A stretch of DNA of 38,175 bases, taken from positions 1-38,175 of IMG/VR virus record IMGVR_UViG_3300010293_000015; one strand, given 5' to 3'. Under the pieces are notes generated by a model. The model was not told the origin of the DNA and did not search any database. It saw only the letters and a program-made list of their open reading frames with translations. The position numbers and the translations under genes were made by a program. Shown one piece after another: positions 1-38,175 of the stretch. This DNA is from a virus. Every line of letters begins with the position of its first letter. Within the stretch, counting starts at the first letter, position 1.

Positions 1-2
1 CC

Positions 3-1217
3 CGGGAAGTTACCCTTGACTTTGCCAAGGCCGGGGCTCAGGGGCGGGCCGTCAATGCGCTCATCGCCTTCTGGAACGCCAACGTACAGGGGATCGACAA
101 GATGGCCCGGGCCTTCAAAGAGAACCCGGTTGAAACCACGATCAAGACCATGGCGGCGATCACCTTGCCGTCGGTCCTCCTAGCCTGGGCGAACCACGAC
201 GACCCGCGGTACAAGGAAATCCCCCAGTGGCAGAAGGACCTTTTTTGGATCATTTTGACCAAAGACAATATCTACCGCATCCCTAAGCCTTTCGATTTGG
301 GGATAATTTTCGGGACCGCCCCGGAGCGGATTGTTGAATACATCTTGACCAAGGACCCGGAGGCTTTTGACGAACTCGGGAAATCCTTAGCCCGGGGGGC
401 AGCACCCGGGATGGTTCCAACCTACATGGTCCCTTTCATCGAGAACTGGGCGAATAAGTCAATGTTCTTCGACCGGGCGATCGTCCCCCGCGGGCGGGAC
501 CAGCTTCTTCCGGAATACCAGTATGGGCCGCATACCAGCGAGGGGGCGAAGATTCTTGGGCACTTCCTTGGACGCCTTCCTTTCGGGGAGACCTGGGAGG
601 AGCAAGTTGTCAGCCCGGCGAAGGTTGAAAACCTTGTCAAAGGATGGACCGGGGGGTTAGGCCGATACGCCATGGTTTTACGGTATGCGAGTTTCGCGTC
701 AAAATTTGGGATCAGCCCGGAAAAGATAGGTATCCTTGAATCGACCAAGGGAGAGGCGCCGACAAAGACGCTGGCCGACATCCCTTTTATCAAAGCCTTC
801 GCCGTGCGCTACCCTTCCGGCCAGGCGGAAAGCATCCAGAAGTTTTATGACAACTATGACAAGGCCAGCCAGGTTATCAAGACGACCACCGAGTTGATCA
901 AGAGGGAATTCAACCCGAACATGGCGGCCAAACTCCTTTTAGAGAATGACCTGATTAAACTGGACGGCCACTGGGAAGCCATGAACAATATCAGGAACAT
1001 GATCGAAGCCACCTATTACAACCCGGAAATGACCGGGGACGAGAAGCGGGAATTCATCGACATCATGTACCTTCAGATGATTGCCATCGCCAAGAATGGA
1101 AACGAGATTGTCAAGGATGTCAAGAAGGCTGCAGAGGAAATGAAAAAGAAAACCGAGACGACCAGGAAGATAAGGCAGGAAAAGACAACGCTGGGACAAG
1201 TTCCCGCCTTCCAGTGA
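3..1217 (+). CDS. Polyvalent LPD38-type virion protein, C-terminal part (5' end outside window)
   Basis: The frame is open from base 3 and gives the last 404 residues of a large protein. The part begins with REVTLDFAKAG and continues through a hydrophobic stretch (ITLPSVLLAWANH) and the segment IPKPFDLGIIFGTAPERI. From memory this is the usual C-terminal pattern of phage proteins with the large polyvalent-protein-associated domain LPD38. The tail is lysine-rich and helical. Such proteins are packaged in the virion and thought to enter the host with the DNA. The N-terminal part is almost certainly the open frame at the other end of the window (35008 onward), which stops inside the same domain. 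The tail fibre gene follows after 7 bases. Family assignment is by pattern recognition; the exact role is unknown. Confidence 0.8.
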   Translation, partial: REVTLDFAKAGAQGRAVNALIAFWNANVQGIDKMARAFKENPVETTIKTMAAITLPSVLLAWANHDDPRYKEIPQWQKDLFWIILTKDNIYRIPKPFDLGIIFGTAPERIVEYILTKDPEAFDELGKSLARGAAPGMVPTYMVPFIENWANKSMFFDRAIVPRGRDQLLPEYQYGPHTSEGAKILGHFLGRLPFGETWEEQVVSPAKVENLVKGWTGGLGRYAMVLRYASFASKFGISPEKIGILESTKGEAPTKTLADIPFIKAFAVRYPSGQAESIQKFYDNYDKASQVIKTTTELIKREFNPNMAAKLLLENDLIKLDGHWEAMNNIRNMIEATYYNPEMTGDEKREFIDIMYLQMIAIAKNGNEIVKDVKKAAEEMKKKTETTRKIRQEKTTLGQVPAFQ

Positions 1218-1224
1218 GGACCCC

Positions 1225-2967
1225 ATGATTGCCGACGATACCTACACCTGGGCATATGTAGCAAGCGGGACGAATGACACCTTCCCTTATACCCGGAAAA
1301 TCTTCGACGACGACGACCTACGGGTTTACGTTGACGATGTTCTACAGACCAAGGGTACTCATTATGGAGTGACTGGGGTTCTGGACAACGACGGGGGAAA
1401 CGTGGTCTTCGAGGCGGCTTACATCCCGGCTGCATCCGCCGAAGTTAGGATCGTCCGGGCGGTTCCCAATACCCAGGAGCAGGACTGGCAGGAGAACGAC
1501 TTCAACCCGGCTACCAGGTTTGAGGATGGGTTGGACCGAGTTACGGTACAGGTTCAGCAGCTTCGGAACGACATTGACGATTTGGTTGTGGGAGACATCC
1601 CCGTCCCCGTGGCCGTTGACCATGGGGGGACCGGGGCCGTAGACGCATCGACTGCTCGGGATAACTTGGGTTTGGCAATAGGATCCGATGTTCAAGAATA
1701 TGATGCAGTTTTAGACACCCCCACGGCAACACCCGCGGCATCGGTTATCCCGGTAGCTAAACCAACGGGGGTCCTCGCGGAAGGCTGGATGCCCAGGAAG
1801 CCGGGACATAATCTCCTAGTAAACAGCAGTTTCGGGGTATGCTGCGGACTCGCCGGAAAATATTACGGAACGGTTATCGCTTGCACCGGGTTTGATGTTA
1901 ACTCAAACACCCCGAAATTTTATACCTCAAATTATCAAGATATCGAGGTGGGGAGTCTAGTCTTTGTGGCTACCACCGTTTCCGGGCTCAATAACTGCGC
2001 GAAGATGGTGACCGCAGTGGTTCCCGGAGTGAGTTTTACTGTCCAAATGGAGGGGGCCGCGCTTTCGCCCAATCCATCCAAAGCGGTGAATGTATTTGAG
2101 TTGTGGCCCGGGGATACAACCGGAAGCACTGGGGACGGTCCGGACTGGTGGACCAAATCCGTAACGCTTCGTTGCTGGCGGCGATGGAAGCCTGCCCTAG
2201 CCCGGGACGGAGGAAGCCCTTATGTGATGATCCTCAAAAAAGGATCGGGCTCGACCGAGTATTTTTATCAGGAAATTTTTAAATCGTCCTGGCCTGAACG
2301 GCTGCGAAAATATGCCGGGAGAACCATTACCTTTGGGATGTGGGTATACCCGAAAGCGGCTATGAATTCCTGCGACATTTATATTTCGGATGGCGTGACC
2401 ACGACCAAGAGCGCGACGGCAACCGGAGGGGGATGGACCTGGCTGGAGGTTACGGCTGACATCGGGGCGTATTCCTCAATCACTAAAATCCAGTTTGTCC
2501 TGGAAATTATAGGTTCCGCCAATGACGAAATCTATGCCACAAGCCCGATTGCCATTTTGGGCCATGAGATCGGCGAGGGTAATTACTTCCAACCACCCGG
2601 TGAAGTCGTCCCCTGCATTGTCCATATGACCCCTCCTACCTACCATGGAGCATCCGTTTCCAGCAATCGTTGGATCAGGTTCGAGCAGGAGAACAACGGG
2701 CAGTTTCCCAAAGAGGCAAAAGGAATCTTCTTTGCGTTAGAGGGAATTAACGATACCAAAACTAACGAAATGTGGGTATCAACCAATTCCACCGCCCCGG
2801 AGATAACCCAAATGGTATTATGCAACAATACCGGTGCAGGAAACAAACAGAATAGGATTTCCTATTATCCTTTCCACTTTCCGTCAAGGCTTTATCTGGG
2901 AGTAACCGGCGGATCTGCTGCGTGGTATGCGGTAAACATCGACATTGCAGCGATAGAGATATTTTAA
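1225..2967 (+). CDS. Tail fibre protein with T7 gp17-like N-terminal attachment domain
   Basis: 580 residues. Residues 1-125 resemble the virion-attachment domain of T7-type tail fibres: a YTWAYVASGTNDTFPY start, a DDLRVYVDDVLQ strand, and NPATRFEDGLDRVTVQVQQL near 95-115. A short linker with VDHGGTGA and ARDNLGL (about 132-152) is typical of fibre shafts. The rest is beta-rich and resembles a carbohydrate-binding jelly roll around 360-440 (RTITFGMWVYPKA, GGGWTWLEVTADI). This is the likely receptor-binding part. The start ATG follows a GTGAGGA ribosome site overlapping the stop region of the upstream gene. Chaperone or depolymerase activity is not evident. Confidence 0.85.
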   Translation: MIADDTYTWAYVASGTNDTFPYTRKIFDDDDLRVYVDDVLQTKGTHYGVTGVLDNDGGNVVFEAAYIPAASAEVRIVRAVPNTQEQDWQENDFNPATRFEDGLDRVTVQVQQLRNDIDDLVVGDIPVPVAVDHGGTGAVDASTARDNLGLAIGSDVQEYDAVLDTPTATPAASVIPVAKPTGVLAEGWMPRKPGHNLLVNSSFGVCCGLAGKYYGTVIACTGFDVNSNTPKFYTSNYQDIEVGSLVFVATTVSGLNNCAKMVTAVVPGVSFTVQMEGAALSPNPSKAVNVFELWPGDTTGSTGDGPDWWTKSVTLRCWRRWKPALARDGGSPYVMILKKGSGSTEYFYQEIFKSSWPERLRKYAGRTITFGMWVYPKAAMNSCDIYISDGVTTTKSATATGGGWTWLEVTADIGAYSSITKIQFVLEIIGSANDEIYATSPIAILGHEIGEGNYFQPPGEVVPCIVHMTPPTYHGASVSSNRWIRFEQENNGQFPKEAKGIFFALEGINDTKTNEMWVSTNSTAPEITQMVLCNNTGAGNKQNRISYYPFHFPSRLYLGVTGGSAAWYAVNIDIAAIEIF

Positions 2968-2984
2968 CGCCTGGAAAGGAGTAG

Positions 2985-3254
2985 TCAGCGGTCGAGAAAC
3001 TTCTTTTCAATCTCCCGGGCGAACTCATCCAGGCTATCACCCCAGGCCGCCCGGAACCATGCTTTCAGCAGCCAGATTTTGACTTCCTCATGGGCCAGCC
3101 GCCGGCCAATGGACCTCTCGAAATCCTCCAGCCTGATTGCCCACTCGTCCCTCACCTTTTTCTTCGCCGCCCGGGAATCCTTGCATAAAGAATAAATGAG
3201 GGCCGCACCCAGGGGCACCAGGAAGATCATCAGGATCAGGGGGAGGGAGCTCAT
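2985..3254 (-). CDS. Small one-TM protein, the only convincing reverse-strand gene
   Basis: 89 residues from the ATG at 3254. Residues 4-23 (LPLILMIFLVPLGAALIYSL) form one membrane helix. The rest is charged and helical (RAAKKKVRDEW, DEFAREIEKKF) and probably faces the cytoplasm. No family is recognised. The frame is open further upstream, but the 3254 ATG lies 6 bases after a perfect TATAAT, so transcription would start at about the A of the ATG. There is no Shine-Dalgarno sequence, so the message is probably leaderless. Being opposite to all other genes and having its own promoter suggests an accessory gene expressed separately from the lytic programme, such as superinfection exclusion. That role is inference. 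Confidence 0.6.
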   Translation of the reverse strand: MSSLPLILMIFLVPLGAALIYSLCKDSRAAKKKVRDEWAIRLEDFERSIGRRLAHEEVKIWLLKAWFRAAWGDSLDEFAREIEKKFLDR

Positions 3255-3260
3255 GAAAAA

Positions 3261-3289
3261 ATTATAGCATGAAAGAAAATGCTTGACAA
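3261..3289 (-). promoter_or_regulatory. Sigma70 promoter for the reverse-strand gene
   Basis: Read on the reverse strand: TTGTCA (3289-3284), 17-base spacer, TATAAT (3266-3261). The expected start is near 3254, the first base of the ATG. Its -35 box overlaps that of the forward promoter at 3283-3288 almost completely, because TTGACAA and TTGTCAA are complements. Confidence 0.65.
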
Positions 3290-3311
3290 ATGTTTTTTCT
3301 TGGTTTAAAGT
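3283..3311 (+). promoter_or_regulatory. Sigma70 promoter for the small RNA
   Basis: TTGACA (3283-3288), 17-base spacer, TAAAGT (3306-3311). The -35 is perfect and the -10 matches at four of six positions. The expected start is near 3318. It is back to back with the reverse promoter and shares its -35 bases, so polymerase can occupy only one of the two at a time. Confidence 0.55.
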
Positions 3312-3317
3312 GATATA

Positions 3318-3476
3318 TAGGAGCGGGCGATAGCCTGCACGTAGTTCAATTTGTGGGGGGGACGCCGCCACGTCCCCCCCGCTGCCTTGGCGGAGGCGAG
3401 TTGTTTAAGAACCAAATTTCATTGAACTTTTCAATTTCCCCGGTTGACCTTCACAGGTTGGCCGGGGTTTTTTTTT
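3318..3476 (+). ncRNA. Candidate small RNA gene with own promoter and terminator
   Basis: About 159 bases between a sigma70 promoter and a strong intrinsic terminator, with no plausible reading frame. It folds into clear parts. Hairpin one has a 6-bp stem (3323-3328 with 3333-3338) and a GATA loop. A 7-bp outer stem (GTTCAAT 3344-3350 with ATTGAAC 3421-3427) encloses a 10-bp G-rich hairpin (3355-3364 with 3371-3380). The terminator hairpin follows. The layout is that of a stand-alone regulatory RNA. It could instead be an attenuated leader for genes beyond 3.8 kb. No known RNA family is recognised. Confidence 0.55.
3438..3476 (+). terminator. Intrinsic terminator of the small RNA
   Basis: A 12-bp stem (3438-3449 with 3456-3467, several G-U pairs), six-base loop TTCACA, then nine T residues (3468-3476). 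Confidence 0.8.
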
Positions 3477-3800
3477 GCCATTTGCTAAGGAACTACGCCT
3501 TGAGACATCTGGCAAAAGGCCATGCTGGATCAGTTCACGGGTGGCGGCATGGCTTTATTTTGCGCTACCACGCGAAACCAGAAGCGCACCGGGCAAGTCT
3601 AAAAAGCATCACCCGGTAAAGGTGGGCGGGAAAGTAGAGCCCGAAAGGATACGCTGAAGCCGCTTCATTCTACTTGGTAAGCGGCCGATGCCTGCGACGA
3701 CGGCTCCATACCAGGGCGGACGATCAAAGGCGGGGAAAGACTAAACCGTTTAAAACAAACGGGAATAGTCTTTTCTCGCCCACTCAGACTCACCACCCAG
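3477..3800 (+). other. Hairpin-rich stretch without a gene; possible structured RNA
   Basis: No convincing gene is seen. Successive perfect stems occur: GCCATGC/GCATGGC, GCGC/GCGC, ACCGGG/CCCGGT, GGGC/GCCC, GCCGCTT/AAGCGGC, and a long hairpin at 3729-3780 (about 15 + 8 bp around an AAAA loop, then a CGCC end). The density is higher than in the other intergenic gaps here, and the strand cannot be fixed. I could not match it to tmRNA, RNase P RNA, a group I intron or known large phage RNAs. No promoter was found directly upstream of it after the terminator. Confidence 0.35.
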
Positions 3801-3844
3801 GGCAGTTAAGAAAGAAGGAAGAATAAATAAAGAATGGGGGTTCT

Positions 3845-4027
3845 ATGGTTAGGTGGGATAAGATAAAGGTTGAAAAAGAAATAAACTGTTTGCGGTGTGG
3901 CGGAAAAATTTTGGCCGGGGAGGAGGCTTTTAAAAAGTCTGGAGTTATTCAGATTGACCGATACGAAAAAGGAAAGGATGAACTCGAAGAAAATTTTTTT
4001 CATGCTTACCATTTTTTACTCCGGTAG
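3845..4027 (+). CDS. Hypothetical 60-residue protein with a CxxC knuckle
   Basis: The sequence has one zinc-knuckle-like pair (CLRCGG, residues 14-19), a charged middle (DRYEKGKDELEE) and an aromatic/His-rich end (FFHAYHFLL). A second Cys pair is missing, so any metal site would use the His residues or a dimer. The region is more AT-rich than most of the genome. A GGGGG run precedes the ATG. It lies between the hairpin-rich stretch and the XRE operator region. No function can be assigned. Confidence 0.55.
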   Translation: MVRWDKIKVEKEINCLRCGGKILAGEEAFKKSGVIQIDRYEKGKDELEENFFHAYHFLLR

Positions 4028-4084
4028 CGAGCCAGAAATTTATCAAGAATACTAAATTATGGGATCAACGCAATACTAATCTTT

Positions 4085-4127
4085 CGAACGAACGCTCGTT
4101 CGGTCGATTTATGTCTGTTTACAGACA
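4085..4127. promoter_or_regulatory. Two palindromic operators upstream of the XRE regulator
   Basis: First palindrome: CGAACGA (4085-4091), 4-base spacer, TCGTTCG (4096-4102). Second: TGTCTGT (4112-4118), TT, ACAGACA (4121-4127). Both have perfect 7-base arms and lie just upstream of the promoter for the XRE gene. They are likely binding sites for that regulator or a host repressor. The two sequences differ, which suggests two different binders. Confidence 0.5.
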
Positions 4128-4139
4128 AAAGGCATGAAC

Positions 4140-4169
4140 TTGGCATGATTCTTCCGTGCTATATATATA
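4140..4169 (+). promoter_or_regulatory. Probable promoter of the XRE regulator operon
   Basis: TTGGCA (4140-4145) lies 16 or 18 bases before TATATA in an alternating AT run (4161-4170). The start would fall about 30 bases before the ATG at 4204. Confidence 0.4.
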
Positions 4170-4203
4170 TGAAGGGTCAAGAAAATTTAAGGGGTATATT
4201 GAA

Positions 4204-4404
4204 ATGATTGATATTTTAGAGATTAGGAAAAAACTTGGATGGAGTAGGGAGAAATTGGCCTCAGAAATGGGGGTCAGTTATTTTACTATTCAGAACTGGG
4301 AATTGGGGCAGAACCACCCTAGCCCCCTTGCCGAGAATAGGATTAAGGATATTCTCAAAAAGGAGCTTCCCCATGGCCATCAAGGCCCTACAGGACGAAG
4401 TTGA
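4204..4404 (+). CDS. Small XRE-family helix-turn-helix regulator
   Basis: 66 residues, nearly all one HTH domain: LEIRKKLGWSREKLASEMG, then VSYFTIQNWELGQNHPS as the recognition helix and following loop. This is the length of a minimal Cro-like protein. An upstream GTG at 4156 is in frame, but the ATG at 4204 has AAGGGG about ten bases before it and starts exactly at the domain, so it is preferred. Palindromes at 4085-4127 are candidate operators. No second repressor gene is seen beside it, so it may be a single early switch rather than part of a CI/Cro pair. Its end overlaps the next gene. Confidence 0.8.
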   Translation: MIDILEIRKKLGWSREKLASEMGVSYFTIQNWELGQNHPSPLAENRIKDILKKELPHGHQGPTGRS

Positions 4405-4492
4405 CCGCCTGGCCGCTGCCCACGGGATCCTGGCGGGCGCACTGATTTCAGTTCCTTTTTGGATTGCCATTTTTATGTACTGCTGCCAATAG
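4373..4492 (+). CDS. 39-residue one-TM protein
   Basis: The ATG at 4373 has AAGGAG 8 bases upstream and overlaps the end of the XRE gene in another frame, so the two are probably translationally linked. Residues 1-17 form a short amphipathic helix (ALQDEVDRLAAAHG); residues 18-36 are one membrane helix ending in YCCQ. No family is recognised. Small membrane proteins of this kind are common in phage early regions. Confidence 0.6.
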   Translation: MAIKALQDEVDRLAAAHGILAGALISVPFWIAIFMYCCQ

Positions 4493-4508
4493 AGAAAAGG
4501 AGGAGAAA

Positions 4509-4763
4509 ATGAGAAACCTGGACCTGATGTTTCAAGTGGACCTAATGAACCGGACGATGAAGATGATCCATGATGCCCTGGACGACCCGAAGCCGAAGCG
4601 GTCCAGGGAGTGCCAGCACCCGGAGAACCTCGAGGAGGGGAAGGACTTCTGGGAGTTCCAGAGCGGGCGGAAGGTTGGGGAATTTTTGAGCCGGAATACT
4701 TACCGGTGTTCCTGCTGCGGGGAATACCGGACGGTGACGGAGGAGTCTCCGTTAGCTCCTTAA
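4509..4763 (+). CDS. Cys-rich (zinc-ribbon-like) small protein
   Basis: 84 residues from the ATG at 4509, which follows AAGGAGGAG. Candidate metal ligands are CQH near residue 34 and the CSCCGEY cluster near 68. The N-terminal half is helical with many Met residues. One of several tiny Cys-rich proteins in the early region; probably a nucleic-acid or polymerase-binding protein, but this is inference. Confidence 0.65.
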   Translation: MRNLDLMFQVDLMNRTMKMIHDALDDPKPKRSRECQHPENLEEGKDFWEFQSGRKVGEFLSRNTYRCSCCGEYRTVTEESPLAP

Positions 4764-4776
4764 AGAAAGGAGGGTA

Positions 4777-4911
4777 CTGGAGAGCTTCGAGAAGGACCCG
4801 GATCCCCGGGGGGAGACTGAGGAGGAATACCTTGAATACCGGGCCAGGGAACAGGCCAAAATCGATGCCTGGGAAGAGGAAAGGAAGGGGGAGAGGAAAT
4901 GGAAGAGTTAG
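4777..4911 (+). CDS. Small charged protein with no standard start codon
   Basis: The frame is open from 4756 to the TAG at 4909-4911 and reads LESFEKDPDPRGETEEEY... with heavily charged helical composition, unlike noise in this GC range. There is no ATG, GTG or TTG. The only candidate is CTG at 4777, three bases after an AAAGGAGG site, which is too close. It overlaps the start of the next gene by 13 bases, as neighbours here do. Either a rare start is used, a base has been lost near 4774, or the gene is decaying. Confidence 0.35.
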   Translation: MESFEKDPDPRGETEEEYLEYRAREQAKIDAWEEERKGERKWKS

Positions 4912-5762
4912 CGAGGTATGAAGCGCCAGGAATGGATCTTGCCAGGAAGCCGGAAGAGGTTTTGACGCAAGCGAAAGAGGCGGCAAAGGCTCTGCAAGGG
5001 GTGATTTCAAGCAAGGCCAAGAAGGTCATTATTAGCGGGGAGCAGTACCTTGAATTTGAGGACTGGCAGACGGTTGGCCGGTTTTACGGGGTAACTGCCA
5101 AGGTTATGTCAACGCAGTTTATTGACATCGGAGGGGTACAGGGATTTGAGGCGCGGGCCGTTGCAATCCGAAACGTGGACGGGATGGAACTTTCCGGGGC
5201 AGATGCCATGTGTCTGAACGACGAGACGAACTGGAAGAATCGTCCCCTATTCATGCTGAGATCTATGGCCCAAACAAGGGCCTGCGCTAAATCACTCAGA
5301 AACGTCCTTGCCTGGGTTGTGGTACTAGCCGGATACCGACCTACGCCAGCCGAGGAAATGGAAGGGGTTGGAGATCGGAAGCCTCCCCTCCAGGAACCCC
5401 AGAAGAAACAATCCCCGCCGGCGGAAGCCCCAATGAATAGTGGGGATATTGGTTGGTCTAGAGAGAAAAAGACCATCGTTTCCCCTATCCTGAAAACCGC
5501 CGCGGTAGAGTACAAGAAGAAGAAGGATGGCAAGGAGACCGAGGAGAAGGGGATCTTCTACAGGATCACTTACACCGACGAGAACGGGAACGAGGCTTCG
5601 ATGTCCACGTTTTCCGAATCCCTGTTCAAAGAGGCCAGCCAAGAAGAGGGGACCAACGTCCCCATGGTCCTGGGGTGGAAGCCTGGGTTTAAACCGGGAA
5701 CCCGGGAACTGGTATCCGTGGCTCGGTTGGAATTTTCATTAGTTATTCCCTGCCGAAGCTGA
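4899..5762 (+). CDS. Putative phage single-strand annealing/recombination protein
   Basis: 287 residues. The core (about 30-155) contains SMAQTRACAKSLRNVLAWVV followed by LAGYRPTPAEEM. From memory this is a well-conserved phage motif in proteins encoded beside exonucleases and generally thought to be recombination or annealing factors. Residues 160-190 are a Pro-rich linker, and the C-terminal 90 residues (GIFYRITYTDENGNEASMS) look like a small beta barrel. The next gene is a RecB-like nuclease, fitting a RecE/RecT or Exo/Bet arrangement. The ATG overlaps the preceding small frame and has GGGGGAGAGG upstream. The annealing activity is inferred from context. Confidence 0.6.
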   Translation: MEELARYEAPGMDLARKPEEVLTQAKEAAKALQGVISSKAKKVIISGEQYLEFEDWQTVGRFYGVTAKVMSTQFIDIGGVQGFEARAVAIRNVDGMELSGADAMCLNDETNWKNRPLFMLRSMAQTRACAKSLRNVLAWVVVLAGYRPTPAEEMEGVGDRKPPLQEPQKKQSPPAEAPMNSGDIGWSREKKTIVSPILKTAAVEYKKKKDGKETEEKGIFYRITYTDENGNEASMSTFSESLFKEASQEEGTNVPMVLGWKPGFKPGTRELVSVARLEFSLVIPCRS

Positions 5763-5780
5763 GCCGGGGAGCGAAGGGTA

Positions 5781-6350
5781 ATGATCACATACGACGCAGA
5801 GGGGCGGGCATATTACGAGGGGAAACGTATAGCGCGGACGACCGAAGTTTGCGCCCTGCTCGCCCCCCGCACCTGGAACGCTGACGAATACTATCTCCGC
5901 AAGGGAACGCTTATCCACCGGATTTGCGAATGGGAGGACTCCGGGGAACTGGACGAATCCAGCGTTGACCCCAACCTTGCGGGATACCTGTCGGCTTACC
6001 GACAATTCAAAAAAGACACGGGGTGGTTAAATGAGAGGTTAGAAAAGACCTTTATTCATAAGGGATATGGTTATTGTGGAAGGGCCGACAGGGTAGGGAG
6101 ATTAGCTGGAATTTGGACATGGGTATTGGACATTAAATCGGGTCAATTCCATAACGCAGATCAATATCAAGCCCCAGCATATTTATTCGGGTTGCAGTAT
6201 GAGGGGATTCGGGTTCAGAGATGCGGGGATTTATATTTAAAACACAACGGTACTTATAGATTTACTGAGGTAAAAAATCCTACCGAGAAGTTTTTTAAGT
6301 TTCTCGAGGGTCTTAAAAAATGGAGGGAGGAGAATAATGGAAACCGTTGA
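5781..6350 (+). CDS. PD-(D/E)XK exonuclease, RecB/Cas4-like
   Basis: 189 residues. Motifs in order: KGTLIHRICE (His46), GRADRVG (Asp103), WVLDIKSG (Asp117, Lys119 as the D-x-K core), and the QYQAPAYLF motif at 128-136. This is the standard RecB-family nuclease layout for resecting double-stranded ends. It should supply 3' single strands to the annealing protein encoded just upstream. The second half is more AT-rich than the first. The start ATG follows GAAGGG. The next gene starts inside its last codons. Confidence 0.8.
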   Translation: MITYDAEGRAYYEGKRIARTTEVCALLAPRTWNADEYYLRKGTLIHRICEWEDSGELDESSVDPNLAGYLSAYRQFKKDTGWLNERLEKTFIHKGYGYCGRADRVGRLAGIWTWVLDIKSGQFHNADQYQAPAYLFGLQYEGIRVQRCGDLYLKHNGTYRFTEVKNPTEKFFKFLEGLKKWREENNGNR

Positions 6351-7065
6351 AACCCTTAACCGGGAAGCGTTGACTATCCCCTACAAGGCGAAGTTGATTC
6401 TTGTCAAAGATGAAACGAGCAAGGCCAAAGCCAATGATTTTTTTCTCATTATTAAAGGCCTCCGAAAGAAGATCGCGGAGACCTTCGACCCGATGGAAGA
6501 AGCCGCACGGGAAGCCAAACGCAAGGCGGAGGACTCCCGGAAGCAGATCGTCCTACAGCGGGAAAAGATTGAAGAGCCCTTGAAGCTGGCCGAGTCTCAC
6601 ATCTCCGGGCAGATCGTACGCTACAACCAGGAACAGGAACGGATTCAGAGGGAAGAGGCGGAACGGAAGCGGCAAGAGGAAATTCGCCTAGAGATGGAAC
6701 GACGCAAGCGGGAAGAGGAAGCAAAGATGGCCCAGGCCGCAGCATTGGAGCAGGCGGGAGCCAAGGACGAAGCCGATCAGATGATGGCCGAGGCCCTTCA
6801 GGAAGTTGAAGCCCCTCTTGATATTCCTATCCCCGAAACCAAAAAGGTTGAACTCAAGGGGGCGGCGATCAGGACGACATGGGAGGCCCAGGTATTTGAC
6901 GTAAAGGCCCTTTGCCGGGCCATCTCCGCAGGTGCAGTTGCGGAAAATCTGGTAGTTCCCAATTTTACCGCTCTGAATCAGATGGCGCGGGCACTCCAAG
7001 AGAATATGAAAATCCCCGGGGTGAAGGCAATCTCCAAGACAACGATGGCCGCAACGGGACGCTGA
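6337..7065 (+). CDS. Long coiled-coil phage protein of the recombination cluster
   Basis: 242 residues. Residues 35-155 form a long charged coiled coil (repeats such as REEAERKRQEE and RRKREEEAKMA). The C-terminal domain has TTWEAQVFDVKALCRAI and ends VPNFTALNQMARALQ...IPGVKAISKTT, a pattern I recall from conserved phage proteins beside exonuclease/annealing genes. The function is unknown; a structural partner of the recombination pair is plausible. Its ATG overlaps the exonuclease gene by 14 bases and has GGAGGGAGGAG upstream, so translation is probably coupled. Confidence 0.7.
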   Translation: METVETLNREALTIPYKAKLILVKDETSKAKANDFFLIIKGLRKKIAETFDPMEEAAREAKRKAEDSRKQIVLQREKIEEPLKLAESHISGQIVRYNQEQERIQREEAERKRQEEIRLEMERRKREEEAKMAQAAALEQAGAKDEADQMMAEALQEVEAPLDIPIPETKKVELKGAAIRTTWEAQVFDVKALCRAISAGAVAENLVVPNFTALNQMARALQENMKIPGVKAISKTTMAATGR

Positions 7066-7110
7066 CCCCCAGCCGGCGGGGGGAGAATCGGCGGCTCTCC
7101 TTTCCCTAGC

Positions 7111-7136
7111 CCCGGCCTCTGGAAACGGGGGCCGGG
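7111..7136. other. Strong intergenic hairpin
   Basis: A 10-bp stem (7111-7120 with 7127-7136; seven G-C pairs plus three inner pairs, two of them G-U) closes a GGAAAC loop. No T-run follows, so it is more likely an mRNA processing or stability element than a terminator. It lies between the coiled-coil gene and the SEC-C gene. Confidence 0.5.
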
Positions 7137-7153
7137 CAAAACAAGAGGTTAAC

Positions 7154-7279
7154 ATGGGAACGTTGAAAGTAAAATCTGATTGGGGTAGGAAGCCTGGATA
7201 TCCAAAGGTTTCCGGTAATGATTATTGCCCTTGCAATTCGGGGAAGAAGTTTAAGAAATGTTGCGGGGAATCGAAATGA
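7154..7279 (+). CDS. 41-residue SEC-C motif zinc protein
   Basis: The frame encodes MGTLKVKSDWGRK... and then NDYCPCNSGKKFKKCCGESK (Cys at 25, 27, 36, 37). This matches the SEC-C zinc-binding motif (CPC-GSGKK-KKCC) known from the SecA C-terminus and many small proteins. The motif makes up nearly the whole gene. AGAGG precedes the ATG. The stop TGA overlaps the next ATG (7276), so the two are coupled. It could bind zinc and a protein partner such as SecB or the ribosome, but its role in the phage is unknown. Confidence 0.75.
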   Translation: MGTLKVKSDWGRKPGYPKVSGNDYCPCNSGKKFKKCCGESK

Positions 7280-7458
7280 AAATCCCATTTGGTAAGTACA
7301 TCGGCAAAGAGATCGAGGAAACGCCGGATGATTACCTGACCTGGCTTTTGGAATCATCCTGGTTCGACAAGAAATATCCTAAATACATAAAACCGATTGA
7401 GGACGAACTTGCCTATAGGGAACGGTGGGATAAGCACCTTTACAGAGAGGAGGAATGA
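7276..7458 (+). CDS. DUF3820-like small protein
   Basis: 60 residues from the ATG at 7276 that overlaps the SEC-C stop. The sequence MKIPFGKYIGKEIEETPDDY then LTWLL fits the DUF3820 pattern (PFGKYKGK...IPxDYLxWLL), a short family of unknown function often found beside nucleases and in phages. A longer frame begins at an earlier TTG but would overlap the SEC-C motif; the coupled ATG is preferred. The stop overlaps a truncated copy of another small gene. Confidence 0.7.
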   Translation: MKIPFGKYIGKEIEETPDDYLTWLLESSWFDKKYPKYIKPIEDELAYRERWDKHLYREEE

Positions 7459-7520
7459 TGACAAGCGAATGTTGCAATGCTCCGGTTGAATCCATACTTG
7501 ACGATGATGCCTTGATTTAA
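7458..7520 (+). pseudogene. Truncated copy of the small Cys protein encoded at 9475
   Basis: This 20-codon frame begins MTSECCNAPVES, nearly the same as MTSECCKAPVEG at 9475, but stops after DDDALI before the second Cys pair. It keeps the coupled ATGA start and GGAGG site. It looks like a shortened duplicate or recombination scar; a 20-residue peptide could still be made. Confidence 0.55.
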
Positions 7521-7527
7521 GAATAAT
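7498..7527 (+). promoter_or_regulatory. Candidate sigma70 promoter
   Basis: TTGACG (7498-7503), 18-base spacer, AATAAT (7522-7527); each box matches the consensus at five of six positions. It would start transcription about 33 bases before the ATG at 7567. Confidence 0.35.
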
Positions 7528-7566
7528 AACCAAGGACCCGACTCTACATCTTAACCGAGGGCAGAG

Positions 7567-7779
7567 ATGAAAGACTTCCTATTCGGCTTCCTATTGGCGT
7601 CCATATTTTCCGTTGTACTCATGGGCATAATGTACATTGACTACCAACGTCAATTCAGGGAGCTGGAGGTACAGGCATACCATGAAGTCCACCAGAAGCG
7701 GTTGGAGGTCCGGGCCTTAACCCAGGAGATTCGGCTTCTGTACAACGATAGGAGGGTAAAATGTGGACGATCATCCTAA
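7567..7779 (+). CDS. Small membrane-anchored coiled-coil protein
   Basis: 70 residues. Residues 4-26 form one membrane helix (FGFLLASIFSVVLMGIMYI); the rest is a charged helix (RQFRELEVQAYHEVHQKRLE). The layout resembles an inner-membrane spanin (Rz-like), but it is short, and no outer-membrane partner is seen nested beside it. A possible two-TM gene overlaps its end. GAGGGCAG precedes the ATG. The role in lysis is a guess. Confidence 0.55.
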   Translation: MKDFLFGFLLASIFSVVLMGIMYIDYQRQFRELEVQAYHEVHQKRLEVRALTQEIRLLYNDRRVKCGRSS

Positions 7780-7910
7780 TCTGGTTGGCTATGAGCGTAT
7801 CATTTCTTGCCGGATTCCTGCTGGCGGCCATGTTCGCCGCTGGAGTACGCGCCGAAGACTGCTTATACTGTTCCTTGCGGCGTTCGGCTTCGGGGTCCTC
7901 CTCGGGCTGA
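7761..7910 (+). CDS. Small membrane protein, possibly frameshifted two-TM (holin-like)
   Basis: The ATG at 7761 has AGGAGG eight bases upstream and overlaps the previous gene. The 49-residue product has one membrane helix (MWTIILIWLAMSVSFLAGFL...) and ends in a Ser-rich tail. In the -1 frame the same DNA reads LILFLAAFGFGVLLGLIAAR and stops at 7924, which would be a second membrane helix. A single base change between about 7840 and 7862 would join them into a two-TM hairpin protein. No slippery heptamer is seen. It may be a decayed holin-like gene or a sequencing error. Confidence 0.5.
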   Translation: MWTIILIWLAMSVSFLAGFLLAAMFAAGVRAEDCLYCSLRRSASGSSSG

Positions 7911-7933
7911 TTGCGGCAAGGTGAAAAAACAGC

Positions 7934-7954
7934 CTCCCGATTTAACAGCGGGAG
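7934..7954. other. Short hairpin before the 7971 gene
   Basis: CTCCCG (7934-7939) pairs with CGGGAG (7949-7954). ATTTAACAG occurs twice around it. No T-run is present, so termination is unlikely. Confidence 0.35.
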
Positions 7955-7970
7955 AATTTAACAGGAGTGA

Positions 7971-8504
7971 ATGACGATGCGAGAAGACACTGCCGACGAA
8001 TTTAGACGTAATTGTGATCTGCGGGCTATGGATGAACCAGTCTCAAGTCAACAGGCGCTTGAAGCTCTGGATCATATCGTCAAGAACCAGCAAAGGGATT
8101 CTGAGGACCAAAGGACCCTAAATCAGGCCGTTTCCGTACTAGAAAACTTCATTTACATACACACAGAAACGGCAGCAAAGGTAAGAGTCTACAAGGCTGC
8201 CGTTGACCAACTTGCGGATACGATGGCTGCCGGGGCATGGCAAGACGGGCCCGCTCCGAAAGACGGCTCTTGGATTCTTGGGCTCTTTCACGGACTACCC
8301 TATGTGGTCTGTTATGACTCATGGGAAGTTGGTGGCGAAATCCTGCCAGACGGGTCGGGATCACCTCCAGACGGGTACGAGAGCGGATGGTGTTTAGTGG
8401 TAGACAATTTGCAAGTCATGGATAAGGACGAGCCCGAAAAGTGGGCCCGAATCATCCACCCAAACCGACACATGCCGGCGTCATGGGACGGGCTTGGAGA
8501 TTGA
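7971..8504 (+). CDS. Hypothetical phage protein with a W/PKDG domain
   Basis: 177 residues. The N-terminal 90 residues are helical and acidic. The C-terminal part has GPAPKDGSWILGLFHG, VVCYDSWEVGG and EKWARIIHPN, a Trp-rich pattern seen in short phage proteins of unknown function (PxDGxxILG...W...PTxW type). AGGAG precedes the ATG. Catalytic residues are not evident. It stands alone between two hairpins. Confidence 0.65.
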   Translation: MTMREDTADEFRRNCDLRAMDEPVSSQQALEALDHIVKNQQRDSEDQRTLNQAVSVLENFIYIHTETAAKVRVYKAAVDQLADTMAAGAWQDGPAPKDGSWILGLFHGLPYVVCYDSWEVGGEILPDGSGSPPDGYESGWCLVVDNLQVMDKDEPEKWARIIHPNRHMPASWDGLGD

Positions 8505-8692
8505 TGACGTTAGGAAATGTACATTTGGGAAGGCTGTTCTTTATCACCCGACCAATTGTTTAAATACTTGGAGGGCAATTTGCCCTGATTTGCTCCCATA
8601 ATGGAAGTGATCTAGCAGCCGGGGGCGAAAGCCCCCAAACAGGACGGCCCCCCAGGTGCTCCGGCGCTGGCAAGGGGGGGAGGAGGATAAAA
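8505..8692. other. Intergenic stretch with palindrome and tetraloop hairpin
   Basis: No convincing gene. It holds a 13-base palindrome (GGGCAATTTGCCC, 8573-8585) and a perfect hairpin GGGGGC-GAAA-GCCCCC (8621-8636) with a GNRA tetraloop but no T-run. A 23-codon frame at 8518 has no proper ribosome site and is not called. Confidence 0.5.
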
Positions 8693-9157
8693 ATGGGTGA
8701 AAGATTAACTGAGCAAAAACGAAAAGTTTTTGAAGCAAAGTGGGAGAAAATTGCAAGTCTTCTTGGTCCAGAATGGATTATGGATTATGCGGAAATGGAA
8801 AAGTATATGCCAAAACCTGAAAATACTTGGGATTTTACAGCTATCCTTTCTGGCCCTGTCTTCAAAATCTTTGCAAAATCCGGACCATATAGTTATCCGG
8901 ACCATTGGCGTATTTTTCCAGCATGGCCGCGAGATTCTAGGAATCTTGTCAATCTTCCTGGAGAGAAAAGGGCGAACCCGAGTTCGATTAATCTCCGTCT
9001 TGAGAAGACCTGTGAGCAAATCGCGCAGGAGATTAAAGACAGGGCCCTAGCTCCTTGGAGCGCCTTCGCAGCTGAAATCGTGCTTCATAATGCTAAAGCG
9101 GATGACTGCCGAACTGGCCAGTACCTTTCCCGGCGGGAATCAGAGGAGGGAAAATGA
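8693..9157 (+). CDS. Hypothetical 154-residue protein
   Basis: The N-terminus is a charged helix (GERLTEQKRKVFEAKWEKIA). The middle is aromatic and Pro-rich (SGPYSYPDHWRIFPAWPRD). The end is helical with LEKTCEQIAQEIKDRALAPW. The gene is more AT-rich than the 4.5-7 kb block, suggesting separate origin. GGGAGGAGG precedes the ATG; the stop overlaps the next gene by four bases. No family is recognised. Confidence 0.65.
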   Translation: MGERLTEQKRKVFEAKWEKIASLLGPEWIMDYAEMEKYMPKPENTWDFTAILSGPVFKIFAKSGPYSYPDHWRIFPAWPRDSRNLVNLPGEKRANPSSINLRLEKTCEQIAQEIKDRALAPWSAFAAEIVLHNAKADDCRTGQYLSRRESEEGK

Positions 9158-9378
9158 AAGAGCTTCAATTTGAAATTTGTTCTCTTTGTGGGGAGCATAC
9201 AGGATGTGCGGGAAGCGCAGATGATTCTATTTATTGTGAACTTTTAAATCCCTATAGGTCCTTAAAGACTGGGGACAAGGATGCAGTTCTAATTCCTGAT
9301 GATCAACTATTCAATGAGTCAATAAAGTCTAGCGAGACTCGGAAAAACGATCTTAAGGAAATATCTAGGATAAAATAA
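9154..9378 (+). CDS. Cys-rich small hypothetical protein
   Basis: 74 residues with four Cys in the N-terminal part (CSLCGEHTGC, then YCELL), possibly one zinc site, and a charged helical end. GAGGAGGG precedes the ATG, which overlaps the upstream stop. The stop codon is followed at once by copy one of the structured repeat element. No known family. Confidence 0.6.
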   Translation: MKELQFEICSLCGEHTGCAGSADDSIYCELLNPYRSLKTGDKDAVLIPDDQLFNESIKSSETRKNDLKEISRIK

Positions 9379-9456
9379 CCCTTGCGCCTGGTCCTGCGAC
9401 TGCACGCGGCAGGTAGTTTACGGGTCGGACAGAAGACGGCCAGGGCTGGGTGCAAT
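9379..9456 (+). ncRNA. Structured repeat element, copy 1
   Basis: Starts right after a TAA stop. A 15-bp closing stem pairs 9382-9396 with 9441-9455 with no mismatch (four G-U). The enclosed region contains GGGTCGGACAGAAGACG (9422-9438), identical in copy 2 at 10328-10344, and an extra small CCTGC/GCAGG hairpin insert absent from copy 2. Five of the 15 pairs differ between copies, all by changes that keep pairing. This points to a functional RNA (antitermination, processing or binding site); no known family matched. Confidence 0.6.
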
Positions 9457-9474
9457 ACAGAGGAGGTGAGGGAG

Positions 9475-9621
9475 ATGACCAGCGAGTGCTGCAAGGCCCC
9501 GGTTGAAGGGTGCCTGAAAGATGATTCTATAATTCTCCTCTGCCAGAAGTGCGGCTTCGAGTGCCAGGCGGAAACCGACCTACGATGGACTCCGGTGGAG
9601 ATCAGGAGGGACGGGGAATGA
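9475..9621 (+). CDS. Small CxxC zinc-ribbon-like protein
   Basis: 48 residues from the ATG at 9475, preceded by AGGAGGTGAGGG. MTSECCKAPVEG then LLCQKCGFEC supplies two Cys pairs of a zinc ribbon. A truncated relative lies at 7458. Its ATG lies only about 20 bases after copy 1 of the structured element, so that RNA may affect its translation. The next gene starts in an ATGA overlap. Confidence 0.7.
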   Translation: MTSECCKAPVEGCLKDDSIILLCQKCGFECQAETDLRWTPVEIRRDGE

Positions 9622-9755
9622 ACCTTGAACCCTGGACCCACATAGACCGCACCCAATGGGGGAACCTTGTGGAGTGGGTCGCCTACATGGGAGCTATCGG
9701 GATAATTTGCCTGATCGTTTACTTAGTCATTATTGGATGGAGGTGGTCAAGATAA
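9618..9755 (+). CDS. 45-residue one-TM protein
   Basis: MNLEPWTHIDRTQWGN is followed by one membrane helix (residues 21-41, VAYMGAIGIICLIVYLVIIG) and a short WRWSR tail. The start is in an ATGA overlap with the Cys protein gene and has GGAGGGACGGGG upstream. Unknown function. Confidence 0.65.
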   Translation: MNLEPWTHIDRTQWGNLVEWVAYMGAIGIICLIVYLVIIGWRWSR

Positions 9756-9955
9756 TGTTTTCTTTAAACCCAAATCCCCCATGCGCTAGGTGCCCGGAAT
9801 GCGGGCGGCTTGTACTGCTATCCTATTCTCGGGATCTAAGCCCCGGCGAGGAATGCGTCGACCTTACATGTGATGCAAACCCCAAAAACCACCACTATTT
9901 TAAGGCCAGGAGAATCCCCGGCCTGCATCAACCAAGAGGCGGGGAGGAGGGGTAA
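9755..9955 (+). CDS. Small zinc-ribbon protein
   Basis: 66 residues from an ATG overlapping the upstream TAA. PPCARCPECGRLVLL gives two Cys pairs; VDLTCDANPKNHHYF gives a further Cys and two His. A longer frame begins earlier but lacks a ribosome site; GGAGG lies 11 bases before this ATG. Another member of the run of tiny Cys proteins. Confidence 0.65.
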   Translation: MFSLNPNPPCARCPECGRLVLLSYSRDLSPGEECVDLTCDANPKNHHYFKARRIPGLHQPRGGEEG

Positions 9956-10294
9956 ATGAAAAGAAAAGTCATAACCGAGGCCAATGTATTAAAGGCAATC
10001 CGGGATTACCTGGACGCAAAAGGGGTTGTCTACATCCGAAATAATTCTGGGGCGGTAGTAGGGGAACATAAGGGGAAGAAAAGATTTTTCCGTTTTGGTT
10101 CTCCGGGGTCCGCTGACCTAATCGGATGCAGTTCCTCGGGGAGATTTTGGGCCTGTGAGGTTAAGGCACCGGGCAAAAAGGCAACAAAAGAGCAAATGGA
10201 ATGGCTGGTGAATGTGCGTATAAATGACGGATATTCTATTTGGGTTGATAATGTTGACGGGTTTATTAATTGGTTTGAAAATTGGGTTAAATAA
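9956..10294 (+). CDS. VRR-NUC domain nuclease
   Basis: 112 residues. GSPGSADLIG (Asp54), FWACEVKAPGKK (Glu68, Lys70) and the Gln at 80 match the VRR-NUC family of PD-(D/E)XK nucleases. In phages these stand alone and are associated with cutting branched or flap DNA. A typical start (EANVLKAIRDYLDAKG) is present, so the protein is full length. GAGGAGGGG precedes the ATG. It is followed directly by copy 2 of the structured element. Confidence 0.85.
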   Translation: MKRKVITEANVLKAIRDYLDAKGVVYIRNNSGAVVGEHKGKKRFFRFGSPGSADLIGCSSSGRFWACEVKAPGKKATKEQMEWLVNVRINDGYSIWVDNVDGFINWFENWVK

Positions 10295-10362
10295 CCCTTG
10301 CGCCCGGCCCTGCGGTAGGTTTTTTGTGGGTCGGACAGAAGACGTCCAGGGTTGGGCGCGAT
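10295..10362 (+). ncRNA. Structured repeat element, copy 2
   Basis: Directly after the TAA of the VRR-NUC gene. The 15-bp stem pairs 10298-10312 with 10347-10361 with no mismatch. It shares the 17-base core (10328-10344) with copy 1 about 0.9 kb upstream but lacks the small inner hairpin. See copy 1 for the comparison. Confidence 0.6.
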
Positions 10363-10372
10363 TAAAAGAATA

Positions 10373-10576
10373 ATGCATAACCATTTAAGCCAAATCGCTT
10401 TTTCGATTAACCCCAAAGTCCCTGATCTTCGCGGCCTCCCCCACGAAACGGTAGCTGAATTCCTGGCCCGTGGAGGGGTGATTAAAGTATCTCCTCCGGT
10501 AACGATGAGGCCCCTTAACAGCATTCCCGTTCACCATATTTTCCGGCGCAAGCCAATGGATTATCTGAGGTTCTAA
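10373..10576 (+). CDS. Hypothetical small phage protein
   Basis: 67 residues from the ATG at 10373. Contains LPHETVAEFLARGGVIKV and ends VHHIFRRKPMDYLRF. I recall similar short phage proteins (FLARGGxI...), all of unknown function. There is no clear ribosome site. An in-frame TTG at 10352 lies inside the structured element and is less likely. The stop overlaps the next ATG (TAATG). Confidence 0.55.
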   Translation: MHNHLSQIAFSINPKVPDLRGLPHETVAEFLARGGVIKVSPPVTMRPLNSIPVHHIFRRKPMDYLRF

Positions 10577-10785
10577 TGCAACCCCGATGGCAATCGTTCA
10601 TAGAGGCCTGGGCTAACATCGGAGTAGGTTTCGGCCTGGCTCTACTGACCCAATTAATCGTTTTCCCGATGTACGGAATGGAGATTGATTTAACCGGCAA
10701 CCTTCAGATAGGGATGATATTCACGGGGATCAGCTTGGGGCGTTCATATTTTCTCAGGAGGGCTTTCAATAAATGGCATCGGTAG
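10576..10785 (+). CDS. Two-TM DUF7220-like phage membrane protein
   Basis: 69 residues. SFIEAWANIGVGFGLALLTQ followed by LIVFPMYG, then NLQIGMIFTGISLGRSYFLR and RAFN. This matches a widespread small phage inner-membrane family (DUF7220 by memory) with two helices and the RSYxLRRxFN end. Function unknown. The start overlaps the previous stop; the next gene starts inside its last codons. Confidence 0.7.
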   Translation: MQPRWQSFIEAWANIGVGFGLALLTQLIVFPMYGMEIDLTGNLQIGMIFTGISLGRSYFLRRAFNKWHR

Positions 10786-13019
10786 AGTATGAGCAATTCC
10801 TGGAATCAAAAAGGTTAAAGATAGAGGACGTGGGGAGAGAAGTAAGCAGAGATGAAATCAACCCCATCCTGTTTGACTTCCAGAAGGATATTGTTTGCTG
10901 GGCGGTGAAGAAGGGCCGATGCGCCGTATTTCTGGATACGGGGCTCGGGAAGACATTCATCCAACTGGAGTGGGCTCGTTTGATCGGTAAGAAAACTCTA
11001 GTTATTGCCCCGCTTTCCGTGGCCCGGCAGACAGTCCGGGAGGGAAAGAAGATCGGCATATCGGTTAATTATGTTAGGTCTGCCGAGGACATGGTGGAAG
11101 GCATAAACATAACGAATTATGAAATGGTCGAAAACTTCAATGCTGAGGATGCAGAGGCCATTGTGCTTGATGAAAGCAGTATCCTCAAGAGCCTCGCCGG
11201 GAAGACTAAACAAAAGCTTATCGAAAAGTTTTACCAAATAAAATATAAGTTATGCTGTACGGCGACTCCTGCCCCGAACGACTTCATCGAGTTAGGAAAC
11301 CATACCGCATTCCTGGGGATATGCACCCAACAAGAAATGCTGGCCATGTTTTTCATCAATGCCAACAAGGAGCATACTTTTATTTATGGGGACTTGATCC
11401 TGACAAAGAAAGGTTCTAATGCCAACGGGACCGAGTGGAGATTGAAACACCACGCCGAGGAAGCCTTCTTTAAGTGGATGGCTAAGTGGTCGATAACGAT
11501 GACCAAACCGTCAGACATTGGATATTCCGATGATGGGTTCATCCTCCCGCCATTAAATATAAATCCCTCATTCGCTCACGTTGATTATCGTCCCAACAAC
11601 CAGTTGTTTTTCACTGGACTTTCAGGGATTCAAGATCGGGTGAAAGTTAGGGTACGTTCGGCCGGTAGGAAGGCGGAGAAAATACCGGAATTAATAAACG
11701 GATCAGATGGCCAATGGATTATATGGTGCGGACTGGACGAAGAGGCAAAGCTGGCAAGGGAATTGCTCAATGGATTTTCACGGGAAGTAAAAGGATCGGA
11801 CCCTCCAGATGTTAAGGCATCCACGTTTGAGGACTTTCAAGATGGAAAATTTAAGGTACTAATCACAAAGCCAAAGATCGGGGCATTCGGGATGAATTTT
11901 CAAAATGCCTCAAATATGATATTTTTGGGCTTGAATGATTCGTGGGAAACCTATTATCAGGCTATTCGTCGGGAGTGGAGATTTGGGCAGAAGAAACCTG
12001 TCAATGTTTATCTTCTGCTTTCAGATGTTGAACGGGAAATTTATGACAACATCCAACGCAAGGATAAACAGGCATACCGCCTGCGAACTAAAATGATCGA
12101 GCAGTTAAAGGATTATGAAAAAGAAGAATTGTGGGGAGGGTCTATGGTCAAGGAAAAATACGAGGAGGAAACCATCAAAGAGGATGGGTGGGTAGCAATG
12201 CGGGGGGATTCAGTAGAACGGTTGAAAGAACTGGACGACAATTCCATCGACCTGTCTATATATTCTCCCCCGTTTGCGGATCTTTTCGTCTATTCCAATT
12301 CCGATCGGGATTTAGGAAACTGCCGTAATTGGGATGAGTTTTTCAAACATTACTTTTTCATAATCCAATCCGTACTCCGGGTTACTAAGCCGGGCCGGTT
12401 ATCATGCGTTCATACATCAGACATTCCGGCCATGGCCAACCGGGATGGATACATCGGGCTTAGAGACTTCCCCGGAGAGGTTATCCGATGGCATGAAAAG
12501 GCAGGCTGGATATTCGTGGGGCGGATATTCATTCAGAAAAACCCACAGGCCCAGGCCATCCGGGTAAAGTGCAAATCCCTTCTCTTTGTTCAAATGCAGA
12601 AGGATTCCAGTCATTCCCGCCCCGCGCTAATTGATCAGGTGCTAATCTTCAAGAAGCCCGGAGAGAATCAAAAGCCGGTTGAGCCGGTAAAGAATGGCGA
12701 GATGAATAACGAAATCTGGATCAGGTGGGCTCACGGGGTATGGACCGACATAAATGAAACCGAAACCCTTCAATACTATTCGGCGAGGGCGAAAGAAGAC
12801 GAAAAGCATATTTGTCCGCTTCAACTTGGGACCATTGAACGGTGCATTAAGCTCTACTCTAATCCCGGAGAAACTGTTTTGACCCCGTTTATGGGTATTG
12901 GGTCAGAGGCGTACATGGCGGTAAAGTTGGGAAGAAAGGCCAAGGGGATCGAATTGAAGGAATCCTATTACCGGACGGCAATACAAAATCTGCAATCAAT
13001 CCAAAGGACATTATTATGA
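10773..13019 (+). CDS. SNF2-like helicase fused to beta-class DNA methyltransferase
   Basis: 748 residues. The N-terminal half is an SF2 helicase: Walker A GLGKT (57-61), Walker B DESS (133-136), motif III CTATPAPND, and the motif VI region AIRREWRFGQKKPVNVYLL. The C-terminal 260 residues are a SAM-dependent amino-methyltransferase: catalytic SPPF at 498-501, then FMGIGSEAYMAVKLGRKAKG near 706. Catalytic motif before SAM motif is the beta-class order (N4-cytosine or N6-adenine). Phages are known to carry such fusions, probably to modify their DNA and evade restriction. GGAGG precedes the ATG. Target sequence cannot be predicted. Confidence 0.85.
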   Translation: MASVEYEQFLESKRLKIEDVGREVSRDEINPILFDFQKDIVCWAVKKGRCAVFLDTGLGKTFIQLEWARLIGKKTLVIAPLSVARQTVREGKKIGISVNYVRSAEDMVEGINITNYEMVENFNAEDAEAIVLDESSILKSLAGKTKQKLIEKFYQIKYKLCCTATPAPNDFIELGNHTAFLGICTQQEMLAMFFINANKEHTFIYGDLILTKKGSNANGTEWRLKHHAEEAFFKWMAKWSITMTKPSDIGYSDDGFILPPLNINPSFAHVDYRPNNQLFFTGLSGIQDRVKVRVRSAGRKAEKIPELINGSDGQWIIWCGLDEEAKLARELLNGFSREVKGSDPPDVKASTFEDFQDGKFKVLITKPKIGAFGMNFQNASNMIFLGLNDSWETYYQAIRREWRFGQKKPVNVYLLLSDVEREIYDNIQRKDKQAYRLRTKMIEQLKDYEKEELWGGSMVKEKYEEETIKEDGWVAMRGDSVERLKELDDNSIDLSIYSPPFADLFVYSNSDRDLGNCRNWDEFFKHYFFIIQSVLRVTKPGRLSCVHTSDIPAMANRDGYIGLRDFPGEVIRWHEKAGWIFVGRIFIQKNPQAQAIRVKCKSLLFVQMQKDSSHSRPALIDQVLIFKKPGENQKPVEPVKNGEMNNEIWIRWAHGVWTDINETETLQYYSARAKEDEKHICPLQLGTIERCIKLYSNPGETVLTPFMGIGSEAYMAVKLGRKAKGIELKESYYRTAIQNLQSIQRTLL

Positions 13020-13222
13020 CCCCGCAGGCCCAGGTCTTGAACCTAATCCGTTCCCGGAAGGTTGTCTGGATCCGGGAGATTATCCAGAAGTGCGCGACTT
13101 GGAAACACGCCACTATCATGGGGAGGCTGAAAAAGAAGGGATACCCGATTGTGAACGTATCACCCCCAGGGTATGAGGCCTGTTACCATTGGGTTGAGGT
13201 GGGGCAGATAAAACTTTTGTGA
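13016..13222 (+). CDS. Small winged-helix DNA-binding protein
   Basis: 68 residues. QVLNLIRSRKVVWIREII, then WKHATIMGRLKKKGYPIVNV matches the helix-turn-helix plus wing pattern of short phage HTH proteins. It overlaps the helicase-methyltransferase stop (ATGA), so it is probably translationally coupled to it. It may regulate that gene or act with it. Its stop codon lies inside the first 11-bp direct repeat. Confidence 0.6.
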   Translation: MTPQAQVLNLIRSRKVVWIREIIQKCATWKHATIMGRLKKKGYPIVNVSPPGYEACYHWVEVGQIKLL

Positions 13223-13229
13223 CACGAGG
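13219..13229 (+). repeat. Left 11-bp direct repeat flanking the C5 methyltransferase cassette
   Basis: GTGACACGAGG occurs at 13219-13229 and again, identical and in the same orientation, at 14360-14370. The pair brackets the methyltransferase cassette exactly. Confidence 0.5.
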
Positions 13230-13241
13230 ATCAGGGGTTAC

Positions 13242-14321
13242 ATGAATTACTATAACGACAACGATCCGAAGGCGTGCGCGTGGTTGCGCGAGTTGATCGC
13301 GCAAGGCCACTTGCCGCCGGGGACCGTTGACGAAAGGAGCATCCTTGAGATTGAGCCAATCGACCTTGCCGGATTCGACCAGTGCCACTTCTTCGCCGGG
13401 ATCGGAGGCTGGCCCCTCGCCCTGCGGTGGGCCGGACTCGAAGGCGTTGCCGGGATCTGGACCGGGTCATGTCCGTGTCAGCCGCTTTCGTGCGCTGGTA
13501 AAAGACAGGGACACGCCGATGAGCGCCACCTTTGGCCCGCTTTTTACCGCCTCATCGCCGAGTGCCGTCCTGCAACGATCTTTGGAGAGCAAGTTGCGTC
13601 AAAAGATGGACGTGAATGGTTCGCCGGAGTTCGTCTTGACCTGGAAGACCTGGGATATGCCTGCGGGGGAGCCGATCTGTGCGCTGCGGGCGTCGGAGCG
13701 CCGCACCGGAGACAAAGGCTGTTCTGGGTGGCCGACGCCGATTGTTTCGGACACACGGCACAGCGGATTCAGCGAGCACAGCAAGCACGACAAGTTGGTA
13801 TATGTGGCGCAACTGGCCACGTGGCCGACGCCGACCACGCAGCGACAGGTCGAGCCAGAGAAGGCGGACAGGGAGAATGCCAAGGGGAACTGGCAGGGAG
13901 TGACGGGGCTTGTGGGCTGGGCGACGCCATGTGCTCAGGGCGACTCGACTGGCGGAGGGTGCCTCGGCGACGCGATGAAGAAGGCCGCAGGATTGAAGCG
14001 ACCGAGCGGGGCCAGTTACGGGACGAAGTTGAACGAGCAAGTGCTCCTTGCGATTGGTCCCGATGCGACATCCTGCCCTGCTGGGACGGGAAAGCGCGGT
14101 GTGTTGAATCCCAACCACAGCAGATGGCTGATGGGGTATCCGCTCACCTGGACGCTCTGCGGAATGCTGGCCTTTCTGAAGACCAAATCGGCGCGGCGGT
14201 CAGCACGTTCCCGCTCACTGAGCATGCCGTCGGGCGCACGATGCTTCTCCGGGGCATGGGAAACGCGATAATTCCGCAACTTGCGGCACAGTTTATCCTT
14301 GCATGGCGCGAGTGTGTGTAG
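13242..14321 (+). CDS. C5 cytosine DNA methyltransferase
   Basis: 359 residues. Motif I FFAGIGG (50-56), motif IV SCPCQP with catalytic Cys79, motif VI FGEQVASKDG (EQV in place of the usual ENV), motif VIII HRRQRLFWVADAD, a variable target-recognition region, and motif X GNAIIPQLAAQFI at the end. This is the Dcm/HhaI family, which transfers a methyl group to C5 of cytosine. As a phage orphan enzyme it probably protects against restriction. The gene is clearly more GC-rich than its neighbours, and 11-bp direct repeats flank it. A second long frame overlaps it almost completely. Confidence 0.88.
   Translation: MNYYNDNDPKACAWLRELIAQGHLPPGTVDERSILEIEPIDLAGFDQCHFFAGIGGWPLALRWAGLEGVAGIWTGSCPCQPLSCAGKRQGHADERHLWPAFYRLIAECRPATIFGEQVASKDGREWFAGVRLDLEDLGYACGGADLCAAGVGAPHRRQRLFWVADADCFGHTAQRIQRAQQARQVGICGATGHVADADHAATGRAREGGQGECQGELAGSDGACGLGDAMCSGRLDWRRVPRRRDEEGRRIEATERGQLRDEVERASAPCDWSRCDILPCWDGKARCVESQPQQMADGVSAHLDALRNAGLSEDQIGAAVSTFPLTEHAVGRTMLLRGMGNAIIPQLAAQFILAWRECV
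13351..14271 (+). CDS. Overprinted gene inside the C5 methyltransferase gene
   Basis: A frame open for more than 300 codons, +1 relative to the methyltransferase. TTG starts at 13345 and 13351 follow AAAGGAG (13333-13339). The product starts SQSTLPDST and contains VSRFRALVKDRDTP, GSPEFVLTWKTWDMPAGEP, ICALRASERRTG, GWPTP and NPNHSRWLMGYPLTW. I recall a large family of phage and bacterial proteins with exactly these motifs, usually left as hypothetical. The overlap is thus probably a conserved dual-coding pair, not chance. Function unknown; Ser/Thr/Pro-rich N-terminus. Confidence 0.55.
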   Translation: MSQSTLPDSTSATSSPGSEAGPSPCGGPDSKALPGSGPGHVRVSRFRALVKDRDTPMSATFGPLFTASSPSAVLQRSLESKLRQKMDVNGSPEFVLTWKTWDMPAGEPICALRASERRTGDKGCSGWPTPIVSDTRHSGFSEHSKHDKLVYVAQLATWPTPTTQRQVEPEKADRENAKGNWQGVTGLVGWATPCAQGDSTGGGCLGDAMKKAAGLKRPSGASYGTKLNEQVLLAIGPDATSCPAGTGKRGVLNPNHSRWLMGYPLTWTLCGMLAFLKTKSARRSARSRSLSMPSGARCFSGAWETR

Positions 14322-14359
14322 TGCGAACGCGAGTAAAGAAAAATTTTGGGCCTATAGGC

Positions 14360-14370
14360 GTGACACGAGG
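14360..14370 (+). repeat. Right 11-bp direct repeat flanking the C5 methyltransferase cassette
   Basis: Second copy of GTGACACGAGG. Just after it lies a perfect hairpin GTCGCG-GG-CGCGAC (14372-14385). Confidence 0.5.
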
Positions 14371-14414
14371 CGTCGCGGGCGCGACAAAGGGTGTCGCGGA
14401 AAGGAGAATTATGC

Positions 14415-14597
14415 ATGACTCCAGTAAAGGCGATTAGGGCTAAGTGCCTGGATTGTTCCAACAATCAGGTATTAGAAATTAGAGAATGCACTATATCTAT
14501 TTGCCCATTGTGGCCGTTCCGCATGGGGAAGAACCCAAACCGGAAGGGGAAGCCTCGCAAACAGGCTCAGAATTTGGAAAAACATGGGGCTATCTAA
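14415..14597 (+). CDS. Small Cys-rich phage protein
   Basis: 60 residues. MTPVKAIRAKCLDCSNNQ, then IRECTISICPLWPFRMGKNP is a pattern recalled from many small phage proteins (CLDC...C...CPLYPFRxGKNP), probably a four-Cys zinc site. AAAGGAG lies 8 bases before the ATG at 14415; an in-frame GTG further up lies in the hairpin region. The basic C-terminus could bind nucleic acid. Function unknown. Confidence 0.7.
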   Translation: MTPVKAIRAKCLDCSNNQVLEIRECTISICPLWPFRMGKNPNRKGKPRKQAQNLEKHGAI

Positions 14598-14667
14598 GGT
14601 TTTGAAAAACTTTATAGCTCAGGGATAGGTTGGTATATAGAGAAGGGAAAACGGGGATTAAACCATG

Positions 14668-14696
14668 TTGACAGGACCCCATAAAACTCATATAAT
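14668..14696 (+). promoter_or_regulatory. Perfect-consensus sigma70 promoter
   Basis: TTGACA (14668-14673), 17-base spacer, TATAAT (14691-14696). Both boxes and the spacing match the consensus exactly. The expected start at about 14702 coincides with the first bases of a folded leader. Confidence 0.85.
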
Positions 14697-14700
14697 TTTC

Positions 14701-14803
14701 GTAGGTGGCTTATCTCCGGGTAGCTCCCGGGGAGACAGCCCCAGCTCCTGGAGGGTTGCCACCTACCTACCTAAAAAAGTTATCCAGGGCCACAGGAGAA
14801 AAA
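14701..14803 (+). promoter_or_regulatory. Branched 5' leader of the DUF559 gene (riboswitch-like)
   Basis: A closing stem GTAGGTGGC (14701-14709) with GCCACCTAC (14758-14766) encloses two hairpins: a TCTCCGGG/CCCGG-GGAGA arm and a CCAG-CTC-CTGG arm, giving a three-way junction. A further CTAC repeat just after the stem could compete for the 5' strand. The ribosome site (AGGAG) lies about 30 bases downstream. It may be a regulatory leader or a processed small RNA. No known riboswitch class matched. Confidence 0.5.
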
Positions 14804-15178
14804 ATGTGCTCTATCCGTCATTTAGTAAATCCCATAAAATATAAACAGGCTAAAGAGATGCGTAGAAATCCTACGCCCGCTGAATATAAGTTGTGGCATG
14901 AAATCAGGGGGAAAAAGATTGGTGTACGTTTTGGGAGACAAAGAGTAGTCCGAGGGTATATTGTTGATTTCTATTGCCCTAGTATGAAATTAATTGTAGA
15001 AGTTGATGGAAATATTCATTTGCAAAAAGAGCAAAAAGAAAGGGATAAATTTAGAGAGACCATTTTAAACAGCATTGGTTTTCGGGTTTTAAGAATATCA
15101 AATGATATGGTTCTTAATCATATCTCTTTAGCATTAGATCAAATTAGGAGGGCTATTGATGAAGCCCGCCATGCTTAA
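14804..15178 (+). CDS. DUF559 (Vsr-like) endonuclease
   Basis: 124 residues from the ATG at 14804 with AGGAG upstream. RRNPTPAEYKLWHEIRGKKI (Glu27), VRFGRQRVV, GYIVDFYCPS (Asp55) and KLIVEVDGNIH (Glu66, Asp68, His72) are the hallmarks of DUF559, a PD-(D/E)XK family related to the Vsr mismatch endonuclease. Substrate unknown. The gene is AT-rich compared with the genes to its left, suggesting recent acquisition along with the next gene. It overlaps the Prim-Pol gene by 20 bases. Confidence 0.85.
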   Translation: MCSIRHLVNPIKYKQAKEMRRNPTPAEYKLWHEIRGKKIGVRFGRQRVVRGYIVDFYCPSMKLIVEVDGNIHLQKEQKERDKFRETILNSIGFRVLRISNDMVLNHISLALDQIRRAIDEARHA

Positions 15179-16814
15179 TCACGCGATTTCTTACCTAAAA
15201 GATTATGGTTTCAGCGTTATCCCCCTGAACCCATCTTGCGAAGAGGAAAGAAGCAAGCGGCCTTTGATAAAATGGGCGGAGTTTCAAACCAGAAAGCCAA
15301 CCGAAAAGGAAATAATTTCTTGGTGGAATTCATGGCCCGATGCGATGATTGGTTTGGTTTGCGGACCTATATCTAATTTGTTTGTCCTAGATGCTGACAC
15401 TGAATATGCTCATAAAGAAATTGAAGAGAATCTTCCTGAGGGATTTCTTTGTCCGATCGTAAAGACTCCTAGAGGATGGCATTATTGGTTTAGATTTACA
15501 AAAGGATTAAGGAATTCCAATAATGGAAAGATCCATTGTCGCGGGGAAGGCGGCTATGTTGTTGCTCCTCCCAGTAGAAAAGAAGATGGATCAGAGTATA
15601 AATTTTTATTAAAGCCGTCAACCGATTGTCCCTTCCCCTATAAACCCCATTCATTAAACAAATTAATAAATGATAATGCAGGGTTAGAAAATCAAAAAAA
15701 AGAGGATAGCTATGACCACACAAAACCACATTTGACCACAACTGACCACAAATTATTTAATATCGGTTCAAGGGATGATGATCTTTTTCATCTTGCAAAT
15801 GTTCTTTTTAAGGGAGGAGAAAGTGAACAATACATAAGTGAAGTTATTGAAAACATTGCATTAAATGTATGCAATCCTCCATTCTCTTTATCAGATGCAA
15901 GAGTAAAAGTTTCGTCTGCTTTGGACCGGAAGAATAGGTCAGACCGAAACATAGCCAATGAGGTTTATGAGTTCATACTGACCACAAGTGGCCACATAAT
16001 GACCACAGATGTCCACAACGGACTACAAGTGACCACAAGACAGGATAAAAAAGCGGTTGTTATGGCTCTCCTCAGATTGCTTGATGATGGAATTATAGAA
16101 AGGTATGGGACAAGGAACGGTTCGTACCGTAGGGTTGAAGATCAGGCTCCAGACATAGACATATTTGAATCAGCGGAATCCCCTCTTTCATTGCATTACC
16201 CTCTTGGTGTGGAAAAGCTGGTCTACACCATGCCGAAGTCAATAATCGTCGTCGCTGGTGAGTCCGACGCCGGGAAGACAGCCTTTCTTTTAAGCTTCTC
16301 CATGCTAAATATGGATAACCATAACATAATTTACTATTCATCAGAGATGGGAGCAACGGAGTTGCGGTCAAGAATAGAGAAATTTGAACGCCCGATTGAT
16401 GACTGGAAGAAGGTTCAATTCAAGGAACGCTCCTCAAACTTCCAGGACCTTATCCAAAAAGATTCAATAAATATAATAGATTACCTTGAACTATCTGATG
16501 ATTTTTACAGGGTTGGAGCCCAAATAAAGGGAATCTTTGATAAACTTAAATCCGGCATTGCCATTATAGCCCTACAAAAGAAGATCGGGGCCGAACTCGC
16601 CCGGGGCGGTGACTTCACTATGGAAAAGGCCAGACTATACCTTAGCCTAAGCCGGGACAATATCTGCAAGGTTATCAAGGCAAAGAACTGGGTCAACCCA
16701 ATGGTGAAACCTACCGGAAAGGCCAAGAAGTTTGTCCTCCTGCATGGCTGCAAGTTCTTGGCAAAAACTGAATGGATAATGGCTGACGAATTAGACAGGG
16801 CGAAAGATGTTTGA
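15159..16814 (+). CDS. Primase-polymerase (Prim-Pol) fused to RecA/DnaB-like helicase
   Basis: 551 residues from the ATG at 15159, seven bases after AGGAGG. The N-terminal Prim-Pol domain has FVLDADTE (Asp78, Asp80), RGWHYWFR (His108) and GGYVVAPPS (132-140). The middle (about 255-325) is a winged-helix linker (VVMALLRLLDDGIIERYGTR). The C-terminal ATPase has Walker A GESDAGKT (about 367-374), YYSSEMG and a DnaB-like end. It would prime and unwind DNA for host polymerase, since no phage polymerase is seen. The DNA for the linker carries iteron-like repeats. The first half is AT-rich. Confidence 0.85.
   Translation: MKPAMLNHAISYLKDYGFSVIPLNPSCEEERSKRPLIKWAEFQTRKPTEKEIISWWNSWPDAMIGLVCGPISNLFVLDADTEYAHKEIEENLPEGFLCPIVKTPRGWHYWFRFTKGLRNSNNGKIHCRGEGGYVVAPPSRKEDGSEYKFLLKPSTDCPFPYKPHSLNKLINDNAGLENQKKEDSYDHTKPHLTTTDHKLFNIGSRDDDLFHLANVLFKGGESEQYISEVIENIALNVCNPPFSLSDARVKVSSALDRKNRSDRNIANEVYEFILTTSGHIMTTDVHNGLQVTTRQDKKAVVMALLRLLDDGIIERYGTRNGSYRRVEDQAPDIDIFESAESPLSLHYPLGVEKLVYTMPKSIIVVAGESDAGKTAFLLSFSMLNMDNHNIIYYSSEMGATELRSRIEKFERPIDDWKKVQFKERSSNFQDLIQKDSINIIDYLELSDDFYRVGAQIKGIFDKLKSGIAIIALQKKIGAELARGGDFTMEKARLYLSLSRDNICKVIKAKNWVNPMVKPTGKAKKFVLLHGCKFLAKTEWIMADELDRAKDV
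15711..15750. repeat. Iteron-like array 1 inside the Prim-Pol gene
   Basis: Four tandem units end in ACCACA at an exact 10-base period: 15713-15720, 15724-15730, 15733-15740 and 15743-15750 (core TGACCACA, second unit AACCACA). The period is not a multiple of three, so it is a DNA-level and not a protein-level repeat. It may be a replication origin or protein-binding array. Confidence 0.55.
15979..16037. repeat. Iteron-like array 2 inside the Prim-Pol gene
   Basis: Six units of GACCACA or close variants (GGCCACA, GTCCACA, GACTACA) start at 15980, 15990, 16001, 16011, 16021 and 16031, a spacing of 10-11 bases. They lie about 230 bases after array 1, on the same helical phase within each array. 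Confidence 0.55.
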
Positions 16815-16854
16815 AAAATACCTACACCCATGGACAGAAAGGAAGGGAGGAAAA

Positions 16855-17115
16855 ATGAGAGCTGACAAGATCGGCGCCGGCGGACTCTGGATAAAGGAAG
16901 GCAAAAATGGCAAATTCCTTTCCGGCTCCCTGCACTTCGACATGATGGGCAGGCGGATCGAGGTAAATTTCCTGAGCTTCAAGAACGACCGGAAGGAAGG
17001 AAAGCAACCCGATTACAATATCCTGGTCACTGAGTACAAGGACGCAACCAGGCCAAAGGAGCCACCGTATAATGCTAGCCAAACTCCTAAGCAAAATGAT
17101 GATCCGCCTTTCTAA
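16855..17115 (+). CDS. Putative single-stranded DNA-binding protein (DUF736-like)
   Basis: 86 residues from the ATG at 16855, which follows AAGGAAGGAGG; an earlier in-frame ATG at 16807 lacks a site. GAGGLWIKEGKNGKFLSGSL and EVNFLSFKNDRKEGKQPDYN fit the short OB-like DUF736/SSB pattern. The end NDDPPF resembles the acidic SSB tip that recruits replication proteins. It follows the Prim-Pol gene directly, as expected for a replication partner. The next small gene starts within its last codons. Confidence 0.65.
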   Translation: MRADKIGAGGLWIKEGKNGKFLSGSLHFDMMGRRIEVNFLSFKNDRKEGKQPDYNILVTEYKDATRPKEPPYNASQTPKQNDDPPF

Positions 17116-17212
17116 ATTCTATCTTAACTATCTGCTTTCTAAGGATTTTACTCCAGAAAGATCGCTGAAAGTTGATAGGATAATAGAAAAAATGGATTCA
17201 TGGGCGGAGTAA
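17096..17212 (+). CDS. 38-residue hypothetical protein
   Basis: MMIRLSKFYLNYLLSKDFTP... ending IIEKMDSWAE: an amphipathic helix with a charged end. The frame overlaps the SSB-like gene by 20 bases. Ribosome site weak (TAAG). AT-rich coding, unlike the late genes. Confidence 0.4.
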   Translation: MMIRLSKFYLNYLLSKDFTPERSLKVDRIIEKMDSWAE

Positions 17213-17232
17213 AATAAACAGGGAGGAGAAAA

Positions 17233-17376
17233 ATGAATATTAGACCAGAAGAAAAATTGGCAATGGAAATTATTAAATTGGCAATCAGGGATATTCTTAA
17301 ACCTAAATCTATCCCAAGGTCAAAAATTAAAAAATTCGCAAAAAATCCCCCCATAAATTGCAATAATTTAATATGA
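17233..17376 (+). CDS. 47-residue hypothetical protein
   Basis: GGGAGGAG lies 5-12 bases before the ATG. MNIRPEEKLAMEIIKLAIRD is an acidic/hydrophobic helix; the second half is Lys-rich (RSKIKKFAKNPP). Strongly AT-rich. The stop overlaps the next ATG (ATGA), so it is in one operon with the HTH protein. No family recognised. Confidence 0.6.
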   Translation: MNIRPEEKLAMEIIKLAIRDILKPKSIPRSKIKKFAKNPPINCNNLI

Positions 17377-17591
17377 AACGCGGCTGGCTCACAGGCCAAG
17401 ATAGTATCGCCTGCTACATGAACATCTGCAAGGATACTCTCTTGGTCTGGCAAAAAAAATACCACCTACCTATCGTCAAAGTCGGAAAACTATGGTGCGC
17501 TGTCGAAAGAGACCTTGACGAATGGCTCACAACCCCAGTAAAAAAACGCAGAAAACTTAAAAACTCCCCCCCAAAACCCCCACAAACCTGA
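17373..17591 (+). CDS. Excisionase-like helix-turn-helix protein
   Basis: 72 residues. GWLTGQDSIACYMNICKDTL, then WQKKYHLPIVKVGKLWCAVE and RDLDEWL is the MerR/HTH_17 excisionase-type winged helix. The end is Lys/Pro-rich. It could be a DNA-bending factor or transcription regulator. No integrase is present, so a role in excision is unlikely here. It lies just before the lysis and packaging genes, where it might control the late switch (inference). Confidence 0.7.
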   Translation: MKRGWLTGQDSIACYMNICKDTLLVWQKKYHLPIVKVGKLWCAVERDLDEWLTTPVKKRRKLKNSPPKPPQT

Positions 17592-17602
17592 TTTTGACCC
17601 CC

Positions 17603-17631
17603 TTGACTGTCTGAAAACAATCAGTTATGCT
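17603..17631 (+). promoter_or_regulatory. Sigma70 promoter placing the endolysin ATG at about +1
   Basis: TTGACT (17603-17608), 17-base spacer, TATGCT (17626-17631). The ATG at 17638 comes 6 bases after the -10 box, and no ribosome site is present, so the transcript is probably leaderless. The reverse gene at 3254 has the same 6-base spacing. Confidence 0.6.
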
Positions 17632-17637
17632 CTAACC

Positions 17638-18105
17638 ATGAGCCGAAGCCTTGACGATCTCCACCCCGAACTCAAGTGGAGAGCAGAACTTTTGCTCACC
17701 GCCTGCCAGAATATCTCTGCCCCAATTCTCATCTACTTCACCCTTAGAACCTTTGAAGAACAGCAAGCCCTTTACGAGCAAGGCCGTAAATCGCCCGGGA
17801 AGGTGGTCACAAACGCGCAGGCGGGGCAGTCCTATCACAATTATGGCCTTGCCCTTGATTTCGCGCCTACGGCCCCAAATGGGGCCATTAAGTGGGATGA
17901 TTTAGAGGGGTTTCAGACGGTAGGCGAGCTTGCCGAAGGGTTTGGGTTCCAATGGGGGGGCCGCTGGCCCCAAAAAGACCGCCCACATCTTCAGATGAGC
18001 TTCGGGTTTAAGTGGGAAGACCTCATGGCCTTCTACCAGTCTGGGGGACTCCCGGGGGCATGGAAAAAGGTTTCGGCGGTTGCAGCCCGAAGGGGGTGGC
18101 CTTGA
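17638..18105 (+). CDS. M15-family endolysin (L-alanyl-D-glutamate peptidase type)
   Basis: 155 residues. SYHNYGLALDF (His67, Asp74) and RPHLQM (His117) are the zinc ligands of M15 VanY/Ply500-type peptidases, which cut the peptide stem of peptidoglycan. RTFEEQQALYEQGR is typical of the family. There is no signal peptide, so a holin is needed; candidates lie at 7761, 27639 and 32606. A sigma70 promoter ends 6 bases before the ATG. It is the first gene of the late block and its stop overlaps the small terminase start. Confidence 0.88.
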   Translation: MSRSLDDLHPELKWRAELLLTACQNISAPILIYFTLRTFEEQQALYEQGRKSPGKVVTNAQAGQSYHNYGLALDFAPTAPNGAIKWDDLEGFQTVGELAEGFGFQWGGRWPQKDRPHLQMSFGFKWEDLMAFYQSGGLPGAWKKVSAVAARRGWP

Positions 18106-18467
18106 TGCCGGCCATCATGACCCCGGAGATTTCCCGTAAGGCCGTGGAAGCCATCCAGAAGAGAAAGCTCAAGTATGCGGCCAAATACAAGATCACCCTG
18201 GACCGATTGTTCCGCAAGCTCGACGAAGAGCTTGAGGCCGAGGAGCAGAAAGTCTTTAACGACAAGGAAAATGGGGTAATATATTCCAAACCCATGATTG
18301 CATGGAGGGTTCGCCAGGAGGCCCGCCGGGATGCCGAGGCGCACCTGGGGATCAAGCCGGCGGAAAAGCAGGAAGTCAGCCACACCGGGAACATCGTGTT
18401 TGAAGTGATCGACTATGGCGACAAGAGGAAGGCCAAAAAGGGAAACGGGAACGGATCAAAGGGTTAA
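18105..18467 (+). CDS. Small terminase subunit
   Basis: 120 residues from the ATG at 18105 (overlapping the endolysin stop, AAGGGGGTGG upstream). It is helical and charged with MIAWRVRQEARRDAEAHLGI near 66-85, a common small-terminase pattern, and a basic C-terminal tail. It would recognise the packaging site and hand DNA to the large subunit, whose gene overlaps its end by 53 bases. Identified from position and helix pattern. Confidence 0.7.
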   Translation: MPAIMTPEISRKAVEAIQKRKLKYAAKYKITLDRLFRKLDEELEAEEQKVFNDKENGVIYSKPMIAWRVRQEARRDAEAHLGIKPAEKQEVSHTGNIVFEVIDYGDKRKAKKGNGNGSKG

Positions 18468-19821
18468 GATCACCCTGCCCTACGGATTCGAGCCCAGGGA
18501 ATACCAACTTGAAGTCTACCGGGCCTTGGACTCGGGGACCCGCAGGGCTGCCCTCGTTTGGCATAGGCGCGCCGGCAAGGATTTGACGATGCTTAACTAC
18601 ATCGTCAAGGAATCCTGGCGTCGACGTGGGGTTTACTACCACCTCCTGCCCACCTTCACCCAGGCCAAAAGGATCCTTTGGGACGGTATTGACTCCTCCG
18701 GCCGAGCCTTCCTTGACTACATCCCCCGGGAGATGATAGCCGAAAAGAACTCCACTGACATGAAGATCAAGTTCATAAACGGCTCGATCTACCAGCTCAT
18801 CGGGACCGACCAATTTGACCGGCTGGTGGGCCCGAACCCCATCGGATGTGTTTTCTCAGAGTACAGCCTTCAGAACCCTCAAGCATGGAAGCTAATCTCC
18901 CCGATCCTCCTGGAAAACCAGGGCTGGGCCGTCTTCATCTTCACGCCGCGGGGTAAGAACCACGCCTTCAAGCTCTTCGAGATTGCCAAGGCAAACCCCG
19001 ACGAATGGTACTCAAAACTGCTTACCATTGACGACACGATGGTAATCGACCGGAACGAAGTTCAGAACGAGGTCAAACAGGGTCTAATCGACCAGGAGAC
19101 CGCAAATCAGGAGTATTGGTGCAGCTTCACAAGCCCTATGAGCGGGGCCTATTACGCCCGACTCCTCGAGGTCGCAGAGCAGGAAGGCCGGATCTCCGGC
19201 GTCCCGTGGGACCCGCGGCTTCCGGTTCAAACCTTCTGGGACATCGGAATTGGTGATTCCACCGCCATTTGGTTCATCCAGAAGGCCGGGCGGGAGATTC
19301 ACATCCTGGAATACTACGAGAACCGGGGCCTGGGGATTGACCATTATGCTAAGTTAATGAAAGAAAAGCCTTATTCCTTTGATTATCACAATCTACCATT
19401 CGACGCAGAGAGCAAAGAGTTAGGAACCGGGAAGAGCATTGAAGAGCTTTTAAGACAGGCTAATATAGGGAAGATCAGGATCATCCCAAAAATGTCGGTT
19501 CAGCAGGGGATTGACGCAGCACGGGCCATCATTCCCAAGGTTTGGTTCGACAAAGAGAAATGCAAAGACGGTCTGGACGCACTCCAAAACTACCGTACCG
19601 AATACGATGAGAAGAGGGAAACATTCAAGCTGGAACCCCTTCATGACTGGAGCAGCCACGCCGCGGACGCCTTCCGGTACTTTGCAGTTGGCTTCCGGGA
19701 TGTACTACCCCAGCCGATGCCGAGCCGGTACAAGACCGACTACGATATATTCGCCCCCAACTACGGGGCCAAGCGCCACGAAATGGAACAGACCATGGAA
19801 ACATGGAACCCGTTTCAGTGA
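18415..19821 (+). CDS. Large terminase subunit (ATPase/nuclease)
   Basis: 468 residues. The ATPase has LVWHRRAGKD (Walker A variant, 48-56) and GCVFSEYSLQN (Walker B); the nuclease has FWDIGIGDSTAIWF and the C-terminal HAADAFRYFAVG. It drives DNA into the capsid and cuts it. The length fits the family. The ATG at 18415 lies inside the small-subunit gene and has only a weak ribosome site, so coupling is likely. The same frame stays open for 58 codons after the stop (see 19822). Confidence 0.9.
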   Translation: MATRGRPKRETGTDQRVKITLPYGFEPREYQLEVYRALDSGTRRAALVWHRRAGKDLTMLNYIVKESWRRRGVYYHLLPTFTQAKRILWDGIDSSGRAFLDYIPREMIAEKNSTDMKIKFINGSIYQLIGTDQFDRLVGPNPIGCVFSEYSLQNPQAWKLISPILLENQGWAVFIFTPRGKNHAFKLFEIAKANPDEWYSKLLTIDDTMVIDRNEVQNEVKQGLIDQETANQEYWCSFTSPMSGAYYARLLEVAEQEGRISGVPWDPRLPVQTFWDIGIGDSTAIWFIQKAGREIHILEYYENRGLGIDHYAKLMKEKPYSFDYHNLPFDAESKELGTGKSIEELLRQANIGKIRIIPKMSVQQGIDAARAIIPKVWFDKEKCKDGLDALQNYRTEYDEKRETFKLEPLHDWSSHAADAFRYFAVGFRDVLPQPMPSRYKTDYDIFAPNYGAKRHEMEQTMETWNPFQ

Positions 19822-19998
19822 GGTTTCACATGGCACCTTGGACGAAAGACCAAAAGAATCATTGCAAGAATCGCAGAGCATGCCCCTGAAAAGCTACATA
19901 AGAAAAACAAGGGCGTACTGAGCATGACCCGGGAACAGCTCCACGAAATGGCCACCGGCCCGCTGAAGAAGAAGCGGTCGGCGATTAACGGAGGTTGA
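19822..19998 (+). pseudogene. Gene-like frame without a start codon after the large terminase
   Basis: In the frame of the terminase, just past its TGA, the DNA reads ...RIIARIAEHAPEKLHKKNKG, VLSMTREQLHEMATGPLKKK and stops at 19998. I recall phage small proteins with similar ends (PEKLxKKNRGxLKMSKxQL). There is no ATG before residue 35 (the one at 19924). The ATG at 19830 is in a different frame and gives only MAPWTKDQKNHCK... before a stop. A single-base shift would join the two into a normal small protein. Decayed gene, rare start, or readthrough extension of the terminase are all possible. Confidence 0.4.
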
Positions 19999-20000
19999 AT

Positions 20001-20219
20001 ATGTTTAGATCAGCCAGATGGACACCGCCCCCGGCGACTCCGGCGCCTACTGAGGATAACCAGGAGATGCAACGCAAAGCTGAGGCTGCAGCCCAGGCGG
20101 AGCGGGAACGGCTGAAGAAGAACAAGAGACCGACACTTCTCACCGGATACGGCGGGGTTCAGGGTGAGCCTTCCCTTTCATCCGCCGCCTTGGGCGGAAA
20201 GACCAAGTTGGGACAATGA
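20001..20219 (+). CDS. Small conserved phage protein upstream of the portal
   Basis: 72 residues from the ATG at 20001, with GGAGG six bases upstream. Pro-rich start (RWTPPPATPAPTEDN), a charged helix (AEAAAQAERERLKKNKR) and a Gly-rich end (LLTGYGGVQGEPS) match a common short protein seen between terminase and portal in such phages. Function unknown; possibly virion-associated. Confidence 0.65.
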   Translation: MFRSARWTPPPATPAPTEDNQEMQRKAEAAAQAERERLKKNKRPTLLTGYGGVQGEPSLSSAALGGKTKLGQ

Positions 20220-20350
20220 AAAAAGGAGACCTGATTAAAAAAATATTGGCAGCTAAGAAGATTCTGGATGAGGCTAGAGTGCCAACAAAAGACAGAATCA
20301 TTTACATGACCCGGAACGATGCCAGAATTATCAGGGCGATGAAAAAATGA
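20216..20350 (+). CDS. 44-residue hypothetical protein
   Basis: It starts in an ATGA overlap with the previous gene and ends in an ATGA overlap with the portal gene. IKKILAAKKILDEARVPTKD followed by RIIYMTRNDARI resembles the AKxxLDEANVPxxGR segment of major capsid proteins, but the similarity may be chance. Basic and helical. Both overlaps support it as a true gene. Confidence 0.6.
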   Translation: MKKGDLIKKILAAKKILDEARVPTKDRIIYMTRNDARIIRAMKK

Positions 20351-22014
20351 ACGCCAAAGACCTTATCAAACATTACGACGCCAGGAAGTCAGAGCGTGGA
20401 ACACAAGACTCCGTTTGGCAGGAGATCGCCGAGGTCATCATTCCCAACCGGGCGACCATCAATGTAGTACGCAGCCCGGGGGAGAAATTAAACCAGCTTC
20501 TTTACGACTCGACTGCCTATGACTCTCTGATCACCCTTGCGCTTTGGCTTTCCTCATCCCTGACCAGCATGGCCATGGACTGGTTTTTTCTGAAGATCGG
20601 GGATTCCGAAGAGGAGATCGACCAGGACGGCCAGATTTGGCTTGAGAATCAGAGGAAGCGCCTGTTCTCCGCCCTCCGGGCCAGCAATTTCAGCGGGCAA
20701 ATGGACCAATCTTACATTGACTGGCCGGGATTCGGGGAAGGGGTAATCTTCAACGACGAATCACAGGTCAAAAAAGCAGGGTTCAACGGGTTCCATTTCG
20801 AGTGCATAGCCCCGGGGACCTACGTTCTGGACGAGGACGGCGAGGGAAGCACGGTCTACATCGGCAGGGAATTCAAGCTCAGCGCCAATGCCGCCTATTC
20901 CCGGTGGGGCGACAAGGCCGGGGAGAAAGTTGTCAAGGCCAAGGAAAAGGAATCGACCGAGAACTTCACTTTCCTCCATTGCGTCTATCCGTCCGACTGG
21001 TTTGACGCCAAGAAAAAGACTCACCCTTTCATGAGCGCCTACATCAATTACGAGGAAAAGAGATTCATCACCCAAGGCGGATACCATGAATTTCCTTATG
21101 CCGTTTTCCCATGGATGAAAGTAAGCGGGGAGAAGTATGGCAGGGGTCCCGGGCACATTGCCCTCCCTGATGCCCGGACTTTGAACAAGGCCGAAGAGTA
21201 CGGACTGAAGGCGTGGGGGAAGGCCATTGACCCGCCGGTTGAAATCTTTGAGGGCGGAATCCTAGGGGCGATTAACCTGTACCCGGGGGCTAAAAATTAC
21301 GTTTCGGTGAAAGAGACAGTCCGCCCCATCGAATCCGGGGCCAAGTGGGACGTGCAGCAGATCGAGCGGGAACAGAAGCGGGACTCCATCCGGCGCATCT
21401 TCCACAATGACAAGATCATGGTTCTCCCAGACCCGAAGCAGCGCAAGGGCGATATGACTGCCTTTGAGGTCAGCATCAGATATGAGATGGCCCAAAAGCT
21501 CTTGGGGAGCCCATTCAACAACTTGATAAACCTGGGGCTGGACAAGATCATTGAGCGGTGCTTTGGGATCATGTACAGGGCCGGGGCCCTGGACCCCCCG
21601 CCGGACTCCATCCGCCGGGCCGCCATGAATGACCAGCAGATCGACATCCAGTATGAGTCTCCTCTAGCCAGGGCCCAACGTCTGGAAATGGTGGAGTCCA
21701 TGGGCAAGATGTTTGCGTTCGTCGGCCAAATTCCGATCGAAGCCGGCATCCCCAACCCGTGGGACAACCTGGACGTTGACGAGGGCATAAGGCAGGCCGG
21801 GAAGATCATGGGGCTGAGCCCGAAGGTTATCCGAAGCAAGGATGAAACCGCTAAATTCAGGGATGAGAAGGCCGCCACCAATGCGCCACAAGAGGACATG
21901 GACCAGGCCTCGCAGGGGGCCGAGATCATGTCTAAGGCGCTTCCGGCGATGAAGGACATGGACCCGGCGATGATGGGCCAGATTGCGGAGGCTGCGGGTA
22001 GGGGAGGCTTATGA
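20347..22014 (+). CDS. Portal protein (T7-type head-tail connector)
   Basis: 555 residues. YDSTAYDSLITLALWLSSSL (55-80) and the downstream order match the T7 gp8-like head-tail connector family. The protein forms the ring at one capsid vertex through which DNA passes. The C-terminus is Met/Ala/Gly-rich. Full length for the family. The ATG overlaps the previous stop; the stop overlaps the next start. A long antisense frame (21297-22238) is a shadow. Confidence 0.9.
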   Translation: MNAKDLIKHYDARKSERGTQDSVWQEIAEVIIPNRATINVVRSPGEKLNQLLYDSTAYDSLITLALWLSSSLTSMAMDWFFLKIGDSEEEIDQDGQIWLENQRKRLFSALRASNFSGQMDQSYIDWPGFGEGVIFNDESQVKKAGFNGFHFECIAPGTYVLDEDGEGSTVYIGREFKLSANAAYSRWGDKAGEKVVKAKEKESTENFTFLHCVYPSDWFDAKKKTHPFMSAYINYEEKRFITQGGYHEFPYAVFPWMKVSGEKYGRGPGHIALPDARTLNKAEEYGLKAWGKAIDPPVEIFEGGILGAINLYPGAKNYVSVKETVRPIESGAKWDVQQIEREQKRDSIRRIFHNDKIMVLPDPKQRKGDMTAFEVSIRYEMAQKLLGSPFNNLINLGLDKIIERCFGIMYRAGALDPPPDSIRRAAMNDQQIDIQYESPLARAQRLEMVESMGKMFAFVGQIPIEAGIPNPWDNLDVDEGIRQAGKIMGLSPKVIRSKDETAKFRDEKAATNAPQEDMDQASQGAEIMSKALPAMKDMDPAMMGQIAEAAGRGGL

Positions 22015-22262
22015 CCGAGCCTACAAACAAGAAGATGCTGGAAATGATCCAGACCTATGCCGATGTATTCGGGTCTCCTGGTGGGAAGCAGGTACTTGCG
22101 GACATTCGAAAGTCCTTCGGAGGTCCCTGCTTTGACCCTAACCCATTTGTCACGGCCTACAATGAGGGGGCCAGGTCGGTCATTCTGAAGATTGAAATGC
22201 TTGTAAATCGCAGTAAAAACAAGGAGTTTGTAGCACAACTAAAAAAGGAGGAGGAAGAGTAA
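22011..22262 (+). CDS. Bbp19-like small structural protein
   Basis: 83 residues. TYADVFGSPGGKQVLADIRK and PNPFVTAYNEGARSVILKI match the short Bbp19-type phage family (FGTPxGxxVLxDL...EGxRxvvLxI), found between portal and scaffold genes in many podoviruses. Exact role unknown. Overlaps the portal stop. Confidence 0.7.
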   Translation: MTEPTNKKMLEMIQTYADVFGSPGGKQVLADIRKSFGGPCFDPNPFVTAYNEGARSVILKIEMLVNRSKNKEFVAQLKKEEEE

Positions 22263-22508
22263 ATGTGGTCATCGGCACGCTGTATGAAATGTCAAGCCCG
22301 TAGTTCATTATTTTTTGCCGACCCTGAGGCTCCATGGAAGAGATATGAATTTGATAAATCATTAATGGGAATGAGAACGGCTCTTTGGCAACAAAACCAT
22401 ATCTGTAAACCTGAAAATATTGAAAAAGTTAAAAAATTTCGCAAGGAAGGTTATGGTCCATTTTCAGAAGAATTCCAAAATTATCTTAAAGAACTGGAGG
22501 AACAATAA
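22263..22508 (+). CDS. Hypothetical 81-residue protein
   Basis: Begins MWSSARCMKCQARSSLFFAD with a CxxC pair and continues as a charged helix. It starts one base after the upstream stop with AAAAGGAGGAGG before it. More AT-rich than its neighbours, suggesting an inserted gene between portal and scaffold. No family recognised. Confidence 0.6.
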   Translation: MWSSARCMKCQARSSLFFADPEAPWKRYEFDKSLMGMRTALWQQNHICKPENIEKVKKFRKEGYGPFSEEFQNYLKELEEQ

Positions 22509-23332
22509 TGCCAGATCCCCAACCGAATCCGAATCCGGGTAATCCGGGCGGGGGCAATCCACCGGCGGAACCATCGGCAGTTGACTGGAAAGCCCACATC
22601 CCGGCAGACATGGCGACGGAGAAGTTCTGGGAACCCCTGAAGGACAAACCACTCGGGGACGTTCTCAAGGGCTACGGCGAGGCACAGAGGAAGTTTGGGA
22701 CCGCTGTCTGGGTCCCAAAGGAAGACGCGCCGCCGGAGACCTGGGCCAAATTCTACCAGAAGCTAGGAACCCCGGAGGCTCCTGACAAGTACCAATTCAC
22801 CCGCCCGGCATTGGGCGAGGGGGCCGCCTGGGACAAGGAATTTGAAAACAAGTTCCTCAGCGAAGCCCATGCAATGGGTCTGAATTCAAAGCAGGTCCAA
22901 AAGCTCATGGATCTCCAGGCCGGGCTGGTCGAGACACAGCTTAGGGGGCTGGCCGAGAAGCGCAACGGGACGGTCGAAGCACTGAAGAAAGAATGGGGTG
23001 GGGACTTCGAGCGCCGGATGACCCTGGCCGGAAGGGCAAAGAATCTGATTCAGGAGAAAACCGGGCTCACCAAGGAAGAGGCCGACCAGTTCTTCGACGG
23101 AACCGGGGCCGGTGACCATCCCGTAATCCTGAAAATCTTTAACTGGCTTGGGGAAATGTTCGCCGAGGACGGGTGGATTAAGGGGGAAGGCACAGCCACC
23201 GCCCGGGATGCGGCCAAGGCCAAGATTGACCAGATCACGAAAGACCCGAAACACCCATATTGGAACGAAGGCCCGGGCCACAAAGAGGCCGTTCAGGAGT
23301 GGCTTGCACTTCACAAACAGGCTTTCGGCTAA
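22508..23332 (+). CDS. Capsid assembly scaffolding protein
   Basis: 274 residues. An Asn/Pro/Gly-rich start (PDPQPNPNPGNPGGGN) is followed by HIPADMATEKFWEPLKDKPL and VPKEDAPPETWAKFYQKLG, the recurring pattern of podovirus scaffolds, then long helices (VETQLRGLAEKRNGTVEALK). It would guide capsid shell assembly and then leave. Located just upstream of the capsid gene, as expected. The start overlaps the previous TAA. Confidence 0.85.
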   Translation: MPDPQPNPNPGNPGGGNPPAEPSAVDWKAHIPADMATEKFWEPLKDKPLGDVLKGYGEAQRKFGTAVWVPKEDAPPETWAKFYQKLGTPEAPDKYQFTRPALGEGAAWDKEFENKFLSEAHAMGLNSKQVQKLMDLQAGLVETQLRGLAEKRNGTVEALKKEWGGDFERRMTLAGRAKNLIQEKTGLTKEEADQFFDGTGAGDHPVILKIFNWLGEMFAEDGWIKGEGTATARDAAKAKIDQITKDPKHPYWNEGPGHKEAVQEWLALHKQAFG

Positions 23333-23344
23333 AGGAGAAAGACA

Positions 23345-23590
23345 ATGCTTAGAACAGACATCAAAATCCTTGCTGATTATTGGAAATCGACTAATGGTCG
23401 CTCTACCCTTGCCTCAGCCATGCGGGGGAACATTTTTATGGATTCCGCTGACTTGGCCGCCTACAAACAAGACGGCCAGCTTGTCGGAACATTCCATGGG
23501 ATACCGATTAAGAGGCTGGCATCATTGGAAAACGATACTTTTGCCTATAAGGACTCTGCGGGCAATACCCTATTTACCAACGTGACATAG
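23345..23590 (+). CDS. Hypothetical 81-residue protein
   Basis: MLRTDIKILADYWKSTNGRS..., with QLVGTFHGIPIKRLASLEND in the middle; beta-rich by composition. AAAGGAG precedes the ATG. It lies between the scaffold and the capsid gene and may be virion-associated, but no family is recognised. Confidence 0.6.
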   Translation: MLRTDIKILADYWKSTNGRSTLASAMRGNIFMDSADLAAYKQDGQLVGTFHGIPIKRLASLENDTFAYKDSAGNTLFTNVT

Positions 23591-23601
23591 GAGGAGAACC
23601 A

Positions 23602-23943
23602 ATGCCGATCATGCAGGAAGCCATTCCCAAGGAGGACTGGGAACGGATGGACAAAGGACTACCGCCGATTAAGCGGAAACAGGAACCGCGCCCGGAACCT
23701 GAGAAGCCTAAGATGAATGATCAGATCAGCCTGAAAAAGATCGACTTTCAAAGGCTTATCAGCGTCAACCGGGAGAACCGAAGAAACAAGGACCGGACGA
23801 CATTCATAGGCTACATCGTTAAGGTAGAAATCAAGGATGGAGCAGGAATCAAAACCCTGGGGGGCTGGGTTCCGGAGGAGGAATGGCTTGAGTTCCTTCG
23901 GTATCACCGTGGGAAGATCAATATGGAGGCCCTTCAGGTATGA
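23602..23943 (+). CDS. Hypothetical 113-residue protein
   Basis: Pro/Lys-rich first 40 residues (PPIKRKQEPRPEPEKPK), then a compact domain with TFIGYIVKVEIKDGAGIKTL and GGWVPEEEWLEFLRYH. GGAGGAG precedes the ATG. The last gene before the folded leader of the capsid gene. Function unknown. Confidence 0.6.
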   Translation: MPIMQEAIPKEDWERMDKGLPPIKRKQEPRPEPEKPKMNDQISLKKIDFQRLISVNRENRRNKDRTTFIGYIVKVEIKDGAGIKTLGGWVPEEEWLEFLRYHRGKINMEALQV

Positions 23944-23993
23944 GTGAACATGACTCTCCCCCAAAGCTGGGGGGTAATTAGTCATAAAGCCCC

Positions 23994-24053
23994 GGGTAGC
24001 CCGCGAGGGTCCGGGAACCGAAGTCAACCGGGCAGCCCTACGGGGTCCGGGAA
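23994..24053. repeat. Two 24-base imperfect direct repeats in the capsid leader
   Basis: Units at 23994-24017 and 24030-24053, 36 bases apart, share GGG-AGCCC and the 11-base end GGGTCCGGGAA. The nearby GGGCC-GGAA-GGCCC hairpin and the CCCCC/GGGGG hairpin (about 23958-23974) make the whole 23944-24152 gap strongly folded. No gene is seen in it. Confidence 0.5.
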
Positions 24054-24097
24054 TAGGAGCAAAGAAAGGGCCGGAAGGCCCGGGGAATCGCGCTAGC

Positions 24098-24152
24098 GGC
24101 AATTCTCTAAAGGCGGAGTGAACATCACGAAAACTTTTACGGGAGAATTGCC
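24098..24152 (+). promoter_or_regulatory. Hairpin hiding the capsid gene ribosome site
   Basis: GGCAATTCTC (24098-24107) is a perfect 10-base complement of GAGAATTGCC (24143-24152), which ends at the ATG. The ribosome site GGGAG lies at the edge of the 3' arm. The 35-base loop holds a second SD-like AAAGGCGGAG. Pairing would restrict translation of the capsid protein unless opened. Confidence 0.55.
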
Positions 24153-25019
24153 ATGCCAGAAACCATTGACATTGCGTTTGTAAACCAGTACCAGAACACC
24201 ATGCGGATGCTCTGCCAGCAGGCAGACGCCCGTCTGGAAGGAACCACCATTCCCCCAGTCCTGATGAAAGGGGAATACCTCTACTGGGAGCGCCTGGGGG
24301 CCACGGAAGCCATCGAGATTGCTTCCCGCCACGGCGACACCCCAAACATTGAACCCGACCACACCCGGAGACGTTCAGCCGCCCAGCCCTACGTCTGGGC
24401 TACCCTCCTCGATCGGGCCGATGCCGCCCGGATGCTTGCCGACCCCAAAGGTCCATACCAGCAGGCCGCCAAGAACGCCATGAATCGGCGGAAGGATCGG
24501 GTTGTCCTAGCCGCCCTTGGGGGGACCGCTTACGGTGGGAAGACCGGAGCTACCAGCGTGGCCTTGCCAGCCGGCCAGAAGGTTGCACACGGCAGCGTGG
24601 GGATGACCCTCGCCAAGCTGTTGGCCGCCAAGCAGTTGCTTGATGAGGCCGAAGCCCCCGATGAAGGCCGGTTTTTCGTCTGCCCGTCGGAGTCGATTAT
24701 TGACCTCCTGGGAACCACCGAAGTCACTAATGCGGACTATAACACCGTCCGGTCCCTGGTTTCCGGGACCATCGATAGCTTCCTGGGATTCAAGTTCATT
24801 CGCACGGAACTCATCTACCAGGAAAACAGTTCCAGCGGGACGACCTGGTACAATTACGCCTACTGCAAAGGCGCGGTTGGAATGGGGTCCATCGAAGACC
24901 TGTATGTCCGCGTGAGCGAGCGTGACGACAAGAACTATGCCTGGCAGCCCTATCTCAGCATGGACCTGGGGGCAACTCGGGTTGAGGATGAGCTGGTTGT
25001 AGAAGTTGCGAGCCAATAG
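24153..25019 (+). CDS. Major capsid protein
   Basis: 288 residues. MPETIDIAFVNQYQNTMRML, KQLLDEAEAPDEGRFFVCPS (typical LDEAxxPxxGR capsid motif) and TELIYQ fit the HK97-fold capsid proteins of podoviruses. Located after the scaffold and before the decoration gene. Codons are GC-rich and even, as in a highly expressed gene. Its ribosome site is inside a predicted hairpin. No protease is seen, so the head may mature without processing. Confidence 0.88.
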   Translation: MPETIDIAFVNQYQNTMRMLCQQADARLEGTTIPPVLMKGEYLYWERLGATEAIEIASRHGDTPNIEPDHTRRRSAAQPYVWATLLDRADAARMLADPKGPYQQAAKNAMNRRKDRVVLAALGGTAYGGKTGATSVALPAGQKVAHGSVGMTLAKLLAAKQLLDEAEAPDEGRFFVCPSESIIDLLGTTEVTNADYNTVRSLVSGTIDSFLGFKFIRTELIYQENSSSGTTWYNYAYCKGAVGMGSIEDLYVRVSERDDKNYAWQPYLSMDLGATRVEDELVVEVASQ

Positions 25020-25078
25020 TCAATAATTTCAAGTAGTTAACAACTAACCGACTACCAGGGTCGAAAGGAGACCAAAGA

Positions 25079-25855
25079 ATGAGACCGTTTAACGTGAAAG
25101 GAATTGTGGAGGGCAGGCCCTACCAGACCCCCCACCAGCAGAGCGCAGTTCAGCTCTACCCTATCGGGACCAAGCTGGAGGCGTATGGCAAGACCTGGCG
25201 GTATTGCAAGGCCGCCGAGAACATCACCATCGCCCGGAGAGGTGCTCCAGCTCTGATCTACAACCCCTGGAAGGCCGGGGATCCTCAGTTTGGGTCCGAC
25301 GGTGCAACCGTATCGGGGACCATCGGGGAATCGTTCGTTGTCGCTACTTTTGCGGGTGACTACGACGTAGCCAAGGCCGCCGATGTTCTTCAGGGCGGGC
25401 TTTTGACCCTCTACCCTGCGTCTCCGAGGGACGATGAGATTTTCGAGTACACGATCCTTGGCAACGATGCCAGCTACGGGGCAGACGTATATTGCAAAAT
25501 CTACGTTTACCCGGCCCTGTCCGAAACCTGGGCCGCCTGCCCGGCGGATGGACTCCCGAGCCCCTACAGCGCTATTGGGGCATCGGGGAGCGGTACGACA
25601 ACCCGATCTTTCCTTGTTGTACCGGAGATCCAGGTGACAAGCGCCCATTACTTCTGGGGTCAGACCCGAGGGCCGGCGTGGGTTACGCCTAACGCCGGAT
25701 GGCAGACGGCTAATTACCGGAGTTGCGCTTTCCACACCAACGGAACCATCATCCCGTACCTGGACAGCTCGGGGGTCGCCAAGCAGTATTGCGGCTACCT
25801 TCTGGCCGACAACGTGGATGCCGACGACGCCCACATCATGTTGATGCTGGAGTAA
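25079..25855 (+). CDS. Probable capsid decoration or head-associated protein
   Basis: 258 residues. VQLYPIGTKLEAYGKTWRYC near 22-41 is a pattern seen in proteins encoded right after the capsid gene in similar phages. Beta-rich, with YTILGNDASYGADVYC and the C-terminal GYLLADNVDADDAHIMLML. AAAGGAG precedes the ATG. The role on the head surface is inferred from position. Confidence 0.65.
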   Translation: MRPFNVKGIVEGRPYQTPHQQSAVQLYPIGTKLEAYGKTWRYCKAAENITIARRGAPALIYNPWKAGDPQFGSDGATVSGTIGESFVVATFAGDYDVAKAADVLQGGLLTLYPASPRDDEIFEYTILGNDASYGADVYCKIYVYPALSETWAACPADGLPSPYSAIGASGSGTTTRSFLVVPEIQVTSAHYFWGQTRGPAWVTPNAGWQTANYRSCAFHTNGTIIPYLDSSGVAKQYCGYLLADNVDADDAHIMLMLE

Positions 25856-25866
25856 CGAAAGGAGAT

Positions 25867-25953
25867 ATGATGGCCGAAGAAAAGAAAACTCCCAAGCAGG
25901 TAAAAAGGGAGGAATGGCTCAAGAAGAAAATTGAGGCCGGAGCAAAAAAGTAA
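25867..25953 (+). CDS. 28-residue Lys-rich peptide gene
   Basis: MMAEEKKTPKQVKREEWLKK then KIEAGAKK: a single charged helix. AAAGGAG lies a few bases before the ATG pair. A strong hairpin begins 13 bases after the stop. Small basic proteins in this position may be virion-associated; no family known. Confidence 0.55.
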   Translation: MMAEEKKTPKQVKREEWLKKKIEAGAKK

Positions 25954-25965
25954 CCGACCGCAATG

Positions 25966-26000
25966 AACAGGCTGGGGAGAACCACCCTCCTCAGCCTGTT
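25966..26000 (+). terminator. Strong hairpin after the capsid operon
   Basis: A 14-bp stem (25966-25979 with 25987-26000, one G-U) and a seven-base loop. Only TTT then AAAA follow, so it may be a weak terminator or an RNA processing site that sets capsid message levels. Confidence 0.5.
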
Positions 26001-26016
26001 TAAAAGGATGACCAAA

Positions 26017-26361
26017 ATGGCAAGACGTTTGATCCATGTAATCGGCCATCAGGACGACCCGGAAAACCCAGTCTCAGGCGTTCAGAATCTCAAACTCTTT
26101 GCCTGTGATACCGCCAATGACCTCCCTCAGGTTCCAAATGTAGGGGAAATATATCTTGTCATAGGAGCAAAGACAGCCGTTTTTGTTGATCCTGTGACGG
26201 GGTACATCGAAATAAAGGGGGAAAAGGGAGACCCGGGGGACCTCGAGAAATCCTGGCCGGTGGCATCGGTAATGGGAACAGTTGACGACAAGGATCCTAC
26301 CGATCTTTTAGGATTTGGTAAATGGGAAGTTGAGCAAAAATTATCAAAAATAAAATTCTGA
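26017..26361 (+). CDS. Hypothetical structural protein with a collagen-like GEKGDPG
   Basis: 114 residues from the ATG at 26017, eight bases after AAAAGGA; an earlier in-frame ATG lies in the hairpin. Contains GYIEIKGEKGDPGDLEKSW and a DDKDPTDLLGFGKWEVEQ end. The short GEKGDPG stretch resembles head-fibre or tail-fibre linkers. Function unknown. Confidence 0.6.
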   Translation: MARRLIHVIGHQDDPENPVSGVQNLKLFACDTANDLPQVPNVGEIYLVIGAKTAVFVDPVTGYIEIKGEKGDPGDLEKSWPVASVMGTVDDKDPTDLLGFGKWEVEQKLSKIKF

Positions 26362-26372
26362 GGAAGAACAGC

Positions 26373-26672
26373 ATGAGCAAGGTCTGCGTTTTCCTTTGCC
26401 CGCGGGAGCGCCCGGTATTCGGTTCGACCACATCCCTTCACCTAGCCATGGGATATACCAGGGACCAAGGGATTGAAGTCGAACCGTTACTGATGGACGA
26501 AGAGAACACCTTCGGCTTCCACAACCTCGACATCGGCCTGGGGGACTTCTTAAAGACCGATTGCACTCATATATTCCTTGGGGCGGATGCTGAACTTGGG
26601 GCAAAATACCGATTCGGGGTCAAGACCGGGGGCTTTTCAGCCGGGACGATCACCGGAAGACTGAGCCTGTAA
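26373..26672 (+). CDS. Hypothetical 99-residue protein
   Basis: MSKVCVFLCPRERPVFGSTT, then LGDFLKTDCTHIFLGADAEL has an alpha/beta look and weakly recalls a shortened glycosyltransferase A fold (FLKTDCTHIFLGAD around the expected DxD place), but the DxD pair itself is lost. It may be a remnant. GGAAG precedes the ATG. Confidence 0.5.
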   Translation: MSKVCVFLCPRERPVFGSTTSLHLAMGYTRDQGIEVEPLLMDEENTFGFHNLDIGLGDFLKTDCTHIFLGADAELGAKYRFGVKTGGFSAGTITGRLSL

Positions 26673-26682
26673 GGATACGCCA

Positions 26683-27231
26683 ATGAAAAAGCTATTCCTT
26701 TTACTGACAATCCTTGCCCTATCCTGGGGGTCCGTTGCCGAGGCCCAGATGGCCGGGGACGCCCGGAGAATATGGGGGCGCCTGATCGACCAGGCCCAGC
26801 CTACCGCCGATCAATGCCTGATGTGGGATGACACGGCCAAGAAATGGAAACCCGGGCAAGAGCTTTGTCCTCAAACCCAGGTTATAGATTGCTCGGCTGG
26901 GTGCTCTCCCGCAGCGGCAGTTCTGAAGTGCGGTCCCATCCTCAGCAACTATGGTCAGGGAGCGGCAGATAGAAGTGTGACCCTGCCGACAGCCGCAGCG
27001 GGGATGAGCTTTGTCGTCCAGATAGAGACCACCCAGGCGGCCAATTATTTTCGGGCCACCAGCACAGCGGCGAACATAGACCTGGATGGGGGAGCGGCTA
27101 CGGGTAAGACCTATGTGCAGTTTGCGGCCCCTACCGCAAAGAACGCCTTCTCTTGCCGTTCCTATCGGACGGGAGCGGCAACATGGGGCTGGCTTTGCTT
27201 CACCGAGCGTGGAACTACCTTGACCGATTAA
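26683..27231 (+). CDS. Secreted protein with signal peptide
   Basis: 182 residues. A clear signal peptide (MKKLFLLLTILALSWGSVAEA) with cleavage near AEA-QM. The mature part has CLMWDDTAKKWKPGQE and beta-rich repeats (TLPTAAAGMSFVVQIETTQ) like phage surface proteins. A signal peptide is unusual for a virion part; it may act at the host envelope, for instance as an exported exclusion or adhesion protein. AAGGATA precedes the ATG. Confidence 0.65.
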   Translation: MKKLFLLLTILALSWGSVAEAQMAGDARRIWGRLIDQAQPTADQCLMWDDTAKKWKPGQELCPQTQVIDCSAGCSPAAAVLKCGPILSNYGQGAADRSVTLPTAAAGMSFVVQIETTQAANYFRATSTAANIDLDGGAATGKTYVQFAAPTAKNAFSCRSYRTGAATWGWLCFTERGTTLTD

Positions 27232-27240
27232 GGAGATAGC

Positions 27241-27556
27241 ATGAAGAAACTATTCCTTACCATAATCCTCCTCCTGGCCCTTGCGGGGCAGGGATGGGGA
27301 GCTACTTATTACATCCGTGTTGATGGTCATGATACAAATTGTAATGGCACCGCCTACGCTGCAGATTCAGCCGAAACTCGCCCAAACTGTGCAAAACTGA
27401 CCTGGGGCGGGGGTTGCCGCAATTATAGGCAATAACGATACGGTGCTGATTGGCCCAGGCACATATAATGCTTCCATCTCTACAGGCACCCCGACTGCAA
27501 CAGGAGTCACCGTTGCGGGCTATGGTGTATTCGCCGTAAGAAGGAGTGAGCATAAG
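27241..27556 (+). pseudogene. Frameshifted remnant of a beta-helix (pectate-lyase-like) secreted protein
   Basis: A signal peptide (MKKLFLTIILLLALAGQGWG) is followed by ATYYIRVDGHDTNCNGTAYA and stops at 27435. The next frame continues exactly where the family should: GVAAIIGNNDTVLIGPGTYN. The join is at the G5 run at 27409-27413, one G too many. This is the usual start of right-handed beta-helix tailspike or lyase proteins. It then runs into an unrelated short frame, so the helix is also truncated. Phase variation or a base-calling error are possible. Confidence 0.6.
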
Positions 27557-27649
27557 ATGAAAAAGATGATCCTTAAGGGTTGCACCTGGCGCGAGCAGCT
27601 AACCGGCGGTGTCGCCAATATCAATGGCGAGGCGTGCTATGCCATCTGA
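27557..27649 (+). CDS. 30-residue hypothetical peptide
   Basis: MKKMILKGCTWREQLTGGVA... ending ACYAI. AAGGAG lies ten bases before the ATG. It is also in frame with the second part of the broken beta-helix gene, so it could be that gene's tail instead. The next gene starts inside it. Confidence 0.35.
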   Translation: MKKMILKGCTWREQLTGGVANINGEACYAI

Positions 27650-27941
27650 ACAGGAAGAAAAAAGTGGAAACGGTTCGCTTAGGAAAGTTGGAACCAGAAT
27701 TGTTGAGGCAATAGTCATCGGAGCCATAGTAACAGGGGTTTCGGTATGGGCAAATTCAAAGGTACTCGAAGTCAAGATGGACAACCTGTGTGCAGCTATA
27801 ACCAAGATAGAAACGGCAGTCACTAAAATGTCGGAGCAGATTCTTGTTCTGGAAAAAGCCAACATCAAGCAGGATGGAGACATAAACCTTCTGTTCCACC
27901 AATCCGGACTCAAGAGGCCGAATGCTGTACTGGAAAGGTAA
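27639..27941 (+). CDS. One-TM coiled-coil protein, holin-like
   Basis: 100 residues from the ATG at 27639; GCGAGGCG lies upstream. Hydrophilic N-terminus, one membrane helix (VEAIVIGAIVTGVSVWANS, about 22-40), then a coiled coil (KIETAVTKMSEQILVLEKAN). This layout occurs in some phage holins and in tail-associated proteins. Position before the tail-tube gene does not decide. The upstream in-frame start at 27609 has no ribosome site. Confidence 0.55.
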   Translation: MPSEQEEKSGNGSLRKVGTRIVEAIVIGAIVTGVSVWANSKVLEVKMDNLCAAITKIETAVTKMSEQILVLEKANIKQDGDINLLFHQSGLKRPNAVLER

Positions 27942-27942
27942 A

Positions 27943-27987
27943 ATGGATAATGCGGTTAAAAAGGGCTTTGCATTTCCAAAGGAGTAA
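27943..27987 (+). CDS. 14-codon leader-like frame
   Basis: MDNAVKKGFAFPKE with AAAGG before its ATG, ending just before the tail-tube gene. It may be a leader peptide or chance. Confidence 0.2.
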   Translation: MDNAVKKGFAFPKE

Positions 27988-27989
27988 CC

Positions 27990-28562
27990 ATGGCAACCAT
28001 CGTCTCAATCTGTAACCTGGCCCTCCGCTTCATCAATGCCGATCCGATCACGTTGATCAGTGAGTCAACCGACCGGGCTCAGTTTATGAACGGGGTTTTC
28101 GCCGACACCCGGGACGTCTGCCTTCAAGAATTTGTTTGGAACTTCTCAGTTACCCGGAAGGAACTGGCCCAGGAATTGACCGCTCCGTTGAACGGGTACT
28201 CCTATTATTACACGCTGCCCACTGACCCCTATTGCCTACGGGTCCTCCAGCTAAACGACAACGACGCCCTAAACTGGGTTGTGGAGGGCCGGAAGCTCTT
28301 GAGCGACGAAAGTTCGGCGATCATCAAGTACATTGCCCAAATTACCGATCCCTCATCCTTTGCGCCTCTGTTTACCGAGGCTTTGGCTTACAAGCTGGCA
28401 TCCCTGGCCGCCTATCCCTTGGCCAAAAAGTTTGAACTTGCCGACCGATACGAGAAGAAGTATGTTTACACCTGCCAGCGGGCCAAGGCGCTGAACCTGA
28501 CCGAGAACCAGGACATCCAGTACGACGAAATCGTAAACCCCTTGAAGGCGGTGCGGGCCTGA
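27990..28562 (+). CDS. Tail tubular protein A (T7 gp11-like)
   Basis: 190 residues. IVSICNLALRFINADPITLI, then FADTRDVCLQEFVWNFSVTR and YTLPTDPYCLRVLQLND match the gatekeeper/tail-tube A family, which joins the portal ring to the nozzle. Full length. AAAGGAG precedes the ATG. The stop overlaps the start of the nozzle gene. Confidence 0.88.
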   Translation: MATIVSICNLALRFINADPITLISESTDRAQFMNGVFADTRDVCLQEFVWNFSVTRKELAQELTAPLNGYSYYYTLPTDPYCLRVLQLNDNDALNWVVEGRKLLSDESSAIIKYIAQITDPSSFAPLFTEALAYKLASLAAYPLAKKFELADRYEKKYVYTCQRAKALNLTENQDIQYDEIVNPLKAVRA

Positions 28563-31500
28563 TGCCGATCAAGCACTTTCAAAATAACTTTTCATCCGGT
28601 GAGTGGAGCCCGCGCCTGGACTCCCGGGCCGACCTTGCCAAGTACCAGAACGCCTGCCGGTACCTGGAGAATATGCTGATCCTGCCCCATGGCGGAGTCA
28701 CCGGGCGGGGCGGACTGCACTATGTCGGCGCGACGAAGTACAGCAACCGCAAGTCCCGCCTGATCCCCTTTGAATTCAACGTCGAGCAGGCATACCAACT
28801 GGAATTCGGCCATTCATACATCCGATTCCTCATGAACCATGCCCAGATCACCAGTCCGACTGTTGACTATTCGCTTCTCCTGCACATGAACGGGGAAGAG
28901 GGGAGCAAGACCTTTTCGGATGATGGCTATGTGGTGCATACCGTGACGGCTAACGGAACCGCGAAGATCACCACGGCGCAGAAGGTCTTCGGCAGTGGGT
29001 CAGGATATTTCGACGGACTCAGCGCCTACCTTTCTACCCCGGACCACGCGGACTTTGACCTGTCCGCAGGGACATGGACGATTGACTTTAGGGTATATTC
29101 GGCATCCAAGTCCGGGACTAAAACCCTTTATTACCAGGGGACGGATGCCAACAATTATTTCCATATCTACCTTCATGGGGGAACGTCGCCCCTTTACCAT
29201 CCTCATCTCCATTTCGAGATCATAAGCGGCGGTAATCCCATTGTCTCCCTGACCTCCACCCAACTTTTCGTCGGGAGTTGGTATCACATCCAGCTTTGCG
29301 CGGACGGTTCAAAATATTTTCTTTTCGTCGATGGATTCCTGGACGCCAGCAGCACAGATGCCGATGTTCCGGCGAATTATACCGGATCGGTTTGCATTGG
29401 AGCGGACAGCACACCGGCGAATTACTTCAAAGGATGGCTGGATGAATTCCGAGTTCTCAAGGGAACCTGCGCGAATACTGCCGGCTTCGCCCCTCCATCT
29501 CAGCAATACTCCGGGGGGACGACTCCTTATGAAATCGCTTCTCCCTACACCGAAGATCAACTTCCAAAAATACAAAAAGCCCAGGCCGCAGACACGATGT
29601 TCCTGGTGAATCCAAATTATAGCCCCCGGAAGTTGACCAGGACTGGGCATCACGCCTGGACGCTATCCGTGATTGACTTCATTGATGGCCCTTGGCGGGA
29701 TGAGGAAACGACCATTACCTTTACTCCAAGCGCAACGACCGGGAACATAACCCTTGTGGCTTCCTCCGCCTTTTTCCAGGATGCCCATGTTGATTCTTTG
29801 CTCCGGCTTAAATTCGGGAGCATAACTTATGGTTATCATTGGACGGGAGATCCAGACGATAGCGGTGATTGGAATCAAACCGCCTGTGTTCTTGCGGCCA
29901 TTAATGCCCCCGGCCAGGGAGAAGCCGGCGACGACTATTATATGAGGATCTTTCAAACCGGAGGGCCAACCCAAAAAATCAACCGAGATATAACCGGAAT
30001 AGCAATCGGAACGGTTTATAAATTGCGTGTAGCTATCAAGAACGGAACCGGAACCTGGGCAAGTGGAGTTTTAAGAGTAACAAATAACGCCGGGACTGTC
30101 ATTCTCGGAGAAAGGCCATTATCGTCAAGTGCAGCCTGGACGGAATTTGTTCTTTATTTCAAAGCTACCGAAACGAATAACAAAATGGAAATGGAAACTA
30201 CCCTTGGATCTGGCACAACGGCATTTTTCGACACTTTAGGGGTAAGCGACGCAACGGCAGCGGGAACAACCTCCTGGGGATACGTTGAGATTACCGCAGT
30301 CACCGACAGCACCAATGCCGCCGCGACGGTTAAAAGCGCCCTTGGGGCCGGGGATTCAATCGCCTACCGCGAGGCTGCATGGTCCGACGTTTACGGCTGG
30401 CCCGGAGCGGTCATGTTCCACGAGGACCGGCTATGGTTCGGGCGGGATCTGACTTTCTGGGGGTCGAAGAAGGGCGACCAGCAACAGGAGAATTTCACCC
30501 CGGGAGTCAATGAATATGACCCGGTATCTTTCACCCTGAAGACCGATCGGGTGAACCTGCTCAGATGGATTTCAAGCTCTCGGAAACTGATGCTGGGCAC
30601 CGCAGGAGATGAATTCTGGGTAGGGGGCGACCCGTACATATCCCCTACGAACGTGGCGGCCAAGGCCGACACCTTCAACGGTAGTGAAGACATTTCCCCT
30701 GTCCGCGTGGGAAGCGCAACGCTCTTCGTGCAGAGATTCGGGCGGAAACTCCGGGAACTGATCTATTCCCAGGAGGTCGATTCCTACGTCTCCCCTGATT
30801 TGACTATTCTCGCTGAACACATCACCGAACCCAAAATTATTGACATGGCTTACCAGCCGACCCCGGACCAGACGGTCTGGGCGCTCCGGTCTGACGGGGT
30901 TTTCCTGGGGATGACCTATCTCCGGTCCGAGGACGTGGTGGGCTGGGGCCGGCATGAAACCGACGGGCAGATGGAATCCATTTCCGTCATTCCGGCTCCG
31001 GACGGGTCCCGTCATGAGATCTGGGCGGTAGTGGCCCGGGAGATCAACGGGTCCACTGTCCGTTACATCGAATACCTGGACCCGGATATTTTTGTTGATT
31101 CCGGGTTGACGTACTCCGGGACACCGACCGACACCGTGACCGGACTTGGCCACCTGGAAGGGGAGACGGTCAAGATCGTCGGGGATGGGGCGGTATTCGC
31201 CGACGATGTGGTAGAAAGCGGAACCGTGGTCCTATCCTCCGCCTGCTCTGAAATTTATGTCGGGTTGGGGTATACCCCCCTCCTGCAGACCATGAGGCCG
31301 GAGGTTCAGCTAGGAAACGGGAATTCTAGGGCTATGCCCAAGAGCTGGGGCGACCTTTGGGTTGCCTTGCTTGATACCGTGGGATGTACCATAAATGACG
31401 AAGAGCTTGCCTTCCGGGCCGGGGGAGCACCCCTTGACGAAGCCGTTGAGCCGTTCACGGGGGCAAAGAAGGTGAATCAAACCGGGTGGGGAGAGGGAAT

Positions 31501-31579
31501 AGTCGAGGTCAAACAGACCCAACCCTTGCCGATAACGGTTTTAGCTATCTTTGGTGATTTCGACCTGGGAGCCGCATGA
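28562..31579 (+). CDS. Tail nozzle protein (tubular protein B-like) with two inserted lectin-like domains
   Basis: 1005 residues. The nozzle core starts IKHFQNNFSSGEWSPRLDSR and resumes with AADTMFLVNPNYSPRKLTR and the WYPGAVMFHEDRLWFG-type segment (here GWPGAVMFHEDRLWFGRDL). Two insertions interrupt it. Residues about 98-318 form a LamG-like jelly roll (GTWTIDFRVYSAS, GSWYHIQLCADGSKYFLFVDG). Residues about 420-565 form a second beta sandwich (VYKLRVAIKNGTGTWASGVL). The nozzle forms the tail tip, so the extra domains may bind glycans. Overlaps the A protein. Confidence 0.8.
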   Translation: MPIKHFQNNFSSGEWSPRLDSRADLAKYQNACRYLENMLILPHGGVTGRGGLHYVGATKYSNRKSRLIPFEFNVEQAYQLEFGHSYIRFLMNHAQITSPTVDYSLLLHMNGEEGSKTFSDDGYVVHTVTANGTAKITTAQKVFGSGSGYFDGLSAYLSTPDHADFDLSAGTWTIDFRVYSASKSGTKTLYYQGTDANNYFHIYLHGGTSPLYHPHLHFEIISGGNPIVSLTSTQLFVGSWYHIQLCADGSKYFLFVDGFLDASSTDADVPANYTGSVCIGADSTPANYFKGWLDEFRVLKGTCANTAGFAPPSQQYSGGTTPYEIASPYTEDQLPKIQKAQAADTMFLVNPNYSPRKLTRTGHHAWTLSVIDFIDGPWRDEETTITFTPSATTGNITLVASSAFFQDAHVDSLLRLKFGSITYGYHWTGDPDDSGDWNQTACVLAAINAPGQGEAGDDYYMRIFQTGGPTQKINRDITGIAIGTVYKLRVAIKNGTGTWASGVLRVTNNAGTVILGERPLSSSAAWTEFVLYFKATETNNKMEMETTLGSGTTAFFDTLGVSDATAAGTTSWGYVEITAVTDSTNAAATVKSALGAGDSIAYREAAWSDVYGWPGAVMFHEDRLWFGRDLTFWGSKKGDQQQENFTPGVNEYDPVSFTLKTDRVNLLRWISSSRKLMLGTAGDEFWVGGDPYISPTNVAAKADTFNGSEDISPVRVGSATLFVQRFGRKLRELIYSQEVDSYVSPDLTILAEHITEPKIIDMAYQPTPDQTVWALRSDGVFLGMTYLRSEDVVGWGRHETDGQMESISVIPAPDGSRHEIWAVVAREINGSTVRYIEYLDPDIFVDSGLTYSGTPTDTVTGLGHLEGETVKIVGDGAVFADDVVESGTVVLSSACSEIYVGLGYTPLLQTMRPEVQLGNGNSRAMPKSWGDLWVALLDTVGCTINDEELAFRAGGAPLDEAVEPFTGAKKVNQTGWGEGIVEVKQTQPLPITVLAIFGDFDLGAA

Positions 31580-31998
31580 GATATGAAGTGCGCCAATTTG
31601 AAGAGAAAGACTGGACAGAATTACAAAGTACCGACCTTGATCATGGTTTGGTCCTGGCCAGAGGCGGCCCGGCCTACTCGGTCTTCGCCGATAATAAAAT
31701 CATCGGCATCGGGGGCGTCTATGTGCTCTGGCCAGGAACGGGCGAAGCCTGGGCCCTGGTGGGTCCGGGGATAAAAAAACACGGAGTCTTTTTCCTCCGG
31801 GAATCCATGCGGAGACTTGATGAGATGGCCAAGCAGATGAAACTCCAAAGGGTTCAGGCAGCGGTTCAGCAGGATTTCGATTCCGGGCTGAGGTACATCA
31901 TGGCCCTTGGGTTCGAGTACGAGGGGGCGATGAAACTGTTTTTCGGTGGCAAGACGTTTCTTCGTTTTGCCAAATTCTACCCCAAGGAGGAGTTATGA
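31576..31998 (+). CDS. GNAT-fold protein, DUF2833/T7 gp13-like
   Basis: 140 residues. IIGIGGVYVLWPGTGEAWAL and AAVQQDFDSGLRYIMALGFE with YEGAMKLFFGG are the strand/helix pattern of short phage GNAT proteins located after the nozzle gene (DUF2833; T7 gp13 position). The usual acetyl-CoA loop (Q/RxxGxG/A) is not evident, so it may be structural and not catalytic. It starts in an ATGA overlap with the nozzle gene. Confidence 0.75.
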   Translation: MRYEVRQFEEKDWTELQSTDLDHGLVLARGGPAYSVFADNKIIGIGGVYVLWPGTGEAWALVGPGIKKHGVFFLRESMRRLDEMAKQMKLQRVQAAVQQDFDSGLRYIMALGFEYEGAMKLFFGGKTFLRFAKFYPKEEL

Positions 31999-32429
31999 GG
32001 AAGGTGGCAGTTTTGACAATCCTGGCAACCTTTATTCTTGTGGGTTGCGCCAGCCTGGGGCTGAAGCCGTACACGGAAATGACCCCGGACCAGAAGGCTC
32101 TTTCGTTCGTCAAGGTCTACAACAAGGTTTTCAAGGGGACCTTCAATCAGATGTTGGATGGTTCTTTGATGAGCCAGGCCGAAAAGGATCAGATGCTTGA
32201 CGACCTTATGGCCGGGAAGATCACCGCCGCCCAGGTCCCCATCAAAAAGAACCTGACGGCGGAGCAGAGAACGGTAATCAACCAGAAAAGGGTTTTACTT
32301 ATCAAGCTCAAACCATACTTGGACATTTACGTTAAGGTAGTCTCGGAAGGAATGATTCCTTCTGCCTATACGGAAGAGGCCATTCTTGACCTGATTGACA
32401 AACTCACAGCATTAGGAACGGGGGTATAA
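31995..32429 (+). CDS. Phage lipoprotein
   Basis: 144 residues. A lipoprotein signal peptide (MRKVAVLTILATFILVGC) with lipobox LVGC, Cys18 as the lipid anchor. The mature part is helical (LSFVKVYNKVFKGTFNQML, YLDIYVKVVSEGMIPSAYTE). It would sit in the host envelope, perhaps as an exclusion protein or outer-membrane spanin-type partner. The ATG overlaps the previous stop and has AAGGAGGAG upstream. The presence supports a diderm host. Confidence 0.75.
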   Translation: MRKVAVLTILATFILVGCASLGLKPYTEMTPDQKALSFVKVYNKVFKGTFNQMLDGSLMSQAEKDQMLDDLMAGKITAAQVPIKKNLTAEQRTVINQKRVLLIKLKPYLDIYVKVVSEGMIPSAYTEEAILDLIDKLTALGTGV

Positions 32430-32430
32430 T

Positions 32431-32604
32431 ATGGGAGCGGAGACCATAATTCTCAGCATTTCGGAACTGGCAAAAGTTTTGCTCACCGGCTATTTTTCCC
32501 TGGCTGCCATGCAGAACAAGACGCCCGAGGAAGTAAAGGCGGAACTGGCGGAGGAGATGAAGAAATTCCAGGCTTACGACGCCTCGAAACTACCGGAGGT
32601 TTGA
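32431..32604 (+). CDS. 57-residue hypothetical protein
   Basis: ETIILSISELAKVLLTGYFS, then LAAMQNKTPEEVKAELAEEM. One moderately hydrophobic helix followed by an acidic helix. GGGGG precedes the ATG, and the stop is one base from the holin-like gene. It may act with the lipoprotein and holin-like protein as a lysis unit. Confidence 0.6.
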   Translation: MGAETIILSISELAKVLLTGYFSLAAMQNKTPEEVKAELAEEMKKFQAYDASKLPEV

Positions 32605-32605
32605 C

Positions 32606-32905
32606 ATGACTTTTGAAGAATTCGGGCTTAATAGGGACACCTTGCCCATCATCCTGATGGTCCTCTTGGGCCTTCTCTTTATGGCCATGGGCCGGGGCGA
32701 CGCATCGGTTATCCCCAACATCACCAAGAAAATGATCGCCGTGGGGATGGGGATCGCCCTCGGAATCCTCTTCATGTTCTATAACATGGAGCTGGACCCC
32801 CAGTTAAAGCCGACCCTGACGGTCATCATCAAGTATGTTTTCGGAGGCCTGATGATGGGGGCCAACGCGATTGGATTGGACCAGTTGACCAAAGGCGGAA
32901 AGTAA
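32606..32905 (+). CDS. Holin-like three-TM membrane protein
   Basis: 99 residues with three hydrophobic helices: LPIILMVLLGLLFMAMG (13-29), MIAVGMGIALGILFMFYNM (43-61) and TVIIKYVFGGLMMGANAI (72-90). Short charged ends. Size and helix number fit class I holins, which would release the endolysin encoded at 17638, although it sits far from it among the virion genes. CGGAGG lies just upstream. Confidence 0.6.
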   Translation: MTFEEFGLNRDTLPIILMVLLGLLFMAMGRGDASVIPNITKKMIAVGMGIALGILFMFYNMELDPQLKPTLTVIIKYVFGGLMMGANAIGLDQLTKGGK

Positions 32906-32906
32906 A

Positions 32907-33365
32907 ATGGCCTGGGCTCCAATCGCCTTAGTTGTGGCCTCCGCGTTTGCTCAGGCCTTATCTAGCTATGAGTCGGGCAGGATGCAGCGGAAGTCCGCCG
33001 AGACCTCTGCGGCCCTGGCCGAGAGGGATGCTTCCAACGCCCGAGCGGCGGCACAGATCAAGGCGGAGAACTACCAGGAAGAGGCCCGGCGCCGGATGGC
33101 CAAAATTCGGGCAGACTACGCCGCGGCCGGGGTGACTACCGAGGGAACCCCTCTATTGGTCATGATGGAAAGCGCCCGGGAAGCGGAGCGGGATGTTCAG
33201 CGGATCAGGTGGGGTGGGGAGGCCCAGGCGAGCGTCTACCAGGGGGAGGCTGGACTCCAGAGGATCATGGGTAAGAACGCCTATACTCAAGGAGTTATGG
33301 GGGCAGGAACCAGCCTACTCAGCGGGGCATCCATGGCGACAGCCATGTACTACGGGAAGAAATAA
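32907..33365 (+). CDS. Internal virion protein, gp14-like
   Basis: 152 residues. An N-terminal hydrophobic helix (PIALVVASAFAQALSSYESG), a long Ala-rich helix and RRRMAKIRADYAAAGVTTEG, PLLVMMESAREAERD match gp14-like proteins ejected first from podovirus heads to make a pore in the outer membrane. It lies before two larger virion proteins, as in T7. The stop overlaps the next ATG. Confidence 0.75.
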   Translation: MAWAPIALVVASAFAQALSSYESGRMQRKSAETSAALAERDASNARAAAQIKAENYQEEARRRMAKIRADYAAAGVTTEGTPLLVMMESAREAERDVQRIRWGGEAQASVYQGEAGLQRIMGKNAYTQGVMGAGTSLLSGASMATAMYYGKK

Positions 33366-35008
33366 TGAAAATTCCAAGGATCACCGCCAGCCAGGAACTT
33401 CCGATGGTTCACAATATCCGTGTCCCCCGGGGGGCCTTTACCCAAGTAGCCGAGGGATACGGCCAGTTAGGGGGAGCCCTTGGGCAGATGGGAGAAGACT
33501 GGTATCAGGTATCAAAGATTGAACGGGCGATTGAGAAGAAAAAGAGAGAATTCGATAACGTCACCACCACCATGAAGTTGACCGGGGAGTTGAAAGACCG
33601 GGTTGACGAGATACACCGTGAAATTGAAAATTATCCATCCTCGAAACACGCAGACATTCTTAAAGATTTTGACCGGAAAAAGAATCTTATTTCCAATGAG
33701 ATGCAGACCAAGGCCCTACTTTCCGGCGGGGATGTTTATGATCTTTTCGGTAGGGAAAGCATAGGGGTATGGACTAACGCCAGGATCCAAGCCAAGGCAA
33801 TCCAAGACCTGAAATGGAAAGACGATAAGGTTGCCGAACTTAATGGAATTCAGAACCGCCTGGAAGACGACGCAGCCCAATTAATAGCGAGTGGCAAAAG
33901 CCCCGCCAAAGCCACTGAATTCTATGAAGCATTGCTTCAGAAGGCCCAGGCCGAAGGGATTGTTTCCTCCGTCCAGACAGAGAAGAGGAGGGAAATTCTT
34001 TCAGACCGGATCACCGCCAAGGTGAAGGCCCTGCAGGAAGCCGCCCGCAAGCAGGACGAGAAGGAAGCCGAAACCCGGGCCGATATTTACCTCACTTCAA
34101 AGTACGGAACGAATTACGATGAGATGATTGAAGCCCTGAAAGACCCTAAAGTTTATGCCAAGCAATTAGGGTTGACGGTCCAACAGGCATCTAACCTTAC
34201 CGGGATACTGAAAAACAGGAAGACCAAGGAAACCGAAACCAAAGAAGAGATGTATAAGCAAATGGCGAATAATTACTGGCTTCGCCTGAAGTCAAATTCC
34301 TTGTCAAAAGAAGACATCCGGGAAGGCGTCGAGGTTATGGGTTTCCCGTGGAACCTTGCCGAATCTTTTGAGAAGGCCATTGACAAGCAGATCGAGGCCC
34401 CGGACGGGAAGGTTAAGACCGACAAGGGGACCTATTCCCGGCTTTTATCTTTGGCGTGGTCCCACCCCGACAAGGAATATGTCCGGCGGGAAGTTCTTAA
34501 AAATGTCCATCTCCTGGAAGACCCGGATTTTGAAAGATTACTCCAGACCAACGAGACGAAGGCTGACGCAAGGTGGCGGGAGTCGGTAAATATAGGGAAG
34601 AACCTTATTGAGAAAACGGTTATTCCAAAACGTGGACTTATGGCTTCTTACCTTTCAACCCCGAAAGAGGAGGAGGATTTAGCCAACGCCCTGACGGCCT
34701 TCAATGATGCCATCATAAATGCAAGGAAGGCAAACCCGAACATCCAGAGTGATGAGATCAGGAAGATTGCCGACCAAGTTTCAAGGGACTACTCAAAGAG
34801 CCTGGCGGAGAGGTTGACTGATTTTACCAAATACACCACCGAGCAATTCAAGAAGGACGTTCAAAAGACCGTTGGGGGGAAGCCCGGAGAAAAGCCGAAA
34901 GTCCCCAAAATGACCGACGAGCAGATCCGCGACTACCTTTTAACCAATGGGTATTTGGTCACGGATGAGAATGTCAGGGTATTCAAGGAAGATAACGGGA
35001 TGAAGTGA
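33365..35008 (+). CDS. Large coiled-coil internal virion protein
   Basis: 547 residues. Starts KIPRITASQELPMVHNIRVP and then is almost fully helical and charged (KIERAIEKKKREFDNVTTTM, LQEAARKQDEKEAETRADI). It occupies the position of T7 gp15. No catalytic motif is seen. A likely part of the channel made during DNA ejection. Stop and next start overlap (GATGAAGTGATG region). Confidence 0.7.
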   Translation: MKIPRITASQELPMVHNIRVPRGAFTQVAEGYGQLGGALGQMGEDWYQVSKIERAIEKKKREFDNVTTTMKLTGELKDRVDEIHREIENYPSSKHADILKDFDRKKNLISNEMQTKALLSGGDVYDLFGRESIGVWTNARIQAKAIQDLKWKDDKVAELNGIQNRLEDDAAQLIASGKSPAKATEFYEALLQKAQAEGIVSSVQTEKRREILSDRITAKVKALQEAARKQDEKEAETRADIYLTSKYGTNYDEMIEALKDPKVYAKQLGLTVQQASNLTGILKNRKTKETETKEEMYKQMANNYWLRLKSNSLSKEDIREGVEVMGFPWNLAESFEKAIDKQIEAPDGKVKTDKGTYSRLLSLAWSHPDKEYVRREVLKNVHLLEDPDFERLLQTNETKADARWRESVNIGKNLIEKTVIPKRGLMASYLSTPKEEEDLANALTAFNDAIINARKANPNIQSDEIRKIADQVSRDYSKSLAERLTDFTKYTTEQFKKDVQKTVGGKPGEKPKVPKMTDEQIRDYLLTNGYLVTDENVRVFKEDNGMK

Positions 35009-38000
35009 TGCAGGAATTCAACACCAGCCGCCTAAAAATAAACCCTCTTTTTGATACGTCCAGGCTTCAGAGGAACCCTATGGCCCCCCGGGAGGATGTC
35101 CCCGAGCCGCCCTCTTTTGACTGGGATGGAGTGGCCGAAGGGTACAATTTTGCCTATCGAAGCCCGGAAGACCCCCAGATAAAAGCGAACCCACGTTTAG
35201 AGTTACCCCAAGTAAAAATTCCCCGTGGTGGTTTTTCTTTAATTGGAACCCCTAGTGAAAGTTGGCTAGAATATCAATTTAGAAAATCTTACCTAGCTTA
35301 TGAACCTAAAAAAGAGGAAAGGCCATGGTGGGACAAGCCTTTATGGGGTAACCTTCCAGAGCCGATTCCTTTCGACATTGACACATATCTACAAGAAATA
35401 AAGGCTCCAAAGGTGAATCTTGAGGATCCACCGGAAGATGGAATAGCCCGGGCCTTGTGGCCAGTAACGAAACGACTGATGGCTTTCGGATATGCAGCAC
35501 CAGCAGCCCAAAATAGGGCATTAGGGGGGCTTTTCACTCACCTTGATTTGATTGCCCAATTTATCGCAGAAAAGACTGGTACAGAACGAGGCGGGTTATT
35601 TGAGGATATGGCTAAAGTTTTTGAGTCAAATATCCCGTATTGGCAGAAAAGAGCCGATAAATACGGACCTGGGTTTTTTGATGAACTTGCCGCAGAAGTA
35701 ACAGCCGCACCTATTGGTATTGCTCAATTTCTTTTAGACTTGGGGAGTTATTTAACCTTTCCGTATGCAGCCGGATCTCAAAAGGCAAAAATAGAAGGGG
35801 ATAATGAAGTTATTCATGGACTCGTAGAGGCTGCTAAAACGGGTATTCTGGGGTATCTTTTCCACCTCATGGCCCCATTGAAAAAATATCTCCAAGCCCC
35901 GTTGATGGGTTTAACTTTCGCTGTTCAATCAGCTATTGAAGGGGGAAGCCCAAAGGAAATATCAAAGGGAATGCTTACTGGAATGATATTCTCCCTTGGA
36001 ACCCCAGGACACGCACTTGGCCTGAACGAAGTCCGAGCCGATTTGATGAAACGGTACGTTCGAGAGGAGGCCAGGAAGCCAAAAGTTGAGCCCCGGGTGT
36101 CCGAACCCACCACCCCGCCGACTCCTCCCGGCGGTCCCCTTCCCGAAAGGACACCCGGGGAACCCCCTACGAAGCCTCCCATTGCAGCGCCTTTTCCCGA
36201 GACGCCCGCAGCCCGCCCGGGGGAGCCTAAAAGAATCATTCCGGAAGAGTTTATCGTTGAGCCCCGGGTGTCCGATGCAGAGCCTGGCAAGGCCGTGGAG
36301 TTCCCCGAGATGCCCGCAGTTGGTAATATACCTTTCGCCCCCGAAGCCGGGTTCAAAAGAAGAGAGCCGGAAGTGCGACCCGTCGAGGGAGAAATCACCC
36401 GCCGAAGCGATATTGTCCGCCTTCTAACCGAAAAGCTGGACATCCCCATCAGGACCGGGCGATTCCGGGATAAGGCCCTTGGAATCTTCAAGGTGGGCCC
36501 GGAGGTTATCAGGACCCGGCAGGCCAACGACATTGAGGTCATCTCCCACGAGATCGGCCACGCCCTGCAAAAGTTCCTCTACCCGGAGGCCCGGGACGCT
36601 ACCGGACTCACCGCGCAGCCGTTCAGGGGGTTCGAGGGAGAGCTTACGCCCATGGCCACCACGCCTCGGCCCGGGCAGTCAAACGTCCCCGAGGGGTTCG
36701 CGGAATTCACTCGCCTTTACATCACCGACCCGGCCAAGGCCAGGGAGAAAGCGCCTTCCTTCTACCAGCACTTCGAGCATCTTCTGGACTCCCGGGCGCC
36801 GGAGGCCAAGGAAATCATGCTGGAGGCCCGGGGGCAATACGAGAAATGGCTGAAGCAACCCGCCCTCCAGCGGGTACTTTCCCAGGTATCGGTAGGGGAA
36901 AACCAGGCCCGGCCTACCACCTGGACGGACATACAAACGTGGTTCCTGGACGATCTTTACCCCCTTAAAAAGGCTGTTAGGGAGATGACCGGGGGAGAGG
37001 CCATCCCCACCGCCAAGAACCCCTATGAACTGGCCCGCCTCCTCCGCGGGTGGCAAGGTAAACCAGAAGCATTTATTAAACATTCTCCCTTTAAATTCAA
37101 AACCTATGAGGATATGGGGAAACCACTTAAAGAAATACTCTCGGGCATAAAAGACTTGGATGAGTTAAGGGGTTATTTAATATCCAAGCATGGGCTGGAG
37201 CTTGAAAGGGCGGGGATTGAAACTGGACTTCGTCCGATGGATATGCAGAAATTAGTTACTGATTTTGAACCCAAATTTGGCAAGAAAATGAAGGACATAG
37301 TTGAATACCAAAATCATCTTTTAGATTATCTTTTAGATAGCGGGTTAACCACCAAAGAATTTCATCAAAACATGAAATCCAAATATGCTTTTTATGTTCC
37401 TTTTTATCGTGTTATGGACACCGCTAAAAATACAACCGCAGGGGAGGGCCTCGAAGCCTTCATGCCAATAAAGACGATCAAGGGAAGCTGGCGGGACATC
37501 CAAGACCCGCTTGAGTCCATCATCAAGAATACTTATCTTTACATCCACCTGGCCGAAAAGAACGCCATCGGAAAGGCTATTGTTGCCTTGGGGGAAAGCA
37601 GAGAGGGAATGGGGAAGTATATTGAAAAAATACCTACTCCTTTGAAAAAGACTGAAATAAAACTAGAGGAAATATTCACAAAACAGGAATTGCAAAAACT
37701 GGCCGAATCTGGGATTGAGGTTCCTGAACAGTTTGAAATATTTAGACCGTCGGCATTTACGCCAAAGGAAAACGTAATAGCCGTATGGGAAGAAGGGAAA
37801 AAGACCCTTTACCAAGTATCCCCGGAAATATCCAGGGCCTTCCATGCCCTTGACCGGGAGAGCATGAGTGGGTTGATGCGACTCCTTTCGGTCCCCGCCT
37901 CCTGGCTGCGGGCCGGAGCCACCTTGACCCCGGAATTCATAGCCCGGAACCCTCTCCGTGACCAGTTTTCAGCTTTTGTTTATTCCAAATATGGGTTCAT

Positions 38001-38175
38001 CCCCGGCTTCGACCTGGCCCGGGGGGTCTTCTCCCTGGCTGGCAGGGATCAAATGTACTGGGACTGGAAGAAGGGCGGCGGGGATAATTCCATGCTGGTC
38101 TCCCTTGACCGGAAATATCTCCAGGAACGAATGGGGGAAGTCCTCCAGGGATACCCGACATGGAAGCTGATAAAG
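35008..38175 (+). CDS. Polyvalent virion protein with HEIGH metallopeptidase motif, N-terminal part (3' end outside window)
   Basis: 1056 residues up to the window edge, no stop. Residues about 1-350: helical and aromatic N-terminus with a hydrophobic stretch near 290. About 355-455: Pro-rich linker with two EPRVS repeats. About 470-640: a zinc peptidase domain with SHEIGHAL (His514, Glu515, His518) and PEGFAEF (Glu562 or Glu566 as third ligand). About 945-1056: LPD38 (SWLRAGATLTPEFIARNPLR). The C-terminus is the partial gene at 3-1217. Such proteins are injected with the genome. What the peptidase cuts is unknown. Confidence 0.82.
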   Translation, partial: MQEFNTSRLKINPLFDTSRLQRNPMAPREDVPEPPSFDWDGVAEGYNFAYRSPEDPQIKANPRLELPQVKIPRGGFSLIGTPSESWLEYQFRKSYLAYEPKKEERPWWDKPLWGNLPEPIPFDIDTYLQEIKAPKVNLEDPPEDGIARALWPVTKRLMAFGYAAPAAQNRALGGLFTHLDLIAQFIAEKTGTERGGLFEDMAKVFESNIPYWQKRADKYGPGFFDELAAEVTAAPIGIAQFLLDLGSYLTFPYAAGSQKAKIEGDNEVIHGLVEAAKTGILGYLFHLMAPLKKYLQAPLMGLTFAVQSAIEGGSPKEISKGMLTGMIFSLGTPGHALGLNEVRADLMKRYVREEARKPKVEPRVSEPTTPPTPPGGPLPERTPGEPPTKPPIAAPFPETPAARPGEPKRIIPEEFIVEPRVSDAEPGKAVEFPEMPAVGNIPFAPEAGFKRREPEVRPVEGEITRRSDIVRLLTEKLDIPIRTGRFRDKALGIFKVGPEVIRTRQANDIEVISHEIGHALQKFLYPEARDATGLTAQPFRGFEGELTPMATTPRPGQSNVPEGFAEFTRLYITDPAKAREKAPSFYQHFEHLLDSRAPEAKEIMLEARGQYEKWLKQPALQRVLSQVSVGENQARPTTWTDIQTWFLDDLYPLKKAVREMTGGEAIPTAKNPYELARLLRGWQGKPEAFIKHSPFKFKTYEDMGKPLKEILSGIKDLDELRGYLISKHGLELERAGIETGLRPMDMQKLVTDFEPKFGKKMKDIVEYQNHLLDYLLDSGLTTKEFHQNMKSKYAFYVPFYRVMDTAKNTTAGEGLEAFMPIKTIKGSWRDIQDPLESIIKNTYLYIHLAEKNAIGKAIVALGESREGMGKYIEKIPTPLKKTEIKLEEIFTKQELQKLAESGIEVPEQFEIFRPSAFTPKENVIAVWEEGKKTLYQVSPEISRAFHALDRESMSGLMRLLSVPASWLRAGATLTPEFIARNPLRDQFSAFVYSKYGFIPGFDLARGVFSLAGRDQMYWDWKKGGGDNSMLVSLDRKYLQERMGEVLQGYPTWKLIK

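Follow-up and report, generated by a model that had tools for sequence, protein, structure and literature searches.

In the analysed window, the 38,175-base record of an uncultivated virus, two predicted divergent sigma70-type promoters share a single -35 box where the late (tail) module of a phage meets the early (regulator, recombination) one. The promoter pair is of unusual quality, beyond chance. Its arms are unequal: the reverse one is strong and the forward one weaker. The reverse arm, with its predicted promoter and ORF, is likely to be functional, and for the forward arm, a predicted promoter, function is plausible. The locus is best explained, with confidence slightly short of even, as a promoter hub for the host RNA polymerase, from which a leaderless mRNA for a membrane protein would be transcribed in reverse and a terminated RNA of ~158 nt forward, the two outputs being weakly coupled.

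Genomic Setting of the Locus

The gene content of the window is that of a podovirus-like phage. Its products include a terminase, a head-tail adaptor, the major head protein, tail tube proteins, a large LPD38 protein, a tail fibre, an endolysin, a primase/helicase, DNA methyltransferases and exonucleases, and all genes assigned to a family are carried by the + strand. Neither a phage RNA polymerase nor an integrase was found among the phage products scanned. The features of the locus and its neighbours are collected in Table 1.

Table 1. Coordinates of the promoter locus and of the neighbouring genes (positions in the window).
Feature	Position	Strand	Properties
Tail-fibre gene	end 2967	+	upstream neighbour of the promoter locus
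Lone reverse ORF	2985-3254	-	89 aa; one N-terminal membrane helix, then charged helices
Reverse -10, TATAAT	3266-3261	-	6/6; TG in the extended -10 position; promoter 11/12
Shared -35 box, TTGACAA	3283-3289	both	TTGACA on +, TTGTCA on -
Reverse -35, TTGTCA	3289-3284	-	17-nt spacer to the -10
Forward -35, TTGACA	3283-3288	+	perfect consensus
Forward -10, TAAAGT	3306-3311	+	17-nt spacer; 4/6 alone; promoter 10/12
Predicted structured RNA	3318-3476	+	~157-159 nt; fold z -6.0
Intrinsic terminator	3438-3476	+	13-pair stem (3438-3467), then nine T (U in RNA)
Small ORF	3845-4027		early gene, downstream of the promoter locus
HTH regulator gene	4204-4404		early gene, downstream of the promoter locus
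Recombination-type genes	from 4899		early region; exonuclease genes downstream of the promoter locus

Two palindromes, CGAACGAACGCTCGTTCG and TGTCTGTTTACAGACA (4085-4102 and 4112-4127), are located upstream of the HTH gene and are perhaps its operators.

The Shared -35 Box and the Predicted Promoter Pair

The original prediction, that TTGACAA serves as the -35 element on both strands with 17-base spacers, proved exact in its coordinates. Two good hexamer pairs, opposed and overlapping, with spacers within 16-18 nt, are present, and their summed score is 21/24. Across the 118 loci of related phages that were scanned (1.19 Mb), the best pair with overlapping -35 elements scores 19, and no pair above 19 was obtained in 60 shuffles of the window (2.3 Mb) or in 2000 shuffles of the local 400 nt. 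In the genome-wide ranking, one promoter stands above both arms (12/12, at 14668), and four others tie with the forward promoter. The former is a perfect sigma70 promoter, TTGACA-17-TATAAT (14668-14703), situated before a gene with weak endonuclease-type matches. All promoters were scored against the sigma70 consensus, which is assumed to be valid for whichever host the phage infects.

TTGACAA is nearly identical to its own reverse complement, so that a second -35 element comes free with one selected promoter. With a local A+T content of 76-79%, a -10 as good as the forward one (4/6) is expected by chance in ~21% of such flanks, versus ~0.9% for a 6/6 element like the reverse one. Dyad symmetry beyond the shared box is not significant (P 0.23).

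The reverse start is predicted at A3254, with which the reverse ATG begins. The forward start, originally placed near 3318, is predicted at ~3317-3319; the region holds, while 3318 itself is a T flanked by the purines A3317 and A3319. The predicted starts are thus ~64 bp apart (3254 versus ~3318). The arrangement of divergent promoters on one box is tidy yet broadly familiar, and its mechanism is ordinary. A literature search for promoters with a common -35 box returned nothing usable within the wording searched.

The Reverse Gene

The lone reverse gene for a membrane protein, as first described, is upheld by its codon use and by its single N-terminal membrane helix (peak hydropathy 2.48). The codon score of the ORF, 0.234, resembles those of known phage genes; non-coding phases average -0.08, and none of 1055 non-coding-phase windows reaches the value. 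Codon use in the upstream extension of the ORF (3255-3371) is non-coding. The ATG lies seven bases past the -10, with its A as the first purine at that point. It is not preceded by a Shine-Dalgarno sequence, in contrast to several other genes of the phage. Since the ATG falls on the predicted +1 and a Shine-Dalgarno sequence is absent, the reverse mRNA is probably leaderless, with leaderless use by the host being assumed; this reading also gives independent support to the assignment of the reverse promoter. No good terminator for the reverse mRNA is evident.

The structural model of the protein consists of helices 4-23, 28-49, 56-70 and 75-87 and is of low confidence (mean pLDDT 62). Homologues were found neither in viral contigs, genomes and phages nor in PHROGs, Pfam, NCBIfam, PADLOC and PDB, the collection scans being based on exact 8-residue peptides, which distant relatives may escape. 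A match in a Nitrospirae MAG (34% over residues 22-89, E 0.008) is weak and was not considered convincing.

The Predicted Forward RNA and Its Terminator

The stretch downstream of the forward promoter is structured even with the terminator hairpin removed (z -4.2 versus shuffles). The terminator itself, present in both the minimum-energy and the centroid folds, is the sole strong one in the genome, far ahead of the others, and the first strong one on the + strand past the tail genes. No Rfam family reaches the gathering threshold in this stretch, and the matches below it are at chance level. Of the proposed discrete terminated RNA, the structured stretch and the strong terminator are borne out; discreteness is a matter of interpretation, and the terminator may instead end the late operon.

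Other candidate structured elements occur in the window. The ~360 nt at 3480-3840 are apparently non-coding and moderately structured (z -2.2), with a long hairpin at ~3730-3785; an Rfam search of this stretch gave no match. Two copies of a 70-80 nt element (9379-9456 and 10294-10362), each located right after an ORF stop codon, form a long hairpin when folded (z -2.0 and -4.7, respectively) and display apparent paired changes together with an invariant GGGTCGGACAGAAGACG. The sole outside match to the GGGTCGGACAGAAGACG core was attributed to chance.

Distribution among Related Phages

Relatives of the phage were sought via the LPD38 protein (80 viral loci, with identities of at most 55%, plus 6 in bacterial genomes), via the early protein encoded at 4899-5762 (37 loci, up to 73% over part of its length) and via the HTH protein. 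Neither the reverse gene nor the RNA nor the promoter is convincingly matched in any of these related loci. Comparison of the intergenic DNA with phages, plasmids, viral contigs and related records gave only promoter-like or short chance matches. The locus is thus private to this phage within the data searched, and conservation does not decide between the readings; its absence elsewhere was not counted as decay, given the large distance between the phages and the fragmentary state of many records.

The description of the locus as an accessory island fits this lack of homologues and is not proven by it. As regards the properties of a moron, an own promoter is present, the reverse mRNA is without a good terminator, and no convincing match occurs in 29 records with related genes, which are mostly fragments or only partly related.

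Proposed Mechanism

According to the preferred explanation, the reverse promoter could be transcribed by the host sigma70 polymerase with no phage factor, perhaps early or continuously in infection. The leaderless reverse mRNA would encode a small membrane-anchored accessory protein, and the forward promoter would yield a structured, terminated RNA. The two outputs would be coupled weakly by polymerases taking turns at the common -35 box. The terminator could also halt late transcription entering from the tail genes; such a late transcript would cross the reverse gene in the antisense direction and depress its output at the late stage. The tail protein upstream, the HTH and exonuclease genes downstream and the lack of a phage RNA polymerase among the products scanned are in agreement with this explanation. 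It is weakened by the poor forward -10, by the lack of an evident terminator for the reverse mRNA and by the failure to find relatives for any of the three parts (gene, RNA and promoter).

Should both promoters fire, the locus would be a clean natural case of two strong promoters tied by one -35 element rather than by a -10, useful for measuring polymerase competition, and in it an uncultivated phage would combine two orphans, a membrane protein and a structured RNA. Should the reverse promoter alone fire, what remains is an ordinary accessory gene next to a late terminator.

Alternative Explanations

The latter case is the most serious rival, although it is considered unlikely. Here the forward -10 would be a side effect of AT-rich DNA and of a -35 that nearly complements itself, no discrete RNA would be formed, and the stretch would represent the 3′ end of a late transcript, antisense to the reverse gene and ended by the terminator. 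The chance frequency of such a forward -10 speaks for it, as do the location of the single strong + strand terminator, after the last tail gene and before the early genes, and the lack of any other strong one on this strand at 2967-3438. The perfect forward -35 and the unusual structure of the stretch ahead of the terminator argue the other way. Alternatively, and with distinctly lower probability, the forward transcript could be the leader of the early operon, with the terminator acting as an attenuator and 3480-3840 as further leader RNA. The forward promoter is indeed the best-scoring one upstream of the early genes, and 3480-3840 is non-coding and somewhat structured; against this stand the great strength of the terminator, which forms in both folds, and the separate operator-like palindromes of the HTH gene (4085-4127), with a promoter-like stretch behind them.

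Two improbable explanations invoke pairing of the RNA with the reverse mRNA. In the first, a type I toxin-antitoxin-like pair, the RNA would bind the mRNA and silence a membrane toxin; in the other, marginally less probable still, an RNA-controlled toxin or exclusion locus would alternate, through the -35 box, between the leaderless mRNA and the RNA that pairs with it. Between RNA positions 3427-3443 and reverse mRNA 3019-3003, 16 of 17 positions are complementary, with one G-U. When the linker 3398-3443 is the query, no other trans site on either genome strand scores as high (33.5 against 27), and none of 400 shuffles reaches this score, the linker having been picked after the match was seen. 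With the whole RNA as query, 14 of 400 shuffles equal the pairing and other sites rank higher. Opening both sites is estimated to cost ~31 kcal/mol versus -20.9 gained, and the site is close to the ORF's 3′ terminus. Usual type I toxins are also shorter than the 89-aa reverse protein. The pairing is a lead only, suggestive by sequence and disfavoured by the accessibility estimate. Least probable of all is a bistable switch with mutually exclusive outputs. Binding at the shared box is exclusive by geometry, one polymerase at a time, and to this extent the proposed exclusion of outputs holds; a shared box alone, however, means turn-taking, and a switch requires feedback or an operator. No palindrome with 6-bp arms exists in 3240-3340, an operator-like site at the box thus being absent, and feedback is unsupported. 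Among bidirectional promoters of E. coli, the five tested fire too weakly at the basal level to compete, and competition was seen only after one side had been strongly activated (PMC12825309). The "switch-like" character is therefore not supported.

Comparison with Known Systems

Divergent type I loci of the tisB/istR type resemble the present locus in that a small RNA diverges from a small membrane-protein gene with which it has partial complementarity. In contrast, the candidate pairing here is located towards the 3′ end of the ORF and is disfavoured by the accessibility estimate, and the protein of 89 aa has a large charged part. With lambda PRM/PR the locus shares divergent host-polymerase promoters at a phage module boundary. 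It differs in that neither an operator-like site nor a repressor gene is present at the box, and the products are a structured RNA and a membrane protein; the operators that a lambda-like switch, with its product feedback, has between its divergent promoters are without a counterpart among palindromes with 6-bp arms in 3240-3340. A further likeness in architecture is to the bidirectional promoters of E. coli and Salmonella (PMC12825309, PMC10268837), which are likewise divergent sigma70 promoters with a near-symmetric element and exclusive binding. In those promoters the -10 is common and the starts are 7-25 bp apart, as required by the definition of PMC10268837, whereas the pair described here lies outside that definition, with a common -35 and starts separated by ~64 bp.

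Follow-up and report, generated by a model that had tools for sequence, protein, structure and literature searches.

The methyltransferase M.EcoHK31I comes from E. coli HK31, has the target YGGCCR, and includes a beta chain of 176 aa. In 1995, Lee, Kam and Shaw reportedly described its beta gene as nested in another frame of the alpha gene. One paper describes the enzyme as two polypeptides, the larger with motifs I-VIII, X and a predicted target-recognition domain (TRD), and the smaller with motif IX only (PMC3404938). Another calls it naturally split (PMC3439449), and a third names GenBank X82231 for its sequence (PMC6174562).

Here we analyse a locus in a virus record of 38,175 bases (the whole stretch examined, referred to below as the window). 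We consider it probable, at roughly 85%, that it encodes one C5 cytosine methyltransferase formed from two polypeptides read off the same DNA, an alpha/beta enzyme of the M.EcoHK31I kind. Alpha would bind SAM and carry out catalysis by means of motifs I, IV, VI, VIII and X, and beta, translated from its own Shine-Dalgarno site, would supply the target-recognition region and motif IX.

The two frames and their products

The alpha frame occupies positions 13242-14321 of the plus strand and encodes a C5 cytosine methyltransferase of 359 aa with motifs I-VIII and X (PF00145, phrog_363). Within it, the +1 frame is a second coding frame. The second protein, beta, runs on the same strand from TTG 13345 to 14271, and is annotated on the basis of phrog_1008, stop loss, and selection in relatives. 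A first-pass annotation had reported two long same-strand open frames at this gene, and these are indeed present (ORFs 13242-14321 and +1, to 14271), as are the motifs that it quoted. It had also placed a TTG start behind AAAGGAG at position 13351. The type of start and the Shine-Dalgarno site hold, and the position has to be corrected: the best-placed and best-scoring start is TTG 13345, behind AAAGGAG at 13333-13339 (plus strand, from direct reading and the start scan), which lies within the alpha codons for D-E-R-S. The longest ORF for beta starts at TTG 13327. The +1 frame is stop-free over 13297-14268, with its stop codon at 14269-14271. At 324 codons, this run is longer than the average of 191 obtained from 200 codon-shuffled copies (P 0.010), so that the open frame of the window is by itself suggestive rather than decisive, and it is the relatives that decide.

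Alpha matches PF00145 with 58.5 bits (curated cut-off 22, E 1e-15, residues 74-164), with the PCQ catalytic motif present, and phrog_363 with E 4.9e-70. The motifs are all on the plus strand: motif I FAGIGG (13392-13409), motif IV SCPCQP with the catalytic Cys (13467-13484), motif VI GEQVAS (13584-13601; this motif is ENV in most C5 methyltransferases), motif VIII RRQRLF (13707-13724), and motif X GNAI (14259-14276), which is in the alpha frame, overlaps the end of beta, and has its GN in invariant columns. The key residues of all five are invariant or nearly so in alignments of 15 and 60 sequences, and Cys79 is in invariant columns of alignments A1, A4 and A6, which have shared members. The AlphaFold model has ten-residue blocks at 85 or above over residues 1-150 (except 81-90, at 69) and 341-359, with pLDDT below 50 over 191-235, and compares with M.HhaI at Z 14.3 and rmsd 2.7 (170 aligned). 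Inspection by eye found no clear motif IX in alpha. The alpha sequence DGKxRxVEP lines up with the start of the M.HhaI motif IX stretch, at a non-significant -3.8 bits; this alignment, and the constraint on alpha around IX described below, mean that part of IX might be in alpha. Alpha without beta would lack motif IX and a working TRD, and would therefore be inactive or non-specific.

Beta matches phrog_1008 (E 1.7e-21), as do all 101 beta rows (the window and 100 relatives). It matched no Pfam or NCBIfam model, and none of the 101 aligned rows matches Pfam at E 0.01. The conserved core of beta (13555-13710, plus strand; from alignments, AlphaFold and omega_beta) is a helix SPSAVLQRSLESKLRQKM and a hairpin FVLTWKTWDMPAGEPICALRASERRTG, situated over alpha motifs VI-VIII. 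It is followed by a TRD-like region (13729-14080, plus strand; from the omegas of relatives) with WPTP/WATP repeats at 13729, 13822 and 13918, across which the alpha frame is low-complexity, and about neutral in relatives. Next comes a motif IX-like sequence, LNPNHSRWLMGYPLTW (14104-14151, plus strand), which hhalign aligns with the part of a single-frame enzyme that holds motif IX. The conserved C-terminal motif of beta, LNPxHSRWLMGYPxEW (in a looser form LNPxxSRWLMGxPxxW), resembles motif IX of M.HhaI, LHPRECARVMGYPDSY.

The single-frame enzyme is gp70 of Mycobacterium phage ShiLan. The beta profile aligns to its residues 197-355, which hold PTP repeats and motif IX (hhalign probability 95, E 3e-8), and the alpha profile to its residues 65-160 (hhalign E 3.4e-22); phrog_1008 hits residues 196-388 at 2e-61, and also matches Phanphagia gp66, Eapen gp78 and the nested ORF of Bipolar. 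Profile comparison thus shows beta to be homologous to the TRD/IX half of the single-chain enzyme, and because of the hhalign and phrog_1008 matches to gp70 we take it to be the TRD-and-motif-IX half of a C5 methyltransferase. Of the roles suggested in the first-pass annotation, that of a partner is best supported, as phrog_1008 also covers the C-terminal half of a single-chain C5 methyltransferase; an anti-defence role would apply solely as self-protection of DNA, and a separate factor of this kind is not supported. Nor is the family wholly unexplained, as had been thought, since PHROGs and some GenBank records label it DNA methyltransferase or 'Mte8-like'.

Structure prediction was less informative for beta. 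The AlphaFold model is poor (pLDDT 59), and is better only around residues 81-120 (blocks 74-84) and 261-280. A Foldseek search with this weak model gave no match at E 0.001, which we count against our reading, and the beta profile gave no match to PDB sequences up to E 10. The N-terminal helix-hairpin of beta is probably a docking piece, and alpha and beta would probably assemble like the large and small domains of single-chain M.HhaI. The enzyme would most likely serve to methylate the phage DNA and so shield it from host restriction.

Upstream of the locus, at 10773-13019, is a gene for a SNF2-type helicase fused to an N6/N4 DNA methyltransferase domain (PF00271, PF01555), and the phage therefore has two DNA methyltransferases near each other. 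Downstream, at 14705-15178, is a DUF559/MTES_1575 endonuclease-like gene (PF04480 4e-31; PADLOC mREase_II 6e-10), which we take to be Vsr- or restriction-like in kind, by Vsr kinship. No cognate restriction gene was recognised beside the methyltransferase among the part of the window ORFs that was scanned.

Stops and starts in the second frame of relatives

Most relatives were gathered by way of the methyltransferase frame, to avoid selecting for the second one: DCM motifs gave 80 loci, the K1ind2 enzyme 46, and another relative 80. To these were added ten loci that had been retrieved with the second protein, and six phage records (L001-L003, L014, L015, L143). The gene set consists of 183 distinct complete genes including the window, with 10 cut or partial genes left out. 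Genes were excised as the open alpha frame around the match, so that a break in alpha in mid-gene leads to a short or dropped gene, and the openness of alpha in this set is therefore no test. For stop counts, the interior was defined as codon 60 to 40 codons before the end.

In 181 of the 183 genes the interior of the +1 frame is without stops. There are 2 interior +1 stops in total, compared with 543 expected when synonymous codons are shuffled within each gene, and the same shuffle gives an expectation of 9.8 stop-free genes. There is no such loss in the +2 frame, with 1938 stops observed and 1824 expected over the 183 genes. Homologues whose second frame is broken by stops, which would count against dual coding, are thus confined to two genes, L120 (codon 226) and L183 (codon 165), where the stops may represent decay or sequencing error.

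An open second frame could arise as a by-product of high G+C and conserved alpha residues, and the window, at 62% G+C and with a P of only 0.01, would on its own be compatible with this. However, the 183 genes range from 45% to 73% G+C, and since even those at the low end keep the +1 frame open, high G+C is no explanation. As a control, 18 single-frame relatives with 66% G+C have 109 +1 stops where 126.6 are expected, and none of them is stop-free. Moreover, in the middle of the gene it is the second frame that the codon-position bias follows, as described below. Codon shuffling, the behaviour of the +2 frame and the single-frame control together rule out chance or a G+C artefact, and we regard this explanation as already refuted, with next to no probability.

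Starts in the +1 frame were sought within codons 20-55, on condition that no stop followed before codon 70. Such a start is present in 182 of the 183 genes and in 63% of shuffles, and one with an upstream Shine-Dalgarno match in 140 of the 183, the corresponding figures being 15% for shuffles and 9% for the +2 frame. The start scan favours ATG and demands a frame open to codon 70, so that part of the gap to the shuffles reflects the absence of stops; among genes with any usable start, the Shine-Dalgarno match is found in 140 of 182 (77%), and in about 24% of shuffles. The best-scoring start is ATG in 165 of 182 genes, the score giving ATG a bonus. An invariant AGG at alpha Arg32 was considered as a universal ribosome site and rejected, being found in 19 of the 89 genes with the motif. 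It is nevertheless enriched there, the frequency among all Arg codons being 227/2613 (8.7%).

Selection along the gene

Substitution rates were obtained from 36 disjoint close pairs of 80-98.5% nucleotide identity, aligned as nucleotides. In an earlier alignment by alpha protein, no codon position clearly stood out in the middle of distant pairs, probably owing to misalignment of that region, and for this reason nucleotide alignment of close disjoint pairs was used. Substitutions per codon at DCM positions 1/2/3 are.036/.016/.173 upstream of beta,.041/.020/.121 over motifs I-VIII,.179/.084/.068 in the middle,.064/.022/.038 in the IX/X stretch, and.050/.018/.117 at the gene end. DCM position 1 is the wobble position of beta, and therefore the dominant frame changes from alpha to beta after motif VIII, and back again at motif X. 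The switch is not seamless. In the seven ten-codon bins before GNA, position 1 leads in 5 and position 3 in 2; the latter are bins -40 and -30, where DCM position 3 has changed more often than position 1, and we count them against our reading. Three of the 36 pairs lacked motif anchors and were dropped from the fine-bin and omega analyses. In the remaining 33, with a stricter gap filter, position 1 exceeds position 3 in 24 pairs in the middle (and is below it in 4), in 19 around IX (below in 6), and in 1 before beta (below in 24).

Omegas were calculated from substitution classes in the 33 pairs, using two estimators for each. Before beta, omega_beta is 1.11 (CI 0.59-3.23) and 0.77 (0.46-1.57), which serves as a built-in negative control. 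The first ~75 residues of beta are weakly constrained, as judged by values of 0.43 (CI 0.24-1.04) and 0.87 (0.62-1.15). For the beta core the estimators disagree, giving 0.26 (CI 0.18-0.41) versus 0.76 (0.54-1.03), the second of which depends on sites where alpha changes too, and these are scarce in the core. Omega_beta is low in the middle, at 0.20 (CI 0.11-0.57) and 0.21 (0.16-0.28), and around IX, at 0.17 (CI 0.10-0.34) and 0.37 (0.28-0.50). For alpha, the middle is about neutral, with omega_alpha of 0.99 (CI 0.47-3.38) and 1.00 (0.78-1.27), and around IX the values of 0.25 and 0.54 show that alpha is constrained there too. The first-pass annotation had expected constraint in both frames. 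This is true of beta most strongly in the middle and around IX, and weakly in its first ~75 residues, and alpha is about neutral in the middle. Its wider suggestion of dual coding is borne out by the stop loss, by the start and Shine-Dalgarno sites, and by the substitution rates, taken by codon position as well as by class: in the family, protein is encoded in both frames. The window is in none of the close pairs, and selection is therefore demonstrated for the relatives and not for the window.

The middle also differs in another respect. In the pair L042/L092, aligned by alpha protein, there are 21 changes in the 140 codons of motifs I-VIII versus 158 in the 142 codons of the middle. Such pairs, with similar motifs I-VIII and unlike middles, suggest that the middle is exchanged as a block, both frames together.

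The changing dominance of the frames could be explained in a different way, by ribosomal frameshifting that makes one enzyme, with the alpha frame read through motifs I-VIII, a +1 slip into the TRD and IX, and a slip back for X. The dominance of selection broadly tracks that path, from alpha to beta to alpha, and the single-frame relatives have all the parts in one frame. However, most genes give beta its own start and Shine-Dalgarno site, and there is some beta constraint over VI-VIII (omega 0.26 by one estimator and 0.76, CI 0.54-1.03, by the other), a region that frameshifting would leave untranslated in +1. In addition, alpha is at least 240 aa in 79 of the 80 loci picked by beta, despite its about neutral middle, and Eapen and Phanphagia carry two annotated genes with separate starts. 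We therefore consider frameshifting very unlikely, and continue to prefer two separately started chains.

Spread and comparison with known systems

The beta of the window is matched by 190 of 50,697 phage records (E < 1e-5). When bacterial-genome loci were picked by beta, all 80 of the best 80 among 160 hits overlap a DCM frame at +1, and no stand-alone beta was found among these 80. The odd loci are L288, with a longer alpha, L298, with a short alpha, and L299, with a shorter overlap. The record titles include Yersinia, Burkholderia, Brucella, Pseudomonas, Verrucomicrobia, Planctomycetes and Nitrospira. If beta were an independent protein, such as an anti-restriction or regulatory factor, its overlap with the methyltransferase would be incidental; the absence of a Pfam or NCBIfam match and the retention of its own start are compatible with this. 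Yet in these best 80 of 160 hits it was never found without the alpha frame, its homologue in a single-chain enzyme is the recognition half, and its companion alpha has no clear motif IX (by eye) and a TRD region that is about neutral in relatives. An independent beta is thus most improbable, and the two-chain enzyme remains the better description.

The Bipolar type is also dual-coded, having 1 interior +1 stop where 61 are expected (18 genes, several of them near-identical). In the record of Mycobacterium phage Bipolar (L313, 1291-2004), the nested +1 ORF is annotated (gp69, 1433-1984), and the surrounding methyltransferase frame is not. There are 54 other relatives of ShiLan gp70, some of them split genes with little overlap; the motif IX pattern is in +1 in 50, in +2 in two (L404, L415), and was not found in two (L360, L363). 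A third dual-coded subfamily is possibly, or even probably, represented by the IMG/VR contigs L387-L413, in most of which alpha has about 250 aa and motif IX is found in +1 near codon 214.

In all six intact E. coli prophage copies examined, beta is open over most of alpha, with the motif IX pattern in five (not L308) and the LTW core pattern in three (L305, L307, L308). RefSeq annotates alpha only, so that anyone who recoded and cloned the gene as annotated would probably obtain just half of the enzyme. In a further E. coli prophage copy, L304, the methyltransferase is annotated as two incomplete pieces, and in several other E. coli genomes two pieces are listed at the same match. E. coli genomes were also searched at distant DNA similarity for M.EcoHK31I itself, with matches in 68 and 66 records, and the seven hits that were inspected all lie among phage-type genes.

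On balance, we favour the view that dual coding is a property of a large class of C5 methyltransferases in phages and prophages, with at least two subfamilies (the window and Bipolar types) and possibly a third, aquatic one. The specificity half would be in +1 relative to the catalytic half, probably put there by frameshift, in one or several events, from an ancestor with a single chain, with selection alternating between the frames. The overlap would keep the subunits inseparable, and the middle would be replaceable as a block to change specificity. The family is an unusually large natural case in which two long proteins share nearly a whole gene and selection changes frame along it, and its single-frame, split and fully overprinted forms are a ready series for how such overlaps arise.

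ORF28 of Escherichia phage K1ind2 ('Mte8-like', phrog_1008) belongs to the family of beta, and is annotated over ORF29, a C-specific methylase. 'Mte8-like' is here a label only. It is probably derived from similarity to the EcoHK31I entry, MTE8_ECOLX being, we assume, the UniProt name of M.EcoHK31I. ShiLan gp70 matches alpha in its N half and beta in its C half, but is a single frame, and in 18 such genes +1 is not kept open. Phanphagia gp65/66 and Eapen gp79/78 likewise have a catalytic half and a TRD/IX half on two chains, with the second gene in +1. They differ in that motif X is with IX on the second chain, whereas here it is in alpha, and in that the overlap is short (251 and 23 bases), whereas here it is nearly complete.

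The closest likeness is to M.EcoHK31I, compared by description. The large chain has motifs I-VIII and X (I, IV, VI, VIII and X being those located here), motif IX is on the smaller chain, as it is here in beta, and its beta gene, reportedly, overlaps alpha in another frame, as is also the case here. The present beta is longer, at about 308-314 aa compared with 176 aa. A further difference is that the TRD of M.EcoHK31I is, in the published description, predicted to be in the large subunit, whereas here selection and homology place it in beta; because that published placement is itself a prediction, we have not used it as a defining feature. M.AquI, according to PMC3404938, is also split over two chains into a catalytic half and a TRD/IX half, but in the M.AquI type both IX and X are on the second chain, and here the motif X GNAI is in alpha. 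Among openly licensed papers we found no account of this overlap in phages, and the accessible parts of PMC5582158, PMC9409062, PMC3404938, PMC3439449, PMC6456624, PMC6174562 and PMC4574080 describe none. The overprinted alpha/beta kind is therefore already known from one bacterial enzyme, and it is its prevalence in phages and prophages, and the placement of the TRD, that look new.

Follow-up and report, generated by a model that had tools for sequence, protein, structure and literature searches.

Two arrays of short direct repeats, set in step with the turns of the DNA helix, lie within a primase-helicase gene of the virus represented by IMG/VR record IMGVR_UViG_3300010293_000015; the whole stretch of 38,175 nucleotides analysed is referred to here as the window. 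These arrays are probably iterons read by the winged helix of their own gene's product, and the gene itself would then carry the replication origin. In related genes the geometry of the arrays is conserved, their word changes from lineage to lineage, and the word covaries with the recognition helix of the winged helix. Binding by this domain is inferred from the covariation, and an origin function would follow the iteron model.

The primase-helicase gene and its surroundings

The gene opens with an ATG at 15159, with a TTG just before it at 15156. It comprises the following features, given in order of position.

15159..16814, plus strand: Prim-Pol / PriCT-like / winged-helix / RecA-like (DnaB_C-like) replication gene, 551 aa
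15183..15617, plus strand: Prim-Pol domain (PF09250; Pfam 5.9e-26)
15601..15900, no strand: AT-rich stretch, candidate unwinding region, overlapping and following array 1 (30-36% GC against 52% for the window)
15675..15746, plus strand: linker codons, residues 173-196, predicted disordered (pLDDT <50), overlapping array 1
15713..15750, plus strand: iteron array 1, four TGACCACA-like units in exact 10-bp steps, in the linker between the Prim-Pol and PriCT-like parts
15771..15938, plus strand: PriCT-like three-helix region, residues 205-260 (secondary structure of the model)
15951..16133, plus strand: winged helix-turn-helix domain, residues 265-325 (structure models; structural matches to winged helices)
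15979..16037, plus strand: iteron array 2, six units in steps of 10, 11, 10, 10 and 10 bp, in winged-helix codons up to the recognition helix
16038..16085, plus strand: recognition helix codons, residues 294-309 (models), starting directly after the end of array 2 at 16037
16233..16742, plus strand: RecA/DnaB-like ATPase part, Walker A AGESDAGKT (DnaB_C 1.8e-4; Foldseek)

The AlphaFold2 model of the 551-aa protein has a mean pLDDT of 87.7. The N-terminal domain belongs to the Prim-Pol family, scoring 92.3 bits against a curated PF09250 cut-off of 22.8 bits. Residues 205-260 resemble a PriCT region in the model and are named by that resemblance, Pfam giving no match there. A Pfam search matched no family to the window's winged helix, and the winged helices of relatives matched several weakly. 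The ATPase part reached 21.4 bits against PF03796 (DnaB helicase C-terminal domain), below the cut-off of 27, but its Foldseek matches to DnaB, RecA and KaiC make the similarity of fold clear, and it is therefore called DnaB-like only.

Several neighbouring features were recorded. The end of a DUF559 nuclease-like gene (14705-15178) overlaps the start of the primase gene. Further upstream, at 10773-14321, lies a protein with matches to SNF2/DEAD-like helicases and N6/N4 methyltransferases, followed by a C5 cytosine methyltransferase; these are possible DNA-modification or anti-restriction genes. A short HTH/excisionase-like open reading frame at about 17373-17591, with C-rich repeats at its end (CCCCC tracts near 17566-17588), sits in a stretch of negative GC skew. 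Near the right end of the window there is a perfect tandem ATCTTTTAGATT of 1.9 copies (37316-37338).

Two arrays of helically phased repeats

As the original prediction had it, there are ten copies in two arrays, four at an exact 10-base period and six at 10-11 bases. Units start at 15713, 15723, 15733 and 15743 in array 1, and at 15979, 15989, 16000, 16010, 16020 and 16030 in array 2; the nearest units of the two arrays have starts 236 bp apart. Six of the ten are exact copies of TGACCACA, two carry one mismatch and two carry two (15723, AAACCACA; 16020, GGACTACA). Their consensus is TGACCACA, with ACA invariant. The units are 8 bp long, non-palindromic and in direct orientation, and thus form clustered direct repeats in helical phase, as is characteristic of iteron-type origins. 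Elsewhere in the window the exact word occurs once, on the minus strand at 22264. The array-2 6-mer ACCACA is found four times in the array 1 linker of the window, against 0.09 expected.

Both arrays had been placed in the linker of the protein. This holds for array 1, which overlaps the predicted disordered residues, and does not hold for array 2, which encodes residues 274-293 of the folded winged-helix domain. It had also been argued that the reading frames exclude a protein-level cause. The ten units are indeed spread over frames 0, 1 and 2, but in the in-frame copies of array 2 the protein could use Thr-Thr anyway, and in the model in-frame copies sit where winged-helix elements begin. 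Constraint at the level of DNA is shown instead by the out-of-frame copies together with the silent third bases, discussed below. Searches of the window against Rfam and for tRNAs gave no hits, which leaves the arrays unexplained by any known RNA element.

The repeats exceed what protein constraint gives: 2000 protein-preserving shuffles of synonymous codons yielded at most four exact copies of TGACCACA and at most five of any 8-mer, and first-order shuffles of the whole window yielded at most three copies of any 8-mer inside 340 bp. In an early automatic test, which compared the best 8-mer of each gene with synonymous shuffles, most genes, including that of the window, fell within the null; this test was too crude, being dominated by A-rich words, and was replaced by detection of phased chains and a word-specific test. 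The statistics were devised after the pattern had been spotted by eye, and only the set of relatives with arrays outside the winged-helix codons comes near an independent test.

Conservation of place and spacing among relatives

A first scan of viral sequences with the single protein returned no relative, but profile scans of viral and genome contigs yielded 108 non-redundant proteins that have the winged helix and ATPase in common, after a strict Walker A pattern filter that dropped most relatives had been relaxed. They include contigs of methanogens, Methanoperedens and deltaproteobacteria.

Relatives that keep the protein and lose the repeats would speak against the original prediction, and on this point the family is mixed but favourable. 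Arrays with a spacing of about 10.3 bp lie inside the gene, mostly at the same two places, in 49 of the 64 non-redundant relatives with a Prim-Pol domain. The other 15 (for example L086, L092, L102, L112 and L126) yielded no array above the detection threshold, whether in the gene or near it; at least L037 and L083 among the 15 have short arrays below that threshold, and some of the remainder may have degenerate or distant ones.

Across the sequences compared, the place and spacing of the arrays are kept and the word is not. The words of relatives include GACCACA, GACAACA, GTCTACA, GTCAACA, GTCCACA and GTCGTCA, as well as CGTTACA, CGTAACA, TGTGACA, CGCAACA, CCTTACA, CGGGACA and others. Among annotated relatives the closest is Methanosarcina virus MetMV (39% identical), whose arrays occupy these two places with the word CGACCACA, and vir555 (assigned to Methanomicrobiales) has a linker array with a different word, CAGTTGAA. 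Among the 44 relatives whose geometry is described below, most of those with Prim-Pol use their array 2 word again in array 1 of that gene. When other virus records were searched, the word was likewise found clustered in the primase gene; in one 35-kb record, all nine copies of TGTCTACA lie within about 320 bp.

In 44 relatives with an in-frame unit NNN-ACA or NNN-TCA, the copies are concentrated at offsets of 0, 10, 21, 31, 41, 51 and 61 bp and peak nowhere else. The first six are also the offsets in array 2 of the window, and 10, 31, 41 and 61 are out of frame. At offsets 10, 31 and 41 there are 10, 25 and 27 copies within one mismatch, against 2.3, 5.7 and 6.9 when the word of another lineage is used.

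Arrays are not confined to proteins with a Prim-Pol domain. Eleven proteins that lack it also carry arrays within the reading frame, and others have them close by outside the frame. The array of L207 lies upstream of the gene with no other open reading frame of 60 aa over it, and several other outside arrays are located in neighbouring open reading frames.

Three side observations concern the wider family. L140, L147, L171, L173 and L195, without a fused Prim-Pol, have arrays with an 11-12-bp period in neighbouring open reading frames of about 236-260 aa; their units fit the base code described below poorly, and they may form a second class. In L017 and L044 the same winged-helix/ATPase part, without Prim-Pol, is preceded by a gene start resembling the DnaB N-terminal domain, an architecture that suggests module exchange. 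Finally, the primase gene of MetMV, judged by equal length and matching stretches of sequence, seems to be present again in L016 and L040 (JAHFDG010000030.1), a viral contig and a Candidatus Methanoperedens-binned contig; the published Methanosarcina host assignment of MetMV may be worth rechecking, although a binning error is possible.

Covariation of the repeat word with the recognition helix

Mutual information was calculated between the unit bases and 510 columns of the same protein, with the columns encoding the units set aside and z scores obtained by label permutation. Such scores ignore relatedness, and kinship is addressed by column rank and by tree tests. Most relatives, though not all, align without gaps in the recognition helix.

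Base 1 of the unit tracks residue 301 (z 17.5): G goes with Arg in 12 cases and with Lys and Thr in one each; T with Ser in 17 and Asn in one; A with Asn in four, Val in three, and Ala and Thr in one each; and C with His in two and Asp in one. Base 2 tracks residues 301 (z 9.6) and 298 (z 9.1), and base 3 tracks residue 302 (z 9.5), which ranks first among all columns for this base. The best column of the PriCT region has a z of 4.6. In the models, the four residues that covary with unit bases (298, 301, 302 and 305) share one face of the helix formed by residues 294-309. Contacts of arginine with guanine and of asparagine with adenine are classical in protein-DNA recognition, and the pattern of residues and bases thus makes chemical sense. 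Base 3 is a fourfold-degenerate codon position in every in-frame unit; since it is silent there, coupling at the protein level hardly accounts for its link to residue 302.

The association recurs along the phylogeny. On a tree of the ATPase (RecA) part alone, the state of base 1 has changed at least 22 times, and nearly all phylogenetically independent pairs agree with the association, none being opposite. The pairs number eight for base 1 T with Ser (p 0.008), eight for base 1 A with Asn/Val/Ala/Thr (p 0.008), six for base 1 G with Arg/Lys (p 0.03) and seven for base 3 C with Met/Glu at residue 302 (p 0.03); base 1 C and base 3 G gave too few independent pairs to test, with three supporting in the latter case. 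Switches are also seen between close relatives. In the sister pair L082 and L087, whose RecA parts are 90% identical, ACC has become TCT in both arrays, with V to S at residue 301 and M to I at 302. Comparison of the window with L004 (73%) gives ACC against GTA, with V against R.

For arrays placed outside the winged-helix codons, six of the ten relatives with a confident register obey the residue rule (p 0.019), and L019 and L113 are examples of clear misses. A rule that also paired C with Tyr gave seven of ten on this set; Tyr had been added after these loci were viewed, and the figure of six was kept.

Taken with the conserved place and spacing, this covariation makes iterons of an initiator-bound origin the best-supported reading, as originally proposed, with the winged helix of the same protein as the likely initiator. 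Some observations count against this reading. The GC skew of the window, put forward earlier as a check, gave no clear origin signal, and across the family the inter-array DNA is poorer in GC than the locus by only about 4 points, a small dip. The 15 sub-threshold relatives and the misses in the outside-array set belong here too.

Alternative explanations

The same winged helix could read arrays that autoregulate the replication operon as an operator or road-block, or that act in partition or incompatibility, with the origin elsewhere. The covariation is equally compatible with this, and the winged-helix model resembles the repressors MecI, BlaI and MarR as well as the centromere-binding protein AspA. 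We nevertheless consider it unlikely, given that the arrays are 550-880 bp inside the gene, away from its 5′ end, that they flank an AT-rich stretch in the window, and that the protein joins the winged helix to a primase and a helicase-like ATPase.

The units might instead be template sequences preferred by the Prim-Pol in priming, as in phage NrS-1, whose PrimPol requires 5′-TTTGGTTA-3′ and also uses 5′-GTGG/GTGA-3′ (PMC8718748); the complement of the window's unit, TTGTGGTCA, includes GTGG. Such a role is improbable: the covariation peaks in the recognition helix of the winged helix rather than in the PriCT region, the unit spacing follows the turn of duplex DNA, and the NrS-1 genome has just two copies of its own site (PMC7102993).

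There is slightly less to be said for binding by another protein, either a host factor or the small HTH protein encoded at about 17373-17591, downstream of the primase gene. The word varies across lineages with the recognition helix encoded by the same gene, in a covariation scan that covered this one protein, and another binder is accordingly very improbable.

That the repeats reflect only Ser/Thr helix caps (TT, ST, VT) every 7 to 10 residues or so, or replication slippage, with no DNA function, is scarcely credible: in-frame copies do fall at winged-helix element starts and the disordered linker under array 1 could tolerate slippage products, but all three frames are used, protein-preserving shuffles fall short, both arrays share a word, geometry is conserved while the word changes, and a silent base predicts a recognition-helix residue.

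A proposed mechanism and its implications

If the arrays are iterons for the protein's own winged helix, this domain would read about one unit per turn, as the covariation and the model suggest, and several protein molecules would thereby be aligned on one face of the helix. Complexes on both arrays might then bend, strain or open the DNA between them, which is AT-rich in the window, and the fused DnaB-like ATPase and Prim-Pol primase would be delivered to the opened DNA, where replication would start. Array 1 would be free to vary because its codons fall largely in the predicted disordered linker, and array 2 would be tolerated since the winged helix uses the in-frame copies for turns that contain Ser/Thr.

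We lean towards the view that this is a self-referential initiator: the codons of its DNA-reading domain would contain the site that it reads, with word and helix switching repeatedly under a simple residue-to-base code. One stretch of DNA would then have two functions, encoding a domain and holding the site that this domain probably binds. That word and reader have switched repeatedly suggests that origin specificity is under selection; we speculate that the switching avoids cross-talk between co-infecting viruses. If true, such a code would make origins and their specificity predictable from sequence alone across a broad range of uncultured archaeal and bacterial viruses and related elements. 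Dozens of naturally matched pairs of winged helix and site are supplied by the family, and the recognition code is open to direct testing. A literature search, with subscription papers mostly outside its reach, found no description of such arrays.

Comparison with known systems

The lambda O protein is not known to have a primase or helicase domain, and the replication protein O family is absent from the Pfam matches of the whole protein described here and from the PHROGs matches. In the lambdoid origin, the iterons lie within gene O, whose product is the initiator binding them, with AT-rich DNA nearby (PMC7466680). The window's arrays resemble it in that iterons are located within the coding sequence of their (here predicted) reader. 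Lambda iterons are 19-bp imperfect inverted repeats (PMC7466680), unlike the 8-bp non-palindromic units of the window, which recur with each turn and form two arrays, the second of which covers codons of the DNA-binding domain. Judged by these matches and by the form of the units, the arrays are not a member of the lambda O/ori-lambda family, but as iterons they would work likewise.

The NrS-1 polymerase is similar in combining a phage Prim-Pol with a PriCT/HBD-like part and a helicase part, and its start is sequence-specific: an 8-nt single-strand sequence, present in two genome copies, is recognised through the HBD (PMC8718748, PMC7102993). It differs in that its two isolated sites are read on a single-stranded template, and neither an array nor covariation with a recognition helix is described there.

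Geminivirus iterons conserve their positions while their sequences diversify with the specificity of the cognate Rep (PMC12548392), and thus share the fixed place and changing word. They lie upstream of the Rep coding region, in eukaryotic single-stranded DNA viruses with a rolling-circle Rep, and the proteins are unrelated. SaPI Rep and SCCmec Cch2 are replicative helicases of mobile elements that bind iterons beside their own genes (PMC7581432); unlike here, those iterons are downstream of the gene, and the helicase and primase systems differ.

The PrimPol-PV1 supergroup unites primase, PriCT, P-loop ATPase and winged helix in one protein, and a role of the winged helix in origin recognition has been proposed for related primases, according to the accessible part of the published account (PMC5862659). 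That part places the winged helix at the C-terminus and describes no binding sites; in the protein presented here the winged helix comes before the ATPase and can be assigned likely sites.
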